A DNA stretch of 64,000 nt, taken from assembly GCA_027405735.1 (NCBI GenBank), contig JAPEHQ010000020.1, positions 248,001-312,000 of the forward strand, given 5' to 3'. The notes under the pieces were generated by a model, which saw only the letters and a list, made by a program, of their open reading frames with translations, was not told where the DNA came from and did no database searches. Each line of letters begins with the position of its first letter. The first letter of the stretch is position 1. This DNA is from Mucor racemosus (lineage: Eukaryota > Mucoromycota > Mucoromycetes > Mucorales > Mucoraceae). Position numbers and translations under genes: made by a program. Below, one piece after another: positions 1-64,000 of this stretch.

Positions 1-3000
1 ACCTTCAGTGGGCAGTAAATGTACACGACGTAATGCAGTAAAGATATCTTCATCAGAGAATTGATCAAACGGATCCATGTTTGATCTGAGAGAACCAGAA
101 AACAAGGTAGGATCTTGAGGAATGATAGTCAAATTGGAACGAAGATCTTCGGTACCCAAATCCTTGATATCAATGTTATCAATGACAATGGAGCCTTGTG
201 AAGCTTCAACAAATCTGAAAAAGGAAAGAGCAAGAGTAGATTTACCACTACCTGTTCTACCAACAACACCAATCTTCTCTTGAGGCTTTACAGAGAATGA
301 GATACCTTTGAGGACAGGATCAAGACCAGCAGCATATTTGATTTCAAGATCTTTGACATCAATTTTACCTCTTGTTGGCCACTATTTCGTAGAAATGTTA
401 GTATATATAAAAACTTGATTTGATTGTATATATTCTTACCTCATTAGGAGGTCTCAACTCGGTAATAGCAGGTGCTTCTTGATCCATTTCCATGAATTCA
501 ACAACACGTTCAACAGCATTGAAACTCATTTCTAAACTAGTGTATCGACGAATACCCCAGAACATTTGATCAGTGAACAACAGAACAAAACTAAGACAGA
601 AACCAGCAAGAGAAGCATCCATTTTATCAATGCTCAATAAGATAATGATACCAGTCAACATGTTGATAAGAGCACCAGTGAATGCAAATCTAGTAGATAC
701 CCAACGGTTAGTCAACCATTGATAGTAATAAGGACGAGCATTAGTATCAATATAATTCAACATGTCTTGCAAGAATTGACGAGTAGCACCAAAAGCACGA
801 ATGGTAGCAACACCAACAATGGTTTCAGTAAAGTTACTAAACAGTGGAGAGCGAGAAACAGAATCCATACGTTTCAATTCACGAGAAGCAGACACAAACA
901 TCATACCTAAATAGATGTTGATAACTGCAACAGCGAGCATGGGTACCAAAAAGATGGGCAATACAGAAGAAACGGTAATCATACTTGAAACAATAATAAC
1001 CCATTGAATGACAAAATTAAGCAAATCATTAGGAATATTGGAATCAATAGTTTCGAAATCCTTGGAGAAACGATTCAAGATTCTACCAATGGGGGTAGTA
1101 TCAAAGAAGCGAAGAGGGGCTCTAAAGACACGATGTAAAAGTTCGGCATAGAGCGTTTTGTTTGCACCAAGAACACCCCAATAAAGAACACCAAAACGAG
1201 CTGTGCCAACAACAATGTTGGTGAGAGTAATCAAACAGTAAATACCCAAATAAAAGTTCAAAGCATCGTCATTTTTATCCAAACTAGATACAACATCACT
1301 CTCGGTCTCCATTGCAATTACAGGTTGATAAGCATACATTGGCTTTGATTGGGAGATAATGCTTTGTTGTTGGAACATCAAGTCATTACTGTTTGTTTCG
1401 TTATGCTTGGTTTCATAAGATTGAGACCATTGCTTGATCCACCAGTTTTCGGTTACGTCTAAACCACGAGAACCAATAACCAAAGCGACCATGACAAACC
1501 AAAAGAAAGGATTACCGACCATATTGATATACATCTTGTAGAGTCTCACCTTGACCATACCAGTTGCGCGAGTTTCTTCTTCAACAAGAGCACGAGGTTT
1601 CTTTTGATCCTTGCTGGCATCAGTTGGAGCAGGAGGCAAGGTATCCTCAATAGCCTTTTCTTCCTCGGCAGCTTCTTCTTCAGCAATTTCTTCTTCTTCA
1701 CTTTCAAAAATAGAAGCAAGTTGGCCATTTTGACGTAATTCATTTGGAGTACCAACTAAATTGGCACGACCAGAATCAATGTGAACAATATAACCACTAC
1801 CCTTGACACAGAGTTTAACATGATGTGTAATCAAAATACGAGTACGCTCCTTCATTAAAGGACCCAATAAACACTTTTCATAGAGATGTTTAGCAGTATG
1901 AGCATCTACAGCACTCAATACATCGTCCATCAATACATTTTGAGCACGAGAATAAACAGCTCTTGCAAGAGAAACACGAGCCTTTTGACCACCAGATAAT
2001 GTAATACCCTTTTCACCAATTTCAGTTTGATCCCCATCTTCCAAGGCTTCAAAATCCTTGTCTAAAGCACAAGCAGTCAGAGTCTCACGATATCTGGATT
2101 CAACATAAGGTAAACCAAACAAGATGTTATCACGAATAGAAGCATTTTGCAACCAAGCAGTTTGAGAAACGTAGGCAAGAGCATAAGGTAATAACCAATC
2201 TTTAGGATCGATGTCTTTTGAAGTAATGAAATCATCGGAAACAGTATCTGCTACAGCTTGACGAGGACAATGAGCGGTGCCTTTAAGGATAATAGCTTCA
2301 CCTAATAAACCAAGCATCATTAAAGTTTTGCCAGAACCAGTTGAACCACTGATCAAACTAAGTTCGTTGTTGGGGAATTGAATGTTCAAATCTTTAAGAA
2401 TGAAACTAGTGCTGCTTGCTTCAGAAGTAATATTATCCTGTGTGTCAGTAACTTCATCAGTGTAGTTTTGTTGACTCCAGCCAACAGTAGCATCGTTGAA
2501 ACCAATAGAAATCTTCTTGGGAACATTGTCAGAAAGAAGGTCAATTTCATCTTCACTGGAAGGTGGTTCAATCTCATCTTCATCTAAATAGGTCTGAATA
2601 CGTCTAATACTGATCAATGCTTGAAGCCATTCAATGAAAACTTCTGGTAAAATGTTCAATGCAAATCTTAATTCATTGAATACAGTAATAGCGGTAAAAG
2701 CAATGGGAGCGGTAAGTTCTTTTCCTTCTAATTTACAGAATGAATAGAAACTAATAAGGGTAACCAGGATGGGTGAACTATTGAAAATCGAGTAAATAAA
2801 TAATGATTGAAATCAACTCTTAATAAGGCTTACCCCTGCCACAAGAAAGTGAACAATACACCAGACAAATAAGTAATACCCAAATGATGAAGCTCAACTT
2901 CTCTAGCTTCCATCACACGCTTTTCCCAATTCTTTTCCCAAGCGAAAAACTTGATTTGACGAATACCTTGAAGCACTTCATTCATTAAAGAGACACGTTT

Positions 3001-4509
3001 ATCACGAGCCTCCATCAATTTATCTTGAGTTCTTGCAAACATCTTGGCATTGTAATGATTTATAGGAAGAACAATAACCATGACGATAAGGCCCAAGAAA
3101 CAGGATTTACCCAATAATTGATACAAAAAGTAAATACCAACAGCTAATTCAGTAGGAGCAGCCAAAACAGAGAACCACCAAACACTGAATTCGGAAATAC
3201 GATTGGAATCGGTACTCATCAAATTGACAATTGTACCTGTAGATGAACTAACATCTTCCTTTTCCTTGGGCTCATCTTTCTTGTCATCTTCTTCAGCGTC
3301 ATCGCTCTTCTTTTTATTTTCATCTTCATCATCAAGCTTTGGAGATTCAACAGCAAGATCACGACGACGCAATGTCTTGCGATAGATTTCAATATTTAAC
3401 ATTGCCTTGACACGAACTTGGACAGAGGATGAAGCTAATCACACAATCGATGTTATTTTACAGTTTTGCATGAAAGCAGTCCATAACATGCAAATTATCT
3501 TACCATAATACCACAATTGACCAACTAAAAGACCTAATACCAAGATGGTAGCGCCTAAACTGGCTACAATGACAAACCCTCTTCTAATAGAGACATCATC
3601 TTCAATGCCATCCATATTTTGAATTAATGTTAAAAGACGATTAACGAAATAAGCAGGGACATAATAAGCCAAGGATGTAACAAGGGCCAATACAATTTGG
3701 ATAATGATTGCTTTCTTGTTGGTTAAATAAATACGTTTGAGTAAACTATTGCCTCTAGTAGCACCAAAGAGATAGTATAGATTATGACCACGGAAAAGCG
3801 GTGGCAATGTTGGTAAATCATCATCAGTTAACTTCTTGTTCTTGTATGCCAAATGAATCATTGGAGTAATCCACGAAAAGTAAAGGAAAGAATAAATAGA
3901 AGCAACATCAATAGCAGCTACCTTTCTACCATTTTCATCGACAAATGGTGCACCGCGAGGTGTAGTAGCTGTAGTATATACAAGATCAGTTCCTAAAATC
4001 AATGCTAATAGATTAGGCAACATGTGGATCCAATTGTCGGAGGGATTTAACACATAAGCATCATAAAGATCATATACAGCAATACACCAGGTCATGATAT
4101 AAAAAATACACAAATGAACATTGATAATCCAGCCCCATTCACTAGGGAAACGATGGCGACGAGCAACGAGTACCAACACCGATGCATATAACCAAGCAAT
4201 GAATCGAGCACAAGCAGAGGCAGTAATGAACCAATCTGATTGTCTCTGAATAGCGACAATACTATAAAAATCCAAAGCAGATAATAAGGTTAAAGTTAAA
4301 GTACCAAATGTCAATCTAGTGAGACGACTATCATCATCTGCCACAGGTACACTTGTATCTCTCTTCTTATCAAAACAAAGTGGAGCAAGGTCAATTTGTT
4401 GAGTTTTATGTAAATATGTACGTTGAAGTGATAATATAAACGCACTGGAGCATGATATTAATGCCAATGAGCCAGATAGCCAAGCATTTATCGAAATGCT
4501 ATCTATCAT
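1..4509 (-). CDS. ABCC/MRP-type ABC transporter, 3' end outside window
   Basis: ATP-driven membrane exporter of the multidrug-resistance-associated (ABCC, YCF1-like) family. The ATG is at 4509. Exons are 4509-3504, 3434-2834, 2777-440 and 381 to beyond base 1; the 1442 codons seen stay in frame. The N-terminus has about five hydrophobic segments (TMD0-like, residues 1-190), then the family linker (FSWITPMIHLAYKNKKLTDD) and the first transmembrane domain. NBD1 shows Walker A GSTGSGKT, signature LSGGQ and Walker B LMDD followed by V; the aspartate where most ABC proteins have the catalytic glutamate is usual for ABCC NBD1. A highly acidic linker precedes the second transmembrane domain, and NBD2 begins with Walker A GRTGSGKST. 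Substrate cannot be told from sequence; glutathione conjugates or metals are typical of the family, and a vacuolar or plasma membrane location is inferred only. Confidence 0.93.
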
Positions 4510-6437
4510 TATTATCTATCGAATTAATAGTATTAACAATGGTTGGAAAAGAAGAAGAGAAGCTTATTTGCAAGCAAATTTTTTCGTTGTAATTTATTTG
4601 GTAAGCAAATACCGCCTTACTGCGGTAGGAGCAACCGATTATCCCCGCTTTGGAAAAGAACTTTAGATCAGAGTTGTGTATCAGTGTTACATCAAACCTG
4701 TATAAAATCAATACCCAGATTTTGTTCTAAAATAAAGAAAATACTTTTTCAATTTTCTTTCTTTCATACTTGCTATTTTATTTCATTTTCGCAAAGAAAA
4801 AAGGTATATACATTTTTAGTATGAATATATATATATAAAAAAAAAAGATCAAATTTTTCGGTTATTTAAAAGATGTCTACGCTTTTTCATAAATGCATTT
4901 TTGTGTATTTCACTTGTGTATTATAATTCGCTCAATTTCAAATGTTAAATCCTGCACTTGAATACTGCGGCAAATGATGTGTGTTTAGTGTTACATTTTG
5001 CAAGTTATTGGCTGACTTTAATGTAGGGCACCCTATATCAGTACATCAATGCCGAATAGACAACAAATATATATCAACATTGTTTGCAAATAAACAATAA
5101 TACAATGTGCCTTTTTAACTATTTTTTTCCTAAATTAAACCGTGTCAGACATTTCCTGTTTGAGTTTTACTATTTACACTAAACGTTGACCATCAATACA
5201 AAGTTAACATTGATGACTCAAAGTTTTTGTTGTCGTTTGTGTGACGAAAAATTAGTGTTCAGCTTTTTCATCAATGAACTCTATGCATGTATAAAGAGTT
5301 GGATTATATATTCAGACCTCTATTCTATGCTGTATTTAATTTATATATCTACTTCATATGTATAATATTTGTTTTAACGAAAAAACACTCAAGCAACATG
5401 GTCAAATCTGCTTCTTTTGTATCTTTTATATATAGATCGGAGCGTGAGACATATTTAATGAGTAACATTGAAGAAAACAAATATAGCATATGCGTAAGAG
5501 ATTAAGGCATGGATTGCCGTAATTTTCCATTATTTTATTTATATCTAAAGCTCAAGAAAACCTTTTAAATGTCAAAACTAACCAAATTTGACGATCTTTT
5601 ATCTATTGATAAAAGCGTAACATTATTATATATACCGTATATACCCATACTTGGAGTTGAGAATTTGAAAATGTAATAGCTTTGATATGATAAGAATTTT
5701 ACAAAGAAATATATATGAATGCTCAAACAAAAAATATGAATAGATGCAAAAAAAAGTCTCCTTCATAAAATGTTTATGATCACTTTATAAGCTATTTTTC
5801 AGGCTGAATAGAGTAAAGTTACTAGTGATGATAGGGTACATTTTTTAATTTGTTTTTATCAATAATAGTTTAGACATAATTTTTTGCTAATGAGTTTCGC
5901 ATTTGGGCCAATATCCTACTTTGGAATATTGTGTTGTAATTAACGCAATCAAAAATTTACATTTTCCAAAAAACTAAAGAGTATCCGGTAGATAACGCTG
6001 TCTATTATCTGTTTGACTATTAATTGCTGACTATCTAATAAAGCAACCCATTCAAGAAAGACAGGTTTGTTTACGAAATTTTTGGTGTCTATTTGCTTAC
6101 AGTTATTTGATGAATCAATATTTGAAATTCTCGTTTTTCTGCTTGAAAAATATATGTAAAATACATTGCGTTATTACTATTTTGATTATATATAAAGAGA
6201 ACGATTACTTATTAATTCCAGTAGTTGTCATCGTTATCTATGTTAGTTTTGGCTAATTTAGCACTATTTCTAATTTAAATGGTTCATCAAGAGTCCAAAA
6301 CACGAACTCCACTAGAAAAAGAGGGCGTTTATCCCTAGGCGTGAACTTAGCCAGCAAATCAACGGGATACTTAAATGTCAATTATGGACATTATTACAGC
6401 TGTATATAGTATATATTTCGAAACTTGCAGCGCATTT
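4510..6437. other. intergenic, AT-rich, no gene seen
   Basis: About 1.9 kb upstream of the ABC transporter start. Only short open frames without splice-linked partners or recognisable motifs occur. Homopolymer and TA-rich runs near 4,800-4,850 fit promoter or spacer DNA. Confidence 0.5.
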
Positions 6438-7591
6438 GGTTAAATGAAAATATCAGTCTCTGATACAGACTGCTACCTATATTAAAAACATCAGTCCCTT
6501 ATGTTAGCATGCGTATTCAAATAAAGAAAAGAATACAAGCTTGATAGTCTGATATGCCTTATCAGACGGTGAATATATCTACACACGTAGAAAAGGATTT
6601 TCAAGGCTTTGCATTATTTAGCGCAATTAAAACCTTGCTAAATTACTCATTTCAGCCAATTTAAAAGCAGTATTACAGCGCATAAACTATAAACCAAACA
6701 AAATAGGCAATGTCTACTCTCTGTTACCATAAAAATAGAAACATACATTTTTCTACCAGAAAAACCGCCTGTCATATCATACATTCATTAAAAATTGCAA
6801 AAGCGAGCCCGTAGAGCGACGCCGTAATTGAGCATAGCAATATTGAACGGCTAAGTCTCTTACTGTATACTACTATGGTGTATCTAAGTTTTAAATAAGA
6901 AAGCATTTTTTTTACTTTTCTTATGTTTAACCATGTACGGTCTGAAAATTCAGTTTTTGTAGCGGAAATTTTTCGGGGCTCATTTTACCCTTACCAACAC
7001 TCATGATTTTGATCAAAAAATAGAAAAATCAAATTTTGATACCAAAACCAACGTTTGAATATACTACATTGTAAGAAAAAATTGTAGCCATAGCTAATAC
7101 ACATTTTATAAAAGCTTAATATTGAATGTTAAGTAATGAAAATTTGTACTTTTGCCCAAAAAACGGAATTTTGGTTAAAGGATTTTTATGTAATATTTTG
7201 CAATAAAAATTTTTATTGTTTTTTATTGAGCAAATAGAGCGCTAAATTCTGTGTGTGTGTATATTTTTTGTTTTTATAATTATTAGTATAATTAACTCTA
7301 GATTTGCAAAACCAGAAAAAAAAATTAAAAAATGTCAAAATTGATGATCTGGACAAGAATAATTTTCAAAATTAATATTCCGCGTATAAGCCTTGTAAGT
7401 CTTAAAAATAAGAAATTTTATAATACTTGTGAACTTTTTCAAGAATTAATGATGCTGTACCCACTTGATTCAAGCTTATTACTGTAAATCATTATACATA
7501 TTATTAATATTATGTGGTAGTTTATTTTATGATAATATAATTTTACTTTATAATTATTGCGTTAGAGATGATTTACATTAATTTTTAGTCT

Positions 7592-7860
7592 TACCTCTCC
7601 AATACCATAAACCATAAACACGGCCATCACTGGAACCTATTGCCGCCTTTTTACCCTCTTTGTCCCAAGCCAATTTATTCAATGCTTTACCAGAACAACC
7701 AGCTAACCAGCTTAAGTACTTACAAATGGTTTCTCGGTATTTTCATTCAAGTTCCATAAATTAAATTGACTTGTTCCATCTACAGCAGTAGTATCTATCA
7801 AAAAACGTATCATCAGTCCGCCTTATGATAAATGTCAACCTAAAATTAGAAACATCCCAT
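7592..7860 (-). pseudogene. dynein intermediate chain WD40 fragment (left copy)
   Basis: On the minus strand two exon-like pieces separated by a GTAAGT..AG intron encode a segment with FNLWNLNENTEKPF and, downstream, ALNKLAWDKEGKKAAIGSSD. This matches the late WD40 repeats of cytoplasmic dynein intermediate chain, whose hallmark is DGT....LWNLN.DTE.P followed by ALN..W...G..IA.GD..G. Reading from one exon to the next needs small frame corrections, and no start or other domains are present, so this is a captured, decayed gene fragment inside the repeat arm. The left copy keeps GSSDGRVYG in frame, whereas the right copy has an extra TA there. Confidence 0.6.
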
Positions 7861-9263
7861 TGTCATTGTTATAAGCTATGAAAAGCTTGATTTTTTAATA
7901 ATACAGTAATTAAATAAAAAACAAGATGATACTAATAGGTAATAGCATATAATGAGTATTTAACATCTAAGTAATTTTGATGAAGTATACTTTTAAACCC
8001 TTTTAAAAATCCTGAGGCAAACACAACATCTTGGTCCTGTAATTTATATCCATCAAAATGTTGCAATTTTTACTACACAATGAATGCGCCTTTTTTTATC
8101 AATCTTGACTTCGATGTACATTGAGTATCACTTTTTTGCTAGTTGTGTTTTCTATAATTCATTAATATTCAGTCATATTGAGCGATGATTTGTAGCATTG
8201 CCAAAAAAAAAAAAGAGTAAATGCTTCAAGGGTGGAATAAAATTAAAGTGATTTTATAAAAATAAAAAAATAAAATATAAAAATAAAAGCGTTGATAAAT
8301 ACAATTATAGTTTTTCCACGGTTTTATTATGATTAAAAGAAATATGAAGAAAAAGAATAATAACGTTATCTTTATAAAGTATGCTATATTTACAGTATAG
8401 GAATTGTAAAATAGTGGATGTTTGTGTGATGATGCCTATTTTACAGGTGTTTAACCATAACGTCTTTTATATATTGGCATTCTTAAGATACTTGGTTGAG
8501 ATGTTGATACTTTGTTGTTTGATATGACAGAATATCATTAGATGAATGTTGATCTTTCAACATCCCAGTTATAATTTAAAATGCAACTAAGCTTATTTTC
8601 ATGGGATGTGATTCCTTATCTAGAATTACTGCAACTGCGATTTTATGAGTAGGAGTTTTGGAATATGTTATTAATGCAAAATAGGTACAACTTTATATCA
8701 TAGATGTCATGTTGTAGAAGAAGGGTGTATTTTGATCAGGAATACTTCCTTTTACAGGCACCAGCAATATAGAGTTCCCTCGTTATGCTTATTGTGATCT
8801 GATTGGAACGCAGTTCATTCTTATGGAGCGAGATTCAGGTACTGAATCGAGATCAGTTATTTTATATAAAAGAAGATGTTTCGATCTTATAATAAAGTTC
8901 TTTAGTTTTAGTGTTGTGCTCTTTCATTTTATTATAACAGTATTCCTTTATTTTTACTAAATGATTTAGTACATATTTTAGCTTTGAGATTGATATAATC
9001 TCCTGGCGTAACAGTTTATTAAAGTAAAAAGCTTATTAGAAGTTTGTCTTGTTGTACAGTATTTTATGAGCGACACTTTGAAACTAGGTTCTTTTATTAT
9101 TACCAAGCGTTTTTAGTAGTATGTAATTCCACTGAAACTTGAATTATTAGTATTCATTAGAGGTCCTCTAATATTTTTAATTGTATTCAATATAAAAAGT
9201 GCGCAGTAAGTAATAGGTGCACTTTGGTGATGATTTTCTCGACACACAGTAGATCAAGGGCAT

Positions 9264-9821
9264 TGTTTAGGACATAGACGAGGCTGGGTACATGTATTAC
9301 TAGTCGAAGTGCTCAAAGAGTTATTTAGACATGATTTTTAGCATAGAATGATGAGTATGAGGTGATAATGATGTATGCCAATTTTATTCCATTTAGTTAT
9401 GTTACATGTAGTCTATGATGAAATGGTGTAGCCTGAGATCCTGAAGTGAGCCAATCATGATGAACTCGTTCCTGGGAATGGAATTCAGCTATTCCATTTG
9501 TATAAACATTCACTGTTTAAAATTAATCAAGCATGAACATCTTATATACTTAACTTGGTCGTATCCTATTAAACTTGCTCTGGCCAATCTAGTATATCAT
9601 CATGTTGTAATCAACTAGTTCCTCAAGACTATGATATCATCCTTCATCATACACGCTGTATTCTACTAGACTCTATATCCACGCTTCCAAAACATATAAA
9701 TACCCTGAATCCTGATGTTGTTCGAGATAGAGGCATTATCTTTTTTTCTACAATATACTCAATAAATATATCTAGTTTTAACTTTATTTTCTAGTTATTC
9801 ATTGTGTATAATATTTAAACA
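9264..9821 (+). mobile_element. solo LTR, 558 bp, with 5-bp target duplication
   Basis: The element begins TGTTTAGGACATA and ends TTTAAACA, giving the terminal TGTTTA/TAAACA inverted repeat usual for LTRs. It is flanked by GGCAT at 9,259-9,263 and GGCAT at 9,822-9,826, a perfect target-site duplication. Near its 3' end it has a TATA-like TATAAATA and an AATAAA signal. The opposite arm (around 34,100-34,160) has the matching uninterrupted site, so insertion followed the split of the two arms. A second copy lies at 50,718-51,213. No retrotransposon coding sequence is attached, as expected after LTR-LTR recombination. Confidence 0.85.
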
Positions 9822-11345
9822 GGCATTACCGTCCTTTGGGACCAGGATGTCAAAGATGTGTCCTTGGTCCTTACTCTTATGTAAAGTTGGAATTTATTAG
9901 GATTATAATTCGCTGAGATAGGGCTTCTGCTGTCAATTTTTTACAGTTGTAAAAAAGTAGATTTCAGGTGGTTTTTAAATAATTTTCGAATGTTTTCGCC
10001 CAATGTTGAATCAAATCATGCAGAATCTTCAAAAAAAAAAGTGCCTTTACTCCATAGGCCATTGATATCTCTCGGAAAATAGAAATATTAACACCAGAAT
10101 ATAAGTGCATTGGTCAAACATTGGTCAAAGTTGAACAAGGTTGACCTAAAATTGATTATAAAAAATTGAACACCTAAATTAAGGTATTAGTTTTTTGTAT
10201 TCCCAAGATAGGTCCAACTCTAAGCTACTCTGCATTTTTTGTTTCAGCAAAAAATATTGATTTTTCGTCGAAATAATTAAAATAATAATCCATATTATAG
10301 CTTAAAACCTATCATAACGGGTTTCCAAAATTGATTTGAAAAAGTGACGGAAAAATGATTCGAAAAACGAAATCGTTTAAATGCTCATGAACTGCAAAGT
10401 AAGTCAACCTAGCTTATTAAATAGTTTTAGTACAGTTTTAAATTCTGCATACATCTAAATAAAATCTAAAAAGATGTTGCACGTAAAATTTTGCGTAAAA
10501 TGCAATTGAAATTTTGAAGGTTTTTAGAAGATACAGGACGCTTTTTATAAGCATATTTTAAATTTAAATACTGTAGATAATGCATAGCAAAATTATCTAT
10601 TGATCGAGCTATTATTTAACCTTTTAGCTGCATTTTTCGTAGAGAAAACGCGAGTTTTGTTCAAATTTTTTTGAAATTCAGAATTTGGGATGAGGGTATA
10701 CAAGGGAAAATTGAGGTTAGAAATGAAGATATCTCTTCGTACACATTTTTGAGGATATCTCTACGAAAAATTAATATTTTGAAAAAAACTAAGTTGGATC
10801 CGAGAGAGCTCAACAAGCTTGATGACATGAATGTAAAAAAGGCGTAGCTCAATTTAGCGAATATTTTGAAATCTACAATGAAAATGTCAAAAAATTGGAA
10901 AAAAAATAAAAGTGCTCAGAATTTTTTCATACTGAAATACGTTATAGAGCACTTCAAAACAAGTAAGTTTGATTATTAAAAAGCGTTAATATTGCTTAGT
11001 ATTTTGTAGAGATATGAAGCTTCAAAGTTTTAATTTTTAGCAGTGAAATACGCGTAAAAATCTGAAACATTAGCACTGAAAAATTAATACCAACTGCAAA
11101 AAATAGGATATTTCCGGGTACTCGTTTTTGGATTGAAGTTGAACATCTCAGGTACATTGGCATATAATGTTTTCTTGGTGTTATTTAGCGAGAAAAAAAG
11201 TAGAGCAGGGATGAAAAGTGAGACCCAGTTTTTAAAAGAAAAAGCAGTGAATTTTACATGCTTTTGAATCTTTTAGGAGGTATAAAATAGTTTTAGGAAT
11301 AGGTAGCGTAATGCAGCCAATTTATATATATTCAGCAGAGTCTAA

Positions 11346-11879
11346 TGTATATACCGAAATTTGTTTAGTACTACTGATTCGTTACTTCTATATACCACAC
11401 AAATACTAATGTAAACCATTCCTTACCCGTTGCCTTTGAAATGAAAAGTGCAAACATATTTATCTACAAATGATATGGCAACACCTATTTGGCTAATTTG
11501 TATATTCATTATCCATGCTACTAAAAGCGTTTAATGTGCCTCAAGTGCTAAAGGCTTCTTATAACATGCAAGCTAATTCAAGAGCAAAAGGTAATATCCT
11601 TAAAACGCAGAGGTATATTACCATAGATTAGCGGCTCTATTTAATTCTCTAGGCTACTCGTTTACACCACTTGATGTTGCTATATCAAAGATACCGTAAA
11701 CTTCAAGACTTGACAAAAGCCTTCCATAAAACATTGATTGGGTAGGAAATCAGTGACCGTCAGGAAAGCCAGGTTACATTGAAACTCAAAAATTTTCATT
11801 TGACACTTTTGAAAAAAGGGTGAGAGGCGAGAAAGAAAATATTTTTCTTCAATAAAATCAATACCACAAATATAAAACA
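11346..11879. other. intergenic, promoter region of MAK11-like gene
   Basis: About 530 bp between the repeat arm and the MAK11-like ATG. No open frame or RNA gene is recognised. Confidence 0.4.
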
Positions 11880-12474
11880 ATGGATACAACCAAGAAAAGA
11901 TCAAGAACAGACGACATGAGCGAATCACAAGTTGCAAAGAAACAAATTTTAGAAAAAGTGAGCTCTTCCAGCTCTTTATTACCCACCAATGCTTTACTCG
12001 ATATCGACGAAGATTTCCGTATTGTTGTTGGTACTTATGAGCGTCTTTTGTTTGGTATCAATGCACTTTGGAACGAGGAGGTAAGCTAAAGAATAATATT
12101 GAGAAAGAGCGTTTGGAAACTGATTTAAATGTGTAGAAAACTCAAGTTAAATTAGAGCCAGTATTCATTATTCCTGCTCACACAGGCTGTATTCGTACCG
12201 TAGCTATCGGTGGTCATTTCTTGGCTTCTGGTAGTACTGATGAAATTATTCGTCTATACGATGTCAAAAAGCGTAAAGAGTATGGCTCTTTGGGTGGACA
12301 TCATTCAGGTGATATTACTGATATCCAATTCCATGGTAAATACATGCTTTCTGCTTCAGATGATCATTCTATCAATTTATGGAGAACCAAGGATTGGGAA
12401 TTCTTAAAGACACTTAAAGCTCACAAGTAAGTTGCTTTCTGGATTAGTTTTGTACGGGAAATCTCACTCGCTCA

Positions 12475-12510
<36 letters not shown>

Positions 12511-13400
12511 GGGAAGAGTCAATTCTGTAGCTATTCATCCTACTGGTAAAATTGCATTATCTGTTGGTATTGATAGAGCTGCTATCGTTTGGAATTTGAT
12601 GACAGGTCGTAAGGCTAGTGTAAATAAGTTGGGCAGAGGTAAGAGAGATTTTTTAAGAAAAGTAGGGTCAGAAATAGAGTACAGAGTTTTAAAGAATTTT
12701 AATAGAGGAGCCCATGTTGGTTTTATGGAATTTATCTGGTGACAAATATGCCATTATGTTTGACAAAACTATTAATATTTATAATGTTTCAGTAAGTTGA
12801 TTCGATCTTGTATTACTTCATCAAATGCTAACTTTTACGTAGGATGCCAAAATTGCTACCACCATTACTCAAACATCTAGATTCCACAGTATGAAGTATT
12901 TCCACTCAAACAAGAATGATAAAGATTATATTGTCACTGGTAGCGAGGATAAAACTATTCGTATCCATGATATTGAATCAGGCGAATGCATTAAAGAGAT
13001 CAAAGGACATAAGATGCGTGTCAAATCAGTGACCGTAGTTGAATCTGATGATAAAATCGTTCTAGTATCAGTATCATCTGATGGTATTGTCAAGTGTTGG
13101 GATTTAGAAGAGGCATTAGAAAAAGACGATATTGAGCCTTTAGGAGAATATAATACTAAATGTCGTGCAACTTGTATCACATCTCATGTTGGTTTTTCCA
13201 AGACAGAAGCAATTGCTGCTGAAGAAGCTGCTGCTGATGCAGAGGCTGCTAAGGAAGCTAAAGCTGCCAAGATTGAGAAAAAGAAGCAAAGATTAGAGCA
13301 AGAAAAAAAGACCATGCCCACAAAAACAACTAAAGCAACAGCAACAAAACCACAAGCAAAGAAAACCAACAACAAAAAGAAAGCCAATGCCAGCAAGTAA
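11880..13400 (+). CDS. MAK11: MAK11/PAK1IP1-like WD40 ribosome-assembly protein
   Basis: Five exons (11880-12080, 12137-12426, 12511-12638, 12706-12791, 12843-13400) give a 420-residue protein. It starts with a Ser/Lys-rich leader, then RIVVGTYER and a WD40 array containing IIPAHTGCIRTVAIGG, ASGSTDEIIRLYDV, SASDDHSINLW and VTGSEDKTIRIHDIESGE. This order and the VVGTYE opening are characteristic of yeast Mak11 and animal PAK1IP1, nucleolar proteins needed for 60S subunit maturation. The C-terminus is an Ala/Lys-rich basic tail (about residues 355-420), fitting a nucleolar protein. Intron 2 carries a run of 32 T directly before the acceptor AG. The next gene, a zinc-cluster regulator, starts 226 bp downstream on the same strand. 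Confidence 0.88.
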
Positions 13401-13626
13401 ATTATAATAGAATAAATAGTTTTTATAGATTTCATATCGATATTGTTGCACAAGAAAAAAACTGTGCTATTATTTGTATTTGTAACAAAAATGTGTGTTG
13501 TGTGTGTGTTGTGCGTGTGTGCGTGCAAGTGTGCGTGTACGTGCTTGAGAATTACGATGTTATTTATTTATTTACTTTTTATTCTTTTTCTTTTTTTTTT
13601 CTTTATAAGTTATACGATATGCTCCT

Positions 13627-15688
13627 ATGGATTCAACTTTAAAAAATAAATCAACTTTAAATAGACGTTCAAGTATTTCAAACGATAATAACTCTGCCAA
13701 AAAAAAATCATCTCGAGCGTGTGCACCTTGCCGAAAAAGAAAGGTAAGCATACTGTATTTTTTTTTTGTTTTTTCAAAAGCAGTAAAAAATAATTGACCC
13801 AAACAAAAGGTAAAATGCAACGGATTACTGCCATGCGATCGATGCTCGAGAACTGATGCAACATGCGTATATGATAAGCCTCAGCAAAAGAAAGATACAC
13901 CAAAACCTACAGCAGATAATCATGAACCGAGATTAAGGGCCCTGGAAAAATTTCTAAGGCAAATCTCGAATTTACTTGAAATCTCGGACCCTGATCCTCC
14001 CTTGTATTCAAATGCTAATCAAATCAATATACCGTCTGCTGCTGGTAAAGATATAAATTTGTACGAATTAGGAGATAGAAAATAACATTAAATTTCGGTT
14101 TCTATAGCAGCGCATAAATTATCAATTCATATAACAGGTCAAGGATTATATGTACCTGACAATCCACTTCGAACTGATTCAGTAATAGTACGCAATGCTA
14201 ATCAACTACACCTACCAGAACAACCACCGCCACCGCCACCACCACCACCGCAACAGCCTACAGAAACCATAAGAGAAAACTTACTCTCGATTTATTTTCA
14301 ATTTGTGGATCCACTTATACCTATACTACACAGACCATCGTTTTTACAGCAACTTAGAAATAGAAATATCAGTAATTTATTATTAAATGCAATTTATTGT
14401 GTGTCATCGAGATGGGATTTAGCTGTACCTTCTGTAGGGGAGGAACCTAGAGGTTGGGCTTATTATCAAAAAGCGGTACATTTGCTGGATCAGCAAGGAG
14501 AGCCACAATTGTCTACAATTCAAGCTATATTTCTATTGCTAAAATACAACGAACATGTACGCAGACCTGGATTTGCTTGGAGAACACGATATTATTTCCA
14601 AATGATTGTTCGCATGTCAAAAGATTTAGGTCTTTCTCGTAATATAACAACAACAACAAAAGAACTTATTGATATGGAAAGGAGAAAAAGAACATTTTGG
14701 GCAATTTACTGTTACGATGTGATGATGAGGTTTGTGTGAAGATTATATGCAATTTTTTTTTTTACTGGGTAATTTAGCATATTGTATATATTCTTCTAGT
14801 GTTGAAAATGGGACACTGCCGAATTTCAGTAATGTAGATTGTTCCATTGATAGTCCACATGTTTTACCAGATGAAGCACAGGAAGGCGATAAAATCATAC
14901 ATTTCATATTATTAACAAAAATTATGCGCAATCAATCTGATATTATACAATATTTACATACAAAATATCACAAAAAAATGGCATTTCACTGGGATCAAGA
15001 TAAGCAATTCATTAAACTATCCAATGAATTAAGAACGACGATCTCACTCATCACATCCACAACCAAATTTCCACAAAAAGAAACCATGTGCTACACCATT
15101 TGTTTTCTATATTTGGCTTCTTGTTTTGCCACTATTTTACTGTATCGACGTTCAATTGAGCAAAAAAAGTTCTGTTTGGAAGCAGCATTGAATATCAAAT
15201 CAATTACGGAATTGATTTTGGAATGTGATGCATTTGAAGACATGTATTGCTCAATGAGGGGTATCCAACAGATTATACATTTTTTATCTGCTGCTATTAC
15301 AGTATTTAAAGATCAAGAAGCAGCGATACAATATGAAAGCACGCTTCAATTGGCACAAAAACTTGCTTCTATTTCGCCAGCAACAGAAGTCATCGGTAAC
15401 AAAAATAGTAATACATTAAAGCGTAATATTCTTCATTTGCCAAATGAAACCATTGTACAAGATCTTCAAATACCTATACAACAACCGCAGCCTCAACAGT
15501 ATCAACCCATGCCAAGTACTACAGCAAGCAGACCTATGCATCCACAATATCAACACCAATTCATGAACCAACAACAACAACAACAACAAGGATATCCTAT
15601 GAGTTTAGTAGAACAACAATCAGTTATGAATATACCAAATCAACAATCTTTATTAGGATTATTATTATATAATGAAGATGATTTATAA
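13627..15688 (+). CDS. Zn2Cys6 transcription factor with fungal-specific domain
   Basis: Four exons (13627-13743, 13810-14044, 14108-14729, 14800-15688) give 620 residues. The zinc cluster uses C32, C35, C42, C48, C51 and C58 (ACAPCRKRK, then VKC, PCDRC and C), with intron 1 falling exactly after K39 inside the cluster. A polyproline stretch precedes the fungal transcription-factor homology domain, which starts near SIYFQFVDPLIPILHRPSF and includes the DVMMSVENGTLPNF region spliced across intron 3. The C-terminus is Gln-rich with a run of seven Q. It should act as a sequence-specific nuclear regulator; targets cannot be inferred. Its last Leu codon is read on the other strand as the stop codon of the next gene. 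Confidence 0.9.
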
Positions 15689-16340
15689 TTGTTTATTAAA
15701 AGCCTGCATATAAGCATGAATTAAATCTCTTTGTATCTCAATGGGTGTATTCATTTTGTTCATTTTAATTCTGTATTTTGCACGTTTTCTTTTATCTTGT
15801 TGTTGTTCATTTGATTCCTGTTGTTGTCTCTTTTTCTTTTTCTTTTGTTGATCTTGATACACAATTTCATCTAATTTAGATGTTTGTTTGTTTGCATGTT
15901 TACGGTGATGATACACTATTTGCCGTAACTGATTAGACCGATGTATTATTTGATCATATGCTTGAGATTTCTCTAGATTTTTTTGTTGGTGATTGATTTG
16001 ATTTATATCATCGATAATACGTTTATTGCTATTGGTTTCTGTTGGTTCTATAAAAGAAATTACAGAAGAAGAATTTTGATAAAAGAACAATGAAGATGTC
16101 TATAATTATAAGATTATAAGAGTGTATCCAATCATTTGTTTCTTTGGGCATGACGATATTTACGTTGGGTGGAATCTTGGCAGAAATGCTTCTTTTTGGG
16201 TTAGCCAGGTCTTGCTTTTCTTGCCATTGCGTCAATTCTGACCTTGTCCAACCTAATCTTGATATAATATCATTTATTTTATCATTTGCAGTTTCAACTT
16301 TTTTGGATATTAATACAAGTTGATTATGTCGAGTGTCCAT
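15683..16340 (-). CDS. unknown 197-residue basic coiled-coil-like protein
   Basis: I do not recognise this protein. Two exons (16340-16164 and 16099-15683) joined across a 64-nt intron (donor GTAAATAT, acceptor TTATAG) give 197 residues in one frame. Residues 1-59 contain a likely helical stretch (ISKKVETANDKINDIISRLG) and a WTRSELTQWQEKQ segment. The second half is rich in Gln, Lys and His, with a strongly basic stretch (QQKKKKKRQQQ, DKRKRAKYRIK) that could be a nuclear signal. It converges on the preceding transcription factor and the coding ends overlap by 6 bp. Consistent splicing supports a real gene, but there is no homology-based proof. Confidence 0.6.
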
Positions 16341-18159
16341 TTTTGGGCAGATAACAAAGAAGAAGAAGAAGAAAAGAGAGCCTGGAAAATTGTATTTTGA
16401 ATCCTGGGTTTAGATGGCTATTTAATAATGTTATTGGTGGATAGTTTTGATTGAAAACAGAAACGTATAATTTACATCATTTACAGTGATAAACTGAAAT
16501 TGAGGTTTACAGCTGCGTGATAGACATCACAATTATTTTACTACAATTAGAATTTAATGAATGCTCTATATTTTTTGGTTTCTTTGCAAATCAGTTTTAC
16601 ATTTGATTCGTGTATTACAATGGCCAACATGGAAAGGAATTAGAGTAGTCAAGCAGGTGTATCATCAATTCCATTTGCTTCTTATCATAATGTAATCAGA
16701 TACAGTAGTTAAGCGGCACAGGCTTGCTATATTCAATGTACTGACCTTGATTTCACGTGTTATGCGTTTAAAATAATACACATTTCTTTCTCAAGCAGCC
16801 AATCTTTTATTAGTTATGGTATTAATACCATGTAGCGAAACCCAGCATGTAATTTTTAAAGTAAATGAAAATATAAGATCAAACGTGAATTAATAAACAA
16901 CGATGACCAAGAAAAATAATACATACTTTCAAATGAGAGGCAAAAGCTTTTGTTGTTATAGAGATGAAGCATTGTGAATCATACACATTTAATCAGTTAA
17001 AAACGTTTTCATTGCGTGAAATAATAGCTTTTCAAATGCATAGAGTACTAACCAATGATTAATTGTGTATATTTTTCCATATATTGTTGCAGTAAGATTG
17101 CACTAATAGGATGTAAGAAGATACAGATGAAAGATGGGTCAAATGGCCACAAATTTGCATTTGGCGGCGTTTCAATTGTATTTTTGGCTGCTGTCAATTT
17201 CTCGTTCAGGATTGGCAATTTAGATGTTTTTGAAAAAAACTATGGTTTCAAAGGATTTTTTCACCTACTTTTTCAAATTTAATAGAAACAAATTATTAAA
17301 TATAGTCATATTATTTTTAAAAATTGTATTTGATTCTATTTTTTTTTTTAAATTTTTTTTAAATCTTTTTCTAAATTGAACATTTTTTTTCGACTATTAT
17401 CTTAGTAAATTGGTTCATTTTTTGAGTCAAAAACTGAGATTTGTCAAAATTGGGATTTTTCCTTTACTGTCATAAGACAAAATTTCGGTTGAAAAAATAG
17501 ACCCAAAAAGTTGAGTTATGGGTCCAGGAAATATCTCCTGAACAAGATCAATTGTTTAGTATATATCTGTGAATCAGGCATGGCCGATAAATGTAAGAAA
17601 ATACGATTTAAGTTGTGATTTATATGCATTTTAGTGAAATAATCAGACTTAATCGCTAGCTTCTCGAAACAAGAATTGAGCCAATTTTTTTTAACGCTAA
17701 TGCAATGAGAAATTCAAATGTAACAAGTTCTAACAATGTTTCATTATTTCAATAGGTGTTCTTTATAAGTGAGATGTATATTATCAAATACTATTCAAGT
17801 CTATCAAAACGACACACAAATCTCTTTTAGCAATTAGCAAATACGTAAGATTTGTATAAAGTGTAATAGCGCGATGCTATTTCCTGCATATAAGAGTGAC
17901 ACCAAAAGGGCTAGCCAATACAGATAAAATGGAATGCCATGTTGTCATCGGTAAGCAAGCAAACAATCACACAGTACACAACAAAGCAAAAAATAGGGTT
18001 TCAATAGCCGATAAATGACAAATAAGGCCAAGTTAACCTTGTTTTATCTCTCGTCATGTACACATCATTGACCATTGCAAAATCTTATATAAAGGCCATT
18101 GATTTTAACATGAAGTAAATTATTTTTCTCTTTATTATCTAAACAATATAAAACAACAA
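16341..18159. other. intergenic, no gene recognised
   Basis: About 1.8 kb of AT-rich DNA between divergent genes. A 75-codon open frame at 17,055-17,282 has no motif, and T-rich runs occur at 17,330-17,400. Nothing else could be assigned. Confidence 0.4.
18086..18093 (+). promoter_or_regulatory. TATA box of the secreted-protein gene
   Basis: TATATAAA lies 67 bp upstream of the ATG at 18,160 of the lipocalin-like gene, at a plausible distance for a core promoter with a short leader. Confidence 0.5.
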
Positions 18160-19077
18160 ATGAAGTTCATCCTCACTCAAATCTCTGCCGCTTTCTTAGC
18201 TGCCACTGCTGCATCCGCTGCCTATCTTACTCCTAGACAAGAGGCTGCCCCTGATGGTGGTGCTCAGCAACAAAATGACACTGCTGTTCAACAGTACCCT
18301 GAAGGTTTTGATGCTGGTGTTCTTAATGGCACTTGTAAGTAGTAATTGAAGGAATTGCATGAAATGATAGATTCTAATTTTTATCACACAATAGGGTACT
18401 TGACTGGTGTTACTCAAAACATTTGGACCGTTTATGAACTCTTGTCTCAAAGAATGGATTTAGAAGTTAATTGCTTGCAATTTAACGTTAGTAGTTCATC
18501 CAACACTACTTTGGATGTCTTTGCCTCCACTTTCTTGACCAAGAACAGTTCAAATGTTGGTGTCAATGCTTCTGCCGCTGGTGCTTTCATTTTACAAAGC
18601 CCTGATAGTCAAACCAATGTTTCTAACCATGAGTTCTACTGGGATGCTTATGTTTCTCAAATTTTCGTCAATAGACCTCAATGGGAGAACTTTACTTCTA
18701 ATGGTCAAAGTACTACTGATTCTTCCGAAGGTGGAAGCACCGTTATCCCTGGTATTCAGCCCGCTCAAGCTTCTGTGTACACTCAATTGATTGACTCCAA
18801 TGCCCAACCTGGTTCCAATGATTCTACCAATTACGATACCGTTTTCATTTGGGGTTCTCAAGCAAAGACCTTTAATGATAGCACTGTTCAAAAGAGAGCT
18901 GAAGATGTTTATGGTATGATTCTTTCCAAGACTTCCAATGTCGCAGATGATACCTTTAACAGAACCATTACTCTTTTGGACCCCTCTATTACTGCAAACA
19001 ATGTTTCCATTGTAAGATTGAATGACACTTGTACCCTTCAAAACAATGATGGTGATCAACAACAACAACAACAATAA
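18160..19077 (+). CDS. secreted glycoprotein, lipocalin-like
   Basis: Two exons (18160-18334, 18395-19077) give 285 residues. Residues 1-20 (MKFILTQISAAFLAATAASA) form a clear signal peptide, followed by AYLTPRQE, a possible processing site. The mature part opens with the motif GTWYLTGVTQNIWTVYE, which resembles the GxW signature at the start of lipocalin barrels; two later Cys could make the usual disulfide. There are many N-x-S/T sites, so heavy glycosylation is likely. It ends in CTLQNNDGD plus six Gln. Codon choice is much less A/T-biased at third positions than in neighbours and a TATA box is present, suggesting strong expression. Lipocalin assignment is inferred from the motif; ligand unknown. 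Alternatively it is a lineage-specific secreted protein. Confidence 0.72.
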
Positions 19078-22000
19078 TTTCATTCAATAATTTTTACTTT
19101 TTTTCTTTTCTTTTCCACACACATTTTTGTTAAATAACAAACTCATAGCATAGTATATCTATTGCTACATTTTATATAAGCTTATCTACAATATCTAATA
19201 AATATACATATATATTTTTTTCTTCTCTTGAATCCTCATCTAATCATATTCTATTAACTGATGAAAAACCCTTTTTTAGCAGGAAAACTTTAAAAAAATC
19301 AAACACCAATTGCATAAAATGCTAAAAATACAACTTTACAAGAGGGGTCTAGCTTCTTCACATGAATTTAATGGCCATTTTTGCAATCTAAACTAAAAAA
19401 AAAAAAATGATGAAAGAAATTCTCTTTTTCCAAACTATTATACCGTATAACGCCTTGACCTCCAGACTAATCAAAAGTTAATCGAACGGAAGAATAGATC
19501 GCCGATAAAATCCAGGGTTTTCCGAGAAAAAAAAGGTCGTTTCACAATTCCTAATTGTTCAAACAAGTTGGGCAAATTACAAACCTTGGCGAAAATAGAA
19601 CAAGTAATATAAACTCCAGAACCTGATGAAAATGTAGCATTTTATCAGTAATTGCTATAGCAGGGGGGGATACATTGAACCTTTAAACGCAATTCTGTTG
19701 TGTCTTTTTTTTTTTAAAGAATAAAATAGATGAATGTTAAATGATGTATTATTTGTGGTAATGTTTGTAATTCATATTTTGCAATGCCATCATGTACACA
19801 CATTCGAGAGTTAGTGCCATCGACATTCTAAATATGGAAACTGTCGACACAACACCAAGCGAACCTAGTGTCACCAAAAAAACACCCGTTTTACCAAGAT
19901 TGATTGGATGTTTATGCAACAATAAACTTTAATTTGCATACGCAAAATGTAATATCTTTTAATAGCCCTGAACCGAAAGAGTTAGTTTTAATCGAAAAAA
20001 CATCTATACATCTGATTCTAATGCATGGAATGCAACTGAATATAACTAATTCGTCCAAAATTGCGTAATTTGGCCACTTTAATGGCTCGCTTTGGTAGTT
20101 TTCGGCCATTTTTACCGCTCGGAAGCATATCAAGCAGTTGCTTTTTTTCAGTAGATTTGATTTCTGGTACTTTTAGCGATTTTAGAGTCCCTTTATTTTT
20201 CCTTCAAATTTGCCTTACCATACCTCGTCCAAAATCGCAATTTGGACAAATTTCAATTTTTGGACCGAAAAATGAGATTTTTTACTAAGGTATTTACTGA
20301 GAAGAATAGTTGATATTAATTATATGTGTAATATAGCATTTTTTAATTTGAACTTGCAACCAAGTTTTTGTGCGTTTTCTTGGAAAAACCAAAATTGCAT
20401 ATTTGAGAAGATTCAAGAGAATTTTATGCCAAAAATTATACTATAAAAAATGGTAAATTGTAGAACAAAAAATTTCACACAAGTTTAATTATTCTAACTT
20501 TGGCAGCTTCATAGCAAAATATTAAAGTATTAATTCGTTAAAAGGTAATTTTTTTTTGCCAAATTTTTTTTTTTTTAGGGTAGAACGTAGTGGATATACT
20601 TTATTTATTATTATTTAATGTGAAGACTTAATATACATGAAACTCCTACAATAACGTTTCATGTAGCACAACGTAAGCCATATGGGAAGAGGTTGAGAGG
20701 TCTCCACAAGTGGGCCTACTGTAAACAAGGTCGCTATAATGATTATACTATGAAAGATGGGAAAGAAATCGACTAATTAAAGTGCTGCACCAAGAGCCAA
20801 AACGGGCATGCGGAGAACGTCATACGAAAAAGTTGTGGGTTGGTGACATGACACTAAACAGGAAATACAGTACTACATAATATTATCAAACAAACTTGCG
20901 TCCACCAGGATTCGAACTCGAGTCGTGCGCTTGGGAAGTACACTTCTTAACCATTCGGCCCAACCACCAAGGGCTTTTTTTTGCCAAATGTCAAAATTTT
21001 TTTTTTTTTGTAGGGAAATAAACTTCTTTATTTCATTATTTAAAGTCCTATAACTGTACGCCATGGCGAAGTGAGAGATAAGACTGGATATTGGGGTTCG
21101 GGTTCTGTGTTATATGAAGCGTGTTTTAAGTGCAAAGAAAATAAAAACAAGGGATGCGAAATACGACTCTAGAATTTTTAGTACAAGATTTGTTGATACG
21201 AGATATTTGAGAACAAAAGTTCTATGGTGAGGAGCAATTGTGAGCAGGATTACAGTTGAATCAAACGGGGGTTGGATTCTGGGTTTTGGGGAGTGAGGAT
21301 AGGTTTGTGATCAGGGAATCGATGGTAGCTTCGCGGTCAGGGAGAGGGTGGAGGGTAAGGATCTGGGTTCGGCAACAAGGAGGAGCATATAATGTATTTT
21401 CATAGTAAACGGTATCAAGCTAGATAAAAGAGCCTTGAGGATGAGGCAGATGAAACATAAATGGTAAATTCAAATTTGGTTGATATAATAGCTTCGCGCT
21501 AACCAGGCTACCAGGGCACCACTCCTGGAGTATATCACTAAGGCCTATGAGACTTTCCATGGCCCATATATACAACATGGCACCAAAGGAGAAAAAAAAC
21601 CAAAATATAACATAAAACATCCTACGAAAGGACTGATACATGTAGCGTGAGTGTTAGGGGTTCATAGTTCATAGTGTTTTCAACGTGTCATTCCACAGCT
21701 TGGATGAAAGGTTCGGGGGTGACCTTTCTACGATTGTCCAGATCGCACTGAAGAACAGTTCCCTCTATACCATACCACGAGAAGGATAGATGGAAGAAAG
21801 GTGAATGTCAAAATTCAATAAAAATTTGGCAGATGCGATATGGGGGTTAAACTCCGCAAATGAGCCTTTTTTGGTGGTATCTTTTAAGGGTTAAAGAGTT
21901 TTATCTTTGAAAAACCAGTAATCAATATAGTCTCCATAATAATTGAATATTGTAGCTTGAAAGTTTTAGTATCAGTGTACCTTTTTTTTGTCAAGTTTTG

Positions 22001-22228
22001 ATGCCAAAAGCGCTTGTTATATATTGATGTTTTACAATCCTTTTCGACAGAATTAATTTGATAAACGTATCTTTTTTTTTTTTTTTTGGTTTATTATTTG
22101 TAATTCAAAAAGATAAAATGATATTATATTTTTTAAGAGGGGGGGTGTATGTGATAGTTTAATTCCAACATAGAACATAAGAGTATATATACAATAAAAG
22201 GAAATAGATTCTTGAGATGAATGGTATT
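19078..22228. other. 3.1-kb intergenic tract with a tRNA-like remnant
   Basis: No protein gene is supported. Contents seen are AT-rich DNA with poly(T) runs, a tRNA-like sequence at 20,896-20,968 (minus), and a less AT-rich block at about 21,060-21,870 with several G-rich stretches and no convincing reading frame. Similar GCCAAAT...T-run-GTAGGG or AGGG sequences occur on both sides of the tRNA-like piece (about 20,555 and 20,980), so it may be part of a small insertion. Confidence 0.4.
20896..20968 (-). pseudogene. tRNA-like sequence, probably decayed
   Basis: On the minus strand there is a strong internal B-box (GTTCGAATC), a D-loop-like GCCGAATGGTTAAG, and a possible anticodon loop TTCCCAA. 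The T-stem has a mismatch, the D-stem lacks a good partner and the two ends do not pair as an acceptor stem. I read it as a decayed tRNA or tRNA-derived repeat rather than a functional tRNA gene. Confidence 0.4.
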
Positions 22229-25043
<2,815 letters not shown>

Positions 25044-26515
25044 TTTATTTTCGTATAAGATGTTGGATTAAGGAAAGGAAGAACAAATAAAAAGATCGAG
25101 TATGTCTCATTTAAACTATCTAGACTTTTTGATTGACACTGCAAGTGTGTGGGGGGAGGAGGGGGTCTGAGTCATATCAATTTTTTTAAGCCACCAAAAT
25201 GTATAACAAATACGGGAAAACAGACGCATTTAATTAAGCAAAAAAAACTTTTTTTACCATTGAGTAGTTTGTGGAACTTGGGTTTTCAGATGTAACAAAT
25301 GTCAAATACATTTACTTTTTCATTATATATCCCTTTGTTGATTTTTCTTCAAGCATGAAATTTACAAAAGGTAGATGAAACTGAGTTGTAAATTGGTTGA
25401 AATCATTGATGTGGGTCATTTCTCTGCACTCTTTTTCCATTGATTCATGTGGGGGGGGGGGGCAGAAGATGGCCGGATGTCTAATATTTTTTTTAATCAG
25501 CATCAAAATCTCTTTTTTTGGGTGACACTTTCTGTGGCAGTCCGAACAAGATTGATCTCCTTTTTTTCGAAAATTAGTTTCGAGATGGTGGGTCATTTCT
25601 TTTAGTGATTTTCCCCGAGAAAAAAGCTGTCATTCTGCAAGTTGAGCGTATGTTTGTACTTGATTCATAATACATTATCATTCTGTTATGAAAAAGAAGG
25701 CGTAAACTTATGAAACAATTCATACTCGGACAAATACTACTAATTATGCAATGCAATTGATGTTGAGAAAAGATGTAGCAAAAAAAAAAAAAAATGTTTA
25801 CACACAGCCACATGGAAATGAAGTTTTAATTGACATGCGTTCCAAATTCACTCGTATTTTGATTAAACAAAAAATACTTGTAGACATGCAAGACTCTAAA
25901 AAACATGCTTACCGAGTTTCCTGTTGATTACACCTAAACTGAGTCTGTGAAAACTTTTTGATCGCGATACTATATTTTCAAAAAAAAAAATTGGTGTTTC
26001 ATACACATCCACAAAATTTTGGTTGTTATTTCGCGAGAATCCCTATTTCTTATACATGTAACCTCAATAAAAAAAATATCCAGATAGTATAGCAACTGCT
26101 GCTGAATACACAAGTGAAAATTTTGTAAAAATATACCAAAAACTGGCGTTGTAAAAACTTTACTAAAGATATGAGATATTTTCGAGATTTAATTTTGCTT
26201 TGTTTAGTTGTTTTAATTAACATTGAAAATGGCTGTTATTATCAAGAAAATCAATATTTATTTAATAATTAGAGATCTAAGAGTATTCAATACATAAATG
26301 AGAACCGTGAAAGTGAAATAAATTATGCAAAACCAAATGAATTCACACTTGATTATGAACATTTAGACTCCAAAGTGTATTTGAAGGGCGATAACTTGTA
26401 TCACTCTGCTGCTGCCGCCTTTGTTTTTGTTATACTTGTTTTCTAAACTCTCCCATATTCGTTTTACCTTTTTCTTTCCCTTTAGTCTATTTTTCTACCT
26501 TTTCTTAATCATACT
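25044..26515. other. divergent promoter region, ADE5,7 and 2OG-like gene
   Basis: About 1.5 kb between head-to-head genes. It contains a TGAGTCA site near ADE5,7, G-runs at 25,150-25,166 and 25,450-25,462, and a pyrimidine-rich leader just before the ATG at 26,516. No open frame here has recognisable features. Confidence 0.45.
25168..25174. promoter_or_regulatory. TGAGTCA (Gcn4/Bas1-type) site upstream of ADE5,7
   Basis: The palindrome-like TGAGTCA (TGACTCA on the other strand) lies 125 bp 5' of the ADE5,7 start. In yeast, Gcn4 binds TGASTCA and Bas1 binds TGACTC in ADE promoters. Function here is inferred. Confidence 0.4.
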
Positions 26516-28316
26516 ATGACTACAGAAGGCCAAGACAATAATAATTCAATTGTTATTTTATCAGACGATGATGAAGATGATGTAGCGCTCAATGAAAATG
26601 GTAAACGACCTCACTCCAGTAATTATCAGCAAAACGCTAGCGGTAGTGGTGGTCATGGCAACAACAACGTTGATGATGATGGTGACGAAGAATATTATAG
26701 TGATGAAGAAATGGATACTGAAGATGAAGAATATGCAATGTACGAAGAAGAAGAAAACAATAGAAACGCGGTATATTTGAATCGATCTTTACCAGAAGAT
26801 CATGAACCTGTCATCTTAAGTGAACGCGAACAAGTAAATACTTTACAAGAGATCAATGATGTCTTTCAAGAACTTAAAGATAAAGTACTTAAAACTAGTG
26901 CTTCAGAAAGAGATGTTGAAACCAATTATTCTTGTGGAGGTCCATTGAATGAAGAAGCACCCAGTGTTGCTTTAAATATTATTGGCGTTTCTGGTCCTAT
27001 TGCTTTTCCAATGGATGAAAAAGATGCAACAAGGATTTTGGATGCACATCCTACAATTGATAATGAAAAAGGAGATTGTATTGGATTGAATATGGATGTT
27101 GCTCATATTACTATGAGTAAAACATTTGAAGAATACTTGAATGATGTGTTGCTAAATGATGTGGTAGAATATCTTGGTGTTGAAAGATCCGTTGCCGAAA
27201 ATACTAAGCTAGTTGCTAATAAGTTTCATATTCGAACCAATGGTGGTACCTTGGAGTTGCCTGATTCCTTGTAAGCTCTCGTATTCTCATACTATGTTTT
27301 TACTACCCCCCTGTTAATTATATTTTGTACGTTTCTCTTCCTATCTATCTTAGAAACGAAGCTTCTTATGGTGCTGTTGTTTTGGTCTTACCTACTGATT
27401 TCACTGGTGGTGATGTTTTAACCACTTATAACAATGATGATGTTAAATATCAGCCTGAGGAAACTGCGTTTGAAGGGTGTTATTATATGGCTTGGTACAA
27501 TAATGTGAAATCCAAGTTTTATCCTGTTACAGAAGGACATCAAGTTGCTATATCTTTTTCTTTGACGCATGATGGTGCAACGGATAAAGCAACATCTGAA
27601 TATTTGCAAAAACGACGACAAGAGGTAGCTAATGGTGAATTATCTCCATCAGAAATTGAAGAAAGCAAGCCTTACATTGATCGTGCTGTTACCTTTTTCA
27701 AGGACAGTAGAGAACGACCATTCCCCATATTTTACATGTTGGATTATAGATATACTTCCCCCTCGCTTCAAGTAGATAAACTCAAACGACCTGATAAAAT
27801 ACTCGCTAAAACATTGCAAAAAGCTGCAGATGAAGCAGGTTTCTTGATGTATTTGGGATCAGTTGAAAGAGAAGTAGAAGGCAAGGTTTACGAAGAAGGA
27901 AAGCCTCATGATTCCAACAATACAGAAGAAGGTGATGATTGTCCAATTGATGAAGAAGGCATTTATTTGACGCAAAAAGCTATTTACGATGAATATGTTT
28001 TAAGAAAAATATACAATGAACAAGGCAAAAACATCTTGAATATTCCTGTTGGTCTTGATTCAAGCGATCACCCATCAATCATCCAAGGACCAATATGGTA
28101 TTCTCGATGCAAACCTAGTGATGTAGATTACAGTGGAACAGTAGAAGTTGAAGATGTTACTGTAAAATACTACTATTCAGAAAACCAGGTAAATATGCTT
28201 GAATAATGTAAATTACACCTTTTTAACGCTTTTATTTTCAGGCACTCATATTCATGCCAAAGACAAAGTTACCCTCACTTCTTAAAATGTCTAAGGCTTC
28301 CTCCACTGAAGAATAG
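26516..28316 (+). CDS. 2OG-Fe(II) oxygenase-like protein, active site missing
   Basis: Three exons (26516-27270, 27354-28188, 28242-28316) give 554 residues. An acidic, low-complexity N-terminus (about 1-80) is followed by ETNYSCGGPLNEE and then a domain matching fungal prolyl-4-hydroxylase-like 2OG proteins: FPMDEKDATRIL, YGAVVLVLPTDFTGGDVL and KFYPVTEGHQVAISFSL. In active relatives these places read HxDT before the G-x-LV strand, H-E-V before PVTSG, and R after it. Here they read LPDS, KSKF and GHQ, so both iron-binding His and the 2-oxoglutarate Arg appear lost. A pseudoenzyme role (binding or scaffold) is inferred. The long C-terminal half (after residue 330) is unrecognised. It is divergent with ADE5,7. 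Confidence 0.75.
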
Positions 28317-28856
28317 CTTTTTAAGGTTGTAAAAATGTATTCTCCCAGCACCCGTTTTAAGTGAAAAAAGAAAAAATATTATTATAATGAAATTCAAGAT
28401 GTAATTAATCACTCTATTACAATCATTTGAGTATTTGTATACATAAATTATATAAATAAGAATAAAACCCATTAAAAGTACTATGATTATCAAAGGAAAA
28501 GATAATGCCTAAAAAAAAAAGTACTGCAAAATAATGGGAAAACACTCAGATTTTCACAATTTACGAAAAATAACAATGGTAAAAGTAGCTTATAAAGCAT
28601 ATAAACTTGAAACAAAAAATATTAAAGCTAGATGAGCACATGGAAACTGGATATCAAGTTAGTTTCTTTGAATAACTTTATAAATTTTTACATCAGTTAT
28701 TTTGTGAGCCGAGGATCCCGACGAAAAACGAAAAAGGATTTCTCCAGATCATTACTACCATAAAATGGGTCAACTATTCTCCTTTAAATGTTGAACATGC
28801 ATTATTCATAAATGAGTCAATTAAGTGATTCAAGCTAGTTTTACTTTCTTCACAAA
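28317..28856. other. intergenic, no gene seen
   Basis: 540 bp of AT-rich spacer between the 2OG-like gene and a small membrane-protein gene. No motif was recognised. Confidence 0.4.
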
Positions 28857-29267
28857 ATGAAAGATATACTAATCGACATTGAAGATAAAAATATCGTGGA
28901 AGCAGCCGAAAATGAAGGTACAACCATCATTGAAAAGTATCTCTTTTTTATTGGATTTGTCCTTCCCATTGCCTGGTTCATTGGCAGCAGTTCCTGTGGT
29001 GATGATAACAGAGAACTTTGTTATTCTGCATTTATATGGAAAAAGAGATGTCGAATTGCAGCAACTCTTTGTTTAATATTGCTTATTGTTATTGCGGCAG
29101 TTGTAATGGTGGTCAATCCAAAGCTATTTGGACTCAAAACTGAATTTACAGGAGCGCAAACATCTTCTGCCACAAATAATGCCATTCGGCCTGGAGTTCC
29201 CATTATTGGCACGAACGATTGGGGTGATACAGTAGCGGGCATAGCAGTGGATGATAACCTTCGGTAA
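28857..29267 (+). CDS. small membrane protein, 136 residues, unknown
   Basis: Intronless frame with an ATG at 28,857. The N-terminus is acidic (MKDILIDIEDKNIVEAAENE). One hydrophobic segment (about 27-45, YLFFIGFVLPIAWFIGSS) and a second (about 67-88, AATLCLILLIVIAAVVMVV) are separated by a short loop with two Cys and the basic WKKRCR. The C-terminus (NPKLFGL..., ending DDNLR) is polar. Two membrane spans with both termini on the same side are likely. The W-K-K-R-C-R before the second span and the F-P-I-A-W-F-I-G pattern look like a small fungal membrane-protein type, but I cannot name a family. Confidence 0.55.
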   Translation: MKDILIDIEDKNIVEAAENEGTTIIEKYLFFIGFVLPIAWFIGSSSCGDDNRELCYSAFIWKKRCRIAATLCLILLIVIAAVVMVVNPKLFGLKTEFTGAQTSSATNNAIRPGVPIIGTNDWGDTVAGIAVDDNLR

Positions 29268-29410
29268 ATGTGTTTTTCCTTTCCTTTTTGATTCGGAATT
29301 ATCCATCACCGAGAGCTTTTTTGTATAATTAATAAAATGGCAGGTTTTCTTAGCGGTATAAAAAGTGACCATTCTTTAAACACTCACCTCTCTTTTATCT
29401 TGTTTGAATC

Positions 29411-29411
<1 letters not shown>

Positions 29412-29442
<31 letters not shown>
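29412..29442 (+). repeat. poly(T) run, 31 nt
   Basis: Uninterrupted T run about 50 bp upstream of the second zinc-cluster gene, followed by an A-rich stretch. Such poly(dA:dT) tracts often sit in fungal promoters. Confidence 0.7.
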
Positions 29443-29443
<1 letters not shown>

Positions 29444-29490
29444 TATTTGTATCTTTGAAAAAAAAGAAAAAAAAAGCTTACATTAAGACT

Positions 29491-31915
29491 ATGGAAAACA
29501 TTTATAATAATAATCAACAATTACAATCACCATTACTAAATTCAGATGCAAACAACTTGCATCAGAATACAGGCACATCTAATCCAAAAAGAACTAGAAT
29601 CACAAGAGCTTGTAAGTAATTTTATTCATGCTTTGTTATCAGATGTTAAAATTGAAATCTGTCTTTTTTAGGCGATACATGTAGAAGAAAAAAAATAAAG
29701 TGTGTAAATATATGATTTCAATTAAATGTGATTTGGACTAAAAAAAAAATGTTGTTTCATATAAAAGATGCGATGTAGACTCGAGACATCCTTGTACCAC
29801 TTGTAGGCAGTACGATTGGGAATGCACTTTTCATGATGTAAAATTTAATATAAATGCATAACTTTCATAGTATTGACACACATAGTATAGACGGCAAAAA
29901 AGAGAGGCCCACCTAAAGGTTATATTGAAAGTTTAGAAACCAGACTAGAAAAGATGGAGAAATTATTAAAGAAAATTGGCAGTGATGATGAAGTACCAAA
30001 GGATATCCCCTCATCTTCTTCAACAGCTGCTACCAAGAAACGAAAGAAGCGTCAGTCTTCAGATAATTCAATTCCAACAGAAATCACCACTGCATCTCCT
30101 GTTCTATCAGAATCAGCTAGTACACCTACATCTGCATCTTCACCTAGAGTTCGAGATCCAAAAAGAGGAAAAATAGTCCGATATCATGGCAGTTCATCTG
30201 GTTACTATTTAGTTGGAAATATACTCGATAGTAACCAACAAGAAGAAGAATTAGCTCAAGATGTTGACGAGGTCGAAAGATCACAAAAGGTTTATGTGGT
30301 ACCCTCGTTTAACGGCGGAGAAGATTTTCGATTAAGAAGAGTGAATGTAAATGATGATGATTTGATGGTGGTTCGAGATACAACAGCTGCCGAAGAAGCT
30401 TTTCAACAAGCGGATGATGATCAAGAAACTATTGATGATATTATACCTCTATCAATTTTAACAAATCTTGTACACACGTAAAAATTTATGACCAAGAAAT
30501 TCTTGGAACTTGAAAATCTAATTTGTGTATATATATATATATAGTTATTTTCGAGATGCGCATACAACATTACCTGTGCTGGAAAAAGAGGAATACATGA
30601 ATGCCTTTGAAGGCCGAACAATGCCACCACCAGCACCTTTATTAACATATGCAATCTGTACCTATTCTTGTTTTCTATTGAGAACAAATGACTCTATTTT
30701 TAAGGAGGCCGGCGTGGAGCGAGATCATGTATTTCAAACATTATTAGATAGAGCAACATTTCTTGTGAGAAAAGAATACTTGAAACCCCGTATTGTCACT
30801 ATCCAAGCTCTTGTTTTATTGTGCGCCCATCCAACTTACTCTACAAGTTCGTATAGAAATTGGATTTTGGCAGGCATGGCAGTTCGTATGGCTCAAGATT
30901 TAGGTTTGCACCGAACATTAACAACAGTGGAAATTTCGAGTGAATTCAAAGAGAAGAGAAAGCGATTATGGTATTCATGTTATATTACAGACCGTTGGTG
31001 TTGTGCAGTGATGGGTCGTCCTTTAGCTATTGCAGATTCTGACTGTGATGTGGATTTACCATTGATCTATGGAGCTGATGGTAAACAGGATTTAACCATG
31101 TTTGTCAATTTTGTAAAATTATCTGGTATATTGGGTGAAGTTTTACGTCGAATTTATTCACCAAAGGCAAAATTAAATGGATATAAAACAAAGGCAATGG
31201 AGCAAACAGTATGGAGTTTACAGAAAATGTTGGAAGAGTGGTTTCATAATGTACCAGTTGGTTACAAGATCACAGAAAATGATTTATCGGATATAAGATT
31301 CAACAAGAATTTGTACGCACCAGATTCAAAAAAGATCATGGAAGGTGGACCATTGACCGTTTGCTATCATGCTGTTGTGTTACTTTTACATCGACCTTTT
31401 ATTGTATTGGATAAGGATGAAGTCGATATGCCTTCTCTTTCAAGGGCGACCTCTTTGTGTAAAAAAGCTGCTAAATTAGCTATTGATGTGGCTAGAGCGA
31501 TACCCTACATGGCCATTGCTAAATTTGGATGGAACTTTGCAGGTACAATAAATTAATATTCATAAATAGTATTTGTATTAATTTTAATATCACATATATC
31601 TAGCTTATTCTGTCTTTCAAGCTGCCTTGATTCATTTGTACAATTGCACAAGTGCTGATCCAGAAATTGCAAAGGAAGCCAAGCAATATGTAACAATATG
31701 TACTGATGAATGTTTAGCTCCTCTAAGCAAAGATATACCAGCCGGGCCACCATTAATTCCTTTCCTTCAAACTTTGTCAGCCTTGTTAAAACCGGAAAGA
31801 ACTGATACAAATGGCGAATCTGCTCCAGCTGAATCTTCGCCATCAGAGCAACAACAACAACAGCAGCAACAGCAACAACAGCAACAACAACAACAACAAC
31901 AGCAGCAGCAGCAGC

Positions 31916-31952
<37 letters not shown>

Positions 31953-32378
31953 GCAGCAGCATCAGTATACACAACAACAATACCCATTATCTTATCCAGG
32001 AATGCCATCACAGCAACAACAACAGCCTCCAGTTGTCCCAATTATGGGTATTCCTCCTCCAATGATGCAACCTGGTAATAATAATAACAACCCCACATCT
32101 TCAGGTAGCTTTATGGGAGATTTCAACAATGATGGAAGTCAATCTTGGCTTTTGAACGGAGGTAATGGAAATACACCAGCATTATCACAGGCTGCATGGC
32201 AACAGCTGTTTTCTACTGCCGGTACTCCGTTTACCGAAAATACTGTTAAAGGGGTTGATGTCCAAGGTAAAGACTAATGCAATATTTTAATGTTTTCGTT
32301 TAATAAACTAACGTTTTCAATTCAGGGTGGGATAGCTTTTTCATGGAAAATCAATCTAATAACATGTTTATGCCTTAA
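29491..32378 (+). CDS. Zn2Cys6 transcription factor with long polyQ tract
   Basis: Seven exons (29491-29611, 29672-29699, 29768-29837, 29891-30477, 30545-31542, 31604-32266, 32326-32378) give 839 residues. The zinc cluster is C41, C44, C51, C59, C62, C69 and is spread over three exons, one only 28 nt long. A linker (KRGPPKGYIE) and coiled coil (SLETRLEKMEKLLKKI) for dimerisation follow. The fungal-specific domain spans about 300-600, with FLVRKEYLKPRIVTIQALVL, AVRMAQDLGLHR and LWYSCYITDRWC...GRPLAI, resembling XlnR-type activators. A run of 37 Gln sits at residues 684-720 in a Gln/Pro/Asn-rich C-terminus, probably the activation region. Targets cannot be inferred; the XlnR likeness is at domain level only. 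Confidence 0.9.
31849..31959 (+). repeat. CAA/CAG repeat coding 37 glutamines
   Basis: 37 consecutive Gln codons, mixed CAA and CAG, inside exon 6 of the second zinc-cluster gene. Length variation between strains is likely for such a tract. Confidence 0.95.
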
Positions 32379-32579
32379 AATTTACTGTAAATTTAAACTG
32401 AATAAATATATATCATGATACCTGACTCTTGAGTTATTTTTTATAAAAAATCTAATTCTTTATTTAAGAAACGATAGGGCTATCTTCCAGTGATTTATAT
32501 AGTTTCAAAAAACTATATAATTTTCAAATTAATTTTCAAATTTTCCAATTTTCAAATTTTCCAATCTTCAAAATCGGAA

Positions 32580-35500
32580 CGTGTCCCCCTTTTCTATAAC
32601 TAGCCCATACTCAACAATTCTTCGGATATAATACCTTAGATACTTCTGAATAGATATGGATTGGTCATATTATGTTACCTATTCCTAAATTTATTTCATA
32701 CCTCACGAAAGAATCAAAAACACGCAAAATTTACTTTTTTCCCTTGAAAACTGGGTCTCACTTTTCATCCCTGCTCTATTTTTTTTTTTCACTAAATAAC
32801 ACCAAGAAAAAATTATATGCCAATGTACCTGAGATGTTCAACTTTAATCCAGAAACGAGTACCCGGAAATATCCTACTTTTTGCAGTTGGTATTAATTTT
32901 TCAGTGCTAATGTTTCAGATTTTTTACGCATATTTCACTGCTAAAAATTAAAACTTTGAGGCTTCATATCTCTAGAAAAAATTAAGCTGCACTAACAATT
33001 TTTAATAATAAAACTTACTCGTTTTGAAGTACTCTATAACATGTTTCAGTATGAAAAAATTCTGGACAGTTATTTTTTTTCCAATTTTTTGACATTTTCA
33101 TTGTAGATTTCAAAATATTCGTTAAATAGAACTACGCCTTTTTTACATTCATGTCATCAAGCTTGTTGAGCTCTCTCGAATCCAATTTATTTTTTTTCAA
33201 AATATTGATTTTTCGTAGAGATATCCTCAAAAATGTCTACAAAGAGATACTCTCATCTCTAGCCTCAATTTTCCCTTGTATACCCTCATCCCGAATTCTG
33301 AATTTCAAAAAAATTTGGACAGAAATCACGTTTTCTCTACGAAAAATGCAGCTAAAAGGTTAAATAATAGCTCGATCAATAGATAATTTTGTTATGCATT
33401 ATCTCCAGTATTCAAATCTAAAATATGCTTATAAAAAGTGTTCTGTTTCTTCAAAAAACCTTCAAAATTTCAATTGCATTTTGCGCAAAGTTTTACGCGA
33501 AACATTTTTTTAACTTTTATTTAGATGGATGCAGAATTTAAAACTGTACAAAAACCATTTAACACGCTAGGTTGACTTACTTTGCAGTTCATGAGCATTT
33601 AAACGATTTTGTTTTTCGAATCATTTTTCCGTCACTTTTTCAAATCAATTTTGGAAACCCGTTATGATAGGTTTTAAGCTGTGATACGGACTATTATTTT
33701 AATTATGTCGACGAAAAATTAATATTTTTTGCTGAAACAAAAAATACAGAGTAGCTTAGAGTTGTATCTATCTTGGGAATACAAAAAATCAATGCCTTAA
33801 TTTAGGTTTTCAATTTTTTATAGTCAATTTTAGGTCAACCTTGGTAAACTTTGATCAATATTTGGCCAGTGCACTTATTATATTCTAGTTTTAATATTTC
33901 TATTTTCCGAGAGATACCAATGGCCTATAGAGTGAAGGCACATCTTCTTTGAAGATTCTACGTGATTTGATTCAATATTGGACGAAAACATTCGAAAATT
34001 ATTTAAAAACCACCTGAAACCTACTTTTTTACAACTGTAAAAATCGACAGCAGAAGCAGCCCTATCTCAGCGAATTATTATAATCCTAATAAATTCCAAC
34101 TTTACATGAGAGTAAGGACACCTCTTTGACATGCTGATCCCAAAGAACGGTAACGTCCTTGATCTACTGTGTGTCGAGAAAATCATCACCAAAGTGCACC
34201 TATCACTTACTGCGCACTTTTTATATTGAACACAATTAAAAATATTAGAGGACCTCTAATGAATACTAATCCAAGTTGCAGTGGAATTACATACTACTAA
34301 AAACGCTTGGTAATAATAAAATAACCTAATTTCCAAGTGTCGCTCATAAAATACTGTATAACAAGACAAACTTCTAATAAACTGCTTACTTTGATAAACA
34401 TTTTAATTATACGCACATGATAATCATACAATGAAATCCACAATGAAATGACACCTTTTATAGACCAAAGTTGCCATTGTCATTTCAGAAAAATAACTGA
34501 TCTCGATTCGTACCTGAATCTCGCTCCATAAGGACTGCGTTCCAATCAGATCCCAATAAGCATAAGTATTGTATTCCACCTAGTATCACACGTTATCATC
34601 TTCTACAGTATCAATACATCTTACAATCTATTGACTACGGCCTGTATTGAAGTGCAAAGTCTTCTTGATATCAATTAGTAGACATTAAGAAATTCCTAGT
34701 GTACCAAGTTTAATCCAGTAATTACCAAGAACGCTTGGACCTCAATTATGACACCATATTATTTCATCCCAGCGGTTAATCAATCAAGTAGCTATCAAAT
34801 CAACATCCAAGCACATTTAGCGCAGCATTGAAACAAGGCAACTCACAAGCTCTGCAAGAACGGTTAAATTATGATGGATCCATTTCAATCCATAGATTAT
34901 TATCAAACAGATCTCATGGTCCTTCAATAGTGCCTTAAATTACACCTCAGGATCTCAATGTCAAATCAATATAAAAGGCCATACTTTTATATCTAAATAA
35001 ACAATATCTTGTTTTTTATTATACAACAGTTGAAGAACTGATTCATTACTCATTCTCTTTTAATTTTATTCTTTTTTTAAGTACTATTTATCGAACCTGA
35101 AAATATACGACACATTTACTCTTTTTTTTTTGGCAATGCTACAAATCATCATTCAATATGATTGAATATTAATGAATCAGAAAAAATACAACTAGTAACA
35201 AACTGATACCCAATGTACATCGAGGCCAAGATTGATAAGAGGTGCATTCATTATGTAGTGGAAATCGCAATATTCTGATGGATAGAAATTACAGGACCAA
35301 GATGTTGTGTTTGTCTCAGGATTTTTAGAAGAATTTAAAATTTAAAGGCATGCTTCATCAAACTTACTTAAATATTAAATACTCACCACATGCCGTTAGT
35401 ATCATCTTGTTTTTTATTTAATTGCTGTATTATTAAAAATCAAGCTTTTCATAGCTTATAACAATGACGATGGGATGTTTCTGATTTTAGATTGGCATTT

Positions 35501-36906
35501 ATCGTAAGGTGGACTGATGATACGTTTTTTGATATTACTGTACATGGAACAAATCAATTTAATTTATGGAATTTAAATGAAAATACCGAGAAACCATTTG
35601 TAAGTACTTAAGTTGGTTCTGGTAAAGCATTGAATAAATTGGCTTGGGATAAAGAAGGTAAAAAGGTGGCAATATATAGGTTCCAGCAATGGCCGTGTTT
35701 ATGGTTTATGGTATTATTGGAGAGGTAAGACTAAAAAAACTTAGTATAAATCATCTCTAACGCAATAATCATAAAGTAAAATTATATTATCATAAAATAA
35801 ACTACTACATAATATTAACATGTATAATGATTTACAATAATAAGCTTGAATCAAGTGGGTACAGCATCGTAAATTCTTGAAAAAATTCTCAAATATTATA
35901 AATCTCTTATTTTTAAGACTTACAAAGCTTATAAGCGGAATATTAATTTCAAAAATTATTCTTGTCCAGATCGCCAATTCTGACATTTTCCAAATTTTTT
36001 TTTGTGATTTTGCAAATCTAGAGTTAATTATACTATTAATTATGAAGACAAAAAATATACACATATACAGAATTTAGCGCTCTATTTGCTCAATAAAAAT
36101 AACAAACATTTTTATTGCGAAATATTACATGAAAATCCTTTAACTAAAAAACCGTTTTTCGGGAAAAAATAAAAAGTTTCATTACTTAACATTTAATATT
36201 AAGCTTTTATAAAATGTGTGTTAGTCATGGCTACAATTTTCTCTCACAATGTAGTATATTTAAACGTTGATTTTGGTAACAAAATTTGATTTTTCTGTTT
36301 TTTTATCAAAATCATGAGTGTTGGTAAGGATAAAATGAGTCCCGAAAATGTCCGCTAAAAAAACTGAATTTTCAGGCCGTACATGATTAAATATAAGAAA
36401 AGTAAAAAAAAAAAACGCATTTTTATTTAAAACTTAGATATATACCAGAGTATAAGAGACTTAGCCGTTCGGTCGTGCTATGCTCAATTATGGCGTCGCT
36501 CCACGGGCTTGCTTTGGCAATTTTTTAATGAATGTATGATATGACAGACAGTTTTTCTGGTAGAAAAATGTATATTTCTATGGTAACATATATTGTTTAT
36601 TTTGTTTAGTTTATGGTTCATGCGCTGTAATGCTGCTTTTACATTGGCTTAAATGTGCAATCTAGTAGGGTTTTAATTGCGCTAAATAATGCAAAGCCTT
36701 GAAAATCCTTTTCGACGTGTGTTATTTCTCTCTTTTTTTTCATATTCCAAGGATATATTCACCACCGTTTGATAAGGCATATCAGACTGTCAAGCTGCTG
36801 GTATTCTTTTTTTTTATTATCTGAGTAAGCATGCTAACATAAGGGGATGATATTTTTAATATAGAAGATAGCAGCCTATATTAGAGACTGATATTTTCAT
36901 TTAACC
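32580..36906 (+). repeat. right arm of the long dispersed inverted repeat
   Basis: Collinear, diverged copy of 6,438-11,345 in the opposite orientation. Its outer edge is near GAGACTGATATTTTCATTTAA (36,884-36,904). It has no counterpart of the solo LTR: near 34,100-34,160 the sequence runs straight through the insertion point. Its middle (about 34,570-35,115) differs from the left arm and contains TATAAAAGG and AATAAAC signals, possibly an unrelated LTR-like insert. The inner edge is placed using similarity to the fragment at about 52,000-52,045 (AGTTATAGAAAAG..GACAC). Confidence 0.8.
35485..35727 (+). pseudogene. dynein intermediate chain WD40 fragment (right copy)
   Basis: Same fragment as at 7,592-7,860 but on the plus strand. 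FNLWNLNENTEKPF, the GTAAGT..AG intron and ALNKLAWDKEGKK are still readable. Here GGCAATATATAGG has an extra TA that breaks the frame before GSSDG, so this copy is more decayed. Confidence 0.6.
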
Positions 36907-37292
36907 GCATTCTAAGATCAAACATCATCATTTACTACTGTATTGTTGGACATACTTCTTGGTTACCAGTTACCAGATCAAATGGAAGGCTATGATATTT
37001 ATATCTACTCAATAAAAAGCTAGAATTGGCTACAAACCCACGAAATATTCCAGGAAAGTGGTAAAATTTTAAATGGTATAGAAACACAAAAAAAGGATAA
37101 TCTGATATTTTGCCTAATAACCATGTTTTTGATCGTAGCTATGCTTGAAAACAATTTTCTTACAGCCGAAAATCGTAAACTAAAATAGTAAGTTTAAACA
37201 AGGTTAATTTGTTTAAATTTTATGTGTAATAAGTAATAAAGTAACATCTATAATCTTAGATTCGGCTTCCATCATATAAATTTAAGCAGTAA
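36907..37292. other. spacer between repeat arm and CACTA element
   Basis: About 390 bp of unique-looking AT-rich DNA. The last three bases, TAA (37,290-37,292), are the target duplication of the CACTA transposon. No gene is seen. Confidence 0.4.
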
Positions 37293-37336
37293 CACTACGG
37301 CCAAATGTTTCAGCTCATGGGCTGATTGATCAGCTC
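37293..37336 (+). repeat. CACTA left terminal inverted repeat
   Basis: Pairs with 50,657-50,700. Contains the palindromic core TGATTGATCA. Further copies of the GCTCATGGGCTG-like motif lie at 37,340-37,380 and about 37,558. Confidence 0.9.
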
Positions 37337-39920
37337 AAATGGGCTGAAAATCAGACATTGTGCTTATGAAGTAGCCCAAATGTGCTTGAGTTTCAGATCA
37401 ACATTTTTTTACCAATTATAAAAAGTATTACAACAGCATTAATATTAATACTAGAGATACCTGTGGTAAATTAAAGTGCATAAGAGTTACTTTCATTTAA
37501 ATCGGCCACTTCATCATTGAGATACAACAGTTTCAAAATATGAGATAAAATGAATTCAGCTCATGAGCTTCATAAAGAGGCCAAATGAGCGCATCAGGTT
37601 TTTTGAGCATTTTTAAGCTTTTTTGTATTTCAAAGGAATTTTTCAGCTTTTATCAACTATTATTTGCAGATACATATAACAGCCTATAAAGAAAACAAAC
37701 AGATAAATACAAAGCAATTTATAAATTTAATAAGAAGCTAAAACCAGATTAAAATAATAAAAATTGATGGTGAATCAATCTTTTAAATAAATACATACCA
37801 TCACATTATCAATATACATCCACCAACATGAAAAATAACATTTAAATATCTGTTCTGGTCATAAACATATAACTGGCTTTTTTTAGTATATATTATTATA
37901 CTGTTTCTTTTATTTCATGTGCATAAAAGTACGATAACTCACTATAGATCCCATCATGCGTAGCTAATAAACATATAAAAAATACAAAAATACACTATTA
38001 ATTAATAAATTGTCATTCATTTGTGCGTAATTGCGTTGGTTGTGTAATAGAAAGAGTTAAAAAGAATACTTATTGATTATATTATATATGGTAGAATTAG
38101 AAAAAAAAAACCCCCCGAGGAGAAATGGCCTAGAGATCAGAGATACTGCCTGCAGTAATTGACATATCTGTTTCAAAAACGTGAGAAGGTGCAATAACAG
38201 AAAATTTGGTTCTGCTTCCAACAAACTTTATCAAACCAACTTGTAACTTAATGTCGTTAGTAACAGATATAACGGCAAACTTTGATGCAACATTTGGGCT
38301 TCCTTTGTCTACCACAGGAATTGCTTTGTCATGAGATGCTGTGGTGTTTCTCTTCATCACCTGAACAAAGGCCAAAAAGTAGGTACGATTTCTGGAGATG
38401 TGTTTGAAAAAGAACAAGACTTCCCAACAAACCATTTTCTACGACTTTCAAACTGTGGAGTGAGATAGGGACTATCAAAGAAAACATAGTAACCAGCACG
38501 ACGGAATTCCCTATTTATTCTTGCATAGTAAATGGACGTTATAATAGTAAACTCATTGAACCAAAGACGCCCAGCAAGAACAAAATCTATATCACCTACA
38601 ATGTTAATTCTCTCATTCGAAAATTCGCGACAATAGTATTTGCTCAAAGCTTTTCGAAATTTTGATATTTGAACACCCTCAAATTCTCCAGCATCATTAT
38701 AAGAAAGTTGAACAGTTTTAAAGGGTACCCAAAACTGAGCAGTACAATTTTTATCGTCAAGATTATCCAAATACGAGCTTTCATCAAATGAGGGGGGACG
38801 AATAATGTTGCCTTCTTCAACGATATTCAATGATTGATACAAAAAAGATCTAATGGCCACTTTTTCGATTAAATTAGATGCTTGCGCTTGCGTCTTTACT
38901 GTTCCAGTCATCATATTTTTGAAATGGCCGATTGCTCTTTCTTGGCTTCTGGTGCTATACACTCTTAAAGGACCTAGATTGCGACATACATGCGAAATGT
39001 GAGACAAGTAATGTACGACTGGTTTGAATACACTAGCAGAAAGCTGTTTTTGATTGATCTTGTCGTTGCAAAAACCAAAAAACACAGCAAAACAATCATC
39101 CATTTCATTTAGGTCATCCATAGAAAGATCCCATTTCAACGAGATAGCGCAACCTCTGACAAGTTTTAAAACTGCCTGCTGGGCACCAGGAGTACGAAGT
39201 TTTGGAACAATCAATGTTGATACCAAGTAAATTAGAAAATCGCCTAAGTCAACAGCCCTTGTACCTCTTGTTTGCTTGATAATATTCGAGAAAGATCCTT
39301 CAAAACTTACAGGTATATATTTTCTTGTTTCTTCAATCGCATTTCCAATATCAGCCATAGTGTGTTTGTCAATGAAAAAGGGATACAATTCACGCTCGTA
39401 TTCATCCAAATGTCTACTAATTTTATGGTAATATTTTGTACTATTTGTATTATCCACGTTCAGCATATCCAGAAGCAAAGACCCTAGCCCTCGACTTATT
39501 ATGTGCATTTCATCTAATGAATATGACATAGGACCCAAGTATAAATCGAGACCAGAAAATATACTCAAGCCAGAAATACCCCTATCGGGATCACCATGTG
39601 TGTATTCATGTAACGTTCTTAACTCACTATCTGTTCGGCGTAGATACATACCATGGCTTCGATTTTCAAGGTGTTCAGCTCTTTGAAAACAAAGTCTACA
39701 AGGATAGAAGCTTTGATGAGGAGCGACATGGCTAATGAGATTAATGGCAGGGATGTCACCACCGTTAAGCACGGCATATGGTTTCACCAAATTTTTGGAC
39801 AAGCATGCCATTTTGTTCAAGGTAATGTAATTCAACAAGGATTGGCATTAAAAAAGTATCCATGGATGATTTGGATGGTCCAGGAGTGATGGCCAGCTGA
39901 ATATGATATGTTTGTTTATA

Positions 39921-40131
39921 CAGTGAGTCGCAAAACCCTTTCAATGATTTGGAAATTTGAATGAAAATAACCATAACTTTCTCAGTTTCGATCGGAGATA
40001 CACTAAATTTCTATTTTAAGTAATTCAAACGTTTTTAAATTATTTTCAAAAAGTCCAATCTAATTAATTAAAGTTCCGCAAAAACTATGCAAGTTTAAAA
40101 AAAGGTACATCATTGAAAGGGTTTTGCACGC
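39921..40131 (+). repeat. Tc1-like left terminal inverted repeat
   Basis: Matches 43,563-43,773 reversed. Unusually, the repeat itself starts with GCAAAACCCTTTCAATGAT and ends with its inverse, ATCATTGAAAGGGTTTTGC, so each arm is itself bounded by inverted copies of one motif. Confidence 0.85.
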
Positions 40132-40769
40132 ATTATCAAAAAAAAATGGAAGCTTATTTAAATGCAGTCAATAATCAATACCGTAACCTTTTGCTTTAAT
40201 ACAAGCTTTTACACGATGAGTCATACTCGAAATAACTTTTTGATATTCCCCAACTGTTATGTTGTCATACCAAATCTCTTGAGTTCTGTGCCAAATATCA
40301 TTCCTTCATCCCTTTTGGAGATGCATCGTATTCGTTTAGGCGGATTTTCAATAACCTCCACACATTTTCAATGGGATTAAGGCCTAGAGACTGCGCTGGC
40401 CATAACATTACTTCATATTTTTTTGTTTTGAAATCTTCTTTCATTAAATTAGAGGTGTGCTTAGAATCGTTGTCTTGTTGAAGGATAACCTAATTACAAC
40501 GCAACTTCAATTTTTGACACATATCGTCGATGGATTTCTCCAAATCATCATCAATAATAGTCCTGTATAGGTTGGAGTTCATATTACCTTCGACCTTGGA
40601 CAACCAAACGACACCAGACCAAGAAATAGAGCTCCAAATCATGATACGACCATCTCCATTTTTTCTTGTTTTTTGGTATGCTTAGGTTTTATCTCCTCGC
40701 TGTCTCTTTTCCAGCACCAAATTCGATCATCCGAGTTAAAACAATTAATTCTAGCCTCATCAGTAGATA

Positions 40770-41001
40770 GACGGATATCTATAATTTTCACATCTTTTTA
40801 ATTTTCTATATATATCCTATTTTTTTTTTGTATATCTTCAGATTTCATATTTTTATAACTTTCTTTATGAATTAAAATGATTATTAAATATAATAAACAT
40901 TATCAAGAAGGCAACGTTTTCATTTTGCATGAAAAAGCAACATTATATTTATGCTTTCTCTTAAGATACATACTAACTTCATATAAGATAAGATATCCGT
41001 C
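40770..41001 (+). repeat. direct repeat unit A of the chromodomain transposon
   Basis: 232 bp, differing from unit B (42,748-42,978) by about three substitutions and one base in a T run. Begins GACGGATATC and ends GATATCCGTC, so it has the structure of a small TIR element. Confidence 0.95.
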
Positions 41002-41259
41002 TTCTATAGCTATGCCATATTTATATATATGGATTTAAATTAAAGATTCATTCCAGATGGTAATTTTTATAAAAATGAATCTTCCCTTATCTTAACTTAA
41101 ATTAATTATTTACTATTCCAATATATTTTAATACAATAAAAGCTATTAAATTGAAGTCGATTAACTAAAAATATATAGCATGTGAATATCACGTGACCTT
41201 GTAAATTGTTTTATTTTTTTATTCTTTTATGTAATTTCTATATAAATATGAATGTTTAT

Positions 41260-42699
41260 CTATAGTTTAGTATTCCAATATGTATTAATACATTCATAAT
41301 TATTAAAATTACTATAATGTATCCAAGAATTATCAATATCACTATAATTTTTCCATTTTACAAGATAGTAACTATCTTCGACTATTAATCCCTTATGGTC
41401 CAAAATAATATCTATCTCGTAACTATTTTCATTACTATCTATGTCTGTTTCTAAATCCATTCTATCGTTATGATTGTTTTTAATATGTGAGGTATCTGAT
41501 AACTGTATTCCTAAAAATTGCTGCTGTAACAATTTCATTTTATCTAAATTATTAATTCTATCATTTAATTTTGGAAGTAATCTATAATTGTCAATATTAT
41601 TAGAGATATTATTCTTATATTCAAAATCAAAATTATCATTTATCCAATATGAATGAAAATCGTATTGTTCTATATTGTTTAATTTAACAAAATTTTTTAT
41701 GTTTAAAAGGACAGATGCAATTTTTAATTGTATATTATATATATTTATATTAGTTGTTAAAAAAGACTTTTTATTATTTAATCTTTTAAAAATAAACCCC
41801 ATGTCAGAAAAAGTTTTCTCCATTTTTGATCTAAAACTTCCAAATTGATCATTGTAATCTAATTCAATATTATCTAAATTTATATTTTTATCTTTTCTAA
41901 TGGGATATACAAAATTATACTCATTTAAATCAGAATTATTTATAATAGGATCTACATATAGACTGTATCCTCCATCTAATGCAACACAATCCATTAAATT
42001 TATTTTATTTTGTATATTCATATTTATAAGCATTGACCCATCATTATTGAAACTACATGGTACACTATCTGATATAAATATGATCATACTGTTATTATTT
42101 ATAGCAACCTGAGTTCTAAACCCATTTTTTTTTAATTTATAACTGTAATAAATAGATTTATCCTCTGCGCCATATACCATACCTCTTTTATCATGGCCGT
42201 CTATATGTATTGTTACTTGATTAAACAACATAGGATTTTCTATTATTCCGTTTAATAATCTGATCTTTATATTTGAAAACATATTTTGTAAAGAAAAGTT
42301 CAATATTTTATTTAATTTTAACATTCTATCAGCTGAATAAAATTGTCTATAAATTTGATGAAATGTACTTTTTGCTATATAATCATCCATATCTTCTATT
42401 GACTTATTTTCCGTAATAAAATATAATATTAGTAATCCTTTTTCTATATTATTATATGGTCCTTTATAATCTCTATCACCAAATAATATAATTAAGAAGA
42501 AATAAACAGGTATAATTCCTAATTTTTCTAATAAAGCCTTTTTTATTTCCTTGATCTTTTTGATAGAAATAGGTCTTTTAGTATGATACTTTTTTTGTTC
42601 AATCTCTGGCCATCCATAATTTAAAAATTTCCAATATTCATTTGTTAAATTTTGAAATTCCATTAATAAATTATCTCCAACATTATTAATGCCATCCAT
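41260..42699 (-). CDS. DDE transposase with C-terminal chromodomain
   Basis: Intact intronless 479-residue frame starting at 42,699, 49 bp from repeat unit B. A helical N-terminus (1-155) is followed by an RNase H-like DDE core: D167 in TIHIDGHD, D242 in CVALDGGYS and E294 in SFRSKMEKTFSDMGFIFKRL, the R...E..F pattern of the DDE_Tnp_4 (Harbinger/IS5-like) type. Residues 427-476 form a chromodomain (YEIDIILDH, YYLVKWKNYSD, SWI), with aromatic-cage positions Y427, W449 and Y452 kept, suggesting binding to methylated histone tails to guide integration. Codons are almost all A/T-ending and the protein is rich in Asn, Ile and Lys, more so than host genes here. Family name is inferred; no stop or shift is seen. 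Confidence 0.88.
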   Translation of the reverse strand: MDGINNVGDNLLMEFQNLTNEYWKFLNYGWPEIEQKKYHTKRPISIKKIKEIKKALLEKLGIIPVYFFLIILFGDRDYKGPYNNIEKGLLILYFITENKSIEDMDDYIAKSTFHQIYRQFYSADRMLKLNKILNFSLQNMFSNIKIRLLNGIIENPMLFNQVTIHIDGHDKRGMVYGAEDKSIYYSYKLKKNGFRTQVAINNNSMIIFISDSVPCSFNNDGSMLINMNIQNKINLMDCVALDGGYSLYVDPIINNSDLNEYNFVYPIRKDKNINLDNIELDYNDQFGSFRSKMEKTFSDMGFIFKRLNNKKSFLTTNINIYNIQLKIASVLLNIKNFVKLNNIEQYDFHSYWINDNFDFEYKNNISNNIDNYRLLPKLNDRINNLDKMKLLQQQFLGIQLSDTSHIKNNHNDRMDLETDIDSNENSYEIDIILDHKGLIVEDSYYLVKWKNYSDIDNSWIHYSNFNNYECINTYWNTKL

Positions 42700-42747
42700 T
42701 TCTTTTTTTTATTAGATAAAATTCAATTTTATATTATAATTATAGTA

Positions 42748-42978
42748 GACGGATATCTATAATTTTCACATCTTTTTAATTTTCTATATATATCCTATTT
42801 TTTTTTGTATATCTTCAGATTTCATATTTTTATAACTTTCTTTATGAATTAAAATGATTATTAAATATAATAAACATTATCAAGAAGGCAACTTTTCCAT
42901 TTTGCATGAAAAAGCAACATTATATTTATGCTTTCTCTTAAGATACATACTAACTTCATATAAGATAAGATATTCGTC
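42748..42978 (+). repeat. direct repeat unit B of the chromodomain transposon
   Basis: 231-bp partner of unit A in the same orientation. It lies immediately upstream of the transposase gene and so probably holds its promoter. Confidence 0.95.
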
Positions 42979-43562
42979 ATATAACACGCTTTCAGTCATC
43001 CAAAGTCCAATCAATTCTGTTTTTACATCAGCGGAGGCGATCCTTTGCATTTTCATCACTAATTTCTGGCTTTTTTATCTTAGGTAATGCGCCTAAACCA
43101 TTATTCCGAAGAGCCCTAGTACAGTATTCACACTGCCATTAGCGTGTACATTACGATGAAGCTTTTTTTTGGCTTGTACCGCATTATCCAAGCCACCTTT
43201 GGTGATTTTATGGACACAATATCTCATATCCGCAGTAGTCAGCTTAGATGGTCGGTCTCCTTTAAGTTTTTCTCGGTCAGGACAGGCCTTTTTTCCAATA
43301 CGACATACTGTGGCTTGACTAACAGCTACATGACGAGCAATTTCCGATACGGTATGGCCTGAATTTAACAGAGAGATAACGTCATTACGTTTGGCATCCG
43401 ATACAGTTTTCATCTTGATGATTTTGCTTGAAACTACTAGTAAAAAAGGCAGGGTAAAAGTTGAAAAACATCTCATATATTTTCCGCATATTTCTCTGTT
43501 TTATAAGATATCCAGCGTTAATGTACAAGTTAGGGGTTACAAAATTGTAATTTTAAGCCTGT

Positions 43563-43773
43563 GCGTGCAAAACCCTTTCAATGATGTACCTTTTTTTAAA
43601 CTTGCATAGTTTTTGCGGAACTTTAATTAATTAGATCGGACTTTTTGAAAATAATTTAAAAACGTTTGAATTACTTAAAATAGAAATTTAGTGTATCTCC
43701 GATTGAAACTGAGAAAGTTATGGTTATTTTCATTCAAATTTCCAAATCATTGAAAGGGTTTTGCGACTCATTG
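43563..43773 (-). repeat. Tc1-like right terminal inverted repeat
   Basis: Inverted copy of 39,921-40,131, with the same internal head-to-head motif. It ends directly at the TA duplication 43,774-43,775. Confidence 0.85.
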
Positions 43774-45303
43774 TATCTAGTCTTTTTATCATAATTCAAT
43801 ATTACGAGATGCATTATATTAAATAAGCGTGATCCCCGTTTGTCTTTGACGAAGGCATCAGTGTACAACGCAACAGCAAGGTCATCTGCTAATTGAAATT
43901 TTCCTTGGTTTAGAAACTGCTGATAAACTGCACCATCAAAGAAATCCTTTACATGATCTGGAGTCCTTTCATAGTTTGCCCTATATGAAAGCTCTTCTCT
44001 AGTTTTTCGGTTGCTCAATAATTTGGACACAATGTCACCAACAGATAAGATCTTCATTTTCTGAATTGGTCTATCATTTTCATCAAAACGATCACTTCCA
44101 CAATCACCGCAGATATCTTGTTCATCATTCAAGTTATACAATTTACAGCCATTTACGCAAGTATCATACTCATGAGCAGCAAATGAAGTTTTTTTCTTTA
44201 ATAAGTCATCAACAGCAGTGCCATGCATAATTTGGGAATCAGGTGCCTCTATTTAAAAATGGTCAATTTCAAAGGATATTTAATGCAGAACAAACTAAAA
44301 ATGTTTTTATATACCTTGTATCATAACATCATGATCTCTAATTATAGTATTCATTAACCGTACTAGTTGGCGATGGCATTCACGAGGCACAGCATATTCA
44401 GCAACAAGGTCGGCAAGGTGAATACTATATAATTCAAACTTGTTCATGTTTTGATAAGTACTGCAATCATCATACACACAAACAGGGTCATCACCATCGA
44501 TGAATTTGCCGTATGTTTTGTATGGAATATTAAGGTTTACACCTTCACCACTAGAAGTGTCATCTTCAACATCGCCAGAATCATCTTGGACTATATCATC
44601 AGGAGTAATTGGATCATCATCATAATCATCTATAAAAAAAATCCAGTATTGGTAAGTAAATGGTAATGGTAGCAGCAGAGGGAAGTAAAGAAGTAAACTT
44701 ACATGATTCCACATTTTGATCTTCCATTTGAATATCTCCATCATCGTCGTAAGTCATATTTTCATTATTTATAGCGTTATTGTCTCTATCTGACCGATCT
44801 TCATTGGTATTTGCAGTTACTTGAGTGCCTTCAGTATCTATCAAAGTATAACTCATGCAAACACCAGTATGAGTACGATTAAAGTGATTGTTTCTTGCAG
44901 CATAACCATCAAGCTCCACAAGACAAATGTTACATTTATACGTATTTCGTTGACGTCTCGTAGTAGAAATATATGAGTAGTCCATCTTATTTACCAAAAT
45001 ATAGCAATAAAAGCAATTGTAATCAGCTAATGAAAGAGTTATAAAGATATAAAATAATTGAGAAAATATGAGAGTATTTATAGTGTTTAGGGAGATTGTA
45101 TGTGTCAGACTTGAAAGGAAACTAAGTAGTACAAAAGGTTTGTTAAGTTTACTAGACATCTTTATATACCTTGCTTGTACGACAAAAGAAATACAAGAGC
45201 TAAAAAAGTAAATATGAATGCACCCGACACATTGGTTCACATCATATTCGTAGATAATAAAACCCTCGTAGTAGTTATATTGAATGTGTATAAATACCCT
45301 TTG

Positions 45304-45380
45304 TGCAGTGGAATTACATCCTAAAAACGCTTGATAATAATAAAATAACCTAGCTAATTTCCAAGTGTCGCTCATAAAAT
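45304..45380 (+). repeat. short fragment of the arm repeat inside the CACTA element
   Basis: GCAGTGGAATTACAT, AAAACGCTTG and CCAAGTGTCGCTCATAAAAT follow the order found at 34,278-34,360 (same orientation) and, reversed, at 9.07-9.14 kb. It is a small solitary copy about 320 bp upstream of the Tnp2-like start. Confidence 0.8.
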
Positions 45381-45573
45381 ATAATGCCACTTGAAATATA
45401 AACGACATTAATAACAAACGCTTCAATTGAACACAATAAAAAACGCATGCTAAAAATATGAAATACCTTTTTGAACCATACATGTCGTGTAGATGATAGC
45501 GCCCTTGATCACGGTGCAATTAATTACACAAATGACATATATATCAAAACAGGATTCTATCCAAATCAATAAT

Positions 45574-45657
45574 AATAATAAACAAAGATATCAATTTAGT
45601 CAACTACTCATCTATAATAATAAACAAAGATATTAATTTAGTCAACTACTCATCTAT
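45574..45657 (+). repeat. 42-bp tandem duplication
   Basis: Two adjacent units (45,574-45,615 and 45,616-45,657) beginning AATAATAAACAAAGATAT and differing at one base. Lies between the two divergent CACTA genes. Confidence 0.9.
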
Positions 45658-46006
45658 ATTAAAGTTGCACTATCACTATAAATAAGATTCAAGCATATAA
45701 AAATCACTCCTTGCTTCAAGATTACATAAAATAGATGTTACAATAATAAACAAAACAACCATTTCCCAAAAGGTCGATATTGTCACACCTGACATCAATT
45801 CCTTATGGTCAATGCTCTACATGATTTACACCTTAAAATATTAAATTAATAACAATGTACTCAAAATTGGAAGATTACTAAATATAAATCCATGGTATCC
45901 AAATCCTCCAAATTACTACAAATACCCTCGTACTTTTTCAATTATTTAGCTTTTGACACTTTAATCATTACATATCACAATTTTTTATTATTATTTTCAA
46001 GAAAAG

Positions 46007-47195
46007 ATGAGCAACAACAACAACGACGACCTTATTATTAGCACACTCAATGCGCTTCGTACTGAGGTTTTTGGAATGCGGGCTCAACTTTCAGAACAAA
46101 AATCTCAAGTTGAAACTCTCTTGAGAAACCAATTGTTACCTATCAGCAATAATGAGGCAACTACTTACAAGAATCTTCCATTAAACGGTATGTAATATCA
46201 AACAATAAAAATAAAATAAATCAATTAATTATTTGTTAATAAACTTAATCGCATTGGAAGGTTATCTTGATGCCGATGTCAAATCCCGTATTTTGTCCAA
46301 CCCTGATAGACTTGGCTATCGTAATATTCCAAGTATACCTAAGACTTTAGAAAATAAAATTGCCAATAACAACAGCAACAGCAATAATAAAGAAAAGGAA
46401 AAAACTCCCGCTATCAACGTAAGATTGGACGCATTGATCCAAGAGCTACATTTAAGAAAAAATGGTGAAAATGCAGGTGAATTGAGCGAGGAGGCTCTGC
46501 ATCGTGCGAAAGCACCTTTAAAGAAGCTTGCAGCTGATGTCTGCCAACTGATTAGAGGCAATGACTCTAATGAACTACTTAGTTGGAAACAATTAGGTAG
46601 TACTAATAGACTTTTCTATAGTCTTGTATTTGAAGACATTGCTGCAGCACATGTCGAGCTAGGAAATCTATACCAATGCTGCGAACGTTGGGGTGCTAAT
46701 GGGTTTTTGAGCTTGGCATTCAAAGCTGTAAAGCAAAAGCACAAAAGAAAAGAAGAGAGAAATAGAACTAGAATCAATGTAATGTATACAACCATAATGG
46801 ATAAATCAATAGATACTGTGATGTTGATTTTCTTATATGAAAAATATAGTCAAATGCTGCTTTTGGTAATGGTGCAGTTGATAACTCTAGTCATTATATT
46901 TCTTCCTCGGAGAGTAACCACTTTGAAGATGACGACGAGCCAATGATGCCTGAGGTTTCTTCAGAAGAGTAAGGACATACCATTATATACTATATTCAAA
47001 AAAAATATTAGGTAAGTTAAAGTTGTCTAATATTGTTCAATCATTAGAGACTCTCTGCCTTTTGAAGATGGAATCTTATCTCGTTCCCGTGCTGCTGCTG
47101 GTGCTGGTGGTCGTTCTGGTGGTCGTTCTGGTGGTCGTTATTCTCGTTCTCGCTCTCCTAATCCTTCTCAAACTAGAAGTAGAAGACGCAGATAA
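46007..47195 (+). CDS. CACTA accessory protein, coiled coil plus RS/RGG tail
   Basis: Four exons (46007-46187, 46261-46778, 46850-46968, 47048-47195) give 321 residues with consistent splice sites. The N-terminus (LNALRTEVFGMRAQLSEQKS) looks like a coiled coil. The middle (about 60-230) is a mixed helical region with GYLDADVKSRILSNPDRLGY and CQLIRGNDSNELLSWKQLG; no family is recognised. An acidic patch (HFEDDDEPMMPEVSSEE) precedes a tail of GGRSGGR repeats and SRSRSP, ending in RSRRRR, which suggests RNA or nucleic-acid binding and nuclear location. It lies inside the transposon, divergent from the transposase, so it may be the counterpart of the TnpA-type second gene of CACTA elements (inference). 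The frame is intact although the transposase is dead. Confidence 0.72.
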
Positions 47196-50100
47196 AAATT
47201 ATTTTATGTGTATAATAATATGCATTGCTCTTTTTTAGAGTTTTTTTTTCGCAATAAAAAAGGTATATTAATTGAAGAAGTAATTTCGTTTACATTAGGA
47301 CTGTAATAATGGTATGGTAGTCGATACATTTACATAAATAGAAACGTATATATAAAAACAGTATATACAGTGATTATGTAAAGACAAAGAACATTAGGAT
47401 AGGGACTGAGCTTTTTTAATAGTAATCAACACTATAGTCAATATGTATATGCTCACTTATTACCATTCAATGATATACGCAAAGAATATTTCAACAGTTG
47501 TATACAGGTAGATCATTAACTATGTTATTTATATCATATTCACTATGTAGCAAATTTGTGAAATTTACTTACGCTCCTGTAATTATTAGTAGTTCGCGTG
47601 CAATAATCATGCAAAAATTCCAATGCCTGCATTATCCGCACGGAAAGTTACTGCTGAAACTGCAGGCCATTGAGATTCCTGTAGACTTTATGCGTAATTT
47701 GCAATTGCTTGCGGAAAATATGCAGAAAAATTATCATCCCCATAATAAACTTGGATTGCTTGGCTGTACGCTTTCAAATTATACAGAGAAAGTAGCATAT
47801 ATAGCGCAAAATTTAATTTATTTTTCAGAGAAAATTACAAAATTCAATTTTCTGAATTTTTTGTTGATTGGATAACGCCAATAATAGACATAAGGATATC
47901 TTAAAACACTTATTTAGATGGTTAAATACTATACAAACCTATGTTTATCTATCATATAAAAAAAGATGTAAATTTTTAAATTTATCTAAAAAAAAATTAT
48001 ACATTTTCCGCAATTTTAACACCAAAAAAATCAAAAATGTACAACAGTTTTGAAGCTACAAGCTATATTGCAATGCAAAAGAATATAGTAGAGTTCCCCT
48101 TTGTTTACAAAATCGCCACAAGACTGCCAATAAAAACTTTTCATTATGGTTCAAATCTTTTTTTATTCATTTTTTATTCATTTTTTGTATATGTTTATAA
48201 GTTACATAAATATGATTTGAATGTAATACATGGATTGAACCCATCAATACACTGGCGGTTTCAAGCTTATTTGATTTTAAACAGTCGTATTTGTGCCCCT
48301 GGATATCAAGATTACGTTAAAAGAGGAATTACCAGGAATTTGAACAGAAACACTGGTATTTTTAAAACAAATTATTTGTTCCTGTACTATTTTATGTGGT
48401 ATTGCTACGATAGTATTTGACATTTTTGATTTTTATGAATAGATTTTTTATGGTAAATAGTAGTAGCTGAAACTAGTAGTAACTACTGCTGTATTGATTG
48501 ATAATATGTTTTGCATTTCAACTACGTGGATTATCGCTGAACATAGATCAAAAGGAGGCTGGATTCGGTTTCATAGATATTGATATTATGAGAAAATGAT
48601 CAAGGAAATAAGGATATGCTTTGACAAAGTGGTTCAAATGATGGCAGAAAAGGTAATTAAGAGTATTTGGGGCTTTTATGGATCGAGCATATTGCATTTT
48701 GCAGCAAAAAAATGACATATATGCAACAATTAGAATTTGTGGGGGGAGGGAAATGGTACATATTTTGGATGTAAATTCAACATTTTTACTATTAAAATAA
48801 AATAAAAAAAATGTCATGTTAAAGAGAAATATTTGGGCTTTATTTTAAATTATATATTGTATAATTGATTGTGTCAAATTTGGGTCATAAAAATTAAAAT
48901 TCATTGTAAAAAGCTTACTTGTCTGTTCAAAACAACATGAAATTGTTATGATTTTGACAATGAAGACATGTCTATTAATGATTTGAATCAATAAAAATAT
49001 ATAATCTTGTGATATGCAGATAATAAACTACAAATTTCACTTAAATTTATACTGAACTTATCTCTATTTATGAGCCATTTCAATTCGGAAATTGCCATTT
49101 TTTTTTAGCTAAAGCAATCAATCTCAAAAGTTGTTTTAGTTAAGATAAATTTAATTCAAAATTACTACACGATTTACCAATGCAATCCTCATTACTAATG
49201 TACAGTTTGTACGTTTCTCAAAGCAATTTCAATGAGACACTTACACGACAATTTATTCCAAAGGCAATTTAGATTATGGTGGCAATTCCCACTGAAGTTT
49301 ACATTTAAACAAAAAGACACTCGTTTGCATGTAAGAATTTTTGCATCATAGTATAGAGTCAAGAATGTTTATGTTTAATGGTTTGTGTAGCATATCCTGT
49401 TTTAGCATTCAACTTAAAAAATAGTACAAATCAGCCTCAAGATTGGCTCAGTTTGATAATTTAGCGAGGTTTTATATATTTGAACTGAATGATCTAAAGC
49501 CTTACTATCCATATTAAATGCATTTTTATTCTCTTTTCTTACGAAAAATATGGGAATGCTTACTTTTTATATTTTGTATCCTGCTGATTCCCTCTTTTTT
49601 GATGATATTTAATCAGTCAAGCAAACCACCATTTTTTTGATAGATATATACTACTATCTATATACGTTTCAAAGACTGGTTGACTGACTAGTATGAAATC
49701 CAAGAATTCCTAATTTAAGATAGGTAAAGTATAATGCATAATACAATTCCTTTCATCAATCATGCTTGTATACGATAATAACAGTGCTTATCTTTACTTT
49801 ATTTAGAGATAAGTTAATCAAACTACTCATGAAAGTTACAAGAATATACCAAAAGCAACCAATAGTGTAAACTTCGATCAATGCAGAATACAATTGTTTT
49901 TATAGTGAATACATTTTTTATACTTAGTTTACAGTTTGTGAGCCACAAACATTATATTTGAGCATTCATAAACTTTTTCTCATCATGGCCGGCTTCAATT
50001 AACTTGCTTTCAAACATTATCAGGCTTAATTGCATAGAATCAAATTGGCTCATTATCATAATTTGGGCATAATGTGTTTGTGAAAAAGGTAAAATTCCAT

Positions 50101-50467
50101 AAGAAAAAAGTGTGCTCTGTTCACATGCTGCCTAATAACTGTTTTTTTTTCAATACATAGATGGTTGTAAGATTAGAGGTTAAGAATATTGATATGTAAG
50201 ATCACAACATAAATGTGCCAGCAAGTTTAGTTAATTTGTACTGCTAACTAATGCACCATTTTTTATAATTTAGATAAATTTGTATTTGATTTGTCTCGGC
50301 ATGATAAATTTATTCAACTATCAATTGAATACCAAATGCAACTAAATAATAAAATAAATTATGGTTTGAAGAATTGTATCTGCAATACATTTATGCCGTT
50401 TTTAAGAAAAAAAGCCAAATAAGCCAATAGGCATTACTGTATGAATACAAAAGAGCTTCAAATTAAG
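47196..50467. other. CACTA interior without recognised genes
   Basis: Holds open frames at 47,498-47,875 (125 codons, less AT-rich in its middle, containing LLLKLQAIEIPVDFMRN) and 48,037-48,420 (127 codons, with a hydrophobic stretch). Neither has a known motif, and I could not join them convincingly by splicing. The rest is AT-rich non-coding DNA. Confidence 0.4.
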
Positions 50468-50571
50468 CATATGAGATGAAATGTTTAAGCCCATATAGGC
50501 AGTTTGATGAGTATATGAGGTGAAATATTTAAGCCCATATAGGCAGTTTGATGAGCATATGAGTTGAAATT
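50468..50571 (+). repeat. subterminal 44-bp tandem repeats of the CACTA element
   Basis: Two full units and one partial (starts at 50,468, 50,512 and 50,556), each with TATGAG.TGAAAT, then TTAAGCCCATATAGGCAG. Such arrays near CACTA ends typically bind the accessory transposition protein. Confidence 0.85.
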
Positions 50572-50656
50572 ATACATTTCACCTCATGGGCTGATCGATA
50601 AGAAGTTAACCATATTCACTGAAGTGAAAATTTACACCAAAAATGTCAGCCCAAGT

Positions 50657-50700
50657 GAGCTGATCAATCAGCTCATGGGCTGTAACATTTGGCCGTAGTG
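50657..50700 (-). repeat. CACTA right terminal inverted repeat
   Basis: Inverted copy of 37,293-37,336, ending GGCCGTAGTG directly at the TAA duplication. Confidence 0.9.
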
Positions 50701-50717
50701 TAAGGTTTATTTAAGTT

Positions 50718-51213
50718 TGTTTAGGACATACAGTAGACTAGACTGGGTACATGTATTACTAATAGAAGTTCTCAAAGGATTATTTAGACATGATTCTTAG
50801 CATAGAATGATGATCTATGATTAAATGGTGTAGCCTGAGATCCTGAAGTGAGCCAATCATGAACTCGTTCCTGGAAATGGGATTCAACTATTCCATTTGC
50901 ATCAACATTCACTGTCTAAAGTTAATCAAGCATGAAGATCCTATATACTTAACTTGGTCGTATCCTACTAAACTTGCTATGGCCAACCTATTATATTATC
51001 ATGTTGTAATCAACTAGTTCCTCAAGACTATGAAATCATTCTTTCATACATTCTGTATTGTAGACTCTATATTCACGCTTCCAAAACATATAAATACCCT
51101 GAATCCTGATGTCGTTCGAGATGGATTCATTGTCTTTTTTACCTACAATATACTCAATAAATATATCTAGTTTTAACTTTATTTTCTAGTTATTCATTGT
51201 GTATATTAAAACA
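50718..51213 (+). mobile_element. LTR copy related to the 9.26-kb solo LTR
   Basis: Starts TGTTTAGGACATA and ends ATTAAAACA, with the same internal blocks (GTAGCCTGAGATCCTGAAGT, CATATAAATACCCTGAATCC). It is shorter by internal deletions. Flanking 5-mers differ (AAGTT and ATATC), so no target duplication is visible. It begins only 17 bp beyond the CACTA end. Confidence 0.8.
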
Positions 51214-51368
51214 ATATCCTATATCCGCGCTCCTAAAACATATAAATACCTGATCTTTATACTCATAGTTTGACATATTCATCCTTTTTTCTTATAAATA
51301 TACTTAAATAAATATATCTAGTCCTCATTATATTTTAGCTGGTTATATTAAGTATACTATATACTGTA
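51214..51368 (+). mobile_element. 3' part of a second, diverged LTR
   Basis: CGCGCTCCTAAAACATATAA..ACCTGAT and AATAAATATATCTAGT resemble the 3' third of the adjacent LTR, ending CTGTATAAACA. The 5' portion is absent. The next base starts another fragment of the arm repeat. Confidence 0.6.
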
Positions 51369-52045
51369 TAAACAAAGGTGTCTCTTTGTACCCATTTTTG
51401 GGGATATCTCTATGAAAACAATATTTTGAAAAAAATAAATTGTTGTGTCCGAGCGAACTCAACAATATTAATGACATGAATGTAAAAAAAAAAGCTGCTT
51501 AATTTAACGAGTATTTTGTAATATACTACAAAAATGTCAAAAAAATGAAAAAATAAAAGTGCTCAGATTTTTTTCATACTTATATATGTTATAGAGCAGT
51601 TTAAAGCAAGTAAGTTTTACTAAAAAGTAATAATATAGCTTAATTTTTTGTGGAGGTATGAAGCCTCAAAATTTTCAATGTATACCAGTGAAATGCCTGT
51701 AAGAATCTGAAACATTAGCACTAAAAAGTTATACCAACTACAAAAAATAGGATATTTCTGGATACTTGTTTTTGAATTAAAGCTGAACATCTCAGGTACA
51801 TTGGTATATAATTTTTTTCTGAAGTTATTCAATGAAAAAAAAAAGTACAGTAGGAATGAAAAGCCGGAGCCAGTTTTTAAGTAAAAAGCAATAGATTTCA
51901 CCTGTTTTCGAGTTTCTCGTAAGATATAAAATGTACTTAAAGAAAAAATAGCATAATGCAATCTATTCAAGATATGTTCTAAAGGTTATTCAATGTGCGG
52001 TTAGTTATAGAAAAGAGGACACATTCTAATTCAGAAGAAGATAAG
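51369..52045 (-). repeat. fragment of the arm repeat family
   Basis: Same orientation and order as 10,735-11,345 of the left arm: GATATCTCTA, ACTCAACAA, GACATGAATGTAAAAAA, AAAGTGCTCAGA, TCTGAAACATTAGCACT, CATCTCAGGTACATTGG. It extends to AGTTATAGAAAAGAGGACAC, matching the inner edge of the right arm. Confidence 0.8.
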
Positions 52046-52391
52046 CAACTGTAGAAATATCATCGCCTCAATATTCCATGAAAAAGTGTACCGAAAACAT
52101 ATCAAATAATATGAGAAACTATCTTAAGACAATCTTACTTTTATTATATGTGATCAAGAGCAATTATTATTTATATACGTTTGAAATAAATGTTTACTTT
52201 ATTAACAATATATATGTATATATTTTATTGTTTGTTACAAAGAAGATAGAAATAAATTAATGTAGATTAAAAAGTATTTTATAACAAATTACATACTATG
52301 TAATTTTCGATTTGCATGATATTGTATTATTTTGCAAGATATCAGAATATTTCCCTCCCACCCACCATTTTGTTGTTGTTGTTGTTACTAA

Positions 52392-53206
52392 TTAATCTAC
52401 ATCCATGAAGTCAACATCCATGAAATCAATATCCATGAAATCAACATTCATAAGATCAACGTCCATAAATTCAACTTCCATAAAATCAATGTCCATATGA
52501 TCATCTTCTTTAACTTCAAGCATCTCAACGTCATCTGCTTGTTCTTCGGCTTTGTCAACCTCCATATCAACATGAAGATATGACATGGCCTCGCCTACTT
52601 TGTAAAAAAGGACGAAGACCATGTCAAGATCTTCATCTAAATATTCTCCATCTTCTTCTAAGTTATCATTATCAAATTATTCTTTACTGTCATAATATTC
52701 ATCATCATCACCTTCTTTTTTTTCTTCGTCAAGTTATTTTCTCTATTATTATACTACTTTTCATCGTATTTTGCATCATCAACTTCTCGAGCATCAAAGC
52801 TCTTTAGCTTCAGCAAAAGAAAGTACTCTTTCTAGATTTTTGAATATTTTTCTGAATTCAATACTTGCATATGCTTTATTTGCAATATCAGCATATGTAT
52901 CGCTTTTTAAAAACGGCTTTATGGCTTTGATAATGCAACGAAAGAATCTCGCCAGTTGTCATTTTGTCAGTAAATGATGATTTATTTCGAACACGGCGTC
53001 TATCAAGTTAAACATATAAATTTGTGGCTGAAGATATACTCATTTATAATACTACCTACGGTAAAGCTTACTTTTAGCTTTGGACACCATAACAGCCAGA
53101 GTATCGTAGCCATGATGCGATTTGGCAGAAGAAAGTTGTCTCCTGAATCGATTTTTCTATGCCGACATTTACAATGTTCTTTTTTAAAAAAAAATGGATT
53201 TAACAA
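52392..53206 (-). pseudogene. decayed acidic-protein gene with pentapeptide repeats
   Basis: On the minus strand an open frame from 52,622 to 52,392 encodes an acidic stretch ending in repeated DFMDV/DFMDI pentapeptides. The frame extends upstream through EEDGEYLDEDLD but meets a stop, beyond which EEKKEGDDDEYYDSKE and, after more stops, IANKAYASIEFRKIFKNLER and a 67-codon frame (53,206-53,003) can be read. The pattern suggests one decayed gene, though unidentified introns cannot be excluded. No family is recognised. Confidence 0.4.
52400..52504 (-). repeat. 15-bp minisatellite, seven units
   Basis: Seven consecutive 15-bp units like CATCCATGAAATCAA, coding on the minus strand for a five-residue acidic repeat. 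Each unit keeps the reading frame. Confidence 0.9.
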
Positions 53207-53365
53207 ACACTAAATGTTGCAAAGTAAAATTAAAAGAAATACAGTTCCAAAAGTCACGAATTATCAGACATTGGCATTAAGGAGTTGTCTTTTCTTTCAA
53301 AAGTTGCAATTGATTCAAGTTCTGCACGCATAAATTTGCAGTGGCAGTAGTAAAATCATATTTAA

Positions 53366-54013
53366 ATGCCGCTCCCCCAGCTCGTAGAAATGTGTAAAAA
53401 AATGTTATTTGAATTTTACAAGGCAAATATGCATCACACAGCAAGAAACCTTTGGTTTAAAGTTATCCATGACAGAATACCATCCAAGTCCTTCCTTTAC
53501 AACATGCAAATGAAAGATATTGATTCAGACAAATGCCACCTATGCAATCTTAGAGAAGACAGTATGCATCTGTTGATCTCGTGTGTACACAAAAAAGATA
53601 TATGGCAGGAAATTTTCAACAAGTTTCTTGGGTACCCAAGAGTGGTAAATCCTCAACAGACTTATCATGACTTCAAAAATTTAAAACTGTCCAGATACTA
53701 TATATACAATTTAGACATACACATCAACATATACGACATTTTCTCAACGATAACACGCCTTATATGGTTTCATCACTTCAATCATGTGCTCAACTCAGTG
53801 CCATTTAACAGCACAATAGTCTCAAAGAAAATATGCTCAGAGCTATATAGAATGTCTAATATGAATGACTTGTAGGATAATATATATATATGATACTAAT
53901 ATGGCAGGTCACTTTACCTAGTATACACCTTGTCCATCACTATGATGAGTTTCAATTTTCTTTTTTTAAATAAAATTTAAAACTTTCATCCCATAAAAAA
54001 AAAAAAAAAAAAA
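53366..54013 (+). mobile_element. LINE 3' end, 5'-truncated, with poly(A) tail
   Basis: The frame 53,366-53,875 (169 codons) contains the C-terminal zinc-binding module of non-LTR retrotransposons: ARNLWFKVIHDRIPSKSFL, C-x2-C in CHLCN, then H and C in SMHLLISCVHKKDIW (zf-RVT type). A 120-bp 3' untranslated stretch with TAAATAAAA is followed by 19 A at 53,995-54,013. The reverse transcriptase is absent, as in usual 5'-truncated copies. The exact 5' edge is uncertain. Confidence 0.8.
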
Positions 54014-54799
54014 TGTTATTTTGAAATTTTTCCTCACTTTTTTACATATATCTCCAGAATTTAATAAGTAAAGTTGCAAAGTTTATTAAGAGTTATATAT
54101 AGAACTTTATATTTTGCATTGAATGGTGATGCTCACTTGGAGTTTTTGTACTAAAAAAAATGCACAATTTGGAAAAATAAAAATAACGGTTTTATCCACA
54201 AAAGTCTGCTTTATTAATAATTAACAGCCAAATAAATGCTTTCTTATGAATTCTTGAAGAAATTCGGTCATTTTTAGCTTAGAAAAGCTTTAGTAAAAAG
54301 TCTCATTTTCGGGGTCAAAATGCCGATTGAATGATTTTTGTCGATTTTTGCCTATATCTGTAAGGATCGAGAGGTCGAATCGCATCATGTTTTTCATTTC
54401 CCAAAAAAAAATGAAAGAAAAATGTAGCAAAAGGGTATTTGATCCAAGTAATAGTTTTGAGCAAATTTAAGCTTTAGATACGTGCAAAAAGCACATAAAA
54501 CAATTCTTTAAAAAATGATGTTTTTTATGCATTTCTGTTGAACTGTGCATAATTGAGGATATACAATGCATAATATGGCTGTATTTTTATAATTGAATAT
54601 AATCATTTAGCCAACAAGAGATGAAAAACGTTGACATTTCATTTAATTTTGTCTTTTTTTTTGCGGTGGTGACACAGCATTTGTTCATTCAGTTCAATTA
54701 AATGTTCGGCGAAACATTACAACGTCTAATGTAAAGAATTTTTAAAATCTGGCTTTGTTTGGAAAAAATTTCATCTTTCTTGATACACACAAAGAAACT
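54014..54799. other. intergenic, AT-rich
   Basis: No gene recognised between the LINE tail and the methyltransferase. A TTTTGTCTTTTTTTTTG tract lies about 150 bp before the ATG. Confidence 0.4.
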
Positions 54800-56041
54800 A
54801 TGACAACAAGTGCACCATTATACTATATTCGATTTTTGAAACCGCCACCAACGGAATGTTTAGTAGGACAACATTTCACTATTGTTTGGACCGTTGAAAG
54901 CGATCTTGGAGACCAAACTTGTTGGGAAACAGTACCTGTCAGTATTAGTCTTGAAGGATGTTCTCAACTTGGGTTACGTGAACTAAATGCAGATCCTAAA
55001 GGAAATTCGAAAAAGAAGGCAGCAGCGCTTGCTAAACCATACATGTTGGAAAAAGTAGCACTAGCTCGCGAGATACCTTTGGTTTTTGATCCTCTGCGAG
55101 GTGGTGGAATTGTTACGAAATTGGTAGTTGAGCAAATGCCAGGACAACCATTGCCAATCAATACAACTGTACAAATTCAATTTAGTATCAAGTTGGCAGC
55201 AGCAGCACGCAGTGGTAAAAGTCATCCTATATGGCAACATGCTTATGAATTTCAATCCATGTGGTTGATTCCTACATGGTCAATACCCATTGCAACGACT
55301 GTGGCGAAACAAAGACATGGAGAAGTAAAGGAAAGTGGAGATCAAGCGGAACGAATGCTGATGGCTAACAAGAGTCAAGTTTGTATACGAGAAGATGCAG
55401 TGCAGAGTATAGCAAGACATGTGTGGTAAGTGAATATTGCGTTTTGGGCAAAATTTTGTATTGATACTAAGATGTAAACCAGGGATTGTGGGCTTGGCAT
55501 GTGTCAATTTCTGTCAGAATGTAAGCTTGATTCAGGATACACGACATTCCTCGAATTAGGTATGATATATAACATTGGAATTGTATTTATATTTGTTAAA
55601 TCTTAAACGTACGTAGGGAGTGGAACTGGTCTGGTAGGAGTGTATGCAGCAGAATTATTGAACCCAAGACGAGTTTATTTGACAGATCTTCCAGATGCAC
55701 TTGAGATTATGCAACAAAATGTCGATTTAATGAAAAAAAGTAACGTTCAAATGATAGTAAAAGAGCTTTCATGGGGTCCTGAAAAGCAAGATCAGTACAA
55801 CGATGTCGATCTTATCTTGTTGACAGATGTACTTTATAATCAAGGATCGCATGATCTATTATTGGATACATTAGACTGGCTATTAGATAATGCAAACTGT
55901 AAAGCATTACTTACATATAAAGAACGTAATCCTGATGAAAGAGAATTCTTTGAAAAAGTAAAGCAAAGAAATTGGAAATGTCAAAGAGTAGAAAACTACC
56001 AACATTTAGTGTGTGAGGTTTATTGGGTTGCAAAAAATTAA
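54800..56041 (+). CDS. METTL21/methyltransferase-16-type protein methyltransferase
   Basis: Three exons (54800-55425, 55483-55559, 55617-56041) give 375 residues. An upstream in-frame TTG at 54,755 is not used; the ATG at 54,800 starts MTTSAPLYY. The C-terminal half is a seven-beta-strand SAM-dependent fold: motif I ELGSGTG at 233-239, an acidic strand end at YLTDLPD and the family's D-x-x-Y motif DVLY at 305-308, followed by a helix and the usual EREFFEKVKQRNW region. This family methylates lysines of chaperones and translation factors. The N-terminal 215 residues (YIRFLKPPPTECLVGQHFTI) are a beta-rich region I do not recognise. The substrate is unknown. Confidence 0.85.
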
Positions 56042-56080
56042 TAAAGAATCCCTCGGTTGTATATACATGTAATCAAAATG

Positions 56081-56248
56081 TTTATGAATACTCCAAGCTT
56101 GCAATCTATGACACTTACTCCTATGCAGCTGTATGGTACTGTTTTTCATCGAAATCATTTGAGCAACAATGATCCATTGTCGTATTCATTGTTATTTGAT
56201 TGTTTAAAATCTCCACTAGGTATTCCCACAGATGAATTGATAAATTAA
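56081..56248 (+). CDS. short open frame, 55 codons, doubtful
   Basis: An ATG at 56,081 opens a frame with SLLFDCLKSPLGIPTDELIN at its end, 40 bp after the methyltransferase stop and 59 bp before the zinc-finger gene. It could be a small protein, a leader frame of the next transcript, or chance. Confidence 0.2.
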   Translation, partial: FMNTPSLQSMTLTPMQLYGTVFHRNHLSNNDPLSYSLLFDCLKSPLGIPTDELIN

Positions 56249-56306
56249 TCTGGAAAAATACGCAAAATCGCTGAATTATCCGTTTTTCTTTTATAATTTA
56301 AATTAA

Positions 56307-56711
56307 ATGACTGAAAACTACAAAAAGAAATCCTTTTATATTGTATTACCAGGCATAGATGGGCATAGCTGGATATGTGGGCATTGCTTTAAATTCAATT
56401 ATCCGAGTCGAAAGGAGTGTTATACTTGTGGAAGAGACACAAGACCCGATCTTGACGACTGGCCCTGTCCCAAATGTCACTTCAAAAGTAAATTTTATTA
56501 CACCAGAAGTTGTTATAAATGTGGGTTTGATAAAGCTCAAGGTAAATACAGACTAATAACCGAGATTTTATTTTGTTTATTAAATCTGTGGAAAAGAAAA
56601 TTAGTTGTTTATTCTTCTAATCAAGAGAATCAAATACGTACTATCATGATGCTACATACAATTATCAATTTGTGCTGGGTAAAAAGAGATACCCAATTTT
56701 CTATACATTAA
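56307..56711 (+). CDS. small RanBP2-type zinc-finger protein
   Basis: The 134-codon frame starts MTENYKKKSFYIVL. Two zinc fingers of the RanBP2 kind follow: SWICGHCFKFNYPSRKECYT with CGRD, and DDWPCPKCHFKSKF with CYKCG; W-x-C-x2-C...C-x2-C is the signature. Such fingers bind single-stranded RNA or ubiquitin. A possible intron (GTAAAT at 56,542 to TTAG at 56,604) is in frame, so the region after KAQG may be spliced out without changing the C-terminus. A run of 26 A at 56,715-56,740 follows the stop. The function is unknown. Confidence 0.7.
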   Translation: MTENYKKKSFYIVLPGIDGHSWICGHCFKFNYPSRKECYTCGRDTRPDLDDWPCPKCHFKSKFYYTRSCYKCGFDKAQGKYRLITEILFCLLNLWKRKLVVYSSNQENQIRTIMMLHTIINLCWVKRDTQFSIH

Positions 56712-57014
56712 TATAAAAAAAAAAAAAAAAAAAAAAAAAATAGTAATAAAGAATACCATTTTTTTCTTTTGTTTTATTATTGAATTTCATTATAGTATGT
56801 TTACTTGTTCTATAAAAATCCTTTGAAAATACCTTTATTGTGAATCTGTAAAATCAAAATAGCATTGCAAACCAGCAAATAGGGTTGAATGCTTAAACTT
56901 TTTTAGGTTACCGCTAAGGGAGGCTTAAATAAAAACCTCCAAATCCAACCTAACAAAGACGCAGCTAAAGCATTAATAGTAGAAAAAAAGTTCTTTCTTA
57001 GTACAACACTTGTA

Positions 57015-60000
57015 ATGGCCAAGAAGAAATCCAAGGTCGCGTCAAATCGTGGGTATGCTACAACATCAGCACCCTCTAAAAAAATAGAACCAACACCCAA
57101 AATAGACGAGAAACTAGTCAAAGAAGAGCCCGTGACAGTTGCAGAAGTAACTACAGAACAAGAAAATCCTTTTGGGGATATTTTGACATCCACTACAGAA
57201 ACAACAACAACAACATCATCATCATCAGTATCAAAAACAACAGTAGCAGAAGCGGATGCAGTTGAAGATCCATTATTAAAGCTAATCAAAAAGTTTGGGT
57301 CATTGAATGAACATAAAGCACAAATTGCATTGGAACGTTTGTTGAAAGAAGATACTCAATTACAACAATTACCAGAGGATAGACTTAAAAAGTTTCGTCT
57401 CACAGCAGAGCTTGAGAAGGAATTGCTTCAAGTTATCAAGCATAAACATGGTGATATTTTCGGTAAAAAAAAAAGATAAACAAAACATTCAATATATCTG
57501 ATTTGATAAATATAGGTAAATTTGATCAACCTGTCTTGAATAATGCAAGTGAATACGAAAAGGAAAAGATTGTTGGCCAATTTGATATATTGTATCGAGT
57601 TTTGATTAAACTCGGATTTGATAACGAAGATATTTCTGCTTCATTTGAAGCTACTTTTTCTAAATCAATTGATGATCATTTAGATTGGGTAAATGTTGAA
57701 TGATCAAGATTGATTGCATCTGTATTAATGCTTGTTTGTGTGTAGCTTTGTGTTAATGTGCCTTATGAAAGAATGCCAATTGGCTTCTTTGACAAGTATT
57801 TCAATGAAGATGATGATGATGAGCAACTTATCCTAATGTCGAATCGAGGAAACAACCAAAATGTCTTTGATATGGAGCCTACCAAAGAAGAAGAACCTTT
57901 AGTTTTGGTCGAGAAAAAGTTTAATAAAGAGGAAGACGATGATAATGCAATGAGATCTCGTATTTTGCAAGCAGCTCAACAATATATGGTATATATATAT
58001 AGAATATTAAATAGTAGAGATTACTCATTTTGAAATATTTTAGGATGATGAGGAAGATCTAGATATCAACGAACAATATGCCAACACTAAAATCCAATTA
58101 ACCGAATTAGAAAAACTATTACCATCAAACAATAATAACGATGATAGCAATGACAATAAGAAGAAAAAGAAAAAGAAGCCCGCAGCTGCACTCGAGATCA
58201 ATAAACCTATAGTCCTCACAGAAGCAGAACTTGAAAAGACAAGAAAGGATATCAAGAAACTAAAGGGCAAATTAGCTAGTTTAGAAGCTGATTGGGATTT
58301 TGATAAAAATACAGCACAAGAGATGTATACAGAGAAACTCAAAGTGATTGTAGAAAAGAAACGTAAAGAGCAAATAGAAGCTCAGGCACAATTAAAGAAG
58401 AAACAGAAGGAAGAAGAGGAGAAAGCAGCAGCGCCTGCTTTGCAAACAGAGGAGACAGATAAAACTGACGGCCAAGAAGATGAGGACGAGGAAGGTGGTT
58501 TATTCGGTGGTTTAATGATGGGCGAAGAAGAGGAGGCAGCTGTCATGGCCAATACAGCAGCACCTACAGCATCTATCAGTTGGAATATTATAGATCTCAG
58601 TGTGCCCAAATCTTACGTTGGTACTTACCCCAAGGACATTATGCTGGAGCATTGTAACAAGCAAAGATTAGGAAGACTTAGCTATAATGCAACTAATGAA
58701 GGGCCTGGTATTTGGAGAGCCACATTAAAAATAGTGAAAGAGGGTTATAGTAATATAGCATTGAAATTCGAGCTACCTGATGCGGTAGGAACAGAAAACA
58801 AACAAGATGCTATGCAATTGATTGCAGTAAGTGATGATAAATTCATAGAAATGTAACAATTTTATTTGATACATCCCATATTTAGGCATATGCTCTTTTC
58901 GATTTGGATTCAACATCATCAGTTTACAAAGTTTTACCCATCACTTATAGAGATGTATGGACTGGTTGGGTTGAAGAGAAAGTGAGTATTTTATATCTTG
59001 TGGTATATTTGGATATTAACAAATGATTCATTAGAAACTTCGTGAAGATGGTCCACGCATTGAAGCAGAAAAAAAGAGATTAGCCTTGCTTGTTAACCTA
59101 GTTGAAAAATCAGTAGGTACATCCAATACCAGAAGCAATGTAAGCAATGTAACTAGTGAATAGGGATTACACAAAATTAATCTATTTGTAGTCAATCACT
59201 GTTGATGCTTTAGACACAATGACCAGTGAAAAAGCCATTACAAAATCCAAACAAAAGGTGCTCAAGCAAAAGAAAATGTTTACCCAGGTCAAGCAAAATT
59301 TTAGCAAGAGATTAGACACCAAAGATTATTTATCCATGAAGGACAAGAGAAAAGATCTACCTATTACTGCTCACAGACAAGAAATTTTAGAGGTTGTCAA
59401 GAATAACCAAGTATTGATTATTTCTGGTGAAACTGGTTGGTAAGTGATGTAAAGCAAGATTTGTATATAAAACATGTTTACTGATTTGTGTTTTAATGTA
59501 GTGGTAAGAGTACTCAAGTACCTCAATTCTTAGCAGAAGATCTCTTGATGGGATGTCAAGATGGAGGTTCTGTTGTTTGTACACAGGTAAATATCAAGAA
59601 AATAACTATTGATGTGTATAACTAACTCGCATGAAATAGCCTCGTCGTATCTCTGCCATGTCTATTGCAAATCGAGTCTCTGTCGAAATGGGTGATCGAC
59701 CTAGAACTACAGGTAGTCGTGAAGCCATGGTTGGTTATCAAATTAGAATGGAAAACAAAATGTCTGCTGAAAATGTATTGCTCTTTTGTACAACTGGTAT
59801 TTTGTTACGTCGGTTAGAGAGCGACAAGTATTTAGAAGGTGTTACTCATGTTGTTGTGGATGAAGTGCATGAACGTACAATTGAAAGTGATTTCTTGTTG
59901 GTTGTACTGAGAAAGTTATGCCATCTTCGCACGGATCTCAAGTAAATTTTGATTATCATGATTATAGATGTATAACTTATTCATAGCAATGATTTAGGGT

Positions 60001-62309
60001 TATTTTGATGAGTGCTACTGTTGAAGCAAGTAGATTTTCCGAATACTTTGGTAATTGTCCTGTTATATCTGTTCCCGGTAGAACTTATCCTGTACATGTA
60101 CAGTTTTTGGAAGATATTGTTCAAGATACAGGATATGTATTGGAAGAAGATTCTCCATTTGCATTGAGAAAGGCTAGAATCAAGACAGGTACATGCTCAA
60201 TATATATTTAATTTTGATAATTACTCATCTTCTTTATTAACTAGAACACGGCAATATCAATGTTTCTGGTCAACATGGTTCTTCTAAGCGTGTTCATTAT
60301 GAGATGTTTGAAGAAGATTCCGACGACGATGATCCATACGACCCCACCCGTATTGAATCAAAACTTACCATTGAATCAGCAGTATCTACAGATACCGAAG
60401 AAGACGCTGCTGTTGGTCCTAAAAGGTTCAATCGACAAACAAGAAAGATGATTAAACGTATGGATGACAAAAAGATCAATTACGATTTGATTCTTGAGCT
60501 TTTAGATCACATCTGTATCCCTAAAAAGAGCAAAACAAAAGAAGATATAGACGCTGACAAAGCCAATGAATTGCAAACCAAGGGGTTCAATGTACCAGAC
60601 ACTGGTGCTATTCTTGTCTTTTTACCCGGTATGAACGAAATCCGTAAACTCTATGATCTTGTTTCCAGCCACAATGTGTTTGGAGACGAGAAAAAGTTTT
60701 TGTTGATTGCACTTCATTCTGCCTTATCATCAGAGCATCAAGAAAAAGCATTTGATGTACCTCCCAAGGGGGTACGAAAGATTGTATTTTCAACCAACAT
60801 TGCTGAAACTGGTGTTACTATCAGTGATGTTACTATTGTCATTGATACTGGTATGGCCAAAGTAGTGAGTTATGATGACGAAAAGAGAGTTACTCGTCTT
60901 TTGCAAAAATACGTAGCAAAAGCAAATGCTCGTCAAAGACGTGGTCGTGCAGGTCGTGTGCAAGAAGGTGTTTGCTTCCATTTATTCACAGAGAAAAAGT
61001 ATGAGGAATTGCCTAGTTATGAAACTCCAGAAATTCTTCGTTTACCTCTGGAGGAGCTTTGTCTTCGAATCAAGGTGTGTGGTTTAGGTGGTATTCGTGA
61101 TGTTTTGGGCGCTGCATTAGATGCACCTACCAATAAAATGATTGATAATGCTATTTTGACATTGCAAGAGGTTCAAGCTTTGTCAACAGATGGTAAGGAA
61201 TCACTTACACCATTGGGCTCTCATTTGGCCAACTTGCCTGTCGATGTTCATATTGGTAAAATGATTTTGTTCGGTGCCATATTCCGTTGTCTTGATCCCA
61301 TCTTGACCATTGCTGCTGCTCTCAGCTTTAAAAGCCCATTTGTTAGACCTTTTGGTAAAGAAGATGAGGCTGATGCCGCTCGTGATCGTTTCCGTGTGCA
61401 AAACTCTGATTTCTTGACGATTTACAAAGCTTATCATGCCTGGCGCGAGCATTTGATTGATTTGCGTGAAAACAAGGCCACCATCTCTAGTTTACAAAGA
61501 AAGATGCGTCAATTTTGTAAAGAGAACTATTTAAGTGAACAGAATTTAGAAATGATTGAAGACATGAAGCGCCAATATATGGAGCTCTTGGTGAGCATTG
61601 GGTTTGTCAAGTCTACAAAAGATGATTATCTAGCTCAATATGATGTGAAACGCGGTATTCAATTGTGTAAAATGCCTGAAGCATACAATATGCATTCATT
61701 CTCATTGCCTATCATTAATGCTGCTTTAACTGCTGGTTTATATCCCAAAATTGCAGAGTATGCAACAACCTCTAAGCAAATTATAAACAAGAACCTGGAA
61801 CTTTCGATCCATCCTTCTTCCATGTTGTTCCGTAAAGAGCATGTATTTACTTCAGATTTCTTGGCATATAACACTGTTGTTATGAATAATGCAAATGGAC
61901 AAATGAAAGATAAAGTTTACATGTGGGAAGCATCTTCTATAGATGCTGTAGCAGTAATTCTTTTGGCAACTGGTATTGATATCAAGGTAAAGAAAATACT
62001 GTCAATACATCTATATGGTTTTAACATTAAATTATAGTATAAACAACGAAAAATAATCTTGGATAACTGGATTCATTTTGATTGTTTTGCAAGAACTGCA
62101 GTATTACTAAAGTTTTTGCGTCAAGAATTGGTAAGCCCCTACTATAGTATTTATAAAGTTTTTTTTTTTTTTTTGTTTATTAATTGAGGTATATATAATA
62201 GAATAACTGGCTCGCTGAAAAAATGGATCAACCAGATTTGGATTTGAGTCAACATAATGAGGATGTAATGGAAGTTTTGGTTAGAACCCTTGAATCAAAA
62301 ACATGTTGA
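57015..62309 (+). CDS. DHX29: DHX29-like DEAH-box RNA helicase
   Basis: Thirteen exons (57015-57462, 57516-57688, 57746-57988, 58044-58826, 58886-58981, 59035-59139, 59192-59439, 59502-59586, 59640-59941, 59998-60188, 60245-61986, 62038-62130, 62202-62309) give 1,538 residues. A Lys/Glu-rich N-terminus includes a UBA-like region (LIKLGFDNEDISASFEATF, DDHLDWLCVNVPYE) and a long coiled coil (about 350-470). The helicase core has motif I GETGCGKST (695-703), DEVH (801-804), SAT (833-835) and QRRGRAGR (1122-1129), then the winged-helix, HA2 and OB-fold regions. The UBA plus DEVH layout matches DHX29, which binds the 40S subunit and helps scan structured 5' leaders. An acidic insert (EEDSDDDDPYDP) lies between the two RecA domains. 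Confidence 0.92.
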
Positions 62310-62329
62310 ATAATAAAATTGGGTATCGT

Positions 62330-63250
62330 TTAGTTTTTTGGTTTATATATCGCTTGTTTAGGTGGAATAGGTATTCCATTGTGAACAAAATAAGCATTGT
62401 TATCCGTTTTATACATCTTTTGTTGTTGTGATGAGTTGAGGTTATTGAGCTGAGGAGTATCATGGATAGTTGATAAGGCATAATCGTGTGAATATGATAG
62501 CGATTGTTCTGGTTGTTGACGTCTATATCTATTGATAGTCTCATCTACCTCTTCTTGTGGATTGTTTCCAAGTAATAAGCGCTCTCTTCTTTTATTCCAA
62601 AGAAATTTACCCCAAATGTACGCTGCTAAAACAAAGCTAGAACATGCTACAATGCCCATAGCTATACCAGCAACTTGAACAGAGGTCAATGTAAGACTTT
62701 CCACTACATTTTTTTCGCTCATATTAGTAGTATATGGTTGCTGTGAGAGCGGTAGTAAGGAGGACTCATCGATTGTTTCTGGTATGTATGGTAATGATTG
62801 TGATACAAGCGTGTGTTGTGTTACTTGTTTTACTGTAATAGATGAAGGAATGCGGGTCATTTCTTTTTTACTGATTAAATATAGTGGTCCTGTGCAAGCC
62901 AGTAAAACATTTTCCCTATTTACTAATGCGATTACATATTCATTATTACTGCTTTGTTGCTGAATTGATATTGGTTTTGGTAATTGAACTGAAACGAATC
63001 CTGTTCCTGAATCGACATTAGAAGCCAGCAATAATGTCTTGTTGAATGAATCATGATTTGAGAGCAAGGATATATCAAAAACTGTAGAAAATTTTTCATA
63101 GTTTTGCCATTCTACAGTGATCACGGACCCTATCGTTATCCGAGAGTTAGATGCAGGAGATGTAATATTCATTGTCGTACTAATGCATGATATTTGCAAC
63201 AGTAATGATGATGATAAGAATATATGTAGCAACAGCCATTTCAAATTCAT
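62330..63250 (-). CDS. Kre9/Knh1-like single-pass surface protein
   Basis: Intronless 306-residue frame. Residues 1-22 (MNLKWLLLHIFLSSSLLLQ) form a signal peptide. Residues 28-130 fit the Kre9/Knh1 N-terminal beta-sandwich: MNITSPASNSRITIGSVITV, EWQN, FDISLLSN, then GTGFVSVQLP and EYVIALV. A Ser/Thr/Pro-rich stalk precedes one membrane span (VQVAGIAMGIVACSSFVLAA, about 193-217), then a basic stop-transfer WNKRRER and a Gln/Asn-rich cytoplasmic tail ending PKQAIYKPKN. Related proteins act at the cell wall; a role in beta-glucan assembly is inferred only. It converges on DHX29, the stop codons being 20 bp apart. Confidence 0.82.
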   Translation of the reverse strand: MNLKWLLLHIFLSSSLLLQISCISTTMNITSPASNSRITIGSVITVEWQNYEKFSTVFDISLLSNHDSFNKTLLLASNVDSGTGFVSVQLPKPISIQQQSSNNEYVIALVNRENVLLACTGPLYLISKKEMTRIPSSITVKQVTQHTLVSQSLPYIPETIDESSLLPLSQQPYTTNMSEKNVVESLTLTSVQVAGIAMGIVACSSFVLAAYIWGKFLWNKRRERLLLGNNPQEEVDETINRYRRQQPEQSLSYSHDYALSTIHDTPQLNNLNSSQQQKMYKTDNNAYFVHNGIPIPPKQAIYKPKN

Positions 63251-63734
63251 TTAATTATAAACAAAAATAAAGAAAAAATATTTTTTATATTGTATACAAA
63301 GAGATGGGCTTGGCTTATATATTTATACAACTTTTCTTACCATAAGCGTATTCTCAGATCTTTTTTCGTTGTTGAGAAATAAAGAAGAATAGAGTAGGAC
63401 AAAATGTTTAAATTTAAATTATCTAAGCGCTTACCCACATGAAAATAAAAAATGAGGTGATAAATGTAAAATCTGAAAGTTAACATGCATGCATATTGTG
63501 GTTACACATTGGTAGTCTAATCGAGAATAAAACTGTGATTACTTGTCATCTGTGTAGATCTTGGAATTTAAGATTTTCTTCATGAACCATCACTATGGTT
63601 CTGTCAAATAATGGTATTCCTTTTCAGATATACAGGTATAATTTTTTTTTTGGATAGGTATATACATACAAATTCTAAATAGATATTACTTTCTGTCTGT
63701 ACCTGCTTGTTTCTGAAAATAGCTCGTTATTTTG
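63251..63734. other. intergenic, promoter side of the Kre9-like gene
   Basis: About 480 bp of AT-rich DNA. TATATATTTATA near 63,315 could be a TATA region for the minus-strand gene. No other feature is seen. Confidence 0.4.
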
Positions 63735-64000
63735 AGAATTCAAAAACAGGCGCTTTTTTACAAGAAAAGGTCCGACTTGCGATCCTTATTCACTTTATTT
63801 TTCAATGAATAACAACAAAATCAAATTATACATACAAGTACTTGAGATGTTTAAGTCTATTCCAGAGTTGCGTTTTTTGAAATAATCATTTGCTATCAGG
63901 TGTAATAAATTCTTTAATGCTAATGTTTCAGATTTTTCAGTTATTTCACTTTAAGAAGTTGAAAGTTTGAACCTTAATATCTCTGGAAAAATCTAAGATA
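63735..64000 (+). repeat. fragment of the arm repeat family, runs off window
   Basis: Follows 32,705-32,990 of the right arm in the same orientation but more diverged: CTTGAGATGTT, GCTAATGTTTCAGATTTTT, TATTTCACT and AATATCTCT.GAAAAA are shared. Confidence 0.65.

Follow-up and report, generated by a model that had tools for sequence, protein, structure and literature searches.

A cut-and-paste transposase gene enclosed by LTR-like direct repeats, each of which has inverted ends of its own, raises the question of whether two small mobile units bracketed a gene by accident, whether a retroelement lies behind the arrangement, or whether duplicated ends are a recurrent way of building a DNA transposon. 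We address it with a 2,209-bp DNA transposon of Mucor racemosus, composed of a 232-bp unit, an internal region and a 231-bp unit at positions 40770-42978 of a 64,000-bp window. This window corresponds to bases 248001-312000 of contig C20 (G+C 32.8%) in an assembly of 53.2 Mb and 54 contigs.

Structure and insertion site of the element

The two units of the window element (Table 1) are 98.3% identical, with four difference events. Both start with GACGGATATC and finish with GATAT(C,T)CGTC, so that each displays 11-bp inverted ends, in agreement with a previous sequence-only reading of the locus. The outer flanks are ATA/ATA while TTC and GTA are found at the inner flanks; as that reading had noticed, the shared trinucleotide belongs to the outermost ends alone. 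When the flanks were joined with a single ATA, the match to other copies of the surrounding repeat was unbroken over the junction at 40/40 scored places (115 candidates). That the composite integrated as one unit, duplicating 3 bp, is confirmed both by this empty site and by the target duplications. The tips of the internal region, TTCTATAGCTAT and TACTATAATTAT (window 41002-41013 and 42736-42747), form weak inverted repeats, with 9/12 matches in the family of the window element (family A); the corresponding tips match at 6/12 in family B and 5/12 in family C, two relatives described below.

The host repeat had been named Tc1, which is plausible: it is probably a degenerate Tc1-like element, one of its pieces resembling DDE_3 and another a helix-turn-helix model, although both matches are under the Pfam cut-offs and an empty copy of the repeat has no ORF of 100 codons. 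No RNA family reached its gathering threshold within window 40000-44000. Since the leader of the transposase gene is only 48 bp long, the promoter probably resides in the right unit, which would carry it in the fashion of an LTR.

Table 1. Features of the family-A element in the window
Feature	Position	Strand	Remarks
Whole element (unit-internal-unit)	40770-42978	- (strand of gene)	Host is a degenerate, probably Tc1-like repeat
Target site duplication ATA, left copy, 3 bp	40767-40769	.	Flank comparison, empty site
Left unit, 232-bp terminal direct repeat of LTR-like form with 11-bp TIRs of its own; gene-downstream side	40770-41001	+	
Internal region, 1,746 bp	41002-42747	.	
Transposase gene, 479 codons, DDE_Tnp_4 and C-terminal chromodomain (427-476)	41260-42699	-	ORF, Pfam, alignment
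Leader, start codon to right unit, 48 bp	42700-42747	-	
Right unit, 231 bp, last TIR with one mismatch; gene-upstream side	42748-42978	+	
Target site duplication ATA, right copy, 3 bp	42979-42981	.	Flank comparison, empty site

The transposase joins a DDE nuclease to a chromodomain

The sole large ORF of the element is intact over its 479 codons, as first read. The encoded protein scores 31.2 bits with Pfam DDE_Tnp_4 (cut-off 24.8) and 29.2 bits with Chromo (cut-off 25.1), and D167, D242 and E294 are invariant across a 35-sequence alignment, which supports the DDE core and the chromodomain that had been proposed. The profile built from these 35 sequences matches, by sequence, the PDB chromodomains of HP1 and CBX. 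Y427, W449 and Y452, previously read as cage residues, are indeed found at the places given; their role as a putative methyl-lysine cage is one that we presume from HP1-type chromodomains.

Among the best 120 of 293 homologues, Chromo (PF00385) is annotated in 90, and the named hosts are genera such as Mucor, Thamnidium, Cunninghamella, Mortierella and Apophysomyces, all of which we take to belong to the Mucoromycota in the wide sense. For a helicase encoded in the window, the four top-scoring matches with an organism name come from Jimgerdemannia, Paraphysoderma, Rhizopus and Circinella (42-61% identity), while closer matches without a name reach 87-96%. A search of viral contigs for relatives returned 84 pattern matches and 0 confirmed ones, while genome contigs yielded one 3,946-bp contig, L104, ending 32 bases past the stop codon. 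This contig (CANQOV010000062.1) carries a chromodomain transposase resembling that of family D (see below) and is binned as part of an uncultured Bacilli MAG, probably through fungal contamination of the bin.

Full copies and solo units of family A

A DNA search of the genome gave 36 matches for family A, comprising at least 7 full copies, at least 27 unit-only copies (solos) and 2 weak paralogues; these counts are lower bounds. Both units are present in 7/7 full copies, and the same search gave no A internal region without two units. Of the full copies, 6/7 have 3-bp flanks that match, as do 26/27 of the solos, when 2.3% would be expected by chance from the window trinucleotides. The 3-bp target duplication proposed for full copies therefore holds but for two exceptions in the family, one full copy and one solo, which are reciprocal halves of each other and arose by inversion (see below). 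As two solo pairs go back to segmental duplication, the solo sites number 25. The near-identity of the copies suggests recent activity.

The 3-bp target duplications of PIF/Harbinger elements are typically TWA. In family A, counting 5' flanks, TAA/TTA accounts for 8/34 and ATA/TAT for 11/34, within a loose palindromic preference about an A+T-rich trinucleotide that includes C at -4 and the mirrored G (17/34 each). The full copy L041 and the solo L065 occupy the same position of one repeat in opposite orientation, with target duplications ATA and TAT; their flanks are just 84-90% alike, so they probably represent independent hits on one preferred site.

Units that differ from the majority sequence are less frequent among solos (6/27) than in full copies (10/14; Fisher P 0.006, the comparison including the two solo pairs that are segmental duplicates). 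In a separate tally, made per copy with a few changes shared, the units of the full copies (L039-L045) show 13 changes in 3,234 bp. The internal regions of these copies have 12 changes over 12,222 bp (P 0.0006 against the units), and solos have 6 over 6,237 bp (P 0.003). Several of these changes cluster at AACTTTTCC (columns 145-151), where a T/G subfamily marker is also found. The excess may reflect either repair that follows the excision of units or errors in the assembly.

The two units of one copy differ by a mean of 1.86 positions and units of different copies by 2.05, with no signal of greater likeness within a copy (permutation P 0.38). Reverse transcription would lead one to expect more alike units in the same copy, and we give next to no credence to the idea that the element derives from a chromovirus-like retroelement with true LTRs. 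Chromoviruses are Ty3/Gypsy elements with an integrase chromodomain, and the direct repeats, the solo units and the C-terminal chromodomain on a DDE enzyme do recall them; besides, the chromodomain part of our query matches many long genomic open frames, presumably of chromoviruses. The window element, however, has a single large ORF of the DDE_Tnp_4 type and no reverse transcriptase, and its units end in 11-bp inverted repeats instead of TG..CA.

Duplicated ends recur in related families

Further families were identified as paralogues by a protein search of the genome. Family B has one copy (L073), with 260-bp direct repeats that are 100% identical and flanks TGA/TGA, while family C has two (L074, L075), with repeats of about 255-258 bp that are 99.6% and 99.2% identical and flanks ATA/ATA and CTA/CTA. 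Both encode a transposase with a chromodomain, and pairwise transposase identities are 40% (A-B), 37% (A-C) and 50% (B-C). The B protein exceeds the DDE_Tnp_4 cut-off of 24.8 bits; C lies near it, with 22.5 bits for L074 as protein, 23.6 or 25.8 bits when neighbouring frames are included, and 24.8 bits for the other copy. The unit-ended layout is thus found in 10/10 full copies across three families, seven of them in A, one in B and two in C, and the duplicated-end architecture inferred from the window alone proves to be recurrent.

Solos exist in these families as well. B has them at three sites (one duplicated, one split by an insertion). C has four sites with near-identical solos and a fifth, older one that is present in three copies. 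The 3-bp flanks match in all of these B and C solos, the target-duplication checks of B, C and E unit matches leaving out 15/36 (pieces of 41-168 bp) and 2/9 (L086, L087). Family E consists of ten 256-bp solos, at nine sites with one duplicate, among which one base differs; a 3-bp duplication flanks 9/10 and a 4-bp one (AACT) the remaining solo. E units are 79% identical to C units. No full E copy was found in the genome; one may be absent from the assembly or have escaped the search.

Family D displays single ends (GGCGTC / CCTCC). Its 15 copies encode a 442-aa relative with no chromodomain, and the 3-bp flanks match in 13/15. Self-comparison of copy L078 revealed no direct repeats, and the remaining 14 copies can be aligned with L078 along the same 1.9 kb, with an insertion in one of them. 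The nearest relative of D among those compared is L104 (55%), which has a chromodomain; D therefore probably lost its own. The best Pfam match of the genome, a lone DDE_Tnp_4 frame, intact and about 500 aa long (L107, G000:C11:1805150; 100.6 bits), is not bracketed by any repeat pair within 4.8 kb; a 127-bp pair lies to one side of it. It may be a PIF element of the classical type or else a domesticated gene.

Units were compared between families as six pairs on both strands (12 comparisons). The match of C with E units is strong (z 51). B-C, when compared on the reverse strand, reaches z 4.1, its score tying with the best of 300 shuffles, and A-E reaches z 3.3, scoring 40 where shuffles scored 38 at most; the other nine comparisons give z 2.2 or less, and we place no weight on the two weak signals. 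The A, B and C unit sequences do not align beyond chance, which leaves room for an independent origin of each unit pair. A tree was built from the transposase's own relatives, the best 120 of 293 without seven rows (six of them shorter, the seventh, P0001, being identical to A). With a midpoint root and a quick method, and bearing in mind that the branches of C and D were flagged as long, B groups with C as its sister (100); D and three further rows join this pair (98), and A falls in another clade. This placement implies that the layout spans more than one clade, and that it either was present ancestrally and disappeared in D or arose two or more times.

These relationships bear on the first alternative of the sequence-only reading, a composite of two MITEs. 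In its general form, two MITEs would in each family have flanked a transposase gene in direct orientation by accident, and the composite would then have spread. We judge this unlikely. Solo units do resemble mobile MITEs, the units of the three families have unrelated sequences, and D proves that ordinary ends exist in the lineage; yet the accident would be needed separately in A and in the B/C lineage, in direct orientation each time and with loss of the single-ended ancestor, and 0/10 full A, B and C copies are bounded by a single TIR pair. Because the layout is common to three families, we disfavour an accidental origin and retain the other alternative, a recurrent architecture.

Insertion into repeats is about as frequent without a chromodomain as with one

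The presence of a chromodomain had suggested chromatin-targeted integration. We scored insertion flanks as repeats when they matched flanks of other A or D insertions, leaving out two segmental duplicates (L064, L069). This was the case for 54/64 flanks in A, which has a chromodomain, for 26/30 in D, which has none, and for 12/60 window tiles. The preference for repeats is thus strong and, in the comparison of A with D, independent of the chromodomain, so that chromodomain-directed targeting is not supported.

Recombination between units inverted a chromosomal segment

The two family-A exceptions are the full copy L040, with flanks ATA/TAA, and the solo L054, with flanks TAA/ATA, which lie about 47 kb apart on one contig in opposite orientation. 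As they stand, their flanks gave no spanning match among the fetched loci and the window. When cross-joined, they span uninterrupted repeats in 11 rows from 9 places, and the reciprocal junction does so in 19 rows from 14 places. The reciprocally swapped duplications demonstrate that recombination between units occurs, and that a crossover of the inverted units of L040 and L054 inverted the segment of about 47 kb between them. The units can therefore mediate chromosomal inversions.

Four further solos (two A, one B, one E) sit in inverted duplications whose copies are 4-9 kb apart (G000 C1:4716478/4723481, C22:818642/827455, C1:257123/261423 and C14:30927/38042). Over the loci compared, these are 99.8-100% identical and have the same target duplication in both copies. 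They could be palindromes of large size, or else the inverted ends, kilobases long, of some other element.

Units as transposon ends and as mobile elements

Given that units recombine and that solos keep their target duplications, all solos could in principle be relics of full copies, like solo LTRs, with units that are immobile alone. We regard this as decidedly improbable. Nine near-identical solo sites represent family E, for which no full copy was found, and the lower proportion of changed units among A solos is the reverse of what relics of older full copies would be expected to show. Both observations strongly suggest that solo units transpose on their own.

In our preferred reading, which we hold with reasonable confidence, the element is a composite-like, PIF/Harbinger-related (DDE_Tnp_4) DNA transposon whose units serve as its ends, move alone or as part of the composite, and recombine. 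The transposase, to which catalysis is attributed, would recognise the inverted tips of the units. Pairing of the outermost tips would move the whole unit-internal-unit element, with duplication of 3 bp upon integration, whereas pairing of the two tips of one unit would move a solo unit as a MITE. As a second process, homologous recombination between units would be one source of solos. Paired units may be kept alike by conversion, or by a circle of the internal region and one unit recombining into a resident solo. Half elements, multimers and circles were not seen among the 10 full copies, which counts against the circle step and against excision of units from a full copy, and the same-copy units of A, not detectably more alike than others, give no support to homogenisation within that family.

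A bolder reading, possible in our view but doubtful, is that of a second, independently evolved class of LTR-like DNA transposons in fungi, whose ends would be actively rebuilt by circle-into-solo homing without a homing endonuclease. Solos would then spread first by transposition and subsequently serve as landing pads.

Comparison with known systems

Bacterial composite transposons and IS26 pseudo-composites, as outlined in PMC9587614, likewise have two mobile units that bracket a co-moving segment; here, in contrast, the transposase is central and the units are too small for a transposase gene. Canonical PIF/Harbinger-ISL2EU-Spy (PHIS) elements are bounded by one TIR pair and carry a Myb/SANT gene as their second gene (in part PMC12730594). 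The window element resembles them in its DDE_Tnp_4 nuclease with D, D and E, its 3-bp duplications and its short TIRs, but there is no room for a second Myb/SANT gene in A, B or C, and the PHIS-typical TAA/TTA duplications are a minority in A. In the passages of PMC12730594 that were examined the term chromodomain is absent, and direct repeats appears once, in an unrelated context. Titles and abstracts of open-licence papers in PMC, a scope outside which Repbase reports fall, gave no other Harbinger-type or chromodomain element with such repeats.

The closest parallel is found in animals, and it means that the architecture, contrary to what had been suggested, is not new. According to Kojima and Bao 2022 (PMC9587614), KolobokP DNA transposons consist of LTDR-internal-LTDR, each repeat with its own short TIRs, a layout termed 'unlike any other DNA transposons'. 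The authors describe abundant solo repeats, multimers, half elements, evidence of single-repeat excision and a circle-into-solo model, and they propose that a homing endonuclease drives multimerisation and counterbalances the loss of the paired structure, although some families also seem to be without this His-Me enzyme. KolobokP and families A, B and C are alike in their terminal direct repeats with own TIRs, their solos with target duplications and their internal DDE transposase. They differ in that KolobokP belongs to the Kolobok superfamily of animals, with repeats of about 450 or 660 bp, and here we have DDE_Tnp_4 in a fungus, repeats of 231-260 bp and a chromodomain. The His-Me homing endonuclease present in most KolobokP families, the multimers and the half elements have no counterpart in A, B and C; the internal region outside the ORF measures 306, 170 and 175 bp respectively, too little for a His-Me endonuclease gene. 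The C/DxxH motif reported there for the Kolobok-type transposase is absent between the second D and the E in all three families, and the A transposase has no histidine at all in this interval. Other features do not discriminate: the termini are GA..TC in A, B and C, and so conform to the 5'-RR..YY-3' of KolobokP, which is not Kolobok-specific, and the described KolobokP target duplications, of 3-4 or 4-5 bp and hence 3-5 bp overall, show no strong preference, so that duplication length does not tell the two groups apart.

A cut-and-paste element thus carries a retrovirus-like layout, and LTR-finding programs could take such elements for retrotransposons. The upkeep of paired ends becomes a comparative question, for which a small system of 2.2 kb and one gene is suited to assays. 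Since three families have the layout with no endonuclease gene, a homing endonuclease is not required for it. Altogether, within the open-licence literature searched, this is a second lineage with a KolobokP-like layout, in another superfamily and another kingdom and without an endonuclease in the three families seen, which indicates that the design arose more than once or is older.
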